Of a DNA stretch of 41,128 nucleotides, positions 1 through 41,128 are shown piece by piece. The DNA is taken from positions 1 to 41,128 of the IMG/VR virus record IMGVR_UViG_3300018411_000043; one strand, 5' to 3'. The position numbers and the translations under genes are program-made. The stretch is from a virus. Position 1 is the stretch's first letter. Each line of letters opens with the position of its first letter. The notes beneath the pieces were generated by a model. It was given only the letters and a program-made list of their open reading frames with translations. It was not told where the DNA came from and did no database searches.

Positions 1-108
1 CGAGACTCAAGACCCAATCGAGACTCAAGACCCAATCGAGACTCAAGACCCAATCGAGACTCAAGACCCAATCGAGACTCAAGACCCAATCGAGACTCAA
101 GACCCAAT
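1..108 (+). repeat. Six perfect tandem 18-bp repeats (coding)
   Basis: Six identical copies of CGAGACTCAAGACCCAAT follow each other without a mismatch. A seventh begins (CGAGA) and then diverges. The unit is divisible by three and the surrounding frame stays open, so it encodes the hexapeptide ETQDPI six times as a linker before an SH3-like domain. Perfect DNA identity implies recent expansion or slippage, or collapse/truncation at an assembly edge, since the window starts inside the array. The true copy number is therefore unknown. Confidence 0.95.
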
Positions 109-319
109 CGAGATCAATGTCATTGGTCAAGTAGTGGATTGTAGTATGTTGAATGTGCGATCGACACCAAGTCCAACGGCCGATGTGCTATTATCTATTC
201 CGGTTTTGACAGAGGTCACAATTGATTTGGATAAGTCATCAAATGATTTTTACAGGGTGTTAACTGCAGATGGTCTTTATGATTTTTGTATGAAAAAATT
301 TATACATGTCAAACCATGA
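2..319 (+). CDS. SH3b-domain protein, C-terminal fragment (5' end missing)
   Basis: This is the C-terminal end of a longer protein; the frame is already open at base 2. The visible part has six ETQDPI hexapeptides, a short junction, and about 70 residues with the bacterial SH3 (SH3_3) signature LNVRSTPSPTADVLLSIP, where LNVRS-P is typical. Such domains usually bind peptidoglycan, so the protein is probably a wall hydrolase or virion-associated wall-binding protein, with the repeats acting as a flexible linker. An internal ATG at 134 exists but would cut the SH3b domain, so I treat the whole open frame as coding. The catalytic part, if any, lies outside the window. Confidence 0.75.
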   Translation, partial: ETQDPIETQDPIETQDPIETQDPIETQDPIETQDPIEINVIGQVVDCSMLNVRSTPSPTADVLLSIPVLTEVTIDLDKSSNDFYRVLTADGLYDFCMKKFIHVKP

Positions 320-331
320 GGGGGTTGAGTT

Positions 332-694
332 ATGAGTAGTATACTAATCGATGCAAAAAAAATGGTTGGTGGAATAACCGAAGATTATTTACATTTTGAC
401 ACCGATATAATCATGTATACAAACATGGCATTGGCTACGGCTACTCAACTTGGTGTTGGGCCAAAAAGTGGTTTTTCCATATCAGGTTCAGAATCAGTAT
501 GGACTGATTTTATACCAGAGAGTGCGCTTCTCCAGTTTGTTAAGCCATATATATGTGCAAAAGTTAAGTTATCTTTTGACCCCCCGTCCAATTCAGCAGT
601 TCTTGATGCTTTGAAGAATATGATAGCTGAATCTGAATGGCGGATATTGGCTGAAATAGAAATTCAAAATTCAATTGTCAGTGAGGAGGTCTGA
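332..694 (+). CDS. Head-tail connector protein, HK97 gp6-like
   Basis: A 120-residue protein preceded by a GAGGGGG Shine-Dalgarno. The pattern of an N-terminal acidic helix (TEDYLHFDTDIIMYTN), a GVGPKSGFSI turn and VKPYICAKVKLSFDPP followed by a C-terminal helix matches the small connector proteins of clostridial siphophages that form the ring under the portal. The family is known from memory. Its position just before terminase and portal rather than after the capsid is a mild variation, but it stays within the head block. Confidence 0.65.
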   Translation: MSSILIDAKKMVGGITEDYLHFDTDIIMYTNMALATATQLGVGPKSGFSISGSESVWTDFIPESALLQFVKPYICAKVKLSFDPPSNSAVLDALKNMIAESEWRILAEIEIQNSIVSEEV

Positions 695-696
695 AA

Positions 697-1200
697 ATGT
701 GGAAATATAACTATTCTCAAGAACTTCAACACCATGGGGTTCCTGGTATGAGATGGGGACGAAGAAGAGCTTCTGCCGCAGCTAGAAGTGCTGCCTCAGC
801 ATCAGTAGCAAAAGACAAAGCTTCTGGTAATAAAGTATCGATTCGTACTGCAAGTAATAAAGCACGCAAAGCAGCCAACAAAGCATATTATGAGTCGGTA
901 AAAACTGATAAGGATGCTGCTAAAAAGGCAAGAGTTGCTGTTAAAAAAGAGAAGTATGAGAAAAAACATCCAGAAAAAAGCATGTCTGATGACGAGCTTA
1001 AGAAACGACTTAATCGTCTAAATATGGAAAAGCAGTATAAACAATTAACAAAAGAATTAAATCCGACAACCATAGACACTGGAAAGAAATACACAAGCGG
1101 AATACTTAAAGCAGTAGGGGCTACAGCAGTAACGACTACCGCAGCAATAACCTTATATAACAACGTTGGTAACATTGCCAAAATTGTTAAGAATGCTTGA
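697..1200 (+). CDS. Head-cluster protein with HHGVPGMRWGRR motif
   Basis: This 167-residue basic protein carries HHGVPGMRWGRRR at residues 12-24, a motif I recognise from many phage head-module proteins ('HHGVxGMKWGxRR'). It is followed by an Ala/Lys-rich probable coiled coil (about 25-125) and a hydrophobic segment near the C-terminus (about 138-158). Its function is not established; in related phages the motif also occurs at the ends of portal or minor head proteins. It lies 2 bp after the connector gene and 13 bp before terminase, so it is surely cotranscribed. A structural or morphogenesis role is inferred from position. Confidence 0.6.
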   Translation: MWKYNYSQELQHHGVPGMRWGRRRASAAARSAASASVAKDKASGNKVSIRTASNKARKAANKAYYESVKTDKDAAKKARVAVKKEKYEKKHPEKSMSDDELKKRLNRLNMEKQYKQLTKELNPTTIDTGKKYTSGILKAVGATAVTTTAAITLYNNVGNIAKIVKNA

Positions 1201-1213
1201 TTAAGGAGAATTT

Positions 1214-2959
1214 ATGTCATTATCTAATACAGCCGTTCCAATTTATTACGGCATGTTTAGAGATGCCGTAATTCGCGGCGAAATACCAGTTAACAGAGAA
1301 ATTTCTCTAGAAATGAATCGCATCGATGACCTTATAGCAAATCCTGGCGTTTTTTATGATGATCAGGCAGTCGAGGGATGGATTCGTTTTTGTGAAAACG
1401 AATTGACGACTACTGACGGTGCCGATTTAAATCTTCTCGATAGTTTTAAATTATGGGGGGAGGAAATATTTGGTTGGTATTATTTCGTTGAACGGAGTAT
1501 TTATGAACCTTATACGGACGGTCCAGGTGGTCATTATGTAAACAAAGTTGTTAAAAAACGACTCGTAAATAAACAATATTTAATAGTCGGAAGAGGTGCC
1601 GCTAAAAGTATTTACGATTCGTGTGTACAAGCTTACATGGAAATTGTAGACACAACTACAACACATCAAATAACAACTGCTCCAACAATGAAACAAGCAG
1701 AAGAAGTTATGAGTCCCATTAGGACTGCCATAACACGTGCAAGAGGTCCATTGTTTAAATTTTTAACAGAAGGATCATTACAAAACACCACCGGTTCAAA
1801 AGCTAAACGTATGAAACTAGCCTCAACCAAGAAGGGTATTGAAAATTTCTTGACTGGATCACTGTTGGAAATTCGACCGATGTCGATATCAAAGCTCCAA
1901 GGTTTGAGAGTTAAAGTCGCTACTGTGGATGAATGGTTGTCTGGAGACATCAGAGAAGATGTAATAGGAGCTATTGAACAAGGCGCTTCTAAGGTTGATG
2001 ACTATTTGATTATTGCCACTAGCTCCGAGGGTACTGTCCGAAACGGCAGTGGAGATACAATCAAAATGGAGTTGTCCGACATTCTTAAAGGCGACTATCC
2101 CAACCCCCACGTTTCTATTTGGTGGTACAAGCTTGATTCGGTCGATGAAATTGCTGATCCAGACATGTGGATTAAGGCTAATCCTAACATTGGAAAAACC
2201 GTTACCTATGAAACATATCAATTGGAAGTTGAAAGAGCTGAAAAAGCTCCAGCAGCAAGGAACGATATTCTAGCAAAACGATTTGGTTTACCAATGGAAG
2301 GGTACACCTATTTCTTTACTTACGAAGAAACATTACCTCATAGACACAAAAATTTCTGGCAATTACCATGTGCTATGGGCGCCGATTTATCGCAAGGCGA
2401 TGACTTCTGTGCTTTCACTTTCTTATTTCCATTACCAAACGGATGTTTTGGAGTTAAAACGAGGAATTATATATCTTCACTTACTCTTATGAAATTACCA
2501 GCAGCTATGCGGATTAAATACGATCAGTTTATGGCAGAAGGTAGTTTGATAGTGCTCGAAGGTGCTGTCTTGGATATGATTGAAGTCTACGAAGATCTCG
2601 ATGCTTACATAAATGAAAGCGGATATGATGTTAGATGCTTTGGTTATGATCCATATAATGCTAAAGATTTTGTCGAAAGATGGGTTTCTGAAAATGGTCC
2701 TTTCGGAATTGAGAAAGTAATTCAGGGTGCTAAAACAGAATCGGTACCCCTTGGTGAATTAAAGAAGCTTTCTGAGGAGCGAATGCTCATATTTGACGAA
2801 GAGCTTATGACGTTTGCGATGGGTAATTGTATAACCCTTGAAGATACAAACGGTAACCGTAAGCTATTTAAGAAGCGCTACGAACAAAAAATAGATGCTG
2901 TTGCGGCAATGATGGATGCTTACGTGGCATACAAACTTAATCGTGATGCATTTGAATAA
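1214..2959 (+). CDS. terL: Terminase large subunit (TerL)
   Basis: A 581-residue packaging motor of the HK97-type Terminase_1 group. The N-terminal ATPase has a Walker A variant GRGAAKS at residues 126-132 and a Walker B ending VATVDEW with Asp239-Glu240. The C-terminal RNase H-like nuclease shows acidic residues at D391 (GADLSQGDD), D479 (FGYDP) and D561/D568. The protein cuts concatemeric DNA and pumps it through the portal. Its length is normal. No small subunit is seen next to it; it may lie upstream of the window or be unrecognisable. Confidence 0.95.
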   Translation: MSLSNTAVPIYYGMFRDAVIRGEIPVNREISLEMNRIDDLIANPGVFYDDQAVEGWIRFCENELTTTDGADLNLLDSFKLWGEEIFGWYYFVERSIYEPYTDGPGGHYVNKVVKKRLVNKQYLIVGRGAAKSIYDSCVQAYMEIVDTTTTHQITTAPTMKQAEEVMSPIRTAITRARGPLFKFLTEGSLQNTTGSKAKRMKLASTKKGIENFLTGSLLEIRPMSISKLQGLRVKVATVDEWLSGDIREDVIGAIEQGASKVDDYLIIATSSEGTVRNGSGDTIKMELSDILKGDYPNPHVSIWWYKLDSVDEIADPDMWIKANPNIGKTVTYETYQLEVERAEKAPAARNDILAKRFGLPMEGYTYFFTYEETLPHRHKNFWQLPCAMGADLSQGDDFCAFTFLFPLPNGCFGVKTRNYISSLTLMKLPAAMRIKYDQFMAEGSLIVLEGAVLDMIEVYEDLDAYINESGYDVRCFGYDPYNAKDFVERWVSENGPFGIEKVIQGAKTESVPLGELKKLSEERMLIFDEELMTFAMGNCITLEDTNGNRKLFKKRYEQKIDAVAAMMDAYVAYKLNRDAFE

Positions 2960-2980
2960 AAAGGAGGTGAACAATCCAAA

Positions 2981-4207
2981 ATGGAATTAACACTCGGTCA
3001 TAGAGTAAAAAAGGCATGGAACGCTTTCGTCGATAGTCAGAATTTTCGTTCTTATTACGACATTGGACGAAGTAGTTCACGTCGTCCAGACCGTCCCCAA
3101 TTTACTCGAAGTAATAAAAATTCAATTGTTAATTCTGTATACAATCGAATTGCTCTGGATGCAGCATCAATTAACATTTTACATGCGCAATTGGACAGCA
3201 ACGGACGATATTTGTCGACTGTTGATTCCAAACTTCAAACATGTTTGTCGTTAGAAGCAAACATTGACCAAACTGGTCGGGCACTAATCCAAGACATTGT
3301 AATATCAATGTTAGACGAGGGTTGTGTTGCCATAGTCCCAATAGATACTGATAACGATCCCACTATGCAATCGTATGATATTAGATCTATGCGTGTCGGT
3401 AAGATAGTTGATTGGTATCCCAAACATGTAAAGGTTCGTGTATATAACGATAACACTGGTGTTAAAGAAGATGTAACTCTTCCTAAAAGTGTTGTTGGGA
3501 TAATTGAAAATCCGTTGTATGCTGTAATAAATGAACCGAATTCGACTATGCAACGTTTAATACGAAAATTAAATTTGCTAGATGCTATTGACGAGCAAAG
3601 TAGTTCTGGTAAATTAGATTTAATTATTCAATTGCCATACGTGATAAAATCGGAGGCTCGTCGAAAACAAGCAGAAGATCGACGTAAAGACATTGAAAAT
3701 CAGTTGTCTGGTTCCAAATTTGGCATTGCGTATACCGACGGAACAGAGCGAATAACACAGTTGAATCGTTCGGTAGAGAACAATTTAATGGTTCAGGTCG
3801 AATACTTAACGAGTATGCTATACAGCCAGTTAGGTATAACCCAAGGCATATTAGATGGTACCGCTAATGATACAGCAATGTTAAACTATTATAATCGAAC
3901 TGTAGAACCTATAGTCTCGGCCATAGTAGATGAAATGAAACGTAAGTTCTTAACAAAAACTGCGAGATCTCAAATGAAATCGATCATGTTCTTTAGAGAT
4001 CCATTTAAACTTGTTCCCGTATCACAAATCGCAGAGATCGCCGATAAGTTTACACGAAACGAAGTAATGACGTCGAATGAAATACGTCAGGTTGTAGGTT
4101 TAAAACCTTCGGAAGATCCAAAGGCTGATGAACTACGTAACAAGAATTTAAGTCAACCCGCTGGCGAATCAGAAAAGACGATCGACGAAGAAAAAGTTGC
4201 TAGTTAA
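2981..4207 (+). CDS. Portal protein
   Basis: A 408-residue portal (Phage_portal/HK97 gp3-like), preceded by AAAGGAGGTGA. It forms the dodecameric ring through which DNA enters and to which the connector binds. Support comes from its place between terminase and prohead protease, the length, and the C-terminal signature TSNEIRQVVGLKPSEDPKADE typical of clostridial phage portals. The tail after residue about 385 is acidic and disordered-looking. Confidence 0.9.
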   Translation: MELTLGHRVKKAWNAFVDSQNFRSYYDIGRSSSRRPDRPQFTRSNKNSIVNSVYNRIALDAASINILHAQLDSNGRYLSTVDSKLQTCLSLEANIDQTGRALIQDIVISMLDEGCVAIVPIDTDNDPTMQSYDIRSMRVGKIVDWYPKHVKVRVYNDNTGVKEDVTLPKSVVGIIENPLYAVINEPNSTMQRLIRKLNLLDAIDEQSSSGKLDLIIQLPYVIKSEARRKQAEDRRKDIENQLSGSKFGIAYTDGTERITQLNRSVENNLMVQVEYLTSMLYSQLGITQGILDGTANDTAMLNYYNRTVEPIVSAIVDEMKRKFLTKTARSQMKSIMFFRDPFKLVPVSQIAEIADKFTRNEVMTSNEIRQVVGLKPSEDPKADELRNKNLSQPAGESEKTIDEEKVAS

Positions 4208-4234
4208 TAAAATTGAAGTAAGGAGGAGAATTAT

Positions 4235-5986
4235 ATGAAATTTGATTTCTGTGGTTGGGCTACCAAAAACAATATTTTATGTACTGATGGTCGAACTATT
4301 AGAAAAGACGCATTTAAACACAACGATCAAAAAATCGTACCACTTGTATGGGACCATAATCATAACCAACCTTTTGATGTGCTTGGACATGCATGTTTGC
4401 AAAATAGGCCAGATGGTGTTTATGTTTATGCCACATTTAATGACTCTGATTCAGGACAACAAGCAAAAAAAATCGTCCAACATGGTGATATAACAAACTT
4501 ATCGATCTTGGCTAATAAATTGAAACACCGAGGCAAAGATGTTATACACGGAGATATTAAGGAGGTGAGTTTGGTCTTAGCGGGAGCCAACCCTGGCGCA
4601 TGTATTGAGTCTGTCATCTGTCATGGCGAAGAATCAGAAGAAGAAGCTTACGTTTATACAGATGAAAGTATTACGTTGTATAATGCTGAAGCGCCTGAAG
4701 AAGTACCAGAAGAAAAAGAAAAGGAGAAACTCAAAATGGATGATCCAGAAAAAAAAACAGAAGAAGAAACGGTCGCTGATGTATATAATACCTTTAGTGA
4801 AAAACAAAAAACAGTAGTTAATGCTATGATCGGTATGGCCGTTGAACAGGCTTTGGAACATGGCGATGACAATAAAGATAAAGATGATGACAATGAAGAT
4901 GGTGAAGACGAAGGAGGCACGACAATGAAACATAATGTATTTGACAAAGAAGATTCAAAAGAAGATGTACTTAGCCATTCCGATACAGTGGCGATTTTCT
5001 CCGAGGCAAAAAAATGCGGAAGTCTTAAAGAAGCTGTATTGCAGCATGGTATTGAAAATATCGATTTCTTATTTCCCGATGCCGTTAATGTTACAAACAC
5101 ACCTCAATTTATTCAGCGCGAAATGGGCTGGGTTCAGCAGGTAGTTAACGGAACTCATCATACACCGTTCTCTCGCATTAAATCTGTATTTGCAGACATT
5201 ACCGAAGATGAAGCGAGAGCAAAAGGTTACATTAAAGGTAATCTTAAGAAAGAGGAAGTATTTACACTGCTTAAGAGAACCACTGTTCCTACCATGATTT
5301 ACAAAAAGCAGAAATTGGATCGTGAAGACGTTATTGATATTACGGATTTCGATGTTGCTGCTTTCGTTAAGGCAGAAATGAGGGTTATGTTGGATGAAGA
5401 AATTGCGCGTTCTGTATTAGTTGGCGACGGTAGATTATCTTCCAGCGATGACAAAATCAACGAACAGAATATTCGTCCTATCTGGAAAGACGAAGATCTC
5501 TACACAGTAAAAACCCCAGTGGAAGTTACTTCTAACGCTACTGCTGATCAGAAAGCAAAAGCATTTATCAGAGCAGCTATTAAATCTCGTAAAAACTACA
5601 AGGGTTCTGGTGAACCAACATTATACACAACAGAAGACGTTCTAACAGATTGTTTATTGATGGAAGATACCACAGGTCGTGTAATTTACGATACCGTAAC
5701 CAAACTGGCTACAGCGTTGCGTGTTAAGTCCATTGTTACTGTTCCAGTAATGGAAGATTTAACAAGAACTGATGCGTCCAGCAATACTCTTACATTGATG
5801 GGTCTCATTGTTAATTTGAATGATTACAACATTGGCGCTGACAAGGGTGGAGCTGTAAACATGTTTGATGATTTTGACATCGATTACAATGCTCAGAAAT
5901 ATTTGATTGAAACTCGTTGTTCTGGTGCACTCATTAAGCCTTTCTCTGCAATCGCGTTAGAACTTAAAGTCGTTGCTGCTGGTTAA
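4235..5986 (+). CDS. Fused prohead protease, scaffold and major capsid protein
   Basis: One 583-residue frame holds three functions. Residues 1-130 resemble S78 prohead proteases: WDHN (H41), NLSI (candidate catalytic S90) and the KEVSLVLAGANPGA block (110-123). Residues about 135-230 are strongly acidic and low complexity, as in scaffold (delta) domains. Residues 231-583 match HK97-fold capsid proteins starting MKHNVF. In HK97 itself the protease is a separate gene and scaffold-capsid is one polypeptide; here all three are joined. In-frame ATGs at 4736 (codon 168) and 4925 (codon 231) each follow a Shine-Dalgarno, so shorter products are likely. Confidence 0.9.
   Translation: MKFDFCGWATKNNILCTDGRTIRKDAFKHNDQKIVPLVWDHNHNQPFDVLGHACLQNRPDGVYVYATFNDSDSGQQAKKIVQHGDITNLSILANKLKHRGKDVIHGDIKEVSLVLAGANPGACIESVICHGEESEEEAYVYTDESITLYNAEAPEEVPEEKEKEKLKMDDPEKKTEEETVADVYNTFSEKQKTVVNAMIGMAVEQALEHGDDNKDKDDDNEDGEDEGGTTMKHNVFDKEDSKEDVLSHSDTVAIFSEAKKCGSLKEAVLQHGIENIDFLFPDAVNVTNTPQFIQREMGWVQQVVNGTHHTPFSRIKSVFADITEDEARAKGYIKGNLKKEEVFTLLKRTTVPTMIYKKQKLDREDVIDITDFDVAAFVKAEMRVMLDEEIARSVLVGDGRLSSSDDKINEQNIRPIWKDEDLYTVKTPVEVTSNATADQKAKAFIRAAIKSRKNYKGSGEPTLYTTEDVLTDCLLMEDTTGRVIYDTVTKLATALRVKSIVTVPVMEDLTRTDASSNTLTLMGLIVNLNDYNIGADKGGAVNMFDDFDIDYNAQKYLIETRCSGALIKPFSAIALELKVVAAG
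4721..4738 (+). promoter_or_regulatory. Internal ribosome binding site and ATG before scaffold-like segment
   Basis: AAGGAG at 4721-4726 lies 9 nt before an in-frame ATG at 4736-4738 (codon 168 of the capsid fusion). Initiation here would make an acidic scaffold plus capsid product without the protease. The purine-rich codons for Lys/Glu could create this by chance. Confidence 0.5.
4911..4927 (+). promoter_or_regulatory. Internal ribosome binding site and ATG for free major capsid protein
   Basis: AAGGAGG at 4911-4917 is followed after 7 nt by an in-frame ATG at 4925-4927 (codon 231). This is exactly where the capsid-like sequence MKHNVF begins. Strength and spacing are as good as at the normal gene starts. 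Use of this site would give a 353-residue capsid protein without protease or scaffold. Confidence 0.65.
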
Positions 5987-6005
5987 TTAATGGGAGGGAT
6001 ATAAC

Positions 6006-6302
6006 ATGAATAAAGTTTATGAAAGATACGAAGATCAGCATGTGAGAGCTACATATGTGTATGTAAAATCTGACGACGCTTATGCGTATGCTGATGAATT
6101 AACAACCATTAAAATTGAAGCTGCCACATTGGAAGATTTGTTCAGAAAAGGAATCATCGTTGTTGATGCTGACACAGAGTACAAAGCCACAAGTTTGAAT
6201 GTTGCTGCCGGCGTTGCTACTTTAACTTATGTTAAAGCTGACGAAACAACTGCAACTACCGCGGTGTTGGCCGTTATTAAGTCTTCTGAATACGAAGCAT
6301 AA
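6006..6302 (+). CDS. Head fibre or capsid decoration-like protein
   Basis: A 98-residue, probably beta-rich protein directly after the capsid gene, with TGGGAGGGAT as ribosome binding site. The central FRKGIIVVDADTEYKATSL and the C-terminal VATLTYVKADETTATTAVL resemble what I remember of the Phage_fiber_2 'head fibre' family found next to capsid genes of Firmicute phages. A capsid surface role is likely but not shown by any catalytic motif. Confidence 0.5.
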   Translation: MNKVYERYEDQHVRATYVYVKSDDAYAYADELTTIKIEAATLEDLFRKGIIVVDADTEYKATSLNVAAGVATLTYVKADETTATTAVLAVIKSSEYEA

Positions 6303-6337
6303 CCGCGTAACATTGAACATGGAGGAGGAAATTCAAA

Positions 6338-6652
6338 ATGGCAAAGTTTTATGGAATTATAGGTTATGTTTTAAATATTAAAACAGCACCTGGCGTGTTT
6401 GAGGAAAAACCTGTTGAACGTGCATACTATGGTGACCTAATAAGGAACACTAGAAAGATGCAGTCAACTGATCATCTTAATGATAACATCAACATATCAA
6501 ACGAGATTAGTATACTAGCCGATCCATTTGCTAATGAGAATTTCCACTCCATGCGATATGTTGAATTTATGGGTGCTAAGTGGAAAATATCTAGTGTTGA
6601 TGTTCAATACCCTCGATTAATTTTAACAGTTGGGGGTGTGTATAATGGGTAA
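6338..6652 (+). CDS. Head closure / head-tail joining protein
   Basis: A 104-residue protein with AGGAGG before the ATG. The sequence from YYGDLIRNTRK through RYVEFMGAKWKISSV to YPRLILTVGGVYNG matches a conserved family lying between capsid and tail-terminator genes in clostridial siphophages. Such proteins form the stopper that closes the head. Its last 8 bp overlap the next gene, indicating translational coupling. The role is inferred from order and remembered homologues. Confidence 0.6.
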   Translation: MAKFYGIIGYVLNIKTAPGVFEEKPVERAYYGDLIRNTRKMQSTDHLNDNINISNEISILADPFANENFHSMRYVEFMGAKWKISSVDVQYPRLILTVGGVYNG

Positions 6653-6950
6653 CCGACTCGATTTACAAACACTTCTAGAGGGTGTTTTACAATCGGAAAA
6701 TGTTTATTTTCAACCACCCGCTTCAATAAACATGGTTTATCCATGTATTGTATATTCTCGAAATTCTGTGAAATCGGAGTTTGCGAATAATTTGACCTAC
6801 GTTAGTAAAAAAAATTACACGGTAATTGTCATTGATAAAAATCCGGATAGTGAAATTCCAGATAAAATCAAAGCGTTACCATATTGTACTTTCAATCGGC
6901 ATTATACTGCCGATAATTTGAATCATGACGTTTTTACAATGTTTTATTAA
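6645..6950 (+). CDS. Tail terminator / tail completion protein
   Basis: I chose the ATG at 6645 (101 residues, starting MGNRLDLQTLLE) rather than one 15 bp upstream, because it follows a GGGGG ribosome site and the LDLQTLLE...SENVYFQPP start is the usual one. IDKNPDSEIPDKIKALP and the HYTADNLNHDVF ending are typical of proteins that cap the tail tube and dock it to the head. The gene overlaps the head-closure gene and precedes the tube gene, the normal order. Confidence 0.65.
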   Translation: MGNRLDLQTLLEGVLQSENVYFQPPASINMVYPCIVYSRNSVKSEFANNLTYVSKKNYTVIVIDKNPDSEIPDKIKALPYCTFNRHYTADNLNHDVFTMFY

Positions 6951-6965
6951 AAGGAGGAATATTTA

Positions 6966-7658
6966 ATGGGTAAACTTATCTGGGATGAGTCCGGAAAGAA
7001 AACTTATGAAACCGGTTTAGATCGTGGAGTTTTATATCCCCAGTTAGCAACCAATGGGACATATCCAAAAGGTGTTGCTTGGAATGGTTTGGTTAGCGTG
7101 TCTGAAAAACCATCTGGTGCGGAATCCAACAAGAAATATGCGGACAATCAGGTTTATTTGAATCTTACTTCAACTGAAGAATTTGGATGTACGATTGAAG
7201 CTTTTACATATCCTGATGAATTTGCCGCGTGCGATGGTTCTGCTGAGGTTGCAGTCGGAGTTGTTATCGGTCAGCAGACACGTTCTACATTTGGATTATG
7301 CTACAGAACAGTGTTTGGCAACGACACACAAGAATCCGATTATGGTTATAAAATTCACATTGTTTATGGTGCAAAGGCGTCTCCAACAGAAAAGGGTTAT
7401 CAGACAATTAACGAAACGCCAGATGCTATTACATTCTCATGGGAAGTAACAACCACGCCCGTTCAAATTTCCGGATTTAAACCAAGTGCCACTATGATTA
7501 TCGATTCCACAAAATGCGACCCTACAAAACTTGCAGCACTTGAAGAAATTTTATATGGTAAGGACGCAACTACGGAACCAGCAGCAGAGGCAGTAGATCC
7601 AAGATTGCCATTACCAGACGAAATCATCGCTTTAATTGGTGCTATCGCTCAGGGTTAA
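6966..7658 (+). CDS. Major tail tube protein
   Basis: A 230-residue protein starting MGKLIWDESGKKTYETGLDR, followed by beta-rich sequence with a DDE-like acidic end, as in siphovirus tube proteins of clostridial phages. It polymerises around the tape measure. It is preceded by AAAGGAGG. A strong terminator follows directly, so this highly expressed product ends the head/tube transcript. Confidence 0.85.
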   Translation: MGKLIWDESGKKTYETGLDRGVLYPQLATNGTYPKGVAWNGLVSVSEKPSGAESNKKYADNQVYLNLTSTEEFGCTIEAFTYPDEFAACDGSAEVAVGVVIGQQTRSTFGLCYRTVFGNDTQESDYGYKIHIVYGAKASPTEKGYQTINETPDAITFSWEVTTTPVQISGFKPSATMIIDSTKCDPTKLAALEEILYGKDATTEPAAEAVDPRLPLPDEIIALIGAIAQG

Positions 7659-7667
7659 TTATTTTTG

Positions 7668-7697
7668 GCGGAGACTCTTAATGGTCTCCGCTTTTTT
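7668..7697 (+). terminator. Rho-independent terminator after the tail tube gene
   Basis: The perfect inverted repeat GCGGAGAC/GTCTCCGC (7668-7675 and 7684-7691) has an 8-nt loop and is followed by six T. It separates the head/tube transcript from the tail assembly genes and would lower downstream expression. Confidence 0.92.
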
Positions 7698-7717
7698 AAA
7701 ATTGAAAGGAGAAAAAT

Positions 7718-8122
7718 ATGTTAAAGAAAAAAATCACATATGTTGACTATGATGGCAATGAACGAATCGAGGATCATTATTTTAATTTGAACAAAGCAGA
7801 GCTTACAAAAATGAGATTATCCTATGCTGGTGGTTTGGAAAAAACTTTGGAAAAAATTGCCGCTGAGCAGGATACAAAACGAATGTATGAACATTTCGAG
7901 GATCTAATTTTAAGATCCTATGGTCAAAAATCTCTCGATGGAAAACAATTCATTAAGAGTCCTGAATTAAGTCTTGCTTTTCAGCAGACTGAAGCTTATA
8001 GTGAATTGGTAATTGAATTACTTAGCGATGCGGATGCAGCAGCGGCATTTGTAAACAGTATTACATCAATAAATCAACAACCGATTCCAAAAATCGCGGC
8101 AGTTCCTAGTAGCACTATTTGA
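7718..8122 (+). CDS. Tail assembly chaperone
   Basis: A 134-residue acidic protein in the position of the lambda gpG-type chaperone, which coats the tape measure before tube assembly. LILRSYGQKSLDGKQFIKS followed by FQQTEAYSELVIELL is a recognisable block of clostridial phage chaperones. It is preceded by AAAGGAG. No slippery sequence is needed to reach the next gene, which has its own start signal. Confidence 0.75.
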   Translation: MLKKKITYVDYDGNERIEDHYFNLNKAELTKMRLSYAGGLEKTLEKIAAEQDTKRMYEHFEDLILRSYGQKSLDGKQFIKSPELSLAFQQTEAYSELVIELLSDADAAAAFVNSITSINQQPIPKIAAVPSSTI

Positions 8123-8145
8123 TAAGATGAAAGGAGATATGGAGA

Positions 8146-8685
8146 ATGCTTAATGTTATTATACCTGCGGTTGAATTATACGACGAATCGAGAGATATGT
8201 TTATCAATCTCAAAGAGCGACCCTTACAACTAGAGCATTCTCTAGTATCCCTTTCAAAATGGGAATCTATATGGAATAAACCGTTCCTCACAAAGACAGA
8301 AAAAACACAAGAAGAAATTTTGAGTTACGTTCAATGTATGACCATAACTCAAAATATAGACCCAGATGTTTATAAGTTTATAACAAATGATGTGGCAAAG
8401 CAAATTAACGACTACATAGATAAAACGATGACTGCAACTATATTTTCGGAAACAGAAAAAACAATTAATCGAGAAGTTATCACGGCAGAAGTAATATACT
8501 ACTGGATGATAACTCTAAATATACCTTTTGAATGTCAGAAATGGCACTTAGATAGACTATTAACACTAATAAATGTGTGTAATATAAAAAATCAACCAAA
8601 GAAGAAAATGAAAAAAAGAGATATTTTAGATAGAAATCGTAGAATAAACGAACAAAGGAAACAGGCCATGAATACAAAGGGGTGA
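8146..8685 (+). CDS. Second tail assembly protein (gp15-like)
   Basis: A 179-residue protein of a family that follows the chaperone in Firmicute siphophages. Landmarks are LEHSLVSLSKWESIWNKPFL (residues about 29-48), MTITQNIDPDVYKF, and YYWMITLNIPFECQKWHLDR (about 121-140). The C-terminus is strongly basic (KKKMKKRDILDRNRR). It probably works with the chaperone during tape-measure folding. It has its own ribosome binding site, so it is not just a frameshift extension of the gene before it. Confidence 0.65.
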   Translation: MLNVIIPAVELYDESRDMFINLKERPLQLEHSLVSLSKWESIWNKPFLTKTEKTQEEILSYVQCMTITQNIDPDVYKFITNDVAKQINDYIDKTMTATIFSETEKTINREVITAEVIYYWMITLNIPFECQKWHLDRLLTLINVCNIKNQPKKKMKKRDILDRNRRINEQRKQAMNTKG

Positions 8686-8691
8686 TGTGTG

Positions 8692-8982
8692 ATGATAAAA
8701 AAACATTGTCACTTTAAGATAAATAATGATACTATGACTACTGTAGTCATTTCGTCGCTTTTATTTTGTGTTTTGGTTATTATAGTCGGCATAATACTAG
8801 CTTGTTTCGACATAGATGTTTCGACCATCGTTGGTCATGCATTGACCGTTTTCGGAACAGAGCTCGGTATTTGCGGAATAATGACTATATTTAATAAACA
8901 CAATGAGCGACAAGATGCTTTAGCAACTCGAAGATTGGAAGTAAGACTTAGAAGGGAGGAAATGCAAAATGAATCTAAATAA
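8692..8982 (+). CDS. Two-helix membrane protein, putative holin or anti-holin
   Basis: A 96-residue protein with two hydrophobic stretches (about residues 18-40 and 48-66) and a charged, Arg-rich coiled C-terminus. It sits directly upstream of the holin-like gene, which starts inside it (14-bp overlap), and of the endolysin, so a lysis role is inferred. ATG at 8692 is preferred over the adjacent GTG at 8689 because of spacing from AAGGGG. I do not recognise the family. Confidence 0.55.
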   Translation: MIKKHCHFKINNDTMTTVVISSLLFCVLVIIVGIILACFDIDVSTIVGHALTVFGTELGICGIMTIFNKHNERQDALATRRLEVRLRREEMQNESK

Positions 8983-9178
8983 CGTAACAAGTATTACGAT
9001 TCAAAACCTATTGACGGTAAAATCAATAGTTACGGTATTGTTAACTGTAGTTTTTTCGTACTTAGCTATTGTGGGGCGAATTAGCGGCGAACAATTTCTT
9101 ACTATTTTCAGTGTTGTAATCGCATTCTATTTCGGTACGCAGTATCAGAAAAATTCAGGAGGCGACTCAAATGAGTGA
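8969..9178 (+). CDS. Phage holin
   Basis: A 69-residue protein with two predicted membrane segments separated by a short loop (VKSIVTVLLTVVFSYLAIVG, then GEQFLTIFSVVIAFYFGTQ) and a polar tail. This is a recognisable small holin type of clostridial phages. It would form the membrane lesion that triggers lysis. It follows AGAAGGGAGG and overlaps the endolysin start by 8 bp, which supports coupled expression. Confidence 0.75.
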   Translation: MNLNNVTSITIQNLLTVKSIVTVLLTVVFSYLAIVGRISGEQFLTIFSVVIAFYFGTQYQKNSGGDSNE

Positions 9179-9734
9179 CATAACAAAAGCATGTAGGGAT
9201 ATTTCAGAATTATCTAAGCCAGCACAAACGGCTTGTAATCTGTTCTTAAATGAATGTGAAAAAGCTGGGTTGAAAGTTCTTATCACTGAAACATATCGTC
9301 CACAGGCCCGACAAAATTGGTTATACCAACAAGGGCGAACTCGTGCTGGCAATGTTGTTACTTGGACAAAAAACAGCAGACACACTGGACGAATGGCTTG
9401 GGATATCTGCAAGAATGTTAAAGGTCAAGAATATTCCGATAATACGTTCTTCTCCAAATGCGGTGAAATCGCTAAAAAATTAGGGATTACTTGGGGCGGA
9501 ACATGGTCTACTCCTGATAAACCGCATTTCGAGATTAATGCTTATTGGAAAACACCAATAAAGGAGGATGACGAAATGGTTAAAAAAGAATTAATAATCG
9601 TTAATGGTAATGAATATGCGATGGACGCTATCAGAAAAGAAGGGAACGTTTATATGAAAGTCAGAGAACTTATGCAGGTTCCCGGGATCGTAGTGAAATC
9701 AAAAGGTAGTATACCCATCATCGAGACGAAGTGA
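9171..9734 (+). CDS. M15-family endolysin (L-Ala-D-Glu or D,D-peptidase type)
   Basis: A 187-residue zinc peptidase. The VanY/CwlK-type motif SRHTGRMAWD supplies H71 and D78, and KPHFE supplies H119 and E121. These are the metal and catalytic residues of M15 enzymes that cut peptidoglycan stem peptides. Residues about 137-187 form a separate small domain resembling amine-oxidase-N/stalk repeats, probably for wall binding or regulation. An internal Shine-Dalgarno and ATG at 9576 would express this domain alone. There is no signal peptide, so release depends on the holin. Confidence 0.9.
   Translation: MSDITKACRDISELSKPAQTACNLFLNECEKAGLKVLITETYRPQARQNWLYQQGRTRAGNVVTWTKNSRHTGRMAWDICKNVKGQEYSDNTFFSKCGEIAKKLGITWGGTWSTPDKPHFEINAYWKTPIKEDDEMVKKELIIVNGNEYAMDAIRKEGNVYMKVRELMQVPGIVVKSKGSIPIIETK
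9561..9578 (+). promoter_or_regulatory. Internal ribosome binding site and ATG in the endolysin gene
   Basis: AAGGAGG at 9561-9567 lies 8 nt before an in-frame ATG at 9576-9578 (codon 136), at the boundary between the M15 domain and the C-terminal domain. The product would be about 52 residues. Clostridial phage endolysins CD27L and CTP1L are known to make such a free C-terminal domain by internal initiation. Confidence 0.6.
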
Positions 9735-9769
9735 CATCTACAATCATCTACTGAAAAGAGGCGTAATAA

Positions 9770-10147
9770 ATGATTACACTTAACCAACGTGGGAGCTTTA
9801 AAAACGTAGAGAAGTTTCTATCAAAGGCGACAAAGTCAGAGTATTTACGCCTTTTAGATCAGTACGGTAAAGCTGGTGTTTCGGCGCTTGCTTCTGCAAC
9901 TCCAGTTGATTCAGGACTGACCGCTAGTTCGTGGGGTTATACTGTTAGTGTGAAAAAAAATTCATATTCAGTAACGTGGACTAACTCCAATATTCAAAAT
10001 GGAGTTCCGATTGCTATAATTTTACAGTATGGACACGGGACAAAAAATGGAGGTTATGTTGTTGGGCGAGATTATATAAATCCGGCAATCCAACCAATAT
10101 TCGACAAACTAGCTAACCAAGCATGGCGGGAGGTGACTAACGTATGA
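9770..10147 (+). CDS. HK97 gp10-like tail completion protein
   Basis: A 125-residue protein with the gp10-like features TPVDSGLTASSWGY and ILQYGHGTKNGGYVVGRDYINPAI. In most phages this gene lies in the neck block next to the tail terminator. Here it lies between the endolysin and the tape measure, overlapping the latter by 4 bp. It probably binds at the head-tail interface. Ribosome site AGAGGCG is weak. Confidence 0.75.
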   Translation: MITLNQRGSFKNVEKFLSKATKSEYLRLLDQYGKAGVSALASATPVDSGLTASSWGYTVSVKKNSYSVTWTNSNIQNGVPIAIILQYGHGTKNGGYVVGRDYINPAIQPIFDKLANQAWREVTNV

Positions 10148-13100
10148 GTAGTGTTGACGAACGCATTGTTCAAATGCGTTTCGATAATAAACAATTTGAA
10201 AGTGGCGTTCAGACAACTATTAAATCTTTGGATAACCTGAAAAATGGTTTAAATCTTGACGCATCAACCAAGAAATTGGAAAATTTAGATAGAGCAGGAA
10301 AAGCCTTTTCATTAGAAGGGATATCTGCTGGTATTGATTCTTTAAATTCTAAATTTTCTGCGTTGGGCATAGTCGGTGTTACAGCATTGATGAACATCAC
10401 TAATAGCGCAATAAATAACGGTAAAAAAATTATAGCATCGTTGACCATAGTCCCTATAAAAACAGGGTTTGAAGAATACGAAACTAAAATGAATGCCATT
10501 CAAACAATTCTTACAAACACCAAAAGTAAAGGTACTACGATAGATGACGTTAATGCTTCTTTAGCTGATTTAAATACATACGCTGATAAAACAATTTATA
10601 ATTTTTCAGAAATGACAAAAAACATTGGTACTTTTACGGCTGCTGGTGTTGATTTGGAAACCTCTACAAAAGCAATAAAAGGTATTGCGAATTTAGCAGC
10701 AGGTTCTGGATCTACAGCTCAACAAGCATCAAATGCTATGTATCAATTATCACAAGCATTGGCCGAAGGTAGAGTATCACTTCAAACTTGGAATTCCGTA
10801 GTTAATGCTGGTATGGGCGGCGAATTATTTCAACACGCGTTGGTAGATAAAGCTGTAGAAATGGGTTCCATAACCAAAGCTTTTGGTGATAACATTAAAA
10901 ATGGTATTGTGCCATTTAGAGAGGCAATACAAGCTACTGCTAAATCAGCAGCTCCTTTAAACATAACAAAAGACATGCTTGTTTCAGTATTTAGTGATTT
11001 AGCAGACGACAAAGACTTGTTGGCAGCAGCACAAGATGTTAAAACATTCACTCAATTAATTGGAACTATGCAAGAATCGGTTCAATCAGGTTGGGCTGTT
11101 TCATGGGAACACATAATCGGTAATAAAGACGAAGCAACTAAAACATTAACTGCTATAAGTGATGGTTTCAATAACATTGTTGGTCCAGCAGCAGATGCGA
11201 GAAACGCGTCACTTAAATTTTGGCATGATAATGGGGGACGAGAATCTCTTATTCAAGGTATTACAAACGCATTCAAAGGATTACAATCTATCTTGACACC
11301 CATTCATGATGGATTTAAAGAGATATTCCCACCAATCGTTGGCAAACAGCTTATCGAAATAACAGAACGGTTTCGAGATCTAACAGCAAAATTCAAAATG
11401 GAAGATAAAACAGTAAGTAACATAAAATCAACATTTAAAGGTGTGTTTTCTATTTTGGATATTGGTAGAATGGCTTTTGTAGGGATTGCCAAAGCTTCGC
11501 TAACAATGGCCTCAAGTCTAGCACCAGTGGTTAGTGGATTGCTTAACATAACTGGAGCTTTGGGTGATTTTGCAACATCGATCAGAGATGCTTTGAAAAA
11601 TTCAGACACGTTTACTGGAGCGATTGAATCAATAAAAAGCGTACTTGCCCCATCTGCTAACGGAATAGGGGAATTACTAACAAGTTTCGGCGATGCATTG
11701 TCGAATCTCGGATCTATTGATGTAACCAATATTGAAACTATTAGCGGTAAGCTAAAAACTGCATTTTCTCCTGTCATCGCTATATTTAATTTAATGGTTG
11801 AAGGTTTAAAAAAAACATTACCTATTGTTTCTAAAGTTTCAGAAACCGTAGTTGACATCGTAATCAAATTTGTAAATAGGCTATCTGACATTTTATCTAC
11901 AATTAATTTTCAATCTATAGTATCGTTGTTAAATGGTGTTCTAATGGCTGGAATATTAAAGGGTGTTAAAGATTTTATAAAACAGTTTTCTGATTTAACC
12001 GGATCTGGAAAGGGTATATTAGACAGTTTTTCAGGAATACTTGACGGGGTTAGAGGCTCTTTAGAAGCATATCAAAAAAATCTCCAAGCTAAAACACTCT
12101 TGACAATTGCGACAAGCATCGCTATTTTGGCAGGATCACTTATCGCTCTATCGTTGATCGATGCTGATAAGTTGGATAAGTCACTAGAGACATTGAGTGT
12201 TCTATTCGCAGAGATGTTTGTGTCTAGTGGTATATTTGGTAAAATTATTGGAGGATCAAAAATAATCGGTGCAACTAAAACGATAATGACAATTCAAGGA
12301 TTGGCAATCGCAGTATTAATATTAGCTAAAGCCCTTGATGAAATTTCAGTTCTTGATTGGGGTCAAATTTCAAAAGGTGTTGTAACAATAACGCTATTAT
12401 CAGCAGTATTAGCTAAATCTGCAAAAACTATAGGAACCAACGCTGGTGGTTTAAGTGCTGCTGCTTTAGGATTGATTGGTTTTGCAATATCGATTAATTT
12501 ACTGGCAAAAGCTGTTGGGGAATTAGGTAAACTTGATGTCCCAACACTTGCTAAGGGTTTGGGTAGTATTGCTATACTTATTTCTGAAATAGTTATGTTC
12601 ATGAAATACGCAGAACTCGATAAGACTGGACCTCTTAAAAGTTTGGCTTTGATTGGTATGGCTGTAGCATTGAACGTGTTTGCAGCAGCTGTTTCAGCTT
12701 TTGGTAAAATGACAATTAAAGAAATTGGAAAAGGATTAATGACTTTGAGTGGTGTTCTTACGGCTCTTGCTCTATTCGTAAATTCAACTGGAAATGCTTC
12801 GGGAGTTATATCCACAGCAATTGGATTAACAATCCTTGGCGGAGCAATGCTTATATTTGGACAAGCAATATCCAATATGGGCTCTTTACCATTGTCCACA
12901 ATCGCAAAAGGTCTTGGGGCAATGGCTATAGCATTATTGGCAATCACCAAGACTATGAATCTTATGCCTGCGAATCTCGTAGTGTCTGCCGTTGGTATGA
13001 CTGTATTATCTGTAGCATTACTTGGACTATCTGTATCTTTAAAAATGCTTGGTGAAATGTCTCTTGCTGAAATAGCTAAAGGTTTATTAGCTTTGGGTGG

Positions 13101-16023
13101 ATCACTGACCATATTAGCTGTTGGTATGAATTATATGTCAACAGGTCTAGTTGGTGCTGTAGCTATGACTGTGATGGCTGGTGCTATTGCTTTGTTTGTA
13201 CCATCATTGTTGTTATTGAGTAGTGTTCCATTCGTTGGCTTGGTGGCAGGTCTTGCCGCCTTAGCTGGGGTATTTGTTATAATTGGTGTAGCCACAACGG
13301 TATTGGCACCAATGACTGTTACTATGTTGGCGCTGGCAACCGCAATTGGTGTTTTGGGTTTAGGCTTTTTGGCTGTTGGTGGTGGTGTTATGTTATTTGC
13401 CACAGGTATCGCGTTACTGGCAAATAATTTAGCATTGTTTGTTACGGCGCTTGCTACAGCAATAACAGATACCATAAAAATCGTACCGCAACTTTTTAAT
13501 TTAATTTCAGAATCATTAAAAGCTCTTGCGAGGGTTATTGGCGAAGCCGCACCAGACATAATCAAATCATTGGTTATTCTTTTAGAGGCCATGATCGAAG
13601 CTATTGCCATAGCAGCTCCAAAAATCATTGACCTTTTTATAAAATTAATGTTAGACATACTGACAAAACTTGAAGAGGCCATGCCCAAACTTGTCGAGAG
13701 TGGTGCAAACATTATAATTAGCTTACTTAAGGGTTTAGCTGAAAAGCTACCGGATATTGTTACTGCTGCTTCTGATTTGATTGTCAAATTCCTTGAGGGT
13801 CTAAATGCTAATCTTAGTAAATTGATTAATGCTGGATTCGATTTCATAATTTCATTTATAAACGGAATTGCTGATGCTATAACTTCGAAATCTGCAGAAT
13901 TTGGATCTGCCATGGGTAGATTAGTTGGCGCGATAGTATCTGGATTGGTTAATGGTCTATGGTCGGCACTAAAAGAAGTCGGTAAAGCGGGAGCTGCATT
14001 AGGTAAAAGCGCTCTTGATGGAACTGCAGAAGCCCTCGATATAAACTCACCATCAAAGGAGTTTGATGCGTTAGGTGTATTCGCTGGAAAAGGATTTATA
14101 AATGGTATACAACGAACACAACCGGATTTGATTAAAACAACCAAATCAGTTTTTCAAAATGGAGTACTAGCTCCAGCTAAAGATATGGCAACTATCATGA
14201 ATCAAACCATGACTAAGAGTGGATATTCGATTAAAGATTTCATGTCTACTTATTTGGGTATGTCCTCTAAGTTGAAAGATAAAAAACCAATTATATCCGC
14301 AGAAGAAGCTGTAAAATCATATTCTAAACAACTGTATTTGGAAACAGAACAATATAAAACAGACACCAAAGCTTTAACCGAACATAAGAAAGAGTTGGTT
14401 GATCTAACGGACGAGTATAATAAGCTCGAAAAAGATCTAAAAACTACAACAACAAAAGATAAAACTAAAGAACTTGAATCACAACTCAAAAAAGTTAGCA
14501 AAAGTATAAGCGAAACCAAAGTAAAGATAATTGAGGATGAAACTGCGATTGTTGAGCATACAAAAGCGGCATTTGATGATCTGAAGAAATCAATTAGCGA
14601 ATCTATTTCTGATTCGATTGATCCACTTAAGGCTAGTCTCGAAACAAATCTCGATCTATTTCAATCTTTTGATGTGGGGAGTGAAGTGGCTGTAAAAGAT
14701 ATACTTAACAACATGAAATCCCAAATTGAAGGTGTCAACCAATGGAATACTGATCTCGAATCTCTAGCTTCAAAAGGTTTTGCAAATGGTCTCATCAACA
14801 AGTTAAAAGAAATGGGTCCATCTGGTTCTAATTATGTAAAAGCTTTTGCAAAAATGACAACGGAACAAATGAATACCGCGAATACTGACTTCCAAGAAGC
14901 ATCAAAAATGACAGCCGCGACATTAATCTCAAACTTTGATGAATCTTTGACATCTGCTAAAAAATGGGCAGAAGATATGAAGACTCTGTCAAATACAGGA
15001 TTGCAACAGGGGATCATTGAGGCTTTAGGTAAGATGGGAATAGACGGAGCTGATTATGTAGCATCATTTATGACCATGACACCTGAACAAATTGCTGAAT
15101 TTAATAAACAGTATGAAGAATACTTAAGTTTACCTGATTCAGTATCTACTAGTATCATGCAATCGTTTATGAATGCTGGTTCGGATGCTGCTATTAAATT
15201 CGCAGAAGCTGTTAAATCAACGACGGCACCTGAAACCGAAGAGAGTAAACTCCTGACTGAAACCTCAACAAACATGGGTTCCGATACAGTTAAGAATGTA
15301 GTGTCGGGAATGACTGCCGAAGAAGAGACGTTAAAGACAGTCTCGTCGAAATTGGGAAAAGTGATATTTGACGGATTTAATACCTATCTGTCAGAAGCAA
15401 AAGGCACATTACTTGGTGGATACATTTGTGATGGTATCATTAACGGATTACGAAACAACGAAAATGATGTAAAAACTGCTGCAAGAGAAGTAGCTCGAAA
15501 AGCTTATGAAGCGTCTAAAGACGAGTTAGATATTAATTCGCCATCCAAAGCATATGAAGAATTGGGTATGTATTCTGACAAAGGATTAGCTGTTGGTTTG
15601 AGAAAGTTTGCAGGATTAGTTTCTACAGAAGCCAAAGCTGTTGGCACAACTGCTGTTTCGGCACTACAATTGTCAATATCTAAAGTTTCTAATCTTTTGA
15701 AGATGGACTTTGATGGCGTTCCTGTTATCAGACCAGTGTTGGATCTTACTAACATTAAAACCGGAAGTTTGGAAATGAACTCATTACTTGACGGTAATCG
15801 TAGTTTGTCTATTGCTGGAACTATTGATAAAACCGATGTAGTTTCAAGTAATATGAATAAATCGAATGGGTCTGAAAATCAAAATGGAACTATTGTTGAG
15901 GCCGGATCAACCTACAAATTTGAACAAAATATCTATTCACCAAAAGCATTATCGAGAATGGAAATATATCGTCAAACAAAAAATCAATTTTCAATTGCGA
16001 AAGGATTGGTGGATAATACATGA
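10144..16023 (+). CDS. Tail tape measure protein
   Basis: The 1959-residue protein sets tail length and is ejected ahead of the DNA. The N-terminal DERIVQMRFDNKQFESGV block is typical of tape measures. Residues about 640-1110 are very hydrophobic with repeated membrane-like helices spaced 35-40 residues apart. Residues about 1400-1490 form a coiled coil. A module of about 75 residues is duplicated (starting near 1532 and 1606; shared pattern W-x2-D-x3-L ... YVxxFxxMTxEQ). The motif DINSPSK occurs near 1298 and 1796. At about 0.15 nm per residue the tail would be near 290 nm. Confidence 0.95.
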   Translation: MSSVDERIVQMRFDNKQFESGVQTTIKSLDNLKNGLNLDASTKKLENLDRAGKAFSLEGISAGIDSLNSKFSALGIVGVTALMNITNSAINNGKKIIASLTIVPIKTGFEEYETKMNAIQTILTNTKSKGTTIDDVNASLADLNTYADKTIYNFSEMTKNIGTFTAAGVDLETSTKAIKGIANLAAGSGSTAQQASNAMYQLSQALAEGRVSLQTWNSVVNAGMGGELFQHALVDKAVEMGSITKAFGDNIKNGIVPFREAIQATAKSAAPLNITKDMLVSVFSDLADDKDLLAAAQDVKTFTQLIGTMQESVQSGWAVSWEHIIGNKDEATKTLTAISDGFNNIVGPAADARNASLKFWHDNGGRESLIQGITNAFKGLQSILTPIHDGFKEIFPPIVGKQLIEITERFRDLTAKFKMEDKTVSNIKSTFKGVFSILDIGRMAFVGIAKASLTMASSLAPVVSGLLNITGALGDFATSIRDALKNSDTFTGAIESIKSVLAPSANGIGELLTSFGDALSNLGSIDVTNIETISGKLKTAFSPVIAIFNLMVEGLKKTLPIVSKVSETVVDIVIKFVNRLSDILSTINFQSIVSLLNGVLMAGILKGVKDFIKQFSDLTGSGKGILDSFSGILDGVRGSLEAYQKNLQAKTLLTIATSIAILAGSLIALSLIDADKLDKSLETLSVLFAEMFVSSGIFGKIIGGSKIIGATKTIMTIQGLAIAVLILAKALDEISVLDWGQISKGVVTITLLSAVLAKSAKTIGTNAGGLSAAALGLIGFAISINLLAKAVGELGKLDVPTLAKGLGSIAILISEIVMFMKYAELDKTGPLKSLALIGMAVALNVFAAAVSAFGKMTIKEIGKGLMTLSGVLTALALFVNSTGNASGVISTAIGLTILGGAMLIFGQAISNMGSLPLSTIAKGLGAMAIALLAITKTMNLMPANLVVSAVGMTVLSVALLGLSVSLKMLGEMSLAEIAKGLLALGGSLTILAVGMNYMSTGLVGAVAMTVMAGAIALFVPSLLLLSSVPFVGLVAGLAALAGVFVIIGVATTVLAPMTVTMLALATAIGVLGLGFLAVGGGVMLFATGIALLANNLALFVTALATAITDTIKIVPQLFNLISESLKALARVIGEAAPDIIKSLVILLEAMIEAIAIAAPKIIDLFIKLMLDILTKLEEAMPKLVESGANIIISLLKGLAEKLPDIVTAASDLIVKFLEGLNANLSKLINAGFDFIISFINGIADAITSKSAEFGSAMGRLVGAIVSGLVNGLWSALKEVGKAGAALGKSALDGTAEALDINSPSKEFDALGVFAGKGFINGIQRTQPDLIKTTKSVFQNGVLAPAKDMATIMNQTMTKSGYSIKDFMSTYLGMSSKLKDKKPIISAEEAVKSYSKQLYLETEQYKTDTKALTEHKKELVDLTDEYNKLEKDLKTTTTKDKTKELESQLKKVSKSISETKVKIIEDETAIVEHTKAAFDDLKKSISESISDSIDPLKASLETNLDLFQSFDVGSEVAVKDILNNMKSQIEGVNQWNTDLESLASKGFANGLINKLKEMGPSGSNYVKAFAKMTTEQMNTANTDFQEASKMTAATLISNFDESLTSAKKWAEDMKTLSNTGLQQGIIEALGKMGIDGADYVASFMTMTPEQIAEFNKQYEEYLSLPDSVSTSIMQSFMNAGSDAAIKFAEAVKSTTAPETEESKLLTETSTNMGSDTVKNVVSGMTAEEETLKTVSSKLGKVIFDGFNTYLSEAKGTLLGGYICDGIINGLRNNENDVKTAAREVARKAYEASKDELDINSPSKAYEELGMYSDKGLAVGLRKFAGLVSTEAKAVGTTAVSALQLSISKVSNLLKMDFDGVPVIRPVLDLTNIKTGSLEMNSLLDGNRSLSIAGTIDKTDVVSSNMNKSNGSENQNGTIVEAGSTYKFEQNIYSPKALSRMEIYRQTKNQFSIAKGLVDNT

Positions 16024-16940
16024 TACACTCGGTAACGATAACGAATCATTTGGAAAAGTCCATCAAACTAGAATTAACTAACCCGGAGAAATCCGGGTTT
16101 ATTGTTTTAGATATAACCGGAATAGGGGCTAGTAAAGCAGATATAAATACGGCAGAATTGTCAAATAGTGATGGATCGATATATACGTCCGCAAGAGCCA
16201 ATTCGCGTAATATAGTGTTTAATTTACAAGCATACCCAACTGGATATCAAACAGTTGAAGACATAAGACTTCTGTCATACAAATATTTTCCTGTTAAAAA
16301 AAAGATTAAAATAGTATTTGAGACCGAAAATCGTATTTGTGAAATTTATGGATATGTGGAATCAAACGAACCTGGTATATTCAGCAAAGAAGTTACGATG
16401 CAAATATCGGTAATATGTCCAGATCCTTATTTTTATTCTTCGGGAGATACAAGTATTACAACTACAACTTTTTATGGCGTTGATCCAATGTTTGAATTTC
16501 CTTTTTCAAATGAATCGCTTACTGAAAACTTAATCGAATTCGGTAAAATCAAAAACGAAACAGAACAAGTAATATATTATGAAGGGGATTCCGAAATAGG
16601 AGTCATCATAAAAATAAAAGCGTTGGGCGATGTGTCGTCGTTAACAATATACGACATGCAAACGCAAAAAACAATGAGTATACACGACGACAAAATGATT
16701 TCGTTAACAGGTTCGAAAATAAAATACGGTGACGAAATAATAATATCCACGGTTGTTGGCGAAAAAAAGATAACTCTATTTAGGGATGGATTATATACCA
16801 ATATTATAAACTGTTTAGAACGAGATGCGTATTGGTTTCAATTGTTTCCTGGCGATAATTTATTTGCGTATACAACGACGTATGGTATTGAAAATCTTCA
16901 ATTCAGTATCGACAACTTAACCAAATACGAGGGGGTGTAA
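16020..16940 (+). CDS. Distal tail protein (Dit)
   Basis: A 306-residue protein directly after the tape measure, overlapping it as ATGA. The N-terminal pattern (NPEKSGFIVLDITGIG, then NSRNIVFNLQAYP) and the CPDPYFYS segment are those of Firmicute phage distal tail proteins, which form the hub joining the tube to the baseplate. A GC-rich hairpin with a T-rich tail lies about 60 nt into the gene. Confidence 0.8.
   Translation: MIHSVTITNHLEKSIKLELTNPEKSGFIVLDITGIGASKADINTAELSNSDGSIYTSARANSRNIVFNLQAYPTGYQTVEDIRLLSYKYFPVKKKIKIVFETENRICEIYGYVESNEPGIFSKEVTMQISVICPDPYFYSSGDTSITTTTFYGVDPMFEFPFSNESLTENLIEFGKIKNETEQVIYYEGDSEIGVIIKIKALGDVSSLTIYDMQTQKTMSIHDDKMISLTGSKIKYGDEIIISTVVGEKKITLFRDGLYTNIINCLERDAYWFQLFPGDNLFAYTTTYGIENLQFSIDNLTKYEGV
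16082..16107 (+). terminator. Intragenic terminator-like hairpin at start of dit
   Basis: CCCGGA-GAAA-TCCGGG (16082-16097) is a perfect 6-bp GC-rich stem closed by a GNRA tetraloop, followed by TTTATTGTTTT. It encodes NPEKSGFIVL and may simply reflect codons, but its form is that of an attenuator just after the tape-measure stop. Confidence 0.35.
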
Positions 16941-16941
16941 C

Positions 16942-18012
16942 ATGGAATTGTTAATTCTCGATACAAATTTCGAGACTGTTGCTATCGTTGATACTTTCGA
17001 GTCCATAATATGGACGGACCGATATATTGGTTTTGGTGATTTTGAAGTTTATACGACCATGGATTACGAAGCAATACAGTATTTTCAAAAAAAATATTAT
17101 TTATGGTCCAAAGAATCAAATCGAGTAATGATCATAGAAGATCGAGAAATAATTTCAGATTTTGAGGACGGTAGTCGATTGAAAATAACAGGGCGATCTT
17201 TGGAATCGATTTTGGATCGTAGAGTAATATGGTATCCAACCGTTATATCTGGCAGGTTACAAAATTCTATATTTAAGTTGATTAACGAAAACGTAATAAA
17301 CCCTTCTGATATACGTAGGAAAATTTCAAATTTTGTTTTTTTACCATCGGAAGATGTAAAAATAACTTCGTTAACTTATGAAGCTCAATATTTTGGAGAA
17401 AATCTATATGATTCGATATTAGATATCTGTAAACAAGCAAATATTGGTTTTAGAATCATTTTGGACAATGCTAATAATTTTGTTTTTGAATTGTATTCTG
17501 GAGAAGATAGATCGTATGATCAAGAAGTTAATCCGTATGTAGTATTTTCTCCTAATTTTGATAATTTAATAAGCACTAATTATTTGGATTCTAATAAAAA
17601 TTCAAAAACCATTAGCTTAGTTATTGGTGAAAACATCGATGATACAGATGTAAAAAAAACGGCAATTGCTATATATAATAATGTTTCCGGTCTTGAACGA
17701 CGCGAAACAACCACCGATGCTAGTTCGATAAGATCGAAAGTCGATGATGTAGTATTAAGTGATTCAGAATATACTGCCCAGTTAGAACAAAAAGGTCTTG
17801 AGGACCTAGCAACTAAAACAAACATCGAATCGTTTGAAGGACATGTTGATACTTCTAAAATGTATATATACGATGTAGATTTTTTTATGGGCGATATAGT
17901 ACAAATATCAAACGAATATGGAATAGAAACTAAAACTAGACTTACAGAGATTGTTCGGTCTCACAGTACTTCTGGAATAGAAACCGTTCCGACGTTTAGT
18001 ATAGTTGAATAA
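16942..18012 (+). CDS. Baseplate hub / tail-associated protein, ReqiPepy6 Gp37-like
   Basis: A 356-residue protein of the Siphovirus ReqiPepy6 Gp37-like family: an N-terminal LDTNFETVAIVDTFESIIWTDRY strand-rich hub region, the GDFEVYTTMD turn, and ITGRSLESILDRRVIWY (about residues 85-100). It takes the gp27/Tal position below Dit and nucleates attachment of fibres. No hydrolase domain is fused to it. Confidence 0.8.
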   Translation: MELLILDTNFETVAIVDTFESIIWTDRYIGFGDFEVYTTMDYEAIQYFQKKYYLWSKESNRVMIIEDREIISDFEDGSRLKITGRSLESILDRRVIWYPTVISGRLQNSIFKLINENVINPSDIRRKISNFVFLPSEDVKITSLTYEAQYFGENLYDSILDICKQANIGFRIILDNANNFVFELYSGEDRSYDQEVNPYVVFSPNFDNLISTNYLDSNKNSKTISLVIGENIDDTDVKKTAIAIYNNVSGLERRETTTDASSIRSKVDDVVLSDSEYTAQLEQKGLEDLATKTNIESFEGHVDTSKMYIYDVDFFMGDIVQISNEYGIETKTRLTEIVRSHSTSGIETVPTFSIVE

Positions 18013-18027
18013 GAAAGGAGGTATAAT

Positions 18028-19080
18028 ATGAGTATAACATGTGGTTTTTTCAATTCGCTTAATGGTGATAGGAAATACAATACCACACAAATGTCAAACA
18101 TGATCGACAGTCTTATAAATGATGGCGTTTTTATGTCTGTAGGAACTTCTCTAATCGTTAAACCGTCTTCTGGTATGACTTTAATAATTGGAGAAGGGCG
18201 AGCTTGGTTTGATCATACATGGTTGTACAACGACGCACCATGGCCGATAACACTTGAAGATTCTAATTTGTTACTTCCTAGAATCGATACCATTGTTTTG
18301 GAAGTTGACAATAGTGACGCCGTTCGAGACAGTACGATCAAAGTGATAACTGGACATCCAGCAACCAATCCGGTAGCGACCACGCTAATTAAGTCGAAAT
18401 TAATAAATCAGTATCCGTTATGTCATATTAGAGTTAATCCTACGGCTACTGCTATAACCGCAGCCAATGTAACAAATAAAATAGGAACATCCGATTGTCC
18501 GTTTGTTACTGGTATCTTACAAACAATAAATATTGACGATTTGATACATCAATGGGAAGTCGAATGGGCTGAACGTGTCACGTCATACCAAGACGATACC
18601 GAAACATGGACAAACGAACAACGTACTGCTTTTTTGGCATGGGTTGATCAAGAGAAAACAGAATTTCTGTCATGGTTAACTGCGTTGGAAACGGAGTTAA
18701 CGTCGTTTAAAAACGCTAGTGAAGCCGATTTCTTAGCATGGTTTAACAATGTAAAGGGGCAATTGTCCACGGATGTTGCTGGTAATCTTCAAAATGAAAT
18801 AGATGCCGAAATACAAAAGCAATTTTTAAGATATCATGACTTGATTTCAAGAACCACTAGCATTACAAAAAATGATACCACCAACGTAATTACGATCGTT
18901 GCGGAATCGTCAGAAGCTACGTCCAACACAACGATCGAAAAGACAGTCGACGGTCGTGTTATAACATCGTTAATTGAACCATCCACTGGAACATTGAACT
19001 ATATCAAAACAGCCACCATTACAAAAACCGTAAGTGGTACATCCATTGTAGAAGCTTACACAACTACGTTTAAAGCCTGA
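18028..19080 (+). CDS. Baseplate / receptor-binding region protein
   Basis: A 350-residue protein with the start MSITCGFFNSLNGDRKYNTTQMS, recognisable from clostridial phage baseplate appendages. A beta-rich N-terminal domain (about 1-165) is followed by a helical, Trp-rich stretch (about 175-260, probable trimeric coiled coil) and a Thr/Ser-rich C-terminal module (about 280-350). That module recurs in the gene at 20289. It likely links the hub to side fibres. Confidence 0.6.
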   Translation: MSITCGFFNSLNGDRKYNTTQMSNMIDSLINDGVFMSVGTSLIVKPSSGMTLIIGEGRAWFDHTWLYNDAPWPITLEDSNLLLPRIDTIVLEVDNSDAVRDSTIKVITGHPATNPVATTLIKSKLINQYPLCHIRVNPTATAITAANVTNKIGTSDCPFVTGILQTINIDDLIHQWEVEWAERVTSYQDDTETWTNEQRTAFLAWVDQEKTEFLSWLTALETELTSFKNASEADFLAWFNNVKGQLSTDVAGNLQNEIDAEIQKQFLRYHDLISRTTSITKNDTTNVITIVAESSEATSNTTIEKTVDGRVITSLIEPSTGTLNYIKTATITKTVSGTSIVEAYTTTFKA

Positions 19081-19097
19081 AAGAGAGGTGATTATGC

Positions 19098-19421
19098 GTG
19101 ATTATAACTAGAGGTACAACTCCGGAAATTACATGTGTGCTTCCATATGAATTACAAATCGAATCAATATCTGAAATATGGATATCCATTTCGCAAACTG
19201 GTGCTATACTTGTAGATCGCAAATTGTCAAATGGTGGTATAATCATAAGCGATCATAATTTATTGATACGCCTAACACAAGAAGAAACATTATCATTCAA
19301 AACGTCAGATGTTGCAAAATGTGGAGTACGACTGCTACTGCACGATGGTACTGCAATGGCTTCTAAAATCATAGAAGTTGTGACCATTAATGGTATAGTA
19401 AAAGGAGGTGTTATTGTATGA
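19098..19421 (+). CDS. Small baseplate protein, BppU N-terminal-like
   Basis: A 107-residue protein starting at GTG after AGAGAGGTGAT. RGTTPEITCVLPYELQIESISEIWISISQ resembles the N-terminal beta-sandwich of baseplate upper proteins, which anchors accessory tail parts. The nearby ATG at 19094 is in another frame and ends at once, so GTG is the start. Overlap with the next gene suggests coupling. Confidence 0.5.
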   Translation: MIITRGTTPEITCVLPYELQIESISEIWISISQTGAILVDRKLSNGGIIISDHNLLIRLTQEETLSFKTSDVAKCGVRLLLHDGTAMASKIIEVVTINGIVKGGVIV

Positions 19422-19681
19422 TTATGGAATCTGAGAATCAAATATTTGAAGTAGGATTCGATGATGAAGTTTCTTTTGATTTTAAAATTGAATCCAATGA
19501 TCAAACATTTGATACTGGATTCGGAGAAACCATCGACTATAATCTGGTTAGTAATAAGCCAAAAATAAACAATGTCGAACTACAAGGTTCCAAAATATCA
19601 TCTGATTTTGGACTTCAAGATTCTATGAGCGCTATAAATTTGTCAGAAATTGATGATATATTATTTGGCACGGGAGGATAA
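19418..19681 (+). CDS. Small tail-fibre linker protein
   Basis: An 87-residue acidic protein with two related Phe/Gly-rich strands (EVGFDDEVSFDFKIES, then DTGFGETIDYN) followed by LVSNKPKINNVELQGSK. The last phrase is a common module of clostridial phage tail fibres. It probably assembles with the neighbouring fibre proteins. Function is inferred from position and this motif. Confidence 0.5.
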   Translation: MIMESENQIFEVGFDDEVSFDFKIESNDQTFDTGFGETIDYNLVSNKPKINNVELQGSKISSDFGLQDSMSAINLSEIDDILFGTGG

Positions 19682-19685
19682 TTAA

Positions 19686-20273
19686 ATGGCCGAAAAATAC
19701 GTAAATCAAACGGGTTTGTCATATTTTTATGGCAGATTACAAAATATTTTTCAAACAAAAGTTGACACAACAGCGGCTCTTAACTTAAAAGTTGATAAGA
19801 TTGATGGTTTTGGTTTATCGTCCAACGATTACACAACCGTCGATAAAACAAAAGTTGCTGGTATTCAGGCTGGGGCACAGGCAAATGTCATTGAAGTAGT
19901 AAATGTTAACGGTATAGCACGCCCTATCGTAGCTAAAGAAGTAGACATCACTGTCCCAACAAACACTAATCAATTAACAAACGACTCAGATTTTCAAAAT
20001 GGAACACAGGTTCAATCCGCTATTACGTCAGCATTATCTGGAATTACAGGTGTAACTTTCGAAGTCGTGACATCGTTACCAGCAACCGGTTCTGCTGGCA
20101 CAATATACCTATTAGCTAATTCTGGGACAGCTCCAAACATATACGATGAATTCATATATGTCAATAGTAACTGGGAAAAAATCGGAACTACTGATGTGGA
20201 TCTTTCTGGTTATTGGTCTAGAACCGATTTGGTAGCTATCACTACTGCTGAAATCGACACTATCACATCCTGA
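19686..20273 (+). CDS. Tail fibre protein
   Basis: A 195-residue fibre protein. Its N-terminus (VNQTGLSYFYGRLQNIF) has the short amphipathic motif also seen in the next gene. The middle carries the fibre phrase VDKTKVAGIQAGAQANVIE and VPTNTNQLTNDSDFQ. The end has LPATGSAGTIYLL with NIYDEFIYVNSNWEKIG, a widespread module of Firmicute fibres. It is likely trimeric and contributes to host contact. Confidence 0.7.
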   Translation: MAEKYVNQTGLSYFYGRLQNIFQTKVDTTAALNLKVDKIDGFGLSSNDYTTVDKTKVAGIQAGAQANVIEVVNVNGIARPIVAKEVDITVPTNTNQLTNDSDFQNGTQVQSAITSALSGITGVTFEVVTSLPATGSAGTIYLLANSGTAPNIYDEFIYVNSNWEKIGTTDVDLSGYWSRTDLVAITTAEIDTITS

Positions 20274-20288
20274 TGAGGAGGTGATAAT

Positions 20289-20603
20289 ATGTCTTTTTTA
20301 AATAAAGATGGATTAGTATATCTTTGGTCTAAAATTACGGAATTGTTTTTCTATAAGAAATTCGATCTAGAAATTTTAGATACCGTTATTAACAAAAATA
20401 GTTCGGGTAAAGTTACATCAATTGTTTCTACTTATTCGGACGCGGTTTCGACCACTATATTTTCAGAAACCACGAGTACTAAAACAATAACTACCACTAT
20501 AGTACCAACAACTGGTTCGTGGAAATATGTAAAAACTATAATTATAACACAAACGACGTCTGGAAAACACATATCCGAGATGTTCGTTAAACAAAATAAA
20601 TAA
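20289..20603 (+). CDS. Small modular tail fibre protein
   Basis: A 104-residue protein whose N-terminus (LNKDGLVYLWSKITELF) parallels the preceding fibre. Its C-terminal about 70 residues are Thr/Ser-rich with VPTTGSWKYVKTIIITQTTSG, parallel to the end of the 18028 gene product (EPSTGTLNYIKTATITKTVSG). It looks like a minimal fibre built from two shared modules. Confidence 0.55.
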   Translation: MSFLNKDGLVYLWSKITELFFYKKFDLEILDTVINKNSSGKVTSIVSTYSDAVSTTIFSETTSTKTITTTIVPTTGSWKYVKTIIITQTTSGKHISEMFVKQNK

Positions 20604-20616
20604 AGGAGGTATAAAT

Positions 20617-21705
20617 ATGGATGGGTTGGTAAGCGCTTGCTATGCGATTGATGCGATTAATAAATCCAGTATTTCGTTGGATAATTTTGTTGGCGCTTCG
20701 ATCGTATGTAAAGGATTTGTTGGAACAACTATTGAGGTAACAAGTCAATCAATAAATTACCTTCTTGGTGGTCCAATCACAGTCGAGATAACTAGTAATT
20801 CAAAACAGTATCTAGAAAGCACTGATATTAAATACGAGCTTGTCACAGTTCCTTTGGGATCGTGCACTGCTCGTGTATTGTACGAAGAATACGATGTAAC
20901 AGTCACGATCAATGCGACTATACCACAGATTTATTTTTTAAATTACAATCTAGATAAATTATTATTCGAGAGTGATACCCCTGGCGTATATAGTGTGGAT
21001 GTTCCAAGTGGGATTGACAGATTACTCATAGATGCGTCTGGTGGTGGTGGTGGTGGGAGATGTGGTGATCCTCATACTACTTCTGGAATAGGTGGTGCCG
21101 GTGGTACCGGTGGTGATGAGGGCGTATGGAAATCTGATATGGCGTACAATGTAGTGTCTCCAAAAACATTATCGGTGACTATTGGTACCGGTGGAACTAA
21201 AGGATATAGCAGTGCCGGTCATACAGCTCCAATGACTGGGCCAACAGCAGGAACCGCAACAATAATAACAGGGCTTACTACGGGTCTAACTCTTGCTGGA
21301 GGTTTGGGTGGTGCCGGTGCTACCGGTGGTGCCGGTGGTACGAGTTCTAATACGAACGGATCAGCAGGCAGTAATGGTGGCTATCATGATAAAGGTGGCC
21401 AAGGTGGCTATGCTGGCGGTGGTAATAGTTCTTATCCTGGCGGCGGTGGTGGCGGTGGTGGTTATGGAACACCATTTAATTATAGTGTGTCGCCATCTAG
21501 TAGTGGTGGGGGAAATGGTGGTCGTGGATATAACGAATCTATCAGCGAAATTCATTATGGAGCTAACGGACAGGATGGTAAGAGAGGTTCGGGTGGTGGC
21601 GGTGGTGGTGGCGCAAGTGCCAATACACCACTTAATAGATATGGAGCTGATGGAGGTAACGGTGGATCGGGATATGCAAAGATAACCAGTCGTATACAAG
21701 TATAA
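20617..21705 (+). CDS. Glycine-rich tail adhesin
   Basis: A 362-residue protein. Residues about 1-125 form a beta-rich attachment region. ESDTPGVYSVDVPSGIDRLL is the usual lead-in to a phage glycine-rich domain, and from about residue 143 to the end the chain is dominated by GG, GGT and GGA runs. In T-even/S16-type adhesins such stretches pack as polyglycine II helices and exposed loops contact the receptor. The GGT-rich DNA is prone to slippage, so host-range variation is plausible. Overlapping long frames here are artefacts of the repetitive codons. Confidence 0.7.
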   Translation: MDGLVSACYAIDAINKSSISLDNFVGASIVCKGFVGTTIEVTSQSINYLLGGPITVEITSNSKQYLESTDIKYELVTVPLGSCTARVLYEEYDVTVTINATIPQIYFLNYNLDKLLFESDTPGVYSVDVPSGIDRLLIDASGGGGGGRCGDPHTTSGIGGAGGTGGDEGVWKSDMAYNVVSPKTLSVTIGTGGTKGYSSAGHTAPMTGPTAGTATIITGLTTGLTLAGGLGGAGATGGAGGTSSNTNGSAGSNGGYHDKGGQGGYAGGGNSSYPGGGGGGGGYGTPFNYSVSPSSSGGGNGGRGYNESISEIHYGANGQDGKRGSGGGGGGGASANTPLNRYGADGGNGGSGYAKITSRIQV

Positions 21706-21722
21706 TGTAAAGGGGAAACAAT

Positions 21723-22052
21723 ATGAAAAAATGGGCAATGATTTTGTTAGGTAGGGTTATCGGTGTTGAAAATGGAGTCGAAGCTCCGAATTGGCCACCA
21801 GATCCAGACGGTAATCCTGTTACATCCACAGAGTGTGATGATACCGTTTATATCGGTATGTATTATCATAACGGTGAATTTTTAGCAGAATTACCACCGG
21901 AACCATTAATTCCTTATCAACCAACAGAATTTGAACAGATGCTTATGGCCACTCAGGCAGAAATGTACGAGATGATATTTGTAAGTTCGTCAGTTAATAT
22001 GCAATCTAGCGCTGCTATCTATGAAGCAGTTACAACAGGAGGTACTGTATAA
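21723..22052 (+). CDS. Conserved small protein at end of tail operon
   Basis: A 109-residue protein with a hydrophobic start, a Pro/Trp-rich segment (APNWPPDPDGNP) and an acidic Pro-rich middle (LAELPPEPLIPYQP) followed by a helix. I do not recognise a function; position after the adhesin suggests a fibre-associated or assembly factor. Its stop overlaps the next start (TAATG), so the two are coupled. Confidence 0.5.
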   Translation: MKKWAMILLGRVIGVENGVEAPNWPPDPDGNPVTSTECDDTVYIGMYYHNGEFLAELPPEPLIPYQPTEFEQMLMATQAEMYEMIFVSSSVNMQSSAAIYEAVTTGGTV

Positions 22053-22216
22053 TGATCATGACATATTTTTATTTAGTAATCGCGATTCCTCAGGTACGAA
22101 CATGTAATCCCGATAACAAAACGGTACCTCTTGTCCCAGAACATTTAAGACCACAAGTAATTGCCAAATTAGCTGAGTATGGTTACGACTTTGATGGTAA
22201 AAAGATCGTTGTATAG
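22052..22216 (+). CDS. Small hypothetical protein
   Basis: A 54-residue frame starting at the ATG overlapped by the previous stop, behind ACAGGAGG. It has a short hydrophobic start (MIMTYFYLVIAIP) and then LVPEHLRPQVIAKLAEYGYDFDGKKIVV, which looks like a real folded segment. Function unknown; probably cotranslated with its neighbour. Confidence 0.55.
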   Translation: MIMTYFYLVIAIPQVRTCNPDNKTVPLVPEHLRPQVIAKLAEYGYDFDGKKIVV

Positions 22217-22227
22217 GGGGTAACCGA

Positions 22228-22545
22228 ATGTACGAATCCGCTATCAATGTGTTATTGACATCCGTGGTTTCTGCGTGTGTTGGAGGTGGTCTAACTTATC
22301 TTATCGTTGTTGGTAAACTGGTATCAAGAGTAACAAAACTTGAAAACTGGAAACAACATGCAATAACAGAAGTTACAGAGGGCTTAAATGAAAGTATATC
22401 TGAAAGAAAACTTTTACTTAAGAGTATATTGGCTTGTTTGTATGGACTTCAAGAGCAGGGATGTAATGGTCCAGTAACAAAAGCTGTAGAAAGCCTGGAG
22501 ACATATTTGTACGATCAGGCACACAAGGTCCACACAAATAACTAA
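22228..22545 (+). CDS. Membrane-anchored coiled-coil protein, holin-like
   Basis: A 105-residue protein with one N-terminal membrane segment (about 7-30, LLTSVVSACVGGGLTYLIVVG) and a helical soluble part containing two Cys. The organisation (TM followed by a coiled region) resembles small holin-like proteins placed after tail genes. A terminator follows at once, so it closes the late operon. A lysis or membrane role is plausible but unproven. Confidence 0.5.
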   Translation: MYESAINVLLTSVVSACVGGGLTYLIVVGKLVSRVTKLENWKQHAITEVTEGLNESISERKLLLKSILACLYGLQEQGCNGPVTKAVESLETYLYDQAHKVHTNN

Positions 22546-22551
22546 ATATTT

Positions 22552-22586
22552 AGAGACGCGCGTAAAACCGTGTCTCTTATTTTTTA
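22552..22586 (+). terminator. Terminator ending the tail operon
   Basis: AGAGACGCG pairs with CGTGTCTCT (9 bp, one G-T) around an 8-nt loop, followed by TATTTTTT. It separates the structural genes from the array of small-gene cassettes. Confidence 0.85.
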
Positions 22587-22589
22587 CCC

Positions 22590-22617
22590 CGCAGATTTTG
22601 CAATGTGTTTTATGAAG
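22590..22617 (+). promoter_or_regulatory. Repeated promoter-like motif, copy 1
   Basis: CGCA-N6-GCA-N5-TTTTATGAAG. It lies immediately after the tail-operon terminator and 14 nt before the ATG of the 48-residue gene. This variant has TTTTATGAAG in place of TATTATGGAA, as does the copy at 37858. Confidence 0.6.
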
Positions 22618-22630
22618 GAGCGTGATATTT

Positions 22631-22777
22631 ATGAAATTATCATCTATGGAATCAAAATGGAAAATGTTTATTGGACATGCCAAGAAGGGCGGAGCTACCG
22701 AGGAAGAGTTAAAAGTTTTGGTCGAAGCGATGGGATTACTTAAAAAATATTTACCTATTCATAAGAAAGAGTCCTAA
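22631..22777 (+). CDS. Small hypothetical protein
   Basis: A 48-residue basic helical protein (MKLSSMESKWKMFIGHAKKG start) with AAGGAG upstream. It forms a one-gene cassette with the promoter-like motif in front and a hairpin terminator overlapping its stop codon. Function unknown. Confidence 0.6.
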   Translation: MKLSSMESKWKMFIGHAKKGGATEEELKVLVEAMGLLKKYLPIHKKES

Positions 22778-22795
22778 CAAGGACTTTTTCTTTTT
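22766..22795 (+). terminator. Terminator overlapping a stop codon
   Basis: AAAGAGTCC pairs with GGACTTTTT (one G-T pair) around TAACAA, followed by CTTTTTATT. The hairpin includes the end of the 48-residue gene and its stop. Confidence 0.8.
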
Positions 22796-22824
22796 ATTAT
22801 CAACAATACAAAGGAGTGATCTAT

Positions 22825-23121
22825 ACGGAAGACATAGTTTTAAAAATAGGTGAAGCTGCTACATACGAACAACTGGCAGAAGAAGCTGCTGAATTAGCTC
22901 AAGCTGCTTTAAAGGTTGCTAGGGTGTTGCGTGGAGAGAATCCCACACCCGTAACGGCAGAAGAAGCAACCGCACATATTATCGAAGAATTTACAGACGT
23001 AGCCGTGTGTGCGAAAGTTTTACATCTTAAAGCCGATATCAAATTGGCAAAAGCTAAATACAAACGATGGAATAATCGATTAGAAGAATCAATGTGTGAT
23101 ATTGACAAGTTTTATAAATAA
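22825..23121 (+). CDS. MazG-like nucleotide pyrophosphohydrolase, apparent ACG start
   Basis: About 99 residues, all helical. LAEEAAELAQ and, about 45 residues later, EEFTDV match the Mg-binding ExxE...ExxD motif of MazG/all-alpha NTP pyrophosphatases, which hydrolyse (d)NTPs or alarmones. The start is odd: AAGGAGTGATC at 22811 is an extended Shine-Dalgarno, and the codon at ideal distance is ACG (22825), where relatives would have ATG. A GTG at 22816 is in frame but lies within the Shine-Dalgarno itself. Either ACG is used at low efficiency or this copy is start-impaired. Confidence 0.7.
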   Translation, partial: TEDIVLKIGEAATYEQLAEEAAELAQAALKVARVLRGENPTPVTAEEATAHIIEEFTDVAVCAKVLHLKADIKLAKAKYKRWNNRLEESMCDIDKFYK

Positions 23122-23124
23122 ATC

Positions 23125-23153
23125 CGCATTTTTTTACATCTCCTATTATGGAA
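23125..23153 (+). promoter_or_regulatory. Repeated promoter-like motif, copy 2
   Basis: CGCA-N7-ACA-N5-TATTATGGAA, right after the MazG-like stop. It has one extra T in the first spacer. A leader of about 30 nt follows before AGGAGG of the next gene. Confidence 0.7.
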
Positions 23154-23184
23154 AACTAAAAAACATTTTATAGGAGGAATTAAC

Positions 23185-23382
23185 ATGATTAAATTTTTTA
23201 GAAATGACTTTGTTAGATGTAGAAGTAGTTTAGGTGAAGTACTTGGCAGACATATCCCATTGTGGATATTCATACCATATTACGTAATCGGAGCTATTAT
23301 CGGATTCACAGCATTGCCGTTTATGGCGTTGTACATGTTTGCTAAATATAGAATTAATATGTTTAGATTTTTTAAGAATTGA
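23185..23382 (+). CDS. Small membrane protein
   Basis: A 65-residue basic protein with one long or two short membrane segments (about residues 24-52: PLWIFIPYYVIGAIIGFTAL onward). Positive ends flank the hydrophobic core. AGGAGG precedes the ATG. It is a single-gene cassette between the motif and a hairpin terminator. Function unknown. Confidence 0.6.
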   Translation: MIKFFRNDFVRCRSSLGEVLGRHIPLWIFIPYYVIGAIIGFTALPFMALYMFAKYRINMFRFFKN

Positions 23383-23402
23383 GCTTATGCTCTTTTCTTT
23401 TT
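23381..23402 (+). terminator. Weak terminator at a stop codon
   Basis: GAGC-TTAT-GCTC starts inside the stop codon and is followed by TTTTCTTTTTT. The stem is only 4 bp, but form and position repeat those of neighbouring cassettes. Confidence 0.55.
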
Positions 23403-23468
23403 TCAAACGTAAAAAATTCCCGGGGTTGAAAAATCTCAAAATGGTTTTCTAGAAAGGAGACTTATATT

Positions 23469-23696
23469 ATGAATTGGTTTTATATTTTGGGTTTAGTGTT
23501 GGGTGTGTTAATCGGATATACCATACGAGACATCATTGCAAAAAAATCTATTTCTGGAATTCTACGAATTGATCAATCAGATCCAAGCGAACCCCCGTAT
23601 ATGTTTTTGGAAGGGATTATCCCAATGCACATGATCATAAAGAAAAAAACAATAATGTTAAAAGTATTAGTTAAAGATTTTATTCCGCGAGTTTAA
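23469..23696 (+). CDS. Membrane-anchored conserved phage protein
   Basis: A 75-residue protein with an N-terminal membrane anchor (about 4-21) followed by GILRIDQSDPSEPPYMFLEG and a KKK-rich tail. The 'G-LRID-SDP-EPPY-FLE' block is a small conserved module I know from many Firmicute phages, function unknown. AGAAAGGAG precedes the ATG. The next promoter-like motif begins inside its 3' end. Confidence 0.65.
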   Translation: MNWFYILGLVLGVLIGYTIRDIIAKKSISGILRIDQSDPSEPPYMFLEGIIPMHMIIKKKTIMLKVLVKDFIPRV

Positions 23697-23713
23697 CATG
23701 TTCTATTATGGAA
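23686..23713 (+). promoter_or_regulatory. Repeated promoter-like motif, copy 3
   Basis: CGCG-N6-ACA-N5-TATTATGGAA. It begins within the last codons of the preceding gene and overlaps its stop. The next gene starts 30 nt further on. Confidence 0.75.
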
Positions 23714-23742
23714 TTAAAACATATTTGAAAGGGGAAATTAAA

Positions 23743-24186
23743 ATGGATGATAAGAATTACAAATTGTTAAATGAGGTAATCGAAAGCGGTTTAGATGGTT
23801 TATCTCTTTTTGAATCCGGAACTAAAGAACATAGTGATGCAGTAGCTGATATTGCCACATTATACAAACTAAAAATTGAAGAAGAAAAAATACAATTGGA
23901 TAATGACTTAAAAGTTAATCAATTGAAAGAGCAAATAGCTAACAAGATTGTTGAATTAAACGATGTACAACACGTTTACGAACAAGACTGCGTTTTCAGA
24001 GAAAAACAATTAAGTGAACAAAAGAAAGAAAGATATTTAAGGGTTAGTTTGGAAGTGGCGAGCATTATTATACCATTGATGTTCTATAGACAATGGATGA
24101 AAGAAGGATTTAAATTTGAAGAAACTGGAACGTATACCTCAGCAACGTTTAGAGGGTTGATTGGAAAATTTAGACCAACCAGATAA
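23743..24186 (+). CDS. Coiled-coil protein with C-terminal hydrophobic segment
   Basis: I chose ATG 23743 (147 residues) because GAAAGGGG precedes it; an upstream in-frame ATG falls inside the promoter-like motif. Residues about 1-100 are a charged coiled coil. Residues about 103-117 are hydrophobic (SLEVASIIIPLMFYRQW). The end GFKFEETGTYTSATFRGLIGKFRPT matches a conserved phage family of unknown function. It forms its own cassette with a long terminator. Confidence 0.65.
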   Translation: MDDKNYKLLNEVIESGLDGLSLFESGTKEHSDAVADIATLYKLKIEEEKIQLDNDLKVNQLKEQIANKIVELNDVQHVYEQDCVFREKQLSEQKKERYLRVSLEVASIIIPLMFYRQWMKEGFKFEETGTYTSATFRGLIGKFRPTR

Positions 24187-24200
24187 TATTTTAAGATTTC

Positions 24201-24245
24201 AAAACGAAGAGACCGTAAGAAATACAAGGCCTTTTCGTTTTTGCC
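24201..24245 (+). terminator. Long hairpin terminator
   Basis: AAAACGAAGAGACC pairs with GGCCTTTTCGTTTT with one mismatch and one G-T pair, ending in a T run. It ends the coiled-coil gene cassette. Confidence 0.75.
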
Positions 24246-24248
24246 GTA

Positions 24249-24276
24249 CGCGAAATCAACATAGTCTATTATGGAA
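24249..24276 (+). promoter_or_regulatory. Repeated promoter-like motif, copy 4
   Basis: CGCG-N6-ACA-N5-TATTATGGAA, directly downstream of the long hairpin. A leader of about 30 nt ending TATAGGAGGG precedes the next ATG. Confidence 0.8.
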
Positions 24277-24309
24277 AGAATAATTTTATATTTATAGGAG
24301 GGTTTTATT

Positions 24310-24525
24310 ATGAGCGATATGACTATTAAGGAACTTATCGAATTAGATACATTATTAGCAGAACACGAAGAAGTACTGACCAAATATTATGAACTTGGAT
24401 TCATGAAAGGTGGTATATACGGTATCGGTGTGACGTGTGTAATTATTGGAATTGGTATGGTTGCGACAGCATTTAGTGAAGAAATAAAACGTCGTAAATC
24501 GATAATAAAATTCAAAAAGAATTGA
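24310..24525 (+). CDS. Small single-pass membrane protein
   Basis: A 71-residue protein with an acidic N-terminal helix, one membrane segment (about 33-54: GGIYGIGVTCVIIGIGMVAT) and a basic C-terminus (EEIKRRKSIIKFKKN). AGGAGGG lies upstream. The stop codon is part of the terminator stem. Function unknown. Confidence 0.6.
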   Translation: MSDMTIKELIELDTLLAEHEEVLTKYYELGFMKGGIYGIGVTCVIIGIGMVATAFSEEIKRRKSIIKFKKN

Positions 24526-24545
24526 GCTTCGGCTCTTTTCTTTTT
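24524..24545 (+). terminator. Terminator with UUCG tetraloop
   Basis: GAGC-TTCG-GCTC is closed by the very stable UUCG tetraloop and followed by TTTTCTTTTT. It starts in the stop codon of the membrane protein gene, and its T-tract runs directly into the next promoter-like motif. Confidence 0.75.
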
Positions 24546-24546
24546 A

Positions 24547-24574
24547 CGCGAAATTTACATACTGTATTATGGAA
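24547..24574 (+). promoter_or_regulatory. Repeated promoter-like motif, copy 5
   Basis: CGCG-N6-ACA-N5-TATTATGGAA. Here the GGAA runs straight into the ribosome binding site (GGAAGGAGTG). A transcript starting more than a few nt past TATTAT would lose its Shine-Dalgarno. Confidence 0.8.
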
Positions 24575-24586
24575 GGAGTGATTAAT

Positions 24587-24760
24587 ATGAAAATCACAGA
24601 TATGATTATAACAGCTATTGTAAAACGAGGGTTTGTTTATGATGCTAAGAATTTTGAAACAGATATCGAAATTCCAATTGTAACGAACGAGCTTGAAAAA
24701 ACGGTAAAAGTTAACATACGATGTGAAAATATGACAATCCGAATCGAGAAAGAGTCCTAA
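24587..24760 (+). CDS. Small hypothetical protein
   Basis: A 57-residue, probably beta-rich protein (MKITDMIITAIVKRGFVYDA start; EIPIVTNELEKTVKVNIRCENMTI strands follow in order). ATG 24587 is chosen because GGAAGGAG precedes it; the in-frame ATG at 24569 is inside the promoter-like motif. It is a single-gene cassette. Confidence 0.6.
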   Translation: MKITDMIITAIVKRGFVYDAKNFETDIEIPIVTNELEKTVKVNIRCENMTIRIEKES

Positions 24761-24778
24761 TAAGACTCTTTTCTTTTT
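24749..24778 (+). terminator. Terminator overlapping a stop codon
   Basis: AAAGAGTC pairs with GACTCTTT over a 7-nt loop that contains the TAA stop, followed by TCTTTTT. The T-tract abuts the next promoter-like motif. Confidence 0.8.
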
Positions 24779-24779
24779 A

Positions 24780-24807
24780 CGCGAAAACGGCAGATTATAT
24801 TATGGAA
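24780..24807 (+). promoter_or_regulatory. Repeated promoter-like motif, copy 6 (abuts tRNA-like element)
   Basis: CGCG-N6-GCA-N5-TATTATGGAA. The next base (24808) is the first base of the tRNA-like acceptor stem, so transcription probably starts at or very near GGAA. Confidence 0.75.
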
Positions 24808-24877
24808 AGATGATTGGTCAAATTGGATAAGACACAGTTTAATTACTGGATTGTGAGTTCGAATCTCACATCATCTT
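24808..24877 (+). tRNA. tRNA-like element with undersized anticodon arm
   Basis: The 70-nt element folds as follows. The acceptor stem AGATGAT/ATCATCT is a perfect 7 bp. TG fills positions 8-9. The D arm is GTC-AAATTGGATAA-GAC with the conserved GG. The T arm GTGAG-TTCGAAT-CTCAC is perfect and has the canonical TTCGAAT loop. The anticodon arm is only 14 nt (CAGT-TTAATT-ACTG) instead of 17, leaving a 6-nt loop with no clear anticodon. No CCA is encoded. A T-rich stretch follows. It could be a degenerate tRNA, an atypical functional tRNA, or a tRNA mimic. Confidence 0.5.
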
Positions 24878-24941
24878 TTATTTTTTAATTAGGAAGGTGA
24901 TGAATGCTGTGGCATTTTTTAAAAACGAAAGAGGTGATATT

Positions 24942-25229
24942 ATGTATAGTTACGCAACTGCCATTCGAGCATTTTTTGATGATCTCGATATAGTTTGTCC
25001 ATTATGGCCAAAAAAACATTTCGAAGCTAGATGTTATGAAGAATGGGCGATAGACGAAATTATAGAAATCCTCGAAAATGATCAAGAATCAGAACCAGTA
25101 CAATTGGTCGAGGAATTCATTAAAAAAATGGATAAATATTCGTGCTATAATGAAAAAACAAGTTTTATGTTTTCTACGGCTAAAGATACAGCTGTATGTG
25201 TTCTTGATTTGTTATTGACTTATTATTAA
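24942..25229 (+). CDS. Conserved hypothetical phage protein
   Basis: 95 residues from ATG 24942, which has AAGAGGTGAT at good distance; in-frame GTG/ATG at 24897-24900 lack a usable site. YATAIRAFFDDL, then WPKKHFEARCYEEWAIDEII and YSCYNEKTSFMFSTAKDTA form a pattern I recognise as a small conserved family in Firmicute phages, function unknown. Soluble, helical, acidic. Confidence 0.65.
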   Translation: MYSYATAIRAFFDDLDIVCPLWPKKHFEARCYEEWAIDEIIEILENDQESEPVQLVEEFIKKMDKYSCYNEKTSFMFSTAKDTAVCVLDLLLTYY

Positions 25230-25231
25230 TA

Positions 25232-25259
25232 CGCAAAAATAACAACCTATATTATGGAA
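25232..25259 (+). promoter_or_regulatory. Repeated promoter-like motif, copy 7
   Basis: CGCA-N6-ACA-N5-TATTATGGAA, starting 3 nt after the preceding stop codon. The leader to the next gene again ends TTTTATAGGAGGG. Confidence 0.75.
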
Positions 25260-25288
25260 AAATAATATATTTTATAGGAGGGTTTATT

Positions 25289-25456
25289 ATGACATACAAA
25301 CAGATTGAAGCTAGTAGGGAGTTACGTCTTTGGATTGGTCAGATTATTGTACCGGTAACATCGGTTGCCGTAACAATGTTAGCCATACCCGAAGTAAGAC
25401 AAAACGTAGCAACAAAATTTGGAAATGTCAAGCACAAATTTAAAAAAGTAAAATAA
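25289..25456 (+). CDS. Small single-pass membrane protein
   Basis: A 55-residue protein with AGGAGGG upstream. An N-terminal polar helix leads into a membrane segment (about 15-33: WIGQIIVPVTSVAVTMLAIP), then a basic tail (KHKFKKVK). A hairpin terminator follows. Function unknown; one of several similar small membrane cassettes. Confidence 0.6.
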   Translation: MTYKQIEASRELRLWIGQIIVPVTSVAVTMLAIPEVRQNVATKFGNVKHKFKKVK

Positions 25457-25470
25457 TTATATTAGGATTG

Positions 25471-25497
25471 GAGTCTTATAAAGACTCTTTTCTTTTT
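25471..25497 (+). terminator. Hairpin terminator
   Basis: GAGTCTT pairs with AAGACTC around ATA, followed by TTTTCTTTTT. The tract runs into the next promoter-like motif. Confidence 0.85.
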
Positions 25498-25498
25498 A

Positions 25499-25526
25499 CG
25501 CGAAAATGACAGGTTATATTATGGAA
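25499..25526 (+). promoter_or_regulatory. Repeated promoter-like motif, copy 8
   Basis: CGCG-N6-ACA-N5-TATTATGGAA, fused to the ribosome binding site GGAAGGAGG of the next gene, as in copy 5. Confidence 0.8.
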
Positions 25527-25539
25527 GGAGGTGTTATAT

Positions 25540-25689
25540 ATGAACCCTGGTTTACTTAAAGCATTAAGTATTGCTGCGACGGCAATTGGAATGGGAGCTG
25601 ATCTCATTTTGAGCATTGTCAAAGACAAAAAAATGGATGCTAAAATTGAACAGAAAGTTTTGGAAGCACTTGCTAAAAGAGGAATCTGA
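25540..25689 (+). CDS. Small amphipathic protein
   Basis: A 49-residue protein: a hydrophobic helix (LLKALSIAATAIGMGADLIL) followed by a charged helix (KDKKMDAKIEQKVLEALAKR). I know this layout from small phage proteins of unknown function. AAGGAGG precedes the ATG, and the stop codon lies in the terminator stem. Confidence 0.6.
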   Translation: MNPGLLKALSIAATAIGMGADLILSIVKDKKMDAKIEQKVLEALAKRGI

Positions 25690-25714
25690 GTCCAACACGG
25701 ACTCTTTTCTTTTT
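25688..25714 (+). terminator. Hairpin terminator overlapping a stop codon
   Basis: GAGTCC pairs with GGACTC around AACAC, followed by TTTTCTTTTTT; the first bases belong to the TGA stop. Confidence 0.85.
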
Positions 25715-25736
25715 TAATTACGAAGGGAGAAAGAAT

Positions 25737-26531
25737 ATGAATAAACTATATTTACAAACAGTTGCTAGAAACGTACGTATGATTGCTGAGAAACGCAGTC
25801 CAGAAATACTTACGGGTATTGGTATTGCTGGTATGATCGGGACGGTTGTAATGGCTGTACGAGCTACACCCAAAGCATGTCAGCTTATTGAAAACGAGAA
25901 ATATGAACGAGCATGTGAAGAGGATATAGACGGAATCATGCGAGATTTAAAACACATTGATTATATCAAATTATCGTGGAGATGCTACTTACCAGCAGCC
26001 ATTACTGGTTGTATTTCGGTAGTATGTTTGATTAGTGGGAGTTCAGTTAATTCAAAGCGTAATGCGGCATTAGCCACGGCGTATACTTTGTCCGAATCGG
26101 CGCTAAAAGAGTACAAAAATAAAGTTGTTGAAACTATCGGAGAAAAGAAAGAGCAAGGGGTCCGTGACGCGATCGCTAAAGACAGACTCGATCGTAACCC
26201 CGTAAAGAGTAAAGAAGTAATTATCACAGGAAAAGGTGAGACTCTGTGTTATGATTCCATTTCTGGTCGATATTTCAAATCTGATATCGACAAGATCAAG
26301 AAAGCAATCAATGAGTTGAATCGTCAAATGTTAGAGGAGATGTATGTTTCACTTAATGATTTCTACTATGCTATAGGATTGTCTAACACTTCAATGGGTG
26401 ATGATTTGGGCTGGAATATCGACCAAGGTCTGCTTGAGTTGGATTTCAGTGCACAACTGATGGAGAATGGAGAACCGTGTCTGGCTATTGATTATCGAAT
26501 TCAGCCGAAACATAAATTCTATAATGCATAA
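25737..26531 (+). CDS. Membrane protein, DUF6353-like (paralogue 1)
   Basis: A 264-residue protein. SPEILTGIGIAGMIGTVVMAVRATPKA (about 21-47) is the first membrane helix, and YLPAAITGCISVVCLISGSS (about 84-103) the second. The hairpin is followed by KRNAALATAYTLSESALKEYKNKVVE, then a soluble C-terminal domain with SLNDFYYAIGL and DDLGWNIDQG. This matches what I recall of DUF6353 proteins, abundant in gut phages and of unknown role. A related gene lies at 28752. GAAGGGAG is the ribosome site. Confidence 0.7.
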   Translation: MNKLYLQTVARNVRMIAEKRSPEILTGIGIAGMIGTVVMAVRATPKACQLIENEKYERACEEDIDGIMRDLKHIDYIKLSWRCYLPAAITGCISVVCLISGSSVNSKRNAALATAYTLSESALKEYKNKVVETIGEKKEQGVRDAIAKDRLDRNPVKSKEVIITGKGETLCYDSISGRYFKSDIDKIKKAINELNRQMLEEMYVSLNDFYYAIGLSNTSMGDDLGWNIDQGLLELDFSAQLMENGEPCLAIDYRIQPKHKFYNA

Positions 26532-26535
26532 AATA

Positions 26536-26563
26536 CGCGAATTTTACAAAGTGTATTATGGAA
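26536..26563 (+). promoter_or_regulatory. Repeated promoter-like motif, copy 9
   Basis: CGCG-N6-ACA-N5-TATTATGGAA, beginning 4 nt after the stop of the DUF6353-like gene. A 40-nt leader follows. Confidence 0.75.
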
Positions 26564-26603
26564 ATAACAACATAATTTTTATATTCGAGAGGAGAAAAAC
26601 ATA

Positions 26604-26867
26604 ATGGAAAACAACGAAGTATTAAACAACGAAGAGGTTATCGAAACAACACAGGAAGTTGTGACTGAATCAGGTAATGGTTCTTTGATTGTGGCAGGGG
26701 TTAGTTTGGGTCTACTTGCAAGCGTAGTGGCTTATAAGTATGCTATCAAACCAATTGTGGCTAAGATTAAGAAGCATAGACAGGATAAGAAAGAACAGAA
26801 TGAATTTTTTGATGATGAAATTGTTGACAGTGAAGCTGTTGAAATTCATGAAGTAAAAAGCGAATAA
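26604..26867 (+). CDS. Small single-pass membrane protein with acidic ends
   Basis: An 87-residue protein with an acidic N-terminus, one membrane helix (about 26-46: GSLIVAGVSLGLLASVVAYK), a basic stretch (KIKKHRQDKK) and an acidic C-terminus. GAGAGGAG is upstream and a strong terminator downstream. Function unknown. Confidence 0.65.
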   Translation: MENNEVLNNEEVIETTQEVVTESGNGSLIVAGVSLGLLASVVAYKYAIKPIVAKIKKHRQDKKEQNEFFDDEIVDSEAVEIHEVKSE

Positions 26868-26882
26868 AAATGTTTATTTCAT

Positions 26883-26921
26883 AGAGAAGAGATCTTTAAT
26901 TAGATCTTTTCTCTTTTTTAT
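26883..26921 (+). terminator. Strong hairpin terminator
   Basis: A 13-bp stem, AGAGAAGAGATCT against AGATCTTTTCTCT with one G-T pair, loop TTAATT, then TTTTTATTTTT. It ends the small-cassette array. Confidence 0.9.
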
Positions 26922-26937
26922 TTTTGGAGGTGGGTAT

Positions 26938-27126
26938 GTGAATCTGTACTTATACGAAGGACCAGTTATGTCTTTTAATAGATGTATCACAAGTAATTGG
27001 AAAGAAACAACTAGAGCCGAGTCTGAAGACAAAGCAAGAAGTAATTTGACATATCGGTTTAAAAAAAGTAATAATTTGTTGAAGGGTTCAAAAATAACTT
27101 TGCCTGGGAAAATAACAGTTTTGTAA
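26938..27126 (+). CDS. Conserved small phage protein
   Basis: 62 residues from GTG 26938 with TTTGGAGG at 7 nt. MNLYLYEGPVMSF, SNWKETTRAESEDKARSNLT and YRFKK form a conserved pattern known to me from Firmicute phage early regions. It is probably a soluble nucleic-acid-region or regulatory protein, but the function is unknown. The overlapping ATG at 26936 is out of frame. Confidence 0.65.
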   Translation: MNLYLYEGPVMSFNRCITSNWKETTRAESEDKARSNLTYRFKKSNNLLKGSKITLPGKITVL

Positions 27127-27141
27127 TGAAAGGGGAATATC

Positions 27142-27744
27142 ATGGAAGATTATAAATCAAACTCCCATAGATCAAAAGAGGGTGCTATTGAAAAAAAAGT
27201 TGAAAAGGCTATTAGTGGTACGGCCCGAGTTAAAAAGAAAAACGAGATGCGTAAATTCACTGATGTATTCATATCCGAAGATGTCGGAAATGTTAAATCG
27301 TATGTTTTGATGGAGGTCCTTGTACCAGCTGTAAAAAAAGCTATATCCGATATTATCATTAATGGTATCGATATGGTTTTATATGGCGAGGCAGGTCACA
27401 CGCGAAGAGGTACAACAGCGTCTAAAATTTCTTATCGTAGCTATTACGATGGTAAAAACAATACAAGACAAGAACGAAATCCACCAAGAAATCGGTCCGG
27501 ATATGACTATGACGACGTTATTATCGACAATCGTGGTGAAGCCGAAGATGTCTTATCCCGAATGGACGAACTTATTGATCAATATCAGGTTGTAAGCGTT
27601 GCTGATTTTTATGATTTAGTGGACGTTAAAAGTAATTATACCGATAATAAATATGGATGGACCGATATTGGTAATGCTCGTGTAGAACGCGTTAGTGGTG
27701 GTGGATACATGATAAAGCTACCAAGAGCTGTACCATTAAATTAA
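27142..27744 (+). CDS. Conserved hypothetical phage protein
   Basis: A 200-residue protein with a basic start (KSNSHRSKEGAIEKKVEKA), a hydrophobic helix (LMEVLVPAVKKAISDIIING, about 58-77) and ISYRSYYDG. It ends in a domain containing RGEAEDVLSRMDELIDQY and DNKYGWTDIGNARV. I recognise it as a widespread family in Lachnospiraceae phages but know no function. AAAGGGG precedes the ATG. Confidence 0.65.
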   Translation: MEDYKSNSHRSKEGAIEKKVEKAISGTARVKKKNEMRKFTDVFISEDVGNVKSYVLMEVLVPAVKKAISDIIINGIDMVLYGEAGHTRRGTTASKISYRSYYDGKNNTRQERNPPRNRSGYDYDDVIIDNRGEAEDVLSRMDELIDQYQVVSVADFYDLVDVKSNYTDNKYGWTDIGNARVERVSGGGYMIKLPRAVPLN

Positions 27745-27756
27745 GGGGGTCATGTT

Positions 27757-28191
27757 TTGGATAAAAAAGAGATTTTGATATATGATACTAATGGTGTTTG
27801 TATTGGGCTGTATCCTGTAGAAAAGGTTATATATAAACAATACCCAGTTATTGTTTATGGAGATGTTGTTATCTTTGATAACGACCCTCCGGTGTTTGTA
27901 TTATTTTTAGCCGACGTTGAATATGGTATGGTAATACCAAAAGACATCGCCAATAACTTTATAGGACATATCAATGTTGTAATACAAAACGAACTTAAAG
28001 CAGTCATTAACAACAAATACGGAATTAACGCCATAGATGGTGTCGACTTAGATAGCGGACCAGCTGCGTCTGTTAAATTAGCACGAGAATATGTTTCTCG
28101 TTTTGCAAAAGCTAATAACATGTCAATCGAAGATGCAAAAAAACAAGCTATATGTAAAGAATGCTTTAAAAGTTACGAGGAGGAGAAATAA
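27757..28191 (+). CDS. Hypothetical protein
   Basis: 144 residues from TTG 27757 behind AAGGGGG. The N-terminal half looks beta-rich (EILIYDTNGVCIGLYPVEK, then VFVLFLADVEYGMVIPKD) and the C-terminal half helical with two Cys (ICKEC). Its last base overlaps the next start (TAATG), so it is coupled to the kinase gene. Not recognised. Confidence 0.55.
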   Translation: MDKKEILIYDTNGVCIGLYPVEKVIYKQYPVIVYGDVVIFDNDPPVFVLFLADVEYGMVIPKDIANNFIGHINVVIQNELKAVINNKYGINAIDGVDLDSGPAASVKLAREYVSRFAKANNMSIEDAKKQAICKECFKSYEEEK

Positions 28192-28748
28192 TGAACAGTC
28201 TTTTGATATTGATTGGGGAGTCGGGTTCGGGCAAGACTACGGTGGCTGAAAAACTAATGTCTGATTATGGTTTTAAAATGATAGATTCATATACAACCAG
28301 ACCAATGCGAGAACCTAATGAAACGGGGCATACGTTTGTATCTGATTCAGAATTCGACGCATTAGAAAAAGTTGTCGGATTTACAAATTATCATGGTTAT
28401 CGTTACTGCGCTACAGAACCCATGGTCGATGATGGTGATATATACGTCCTTGATCCATCTGGAGTGGAGTTTTTTAAAAATAATTATCATGGTACTAAAA
28501 ACCCGATATTTGTAAAGTTGGAAGTAAGCGATCTTAACCGTTACTTGAGAATGATAAATCGAGGTGATACCCACGAGGATGCCATGTCAAGAATCGAATA
28601 TGATCGCATCGCTTTTTTTGATCTTGATTACGATATGAAAATCAACAACAATGACATCAATCGTTGCGTTAATATTTTAAGTTTACTATTGAATGATTTT
28701 TTCAATGACACAATCAATGCGACTTTAAAAACAGAAAAAGGAGAATGA
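28191..28748 (+). CDS. Guanylate kinase-like nucleoside monophosphate kinase
   Basis: A 185-residue protein of the guanylate kinase fold. The P-loop is GESGSGKTT at residues 8-16. The GMP-binding signature SYTTRPMREPNETGHTF is at about 33-49, and a further nucleotide-site segment is YRYCATEP. It likely phosphorylates (d)GMP to support phage DNA synthesis. It starts with AGGAGGAG and lies between early genes of unknown function. Confidence 0.85.
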   Translation: MNSLLILIGESGSGKTTVAEKLMSDYGFKMIDSYTTRPMREPNETGHTFVSDSEFDALEKVVGFTNYHGYRYCATEPMVDDGDIYVLDPSGVEFFKNNYHGTKNPIFVKLEVSDLNRYLRMINRGDTHEDAMSRIEYDRIAFFDLDYDMKINNNDINRCVNILSLLLNDFFNDTINATLKTEKGE

Positions 28749-28751
28749 ATT

Positions 28752-29687
28752 ATGAAAAAAGTAGAAATCGTTAATACCGTAGTAAAGAATTTCAACAGAG
28801 GTAAATTTCAGATGGTTAAACACAGTCCTGAAATTCTTGTAATTTCTGGCATTGTTGGTGCTGTGGCAGCCGCCGTTGTGGCTTGCAAGGCGACAACAAA
28901 ACTTGGGGATATTTTGGATGACACGAAAGAACAGCTTGATGTAATCCATGATTTTTTAGCAGACGAGGAACGCTGCGAAAAGAATGGGTATACACAAGAA
29001 GATTCTAAGAAAGATACGATCATTATTTATACAAAGGCCAGCGTTGCGATTGCGAAACTTTATGCTCCAGCAGTAATTATTGGAGGTTTATCGATCGCCG
29101 GCATTCTAGCATCAAACAACATTCTGCGCAAAAGAAACGTTGCTCTTGCGGCTGCTTATGCAACTATCGATAAAGGTTTCAAAGAATATCGTAACCGTGT
29201 AGTTGAGCGATTCGGTAAAGAGGTCGACCACGAACTAAAATATAACATCAAAGCCAAAAAGTTCGACGAAACAGTCGTTGATGATAATGGTAAAGAGAAA
29301 ACATCAGCCAAAACTGTAAAAGTTTCTGAAGGTATTACTAATGGTAGTGATTATGCGAGATTGTTCTGTAAAGAAACAACTTTAGCTTGGGACGAAAATC
29401 ATGATTACAACATGCTATTTTTGAAAGGACAGCAGAAATATGCAAACGACAGACTTGTTCATACTGGACATTTATTTTTGAATGACGTATATAAAGAATT
29501 AGGATTAGCAACAACTAAAGCTGGTCAAATCGTTGGTTGGACTTATGATGAGAAGAACCCTACTGGCGATAACTTTGTAGATTTCGGTCTGTTCGAAGAA
29601 AATTTTGAAGTGGTAAATGGGTATAACAAAGGCATTTTATTAGATTTCAACGTTGATGGTCCCATTTTAAATACAATGACCGATTGA
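28752..29687 (+). CDS. Membrane protein, DUF6353-like (paralogue 2)
   Basis: A 311-residue protein with HSPEILVISGIVGAVAAAVVAC (membrane helix 1, about 24-45), a second helix (LYAPAVIIGGLSIAGILASN, about 104-123), then KRNVALAAAYATIDKGFKEYRNRVVE. The soluble C-terminal domain has HLFLNDVYKELGL, GQIVGWTYDEKNP and GDNFVDFG. It is the larger relative of the protein at 25737, with an extra segment before the second helix. The open frame continues after the TGA with a well-composed 23-codon extension (see 29688). Confidence 0.75.
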   Translation: MKKVEIVNTVVKNFNRGKFQMVKHSPEILVISGIVGAVAAAVVACKATTKLGDILDDTKEQLDVIHDFLADEERCEKNGYTQEDSKKDTIIIYTKASVAIAKLYAPAVIIGGLSIAGILASNNILRKRNVALAAAYATIDKGFKEYRNRVVERFGKEVDHELKYNIKAKKFDETVVDDNGKEKTSAKTVKVSEGITNGSDYARLFCKETTLAWDENHDYNMLFLKGQQKYANDRLVHTGHLFLNDVYKELGLATTKAGQIVGWTYDEKNPTGDNFVDFGLFEENFEVVNGYNKGILLDFNVDGPILNTMTD

Positions 29688-29759
29688 ATAGATTTTCAGA
29701 TTCCAGGATACGGAAACCCGTATAAGTATATGGACGATTTCCCTTGGATTTATTGTTAA
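29688..29759 (+). other. Possible coding extension behind a TGA stop
   Basis: In the same frame as the DUF6353-like gene, the 23 codons after its TGA read like protein (contains IPGYGNPYKYMDDFPWIYC) up to TAA at 29757. No good start codon or ribosome site serves it separately; the only ATG is late (29730). It could be a C-terminal tail lost by a stop mutation, a readthrough product, or chance. Confidence 0.35.
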
Positions 29760-29768
29760 GTCCAAGGG
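29741..29768 (+). promoter_or_regulatory. Perfect hairpin without T-tract
   Basis: CCCTTGGA and TCCAAGGG form a perfect 8-bp stem with a 12-nt loop between the DUF6353-like and SleB-like genes. ATTATATTCG follows, so it is not a normal intrinsic terminator. RNA processing, transcript stabilisation or a protein-binding dyad are options. Confidence 0.4.
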
Positions 29769-29789
29769 ATTATATTCGAGGGGGATTTT

Positions 29790-30398
29790 ATGTATAAAAA
29801 ACAAAAGGGGAAGTTTAGGTCAATAGTAGCTATGGTAATGTCGTTGATTCTCATATTGTCTCCATGTACAATATGGCATGTTAACAAAATCGAATCTACC
29901 ATTAAAACTTTTGATGGGGTCGATGATTGCTTAAATGACACACTTGTTGTCCCTAAACATTCGTTCGACAAAGATATTTACAAAGATTTAGAAATTGACG
30001 AAACAACAACAGTTTTCAAAGAAGTTGCGGATGAATCATTAGAAACTGGATATCGTTTATCTGATTCAGACATTGATTTAATCGCATTAATAACCATGGC
30101 TGAAGCGGAAGGTGAATGTGAAGATGGACAGCGATTGGTTATAGATGTCATACTCAATCGTTTAGAGTTCGACTGTTTTTCAAATAATGTATACGATATT
30201 ATATATAGTCCGAAACAATTTACAAGCACCGTGAACGGTAGAACCGATCGTTGTTATGTCAAAGAAGAAATACGACAATTAGTAATTGAAGAATTGCAGT
30301 TACAAATGAATTACGACGTTGTATATTTCAGAACAGGTCATTATGGATGTGGAACACCAGCATTTAAAGTTGGTAATCACTATTTTTCAATGCTATAA
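29790..30398 (+). CDS. SleB-type cell wall hydrolase with membrane anchor
   Basis: A 202-residue protein. Residues about 10-30 form a signal anchor (VAMVMSLILILSPCTIWHV). Residues about 91-202 match Hydrolase_2/SleB: ALITMAEAEGE with candidate catalytic Glu near 105, then VIDVILNRLE, the SPKQFTS block, and the C-terminal VGNHYFS. SleB enzymes are muralytic. Lying among early genes with its own membrane anchor, it could remodel the wall locally, or act in lysis or superinfection exclusion. Ribosome site GAGGGGG. Confidence 0.8.
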   Translation: MYKKQKGKFRSIVAMVMSLILILSPCTIWHVNKIESTIKTFDGVDDCLNDTLVVPKHSFDKDIYKDLEIDETTTVFKEVADESLETGYRLSDSDIDLIALITMAEAEGECEDGQRLVIDVILNRLEFDCFSNNVYDIIYSPKQFTSTVNGRTDRCYVKEEIRQLVIEELQLQMNYDVVYFRTGHYGCGTPAFKVGNHYFSML

Positions 30399-30415
30399 TC
30401 GAAAGGGGTAAAAAC

Positions 30416-31039
30416 ATGAAAGTATACGCATTAACGTTTATTATAGGCGCTGCCATTGGTTCGAGTGTAACTTGGTATTACACAAAGACTAAATACGAAC
30501 AGTTGGCTGCAGAAGAAATCGAATCTGTTAAAGAAGTGTTTTCGAGAAGAAATTCAGCTTCTAATGAATGTTGTGAAAATGGAAACACTATTGTTCGTGG
30601 ATTACGAACAGGTGTTGGTGTAGTTGACGATGTTGGACCAAAGAGATCCAATATGAAACAAGAATCACCTAGAATTGAGAGAACAGATTATACAAAATAT
30701 TCTGTAAAAAAAACAGTTGTCGTTGATAAAGAAAAAGAGGAGGATGAAATCATGGAAAAACCCTATGTAATCTCTCCCGAAGAATTTGGAGAGAATGAGG
30801 AATACACTAAAATTGGTTTAAAGTTCTTTACCGATAGAGTATTAACTGATGACAATGATGAAAAAATCACAGATATTGAAAATACTGTTGGATTAGACGC
30901 TGTTGATCATTTCGGAGAGTACGAGGACGATTCGGTGTTTGTTAGAAATAATCGACTTAAAGTCGATTACGAAATTCTGTTAGACTTGAGAAATTATTCG
31001 GACGTGGTGAATATCAGACCACATCAAATGGAGGATTAA
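30416..31039 (+). CDS. Membrane-anchored protein with conserved acidic C-terminal domain
   Basis: A 207-residue protein: one N-terminal membrane helix (about 4-20), a basic Arg-rich linker (about 40-110), then from Met113 a domain with EKPYVISPEEFGE, TDRVLTDDNDE and DHFGEYEDDSVFVRNNRL. That domain occurs as a separate small protein in many Firmicute phages (function unknown). An internal Shine-Dalgarno precedes Met113, so the domain may also be made alone. Here it appears to have been fused to a membrane anchor. Confidence 0.65.
   Translation: MKVYALTFIIGAAIGSSVTWYYTKTKYEQLAAEEIESVKEVFSRRNSASNECCENGNTIVRGLRTGVGVVDDVGPKRSNMKQESPRIERTDYTKYSVKKTVVVDKEKEEDEIMEKPYVISPEEFGENEEYTKIGLKFFTDRVLTDDNDEKITDIENTVGLDAVDHFGEYEDDSVFVRNNRLKVDYEILLDLRNYSDVVNIRPHQMED
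30736..30754 (+). promoter_or_regulatory. Internal ribosome binding site and ATG at a domain junction
   Basis: AGAGGAGG at 30736-30743 lies 8 nt before an in-frame ATG (30752-30754, codon 113), exactly where the conserved C-terminal domain begins. The product would be a soluble protein of 95 residues. Confidence 0.6.
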
Positions 31040-31043
31040 TAAA

Positions 31044-31601
31044 TTGAGCAAAGACGAGCTAAATAATGAATATTTTGAATGGATGTATGAGCTCGTATAC
31101 GATAAATCAAGATCCAGAGGTCTATCTTATCGAAAACTACTGTTTGCGCTGCATACTATGGAATTCACATATTCCATAGGTCTTGATGGTAATCGATGTG
31201 AAGATGGGATAGATCTCAGATATAAATTCGGATATGAGCACTCTTATAACGAGGACATCATAACCAGATATTTGGCCGATACACCATGTAGTATATTAGA
31301 AATGATGATCGCGTTAACCATTCGTTGTGAGGGGAATATAATGCAGGATTCTGAAATTGGTGATCGAACAAGTTATTGGTTTTGGACAATGATCGACAAT
31401 CTCGGTGTCGGTATGATGTCCGATTTAAAATTTGATAAGGATTATGTCACATTGGTTCTCAATAATTTCTTAAATCGAGATTACGGATACCACGGTGAAG
31501 GTGGTCTATTTACAGTCTCAAAGCCGAGACGAGACATGCGTAACGTTGAAATTTGGTATCAGATGTGTTGGTATTTGGAAGAGTATTTAGAGGAGGTATA
31601 A
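31044..31601 (+). CDS. Conserved hypothetical phage protein
   Basis: 185 residues starting at TTG behind ATGGAGGA. Landmarks: YFEWMYELV, SYRKLLFALHTMEFTYSIGL, DGNRCEDGIDLRYKFGYE, and NVEIWYQMCWYLEEYL at the end. This is a common soluble protein next to replication genes of Firmicute phages; I know no function. It is rich in aromatic and acidic residues. Confidence 0.65.
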   Translation: MSKDELNNEYFEWMYELVYDKSRSRGLSYRKLLFALHTMEFTYSIGLDGNRCEDGIDLRYKFGYEHSYNEDIITRYLADTPCSILEMMIALTIRCEGNIMQDSEIGDRTSYWFWTMIDNLGVGMMSDLKFDKDYVTLVLNNFLNRDYGYHGEGGLFTVSKPRRDMRNVEIWYQMCWYLEEYLEEV

Positions 31602-31605
31602 TATA

Positions 31606-31821
31606 TTGACACCAAAATCAGTATACGATTGGTTTGCTTTGTGTTTCCCACACTATGTCAAACACGTGGAATCATGGAAACCAAATCCGCATGAAAAAAA
31701 TAGTGTGGTGATAAAACAGACGAATGGTTCGCAATTTGTATTTTCTTACAAATCTAAATTTGATTGGCGTTTTGAAACCTTGAAAAGCTACACTAAGAAT
31801 TTGAAGTGTAAAGGAGACTAA
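31606..31821 (+). CDS. Conserved small phage protein
   Basis: 71 residues from TTG with AGAGGAGGT upstream. TPKSVYDWFALCFPHYVKHVE, then FVFSYKSKFDWRFETLKSY, is a recognisable small family located before replication genes. Function unknown. It is 6 bp from the start of the giant replication gene. Confidence 0.6.
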   Translation: MTPKSVYDWFALCFPHYVKHVESWKPNPHEKNSVVIKQTNGSQFVFSYKSKFDWRFETLKSYTKNLKCKGD

Positions 31822-31827
31822 CTAAAG

Positions 31828-34800
31828 ATGATAGACTTTTTGATGATTTCAACAAGAAGCACAAAACGTGGTGTGGTTGAAATCTATCCGAAGTTCATTA
31901 TTAAAAAAAGCGAAGACCTTATGGTGAGAGGCGGTGACTTCTACGCTATTTGGAACGAGGACTTAGGTCTATGGTCAACAGATGAGCAGGATGCTCTTCA
32001 GATTATAGACCGTGAACTGGATAGATATGCGAAGGAAAATAGTCAACGCTTTGATTCGAACATTAAAATCCTACATATGTGGGATGCTGAGTCGGGAATG
32101 ATAGATGCCTGGCACAAATATTGTCAGAAACAAATGCGAGATTCTTTTCACACGTTAGATGAGAAGCTTATATTCTCAAACGACAAAACGAACAAAAAAG
32201 ACTATGCTAGTAAAAAATTAAACTATCCATTACAAGAGGGTAGTATTTCGGCATATGATAAAATAATATCTACATTATATACTAACGATGAACGTCGTAA
32301 AATCGAATGGGCGGTAGGGTCTGTTATTTGTGGAGACTCTAAAAAAATACAAAAGTTTATGGTTTTCTATGGTGCAATGGGTACTGGTAAATCCACAATA
32401 CTTAATATAATTCAACAATTGTTCGAGGGTTATTACTCAGTATTTGATGCTAAAGCGCTTGGTTCTTCCAGTAATTCGTTTGCTCTTGAGTCTTTTAAGA
32501 CAAACCCATTAATTGCTATTCAACACGATGGAGATCTTTCTAAAATTGAGGATAATACTCGATTGAATAGCCTCGTTTCTCATGAAATGATGACTGTTAA
32601 TGAGAAATTCAAATCGACATACGCTAACAAGTTCAAATGCTTCTTGTTTATGGGTACTAACAAACCTGTAAAAATAACAGACGCTAAATCAGGACTTATT
32701 AGACGTTTGATTGATGTATCACCATCCGGAAATAAAATACCATCTACAGAATATAAAAAACTCGTTGGTCAGGTTGATTTTGAACTTGGGGCTATCGCGC
32801 ACCATTGTCAACAAGTGTATTTAAGCAATCCAGGATTTTATGACGATTACATTCCAATCTCAATGCTCGGTGCATCTAATGATTTTTATAATTTTGTAAT
32901 TGATTCGTATCACGTTTTTAAAAAAGAAGATAGTACTACGTTAAAAGCTTCTTGGGAAATGTATAAGACTTATTGCGAAGAAGCAAATGTTTCGTTTCCA
33001 TTTTCTCAGCGAATTTTTAAAGAAGAATTGAAAAACTATTTTAGGGATTATAAAGAACGATTTAGTACTGAGGAAGGAGTTAGAGCGCGCAGTTATTATG
33101 TTGGTTTTCGAACTGAAAAATTTGAAGTTCCTATTCAGAAAGATGAAGTACAGAAACCGTTAGAACAACTTATCGATTTTAATTGTACTGAATCTATATT
33201 CGATTTGACATGTTCTAATTGTTTAGCACAATACGCTTCGACGAATGATACACCAATTGATAAATGGGTCAAAGTTAAAAGTACGTTGAGTACCATTGAT
33301 ACATCACGAACTCATTTCGTAAAACTTGAAAACGAGAACCATATAATTATTGATTTTGACATCAAAGATGAAAATGGAAATAAATCGTTTGAAAAAAATG
33401 TTAAAGCAGCCAGTGAATGGCCTGCTACATATGCAGAACTTAGCAAAAGCGGATGCGGGGTACATCTACATTATATTTATATTGGCGACGTGTCAAAACT
33501 AAGTCGTGTTTATGACGACAATATCGAAATTAAAGTCTACACTGGTAATAGTTCATTGCGACGTAAATTATCAAGATGTAACAATTTACCAATAGCATCC
33601 ATCAGTTCGGGATTGCCATTGAAGGAGGAAAGTAAAGTGGTTACTGTTGATACACTTAAAAGTGAACGAGGCCTTAGGACTCTGATAAAAAGGAATCTTA
33701 ACAAAGAAATACACGCATCAACGAAATCGAGTGTTGATTTTATACAAAAGATACTTGACGATGCTTATGCTGGTGGTTTGAAATATGACGTTACTGATAT
33801 GCGAAATGCTATTTTAGCTTTTGCAGCAAGTAGCTCTAATCAATCGGAATATTGCATAAAAATTGTTTCAAAAATGAAATTTAAATCCGAAGAACCATCG
33901 ATAGACATCATGAGTAACAAAGAAATTATATTTTATGACGTGGAAGTTTTTCCGAATTTATTTGTTGTGTGCTGGAAAGTAAGAGGTTCTGGAAAACCAA
34001 AAGTCAAAATGATTAACCCATCACCTTCTGAAATCGAAGAGTTACTGGCATTTAAATTAGTTGGTTTCAATGTTAGACGGTATGATAATCACATCATGTA
34101 TGCTCGAATGATGGGTTATACAAATGAACAGTTATTCGAGCTATCTCAACGCATAATAAATAAAAGTAAAAATTGTTTTTTTAGTGAAGCATACAATCTT
34201 TCATATACTGATATTTATGATTTTGCTTCTGCTGGAAATAAAAAGAGTCTTAAGAAATTCGAAATAGAGCTTGGTCTTCACCATCACGAGTTGGGACTAC
34301 CTTGGGATCAACCTGTTCCGGAAGAATTATGGGACCAAGTTGCAGACTATTGTTGTGACGATGTTGACGCATCAGAAGTAACATTCGATCATCTTGCTGC
34401 TGATTGGAATGCTAGACAAATCTTAGCTGATTTAGCTGGCATGTCTTACAACGATACAACGAATTCGTTAACAACGAGGATTATATTTAATAAAAATAGA
34501 AAACCTCAGAGCGAATTTAATTACAGAGATTTGGCTAAACCGGTTAAAGAAATAGACGAAGAGATGCTTAATTTTTTACTGGAAGCAAAACCAGAAATGC
34601 TTTCGAAACCGTTTGGTCCTGCTAATAGTATATTGCCATATTTTGAAGGTTACAAATACGAATTTGGAAAATCGACATATCGTGGTGAGGAAATCGGTGA
34701 GGGTGGTTTAGTTCGTTCGAATCCTGGAATGTATGGAAATGCAGCATTATTAGATGTATCTTCTATGCACCCAAATAGCACTATTTGCGAAGTATTATTT

Positions 34801-35907
34801 GGTGTGGAATTTACAACTCGATATAAAGAAATTGTTGATGGTCGAGTTAGCATTAAACATGAAGCATGGGAAATTGTCAATAACATGCTTGGTGGTGTAC
34901 TTGCGCCGTTTATTCAGAAAGTTCTTGATGGTGAGATGACTTCTGATGATTTAGCAAATGCCCTCAAAACAGCTATCAATTCGGTTTATGGTTTAACATC
35001 TGCTAGATTCGATAATCCATTTAGAGATCCTCGTAATGTGGACAACATAGTAGCTAAACGAGGAGCTTTGTTCATGTTGGATCTCAAATATGCGGTGGAA
35101 GAAAAAGGGTTTGTTGTTGCTCACATCAAAACAGATTCTATCAAAATTCCGGATGCAACTCCAAAAATCATACAATTTGTTATGGATTTTGGTAAAATTT
35201 ATGGATATGATTTTGAACATGAGGCAACCTATGATAAAATGTGTCTAGTTAATGATGCTGTCTATATTGCCAAATATGCATCGAAAGAGAAATGCGAACA
35301 GCTTTATGGATATATTCCAAAGAACAACCGCAAACATCCATCCGAATGGACTGCCACCGGAACACAATTCGCAGTTCCATACGTGTTCAAAACATTATTT
35401 AGTCATGAACCCATCGGATTCGAAGATTTATGTGAGACCAAGTCTGTTACTTCTTCTTTATATTTAGACATGAATGAATCACTACCAGATGTGTCAGAAT
35501 ATGAAAAAGAAATGGATAAGTTGGAGTCGTCATACAAAAAAGGACTAGTCTCTGATACAACGTTTGAACAAATTAGACCTGAATTATTAAATAATATTGC
35601 CGTTGGACATAACTACAAATTCATTGGTAAAGTTGGTCAATTCTGTCCCATCAAAGAAGGATTAGGTGGCGGACTACTAATGCGTGAAAAAGATGGAAAA
35701 TATGGAGCGGCTACTGGTTCAAAAGGTTATCGTTGGTTGGAGTCAGAAATGGTTAAAGCTTTAGGTAAGGAAAATTGCGTAGATAAAAATTATTACCGTT
35801 CTTTTGTCGATGACGCTGTAACTACTATATCTTGTTATGGGGGATTTGATTGGTTTGCGTCAGATGCTGAATACGATATCGAATGTAATGATATATTACC
35901 ATTTTGA
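31828..35907 (+). CDS. Fused SF3 helicase - AEP primase - exonuclease - family B DNA polymerase
   Basis: 1359 residues, domains in order. (1) SF3/D5-like helicase about 140-360: Walker A GAMGTGKST (182-190), B-like IQHDGD (231-236), motif C FLFMGTN (272-278). (2) Archaeo-eukaryotic primase about 470-600: DFD (509-511), SGCGVHL with H546, IEIKVYTG (566-573). (3) 3'-5' exonuclease about 700-860: DVE (704-706), GFNVRRYD, YCCDD ending D845. (4) Family B polymerase: motif A DVSSMHP (976-982), motif B KTAINSVYG (1047-1055), motif C KTDS (1101-1104). It would unwind, prime, copy and proofread DNA. Helicase before primase is the reverse of P4-type order. A GTG start at codon 604 may release the polymerase half. 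Confidence 0.88.
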   Translation: MIDFLMISTRSTKRGVVEIYPKFIIKKSEDLMVRGGDFYAIWNEDLGLWSTDEQDALQIIDRELDRYAKENSQRFDSNIKILHMWDAESGMIDAWHKYCQKQMRDSFHTLDEKLIFSNDKTNKKDYASKKLNYPLQEGSISAYDKIISTLYTNDERRKIEWAVGSVICGDSKKIQKFMVFYGAMGTGKSTILNIIQQLFEGYYSVFDAKALGSSSNSFALESFKTNPLIAIQHDGDLSKIEDNTRLNSLVSHEMMTVNEKFKSTYANKFKCFLFMGTNKPVKITDAKSGLIRRLIDVSPSGNKIPSTEYKKLVGQVDFELGAIAHHCQQVYLSNPGFYDDYIPISMLGASNDFYNFVIDSYHVFKKEDSTTLKASWEMYKTYCEEANVSFPFSQRIFKEELKNYFRDYKERFSTEEGVRARSYYVGFRTEKFEVPIQKDEVQKPLEQLIDFNCTESIFDLTCSNCLAQYASTNDTPIDKWVKVKSTLSTIDTSRTHFVKLENENHIIIDFDIKDENGNKSFEKNVKAASEWPATYAELSKSGCGVHLHYIYIGDVSKLSRVYDDNIEIKVYTGNSSLRRKLSRCNNLPIASISSGLPLKEESKVVTVDTLKSERGLRTLIKRNLNKEIHASTKSSVDFIQKILDDAYAGGLKYDVTDMRNAILAFAASSSNQSEYCIKIVSKMKFKSEEPSIDIMSNKEIIFYDVEVFPNLFVVCWKVRGSGKPKVKMINPSPSEIEELLAFKLVGFNVRRYDNHIMYARMMGYTNEQLFELSQRIINKSKNCFFSEAYNLSYTDIYDFASAGNKKSLKKFEIELGLHHHELGLPWDQPVPEELWDQVADYCCDDVDASEVTFDHLAADWNARQILADLAGMSYNDTTNSLTTRIIFNKNRKPQSEFNYRDLAKPVKEIDEEMLNFLLEAKPEMLSKPFGPANSILPYFEGYKYEFGKSTYRGEEIGEGGLVRSNPGMYGNAALLDVSSMHPNSTICEVLFGVEFTTRYKEIVDGRVSIKHEAWEIVNNMLGGVLAPFIQKVLDGEMTSDDLANALKTAINSVYGLTSARFDNPFRDPRNVDNIVAKRGALFMLDLKYAVEEKGFVVAHIKTDSIKIPDATPKIIQFVMDFGKIYGYDFEHEATYDKMCLVNDAVYIAKYASKEKCEQLYGYIPKNNRKHPSEWTATGTQFAVPYVFKTLFSHEPIGFEDLCETKSVTSSLYLDMNESLPDVSEYEKEMDKLESSYKKGLVSDTTFEQIRPELLNNIAVGHNYKFIGKVGQFCPIKEGLGGGLLMREKDGKYGAATGSKGYRWLESEMVKALGKENCVDKNYYRSFVDDAVTTISCYGGFDWFASDAEYDIECNDILPF
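33622..33639 (+). promoter_or_regulatory. Internal ribosome binding site and GTG between primase and polymerase
   Basis: AAGGAGG at 33622-33628 is 8 nt before an in-frame GTG (33637-33639, codon 604), just after the primase motifs and before the exonuclease. A product from here would be a 756-residue exonuclease-polymerase. Confidence 0.6.
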
Positions 35908-35934
35908 AGAGATATTTGTTTCTTACAAAGATTC

Positions 35935-36207
35935 ATGATTGTTCATTCTTATATTTATTACGAGTTAAACGACTGTATTATATCAGATCATGATTATGAC
36001 ATGAAAGCAAAACAACTTGTTAAATATAAGAATGACTATCCAGAAACATGGAGACATAGCGAGTATTACAAGCAATTTGGCGATGATTATAATGGTTCTA
36101 CCGGATTTACATTTTACGAAGATCTTAACGATCATCAACAAAAGATCATACAAAGTGTTGTTAATGGTATTTATAATATGGGAAAGGAGATAAGTAATAA
36201 TGGCTAA
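35935..36207 (+). CDS. Small protein resembling NAD-dependent DNA ligase domain Ia
   Basis: 90 residues. YIYYELNDCIISDHDYDMKAKQLV recalls the 'YY-x-ND-x-ISDxEYD' helix of the LigA Ia domain that binds NMN. The rest (YPETWRHSEYYKQFGDD, YNGSTGFTF) fits small phage proteins annotated this way. There is no adenylation domain, so it is not a ligase by itself. The ribosome site before the ATG is poor, suggesting low or coupled translation after the polymerase. Confidence 0.5.
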   Translation: MIVHSYIYYELNDCIISDHDYDMKAKQLVKYKNDYPETWRHSEYYKQFGDDYNGSTGFTFYEDLNDHQQKIIQSVVNGIYNMGKEISNNG

Positions 36208-36442
36208 AACATATGGATCCGATTATCCAAACGAATTAATTAACCTAATAAAAGATGCTGGTCAAGAAATAATCGATCGAGCTGAGCAAATGGTTGCACC
36301 CGAAACAGCGTTAATAACTGACTTTTCGATAACTATTAATTTTAATCAGGAGCTTGGCGTTCCAACCATATCATGGAAGGATACCGTTATCGTCACCAAT
36401 ACTATAAATCGACATACGAGTGAGGTGAATCAAAATGATTGA
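36200..36442 (+). CDS. Hypothetical protein
   Basis: An 80-residue protein with AAAGGAG at its start and 8-bp overlaps with both neighbours. It has an amphipathic helix (NELINLIKDAGQEIIDRAEQ) and then beta-like sequence (DFSITINFNQELGVPTISW). I do not recognise it; coupling places it with the replication-associated group. Confidence 0.5.
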   Translation: MAKTYGSDYPNELINLIKDAGQEIIDRAEQMVAPETALITDFSITINFNQELGVPTISWKDTVIVTNTINRHTSEVNQND

Positions 36443-36899
36443 AAAAGTTGGAGTTATATCTTTTGATAATAGACTCCTCGATGTGTACTCTTCGTTGGAT
36501 GATCCGCTATTTATGGCTTTCGATATTGCTAACATGATCGATTATAGCAGGGGGAACACATGGAACATGCTTAACGTATGTGAAGATGACGAAAAGCTGA
36601 ACCTACCAATGGTAGTTGCAGGTCAAAAGCGACAAGTTAGTTTTGTAAATGAAAATGGTTTATACAATATATTATCTGAGAGTAGAAAACCATTAGGACG
36701 TAAATGGCGAAGAATTATACACGACGAGCTTATCAAGTTGAGAAAAAGTCGTGGTAAAAATGTCGTGGAACAATTCGAAGATTGGGATCATGAACTCGAT
36801 ACGTTATTCATAGATCCCGAAACAGGTATTATGATGCAGTCCGTAACAATCCAAGGTGGAGATGTTATACAAATTCCTTATAATAAGAATGGAGAATGA
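36435..36899 (+). CDS. Bro-N domain protein (antirepressor-like)
   Basis: A 154-residue protein. Residues about 10-110 form a Bro-N domain: [46 protein letters not shown] and [16 protein letters not shown], the DNA-binding pattern of phage antirepressors. The C-terminal about 45 residues are acidic and lack a Kil-A/ANT partner. The next gene carries a second, related Bro-N. No repressor gene is visible, so the regulated target is unknown. Confidence 0.8.
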
Positions 36900-36904
36900 A
36901 AATC

Positions 36905-37741
36905 ATGGCAGATCAAATTAATGAAAACGAAGTAGAACAGGTAACGGTTATCACCATATTAGGAACACCATTCAACATGTATGGCACAATTGATAATCCC
37001 ATATTTTTAGCAAATGAAATTGCTGAAAAAATTGAGTATTCGATGGATAAAGTTGGACAAATGCTCGATCTTGTTGAGGATGATGAAAAGCTGACCGATA
37101 CAATATATCGTGCAGGTCAGAGGAGAGAAATGTGGTTTGTTACTGAAAATGGTTTGTATGAATTACTAATGCAATCTCGAAAGCCATTGGCAAAGCAGTT
37201 TAAATTCGAAATTAAGAAGATGCTCAGAATGCTCAGAACTGGCGAATTACAAAAGCGTCGTGTTATTTCTGATGGTGGTAGAAATCTTATTATCGAAAAC
37301 GCAAGAGTATTATTTTGCAATTTTTCAGGAAATGAAAGTAAATTTAATAGAGCTGGCGATCGTAACTTCTGTGTAATCATTGACGATTCAAAACAAGCAG
37401 AACTATTAATTGCTGACGGCTGGAATGTAAAAACACTTAAACCTAGAGACGAAGCGGATGATGTTGCCTATTACATTCAAGTTACTGTTAGATTTGACAA
37501 CTTTCCTCCAAAAGTCGTTATGATTACGAGACGCACAAAAACAGTTCTCGATGAGGAATCCGTTGGCACTCTAGATTTTGCAGAGATTCAAAATGTGGAC
37601 CTTACAATAAGTCCATCCAAATGGGAAGTAAATGGTAAGAGTGGAATCAAAGCATATTTGAAGAATATGTATGTAACTATTGAAGAGGATGAATTTGCAG
37701 CTAAATATGCAGATGATGGTATTGACGAGGTAGAGTTTTAA
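36905..37741 (+). CDS. Bro-N domain fused to a possible ssDNA-binding domain
   Basis: 278 residues from ATG 36905 (better spaced from GGAG than the ATG at 36896, which overlaps the previous stop). Residues about 10-112 are a Bro-N domain ([32 protein letters not shown]). From about 120 a domain begins [20 protein letters not shown], with [20 protein letters not shown] and [21 protein letters not shown]. This matches a free-standing early protein of many Firmicute phages that I take to be SSB-like. The fusion could target DNA binding or autoregulation. Confidence 0.65.
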
Positions 37742-37754
37742 GAAAGGAGCTATC

Positions 37755-37853
37755 ATGAGACATATCGATGAGTTAAATCGTTTATTGACAAAGATTTTAG
37801 TTATCGCGGTTGGCTTTGCTATCCTGGAATGGATTGTAATTTTATGGTTATGA
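37755..37853 (+). CDS. Very small membrane peptide
   Basis: A 32-residue frame after AAAGGAGC: charged start (MRHIDELNRLLTK) then one membrane helix (ILVIAVGFAILEWIVILWL). The Shine-Dalgarno and clear amphipathic/membrane design support it as a gene. Function unknown. Confidence 0.55.
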   Translation: MRHIDELNRLLTKILVIAVGFAILEWIVILWL

Positions 37854-37857
37854 ATCA

Positions 37858-37885
37858 CGCTAAAGTAACATCTTCTTTTATGAAG
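37858..37885 (+). promoter_or_regulatory. Repeated promoter-like motif, copy 10 (variant)
   Basis: CGCT-N6-ACA-N5-TTTTATGAAG, just after the stop of the small membrane peptide. It shares the TTTTATGAAGGAG ending with copy 1 and runs into the ribosome binding site. Confidence 0.6.
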
Positions 37886-37897
37886 GAGTGATATTTT

Positions 37898-38140
37898 ATG
37901 AATAAATTATATGAAATAAGAAAAAAAGTTTTTGAAATGAGTATTGAGGAGCAAAAGAAGTTTATAGAAATGTGTGGGTCTATTATGTTATGGGAGAATG
38001 AAGCACGGAGTATCAGTTATATGGCCGATAAACTAAATTTAAAACCCTGGCAAGTAGAACAAAACATGGACGAGATGCTTTACGTTCTTATAAAGCGAGT
38101 TGGAAAATGGAAATTCTTTAAAATGTTGTTTATGAAATAA
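37898..38140 (+). CDS. Hypothetical helical protein
   Basis: An 80-residue helical protein (EIRKKVFEMSIEEQKKFIEM; then ISYMADKLNLKPWQVEQNMDE) with the look of a small helix-turn-helix: SYMADKLNLKPWQVEQNMDEM could be the recognition unit. A regulatory role is a weak inference. Single-gene cassette between motif copy 10 and a terminator. Confidence 0.55.
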   Translation: MNKLYEIRKKVFEMSIEEQKKFIEMCGSIMLWENEARSISYMADKLNLKPWQVEQNMDEMLYVLIKRVGKWKFFKMLFMK

Positions 38141-38148
38141 ATTTAAAG

Positions 38149-38187
38149 ATAGAGACTTATATTATAGGTCTCTTTTCTTTTTTTTAT
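38149..38187 (+). terminator. Hairpin terminator
   Basis: AGAGACTTAT pairs with ATAGGTCTCT (10 bp, one G-T) around ATT, followed by TTTCTTTTTTTT. Confidence 0.85.
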
Positions 38188-38201
38188 AAAGGAAGAAAAA
38201 C

Positions 38202-38366
38202 ATGTTAGAATTAAAATACATCATTACGAATGGATATGTATCGATGAATACATTATCTGACAACATGGACGATGGGTGGAATTATGTTTGTACTGTTCCG
38301 GCTTATTATTCATTATCAACAGCAATGCCGAACGATAAATTAACTATATTTTCACGAATGGTATGA
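38202..38366 (+). CDS. Small hypothetical protein
   Basis: A 54-residue frame behind AAAGGAAG. Sequence (MLELKYIITNGYVSMNTLSD, then DGWNYVCTVPAYYSLSTAMP) looks like a small globular beta protein. It precedes the SF2 helicase by 18 bp. Function unknown. Confidence 0.5.
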   Translation: MLELKYIITNGYVSMNTLSDNMDDGWNYVCTVPAYYSLSTAMPNDKLTIFSRMV

Positions 38367-38384
38367 AGGAGGTTTTAATTAAAT

Positions 38385-39611
38385 GTGGCGATAAAATTAT
38401 TTGATTATCAGTTAGCAGCTTTAGAAAAAATGAGTACTGGTTGTATACTTTGTGGTGGGGTTGGCTCTGGAAAGAGCTTAACCTCACTAGCTTATTATTA
38501 TCTACAAAATGGGGGTGATATTAAGAGTTTAAATGGTGGTAAATATGTAAGTATGAAAAAACCAAAAGATTTATATATTATAACCACTGCTAGAAAACGC
38601 GACACGTTAGAATGGGATGGAGAATTAATTCCATTTCTTATGTCGAAACATATTGATGTAAGTCTTTACAAAAACCAAAAAGTGATTATAGATAGTTGGA
38701 ATAATATCGCTAAGTATGCCAATGCTGAAAATTCGTTCTTTATATTTGACGAGCAACGAGTTATTGGTTCTGGAAATTGGGTTAAGGCTTTCTTAAAAAT
38801 TGCTAAAAATAACGATTGGATATTACTATCTGCAACGCCAGGAGATACGTGGCAAGATTATATTCCAGTATTTGTCGCTAATGGTTTTTATAAAAATCGT
38901 ACCGAATTCAATACGAAGCATATCATCTATAGTAGATTCAGTAATTTTCCAAAAATTGATAGATATATAAATACTGGAAGATTGATAAGACTTCGAAACA
39001 AGATCCTAATAAATATGGATTTCAAGCGTCAAACAATTTCACATCACGAATATGTATATGCGGATTATAATGCTGTAAAATACAAAGAGGTTAGTAAAAC
39101 TAGATGGGATCCGTATAAAAATGAACCGATAACAAACGCCGGAGGACTTTGTTATGTTTGGCGTAAAGTTGTAAATCTAGATAAATCTAGAGAATTAATG
39201 GTATTGGAAATGTTCACGAAACATCCGCGCATCATAATATTTTACAATTTCGATTATGAGTTGGAAGTGCTGAAAAATCTAAAATATGGACCGGACGTTG
39301 AAATTGCCGAATGGAATGGACATAAACACCAACCACTACCTGAAGGACGTTCTTGGGTATATTTGGTGCAGTATACGGCTGGTTGTGAGGGTTGGAATTG
39401 CATCAAGACTGATACAATAATATTTTATTCTCAGAACTATTCGTATAAGGTTATGATACAAGCTGCTGGTCGAATTGATAGGCTCAACACGCCGTATACT
39501 GACTTATGGTATTATCACATAACGTCACATAGTGGTATTGATTTGGCTATAAACAAAGCTTTAAAAAGTAAGAAAAACTTCAACGAAACTAAATATATTA
39601 ATGGGAGGTGA
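38385..39611 (+). CDS. SF2 DNA/RNA helicase
   Basis: 408 residues from GTG 38385 (GAAGGAGG upstream; an overlapping ATG is out of frame and stops at once). Motif I GGVGSGKS (24-31), motif II FDEQR (121-125, in place of DEAH), motif III LSATP (148-152), GCEGWN (333-338) and motif VI QAAGRIDR (359-366) give a complete two-lobe SF2 helicase/translocase. It probably assists replication or recombination. Its stop codon lies inside the ribosome binding site of the next gene. Confidence 0.85.
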   Translation: MAIKLFDYQLAALEKMSTGCILCGGVGSGKSLTSLAYYYLQNGGDIKSLNGGKYVSMKKPKDLYIITTARKRDTLEWDGELIPFLMSKHIDVSLYKNQKVIIDSWNNIAKYANAENSFFIFDEQRVIGSGNWVKAFLKIAKNNDWILLSATPGDTWQDYIPVFVANGFYKNRTEFNTKHIIYSRFSNFPKIDRYINTGRLIRLRNKILINMDFKRQTISHHEYVYADYNAVKYKEVSKTRWDPYKNEPITNAGGLCYVWRKVVNLDKSRELMVLEMFTKHPRIIIFYNFDYELEVLKNLKYGPDVEIAEWNGHKHQPLPEGRSWVYLVQYTAGCEGWNCIKTDTIIFYSQNYSYKVMIQAAGRIDRLNTPYTDLWYYHITSHSGIDLAINKALKSKKNFNETKYINGR

Positions 39612-39616
39612 TCACT

Positions 39617-40099
39617 ATAATAAGTCCAGCGTTATTTAGTAGTGCTACTGAAAATTGGGCTACACCACAAGATATTTTTGATAGGATGAACCATGTGTTT
39701 AATTTCACATTGGATCCTTGCGCTGATGCTGAAAATGCAAAATGTACTAATTTTTTTACAAAATATGATGACGGATTATCTAAAGATTGGGGTGGACATC
39801 GAGTATTTTGTAATCCACCGTATGGAAGAGAAGCCACTGGAAAATGGATAAAAAAATGTTATGAAGAATCTAGAAAACCAGGAACCATCGTGGTGGCGTT
39901 AATACCTGCTAGAACAGATACCAAATGGTTCCATGAGTATATATTTAAAACTTCGGCGGAGGTTTATTTTGTGAAGGGACGATTAAAATTTGGTGGTAGT
40001 GATAATTCGGCACCATTTCCGTCAATGATTGTAATTTTCGGATTTCATTGGATGTATTTAAAACCTGAAGAAATTAAACATGTTAACTGCAGTCATTAA
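39617..40099 (+). CDS. dam: DNA N6-adenine methyltransferase, Dam type, apparent AUA start
   Basis: About 160 residues of the Dam (DNA_MT/PF05869) phage family: LFSSATENWATPQDIFDRM start, LDPCADAENAKC (cofactor region), catalytic CNPPYG, and VVALIPARTDTKWFHEYI. It probably methylates adenine to protect phage DNA; no cognate nuclease is visible. GGGAGGTGATC is a full Shine-Dalgarno, and the codons at proper distance are ATA (39617, 39620), where relatives have ATG. The only standard in-frame start, GTG 39608, is part of the Shine-Dalgarno. Initiation may therefore be at AUA and inefficient. Confidence 0.85.
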   Translation: MISPALFSSATENWATPQDIFDRMNHVFNFTLDPCADAENAKCTNFFTKYDDGLSKDWGGHRVFCNPPYGREATGKWIKKCYEESRKPGTIVVALIPARTDTKWFHEYIFKTSAEVYFVKGRLKFGGSDNSAPFPSMIVIFGFHWMYLKPEEIKHVNCSH

Positions 40100-40130
40100 G
40101 ACTGTACACTATTTATTAAGGAGGGTTTAT

Positions 40131-40433
40131 GTGAATTTATTAGTAGCCCACATGATGGGTGATTATTTTCTACAGAACAATTGGATGGCTATGAATAAGA
40201 CATCAAAATCTTATATTTGTGCGATTCATTGTTTACTGTATACGTTGTCAGTAGCTGTTATATGTCAATGGTTAGATTGGCGATTAGTTGTTGTTTTTGT
40301 TTCTCATTTTATTATGGACCGATTTAGATTAGCAGTATATTGGCGAAGATTTTTTAGTGGTGACGATTACACACCATGGGTCATAACTGCTGATAATTCG
40401 ATCCATTTGTTAGTTTTATTATTTTTGAATTAG
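40131..40433 (+). CDS. DUF3307-like membrane protein
   Basis: 100 residues from GTG 40131 behind AAGGAGGG. LLVAHMMGDYFLQNNWMAMNK followed by AIHCLLYTLSVAVICQW matches the start of DUF3307 proteins (transmembrane, His/Asp-containing). Further helices are RLVVVFVSHFIMDRFRLA and SIHLLVLLFL. Function unknown; occasional in phages. The in-frame ATG at 40080 has no ribosome site. Confidence 0.7.
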   Translation: MNLLVAHMMGDYFLQNNWMAMNKTSKSYICAIHCLLYTLSVAVICQWLDWRLVVVFVSHFIMDRFRLAVYWRRFFSGDDYTPWVITADNSIHLLVLLFLN

Positions 40434-40443
40434 GAGGTAAATC

Positions 40444-40596
40444 ATGATTTATGATCAGAAAGAAGTATATTTCATACGGTATTGTAAAACTTGCAAGCAT
40501 GAAACTTTGTTAGAATCGGAAGAACCATGTAATGGTTGTCTTGAGGAGCCAGCAAATAATGACTCACATCGACCTGTCAATTGGGTGGCTAAATAG
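40444..40596 (+). CDS. Small zinc-ribbon protein
   Basis: A 50-residue protein after TAGGAGG with two CxxC pairs (YCKTCKHE at 13-20, PCNGCLEE at 28-35), the layout of a zinc ribbon. Such tiny proteins are common in Firmicute phages and may bind nucleic acid or a host protein. Confidence 0.65.
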   Translation: MIYDQKEVYFIRYCKTCKHETLLESEEPCNGCLEEPANNDSHRPVNWVAK

Positions 40597-40599
40597 TCG

Positions 40600-40627
40600 C
40601 GCAGTTTATACAACTCATATTATGGAA
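40600..40627 (+). promoter_or_regulatory. Repeated promoter-like motif, copy 11
   Basis: CGCA-N6-ACA-N5-TATTATGGAA, 3 nt after the zinc-ribbon stop and 14 kb away from the main cluster. A 32-nt leader with TTAGGAGG follows. Confidence 0.75.
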
Positions 40628-40659
40628 ACGATTATACTATTATGTTAGGAGGTAATGTT

Positions 40660-40875
40660 ATGAACGAAGAAAAAGAGGAAATCAAAGTCGCAAGAAAAGA
40701 CACAATCATCACGGTTGGTGTTATTGTGATATCGGCAGCAATTGGGTACAAACTCGGTTATGCTAGAAGCAATAAACTAATGGCGAAAGGTTTGAAAAAA
40801 GTTTGCGATTTTGATCCGTCTTTGTATGATCATATGTGGAAATCTACGTTGGAGTATAAGAAAAGTCAAAAATAA
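40660..40875 (+). CDS. Small single-pass membrane protein
   Basis: 71 residues from ATG 40660 (TTAGGAGG upstream; an earlier ATG at 40642 is before the ribosome site). Acidic N-terminus, one membrane helix (about 14-30: DTIITVGVIVISAAIGYKLG), then a helical tail. Cassette flanked by motif copy 11 and a terminator. Function unknown. Confidence 0.6.
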   Translation: MNEEKEEIKVARKDTIITVGVIVISAAIGYKLGYARSNKLMAKGLKKVCDFDPSLYDHMWKSTLEYKKSQK

Positions 40876-40880
40876 TAAGT

Positions 40881-40913
40881 AGGGCCCTTAATTGGGCTCT
40901 TTTATTTTTTAAA
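40881..40913 (+). terminator. Hairpin terminator
   Basis: AGGGCCC pairs with GGGCTCT (7 bp, one G-T) around TTAATT, followed by TTTATTTTTT. Confidence 0.8.
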
Positions 40914-40939
40914 CATTATTATGTGAAGGAGTAAATATC

Positions 40940-41128
40940 ATGAACAGAAGTGAAAATTATCTGACATGTCTCGCTGAGGAATGTGCCGAAGTAACTAAAG
41001 ACGTGGCCAAAACGTTGAGATTTGGTTTGTATGATTCACATCCGAAATACGACAATATTACAAATAAGGATCGACTTAGTCAGGAATGTGGTGATATTAT
41101 CGGTGTGATGGGTTCGCTTCTAGAACTC
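40940..41128 (+). CDS. MazG-like nucleotide pyrophosphohydrolase, N-terminal part
   Basis: 63 residues from ATG 40940 (GAAGGAG upstream), open to the end of the window. LAEECAEVTKDVAKTLRFGL and QECGDIIGVMGSLLE give the ExxE and E-x2-D helices of phage MazG-like enzymes. Like the gene at 22825 it should hydrolyse nucleoside triphosphates, but the two share little sequence. The 3' end is missing only because the window ends. Confidence 0.75.
   Translation, partial: MNRSENYLTCLAEECAEVTKDVAKTLRFGLYDSHPKYDNITNKDRLSQECGDIIGVMGSLLEL

Follow-up and report, generated by a model that had tools for sequence, protein, structure and literature searches.

The locus described here raises the question of what a phage may gain from a stand-alone small RNA that has the body of a tRNA and lacks a usable anticodon. 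The window (the whole stretch of DNA analysed, a virus record of 41,128 bases) carries a siphophage-like genome with terminase, portal and tail genes. The original prediction had described a tRNA-like RNA with a short anticodon arm, had attributed the shortage to loss of the anticodon, and had offered a decoy function or decay of a former tRNA as explanations. The usual explanations for tRNAs in phages are codon supply and resistance to anticodon nucleases.

The predicted cloverleaf with its short anticodon arm was recovered by ARAGORN, by the Rfam tRNA model (RF00005) and by free RNA folding (Table 1). ARAGORN, named in the prediction as a check, made a single gene call in the window, 24807-24878 (+), reported as 'tRNA-???' with a two-base anticodon. 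RF00005 scored 43.3 bits on 24808-24877 (E 3e-8 in a 301-base search; gathering threshold 29 bits), and its alignment places a three-base deletion within the anticodon arm. An Rfam gathering scan of the whole window did not match the RNA, presumably due to the fast filters. The cloverleaf is the minimum-energy fold, with a z-score of -1.9 against shuffles, 10 of 200 of which fold equally well. The RNA shows the tRNA hallmarks of a 7-bp acceptor, a D arm with GG and a T arm with a TTCRA loop, followed by TTTTATTTTTTAA 3' of the T arm. In an elongator tRNA the anticodon arm has 17 nt with a 7-nt loop; here it has 14 nt with a 6-nt loop, whose second base is T. Elongator tRNAs end in a single-stranded NCCA, usually with a purine at position 73; no CCA is encoded here. 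None of the open reading frames listed for the window overlaps the RNA.

Table 1. Features of the tRNA-like RNA and its neighbours in the window
Feature	Position	Strand	Remark
Promoter-like repeat CGCGAAA-N3-ACA-N5-TATTATGGA	24780..24806	+	GCA replaces ACA in this copy
GGAA immediately 3' of TATTAT	24804..24807	+	24805-24807 pair with 24877-24879, lengthening the acceptor helix
tRNA-like RNA	24808-24877	+	Cloverleaf with 14-nt anticodon arm (4 bp, 6-nt loop), 3 bases short
Acceptor 5' strand AGATGAT	24808..24814	+	Rfam tRNA match and L086 comparison
T8 G9 linker	24815..24816	+	Family conservation of positions 8 and 9
D arm GTCA-AATTGGATA-AGAC with GG	24817..24833	+	Rfam tRNA match; T-A pair becomes C-G in L086
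A26			Between D arm and anticodon arm
Anticodon arm CAGT-TTAATT-ACTG	24835..24848	+	14 nt vs 17; ARAGORN, free fold, Rfam
Variable loop GATT	24849..24852	+	Final base is position 48, tertiary partner of A15
T arm GTGAG-TTCGAAT-CTCAC	24853..24869	+	Rfam; in L086 both partners differ in two T-stem pairs
Acceptor 3' strand ATCATCT	24870..24876	+	Without encoded CCA; sequence, L086 comparison
T-tract	24876..24886	+	Presumed intrinsic terminator (closed acceptor helix, then U-tract)
Small gene, 95 aa, phrog_10740	24942..25229	+	Downstream of the RNA; context, partnership not implied
DUF6353 membrane protein	25737..26531	+	Phage-group marker; Pfam PF19880, E 1e-86

The promoter-like motif and T-tract claimed for the RNA are both present. 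The motif is one of eight copies of a repeat in the window, where 0.01 would be expected by chance; the other copies near 23.7-26.5 kb stand before small genes. In the repeats between 23680 and 26565, a spacer of only 5 bases separates the ACA box from the TATTAT downstream of it, which sets this promoter apart from one with a sigma-70 -35 site; judging from how the RNA pairs, transcription would begin immediately 3' of the hexamer. The same motif occurs upstream of the RNA in relatives, and the 3' side of other members has TTTTATTTTT-like tracts or a separate terminator hairpin. In a set of 30 RNAs, the outward extension of the acceptor helix stops precisely at the base that follows the -10 box: from there inward the sites are paired in 90-100% of cases, apart from a weak site at +6, and the next base upstream in 17%. 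In several Gordonia phages, GAGA straight after TATAAT pairs with TCTC straight before the U-tract. Because helix pairing reaches exactly that base, we infer that the RNA starts just after the -10 box, stops at the U-tract and has both ends closed with no CCA; the 5' end of the window RNA would be at 24804. In many members a single mismatch recurs in the acceptor helix some 7 bases into the closing helix (pairing of 66% at +6), and it may be a conserved point of weakness.

The DUF6353 protein downstream served as the marker for gathering related loci, which yielded 66 viral and 59 bacterial-genome loci. ARAGORN called 'tRNA-???' genes in many of these, on the same strand and upstream of the DUF6353 protein. 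A covariance model (R1) was built from 15 of the called loci and detected members in many of the remaining ones. It also found members in Faecalibacterium phage FP_oengus (Oengus), Lactococcus phage P078 and the human-gut phage MT835485; further members occur in Lactococcus phages P092 and P162 and in seven Gordonia phages. The RNA occupies the same genomic slot in 36 of 63 distinct loci having both flanking marker genes and was not detected in the other 27, a distribution that strengthens the earlier view that it is not a random relic. The family is judged from these sequences to be old; it spans phages of Lachnospiraceae and other Clostridia, Faecalibacterium, Lactococcus and Gordonia. In every annotated record checked, no annotated feature marks the RNA. 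Over viral contigs, the strict pattern TAAGACAC-N21-GTTCGAATC gave no matches because the D-arm sequence of the window is unusual. A DNA search of the phage collection with the window's own RNA found none, and the downstream gene used as a search key in viral contigs returned no relatives. As a control, 200 genomes of Hungatella's family contained no short-arm tRNAs, in about 0.6 Gb and hence a weak comparison. Three loci (L063, L121 and L137) contain two tRNA-like RNAs each. The closest relative, L086, whose marker protein is 84% identical to that of the window, sits in a contig binned as Bacteroides sp.; this bin is probably wrong, because the phage relatives of L086 are in Clostridia.

The original prediction proposed a covariance comparison with relatives, and this comparison separated a covarying tRNA body from an anticodon arm variable in length and loop. 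In an alignment of 41 distinct members, pairing is kept in 94.6% of stem cells, and both partners have changed in 17 of the 20 stem pairs. Covariation scored 0.69, compared with 0.23 after shuffling and no more than 0.22 when the structure was slid, in an alignment fitted to the covariance model, which favours the structure, and among related sequences that are not independent. The tertiary pair 15-48 lies outside the covariance model, yet it covaries (G-C in 24 members, A-T in 13, with four exceptions). T8 and a purine at position 9 are found in 41/41, A14 and the GG in 40/41 each, and C56 and A58 of the T loop in all aligned members. At position 73 all 41 aligned members have a pyrimidine (C or T), which takes part in a pair in most of them; CCA is not encoded in the members inspected, and by inspection G3-U70 is not constant. 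Between the window and L086, three stem pairs have changed with full compensation, a fourth has turned into a wobble and none is broken, and four of the six anticodon-loop bases differ (CTGAAA in L086). A read error at the short arm is thereby rejected: the arm of L086 is likewise 14 nt long, with three compensated stem pairs and another loop, and the shortness is common to dozens of independent contigs and isolate genomes.

Roughly half of the members have an anticodon arm of 14 nt, and arm lengths in the family span 10-34 nt; these counts are approximate owing to misparsed rows (L025, L040, L042, L063, L072, L110 and L137). Loop base 2, in the place of U33, is A in 14 members, C in 11, G in 11 and T in 10, and U33 is therefore not conserved; the 4-6-nt loops have no shared sequence. 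We read the arm as a kept cap and not a ruin, because its stem still pairs in 95.7% of cells. In the Gordonia phages the arm has 12 nt, mostly CCGC-GCAA-GCGG or with GAAA, and a predicted GNRA-type tetraloop replaces the anticodon. The four-base loops of the Lactococcus phages P078, P092 and P162 differ from one another (TTAT, TCAT and TAAT). Loss of the anticodon, as first proposed, is too narrow a description, since the whole arm is free in length and sequence.

Near-identical phages can have different RNAs in the slot. L091 and L095, with a marker distance of about 1%, have a common body with an arm of 14 nt in the first and 26 nt in the second, and between them the 15-48 pair changes from G-C into A-T. 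L028, L107 and L110 carry different alleles, and L012 and L014 are 95% identical up to the RNA, where L014 continues with a different closed-ended RNA. The RNAs at L014 2966-3045 and L124 8475-8570 are flush-closed and in the same promoter setting, with interiors that are not an obvious cloverleaf. L087 and L116 have truncated forms that retain the closing stem; the remnant in L024 is reduced further. Lactococcus phage P118 is without the entire cassette kept by P078, P092 and P162, and its join fits a presumed recombination between promoter repeats. Because some phages have truncated or non-tRNA forms or none, phages can do without the RNA, and not all of them require the tRNA body. Such dispensability, together with the turnover of alleles, is more in keeping with an accessory factor for counter-defence or host takeover than with a housekeeping factor.

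No partner gene adjoins the RNA in all RNA-bearing loci; the phrog_10740 gene is present in 33 of 50 of them, at variable distance. The window encodes two DUF6353 (PF19880) paralogues (25737-26531 and 28752-29687), and proteins of this type are widespread in Arthrobacter, Gordonia and Streptomyces phages. At 36435-37741, one protein has an anti-repressor-type domain and the next has such a domain fused to a single-strand-annealing protein domain. In the Arthrobacter phage CastorTray (L077 7640-7990), a 392-base gap contains three promoter-plus-small-RNA units in a row. A flush 11-bp closing helix and a T-arm hairpin GCGGTTCGAATCCGC are present in the first, which has no clear D arm, and this small-RNA region is conserved in dozens of Arthrobacter phage records. 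The short-anticodon-arm pattern TAGCTCARTTGGNAGAGC-N19-24-GGTTCRA was matched in IMG/VR viral contigs (L146-L224); most of the matches listed belong to other phages without this promoter, some with encoded CCA, and short-armed phage tRNAs may be a broader phenomenon.

We consider the RNA to be probably a tRNA look-alike made by design and not a broken tRNA, and we tentatively favour a trans-acting decoy built on the tRNA body, a reading drawn from comparative sequence data. A stand-alone phage small RNA would copy the acceptor, D arm, T arm and elbow, and not the anticodon. It would be transcribed from its own copy of the repeated phage promoter and end at the U-tract. Its first and last bases would pair in a closed stem of about 9-13 bp, with the anticodon arm kept as a capped hairpin, and closed stem and capped arm may render it nuclease-resistant, stable and unable to decode. 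Such a mimic would dock to a host protein or ribozyme that reads the elbow and acceptor stem and not the anticodon, and would occupy it during infection. Candidate targets would be a Cas12a3-type tRNA-attacking defence nuclease or a tRNA-maturation enzyme, e.g., RNase P or RNase Z, and the fast allele turnover would fit a target differing between host strains. The tRNA elbow is a binding site for many RNAs and proteins, among them RNase P, RNase Z and numerous modification enzymes (PMC4810234). A bacterial-immunity nuclease that engages the tRNA tail, acceptor and T arm exists, and its authors stated that viral resistance to it would require 'yet unknown' means (PMC12851939). A Cas12a3-like defence nuclease reading the acceptor and T arm is, taken by itself, an unlikely though specific candidate for the target. 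Equally speculative is the wider proposal that closed-ended, anticodon-free mimics inhibiting Cas12a3-like nucleases, and swapping alleles at one slot, are widespread phage RNA counter-defences. An aminoacyl-tRNA synthetase is less favoured as the decoy target, because position 73 is always a pyrimidine and mostly paired and no CCA is encoded in members inspected. The extended closed acceptor would alter the elbow-to-end distance measured by RNase P-like enzymes, and the fit to any enzyme is uncertain.

Several alternatives to such a decoy were considered. One is a regulatory small RNA whose tRNA-like body serves only as a scaffold for stability, the working part being the variable arm loop or another exposed stretch that pairs with phage or host RNAs. 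This would agree with an arm that changes fastest and is replaced whole in the near-identical L091 and L095, with closed ends and a capped arm, and with the L014 and L124 forms that keep the closed stem despite other interiors. We regard it as unlikely: 4-6-nt loops without shared sequence are short for a seed, the Gordonia GNRA tetraloops are structural caps and not seeds, and a scaffold has no need of the 15-48 pair or the elbow bases. That the RNA is a former phage tRNA, decaying after loss of its anticodon, was the second of the explanations first offered. The truncated forms in L024, L087 and L116, the 27 of 63 loci in which the RNA is undetected and its absence from P118 speak for it. 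Decay would be expected to affect all arms, whereas the acceptor, D and T stems, elbow bases and tertiary pair are maintained by compensatory changes across very divergent phages, the anticodon alone is lost and promoter and terminator are still intact; we hold this explanation to be improbable. A cis element without trans function, such as a terminator or insulator, an attachment site or a recombination island between promoter repeats, has still less probability in our view. A closed helix followed by a U-tract would terminate transcription, terminator-promoter cassettes are common in the window, and P118 lost exactly one promoter-RNA unit; the other window units, however, have simple hairpins, and none of D arm, elbow and 15-48 pair is required of a terminator. 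In Hungatella DSM 13479 the prophage copy alone matches at full length, so the RNA is not a duplicated attB; a duplicated host tRNA or attachment-site fragment was rejected, as the next-best match in that genome is 78% over 57 bases.

Two further readings retain a translational or aminoacylated role. Some aminoacyl-tRNA synthetases do not require the anticodon, and the tRNA fold is intact, so an RNA charged by such an enzyme and used outside the ribosome is conceivable. We consider this very improbable given the pyrimidine at position 73, paired in most members, the lack of encoded CCA in those inspected and the inconstant G3-U70, and the searches made found no transferase in the window. An ordinary decoding tRNA with an odd anticodon arm would account for a score above the Rfam tRNA threshold and for the nominal anticodon that ARAGORN gives to a few members. 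This is effectively refuted by the random loop base 2 where U33 would be, the free arm length and the tetraloops that take the anticodon's place in Gordonia phages. Likewise, tRNA-dependent lysogeny was rejected, since the phage RNA has no usable anticodon to complement a host tRNA.

Comparison with known systems places the RNA apart from each of them. It resembles canonical tRNA (RF00005, 43.3 bits) in its acceptor, D and T arms, elbow bases and 15-48 pair, and differs in its short variable anticodon arm without U33, the lack of encoded CCA, the mostly paired pyrimidine 73 and the closed extended acceptor. The tRNA-Other of B. cereus is likewise a tRNA-like RNA acting outside translation in a Gram-positive, but it has a Trp anticodon and is part of a longer, iron-regulated chromosomal RNA (PMC3399842), whereas the phage RNA has no anticodon, has its own phage promoter and belongs to a conserved phage family. 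A pseudo-tRNA of that type was rejected for the window RNA, which is without an anticodon and has its own promoter and T-tract within about 85 bases. The annotated tRNA-Undet(nnn) of the Microbacterium phage Librie (cluster EA5) also has a defective, shortened anticodon arm (PMC9583789). It scores 54 bits with model R1; it comes from an unrelated phage type with a different gene context and an encoded CCA, and is possibly convergent with the phage RNA family. Plant-virus tRNA-like structures (e.g., TYMV) share viral mimicry of the tRNA elbow, but they form the 3' ends of RNA genomes and have a pseudoknotted acceptor (PMC4810234), in contrast to a stand-alone RNA of a DNA phage. The tRNA-like domain of tmRNA is a tRNA upper half without anticodon, whereas the phage RNA has no mRNA part or tag; ARAGORN finds no tmRNA in the window. 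Phage tRNAs that evade anticodon nucleases have altered anticodon loops as a counter-defence and still decode (PMC10264068), which the RNA described here, judging from its sequence, cannot.

We found no description of the RNA family in the open-access literature searched, where absence is not proof. The family has been invisible in annotation, being either unmarked or listed as 'tRNA-???'. A conserved family that keeps everything but the anticodon can serve neither codon supply nor anticodon-nuclease resistance, which suggests that DNA phages use the tRNA body for something other than translation. Members occur in phages with cultivable hosts, namely Lactococcus phages P078, P092 and P162 and many Gordonia SEA-PHAGES isolates, with P118 as a natural deletion among the Lactococcus phages, and the function is therefore directly testable.
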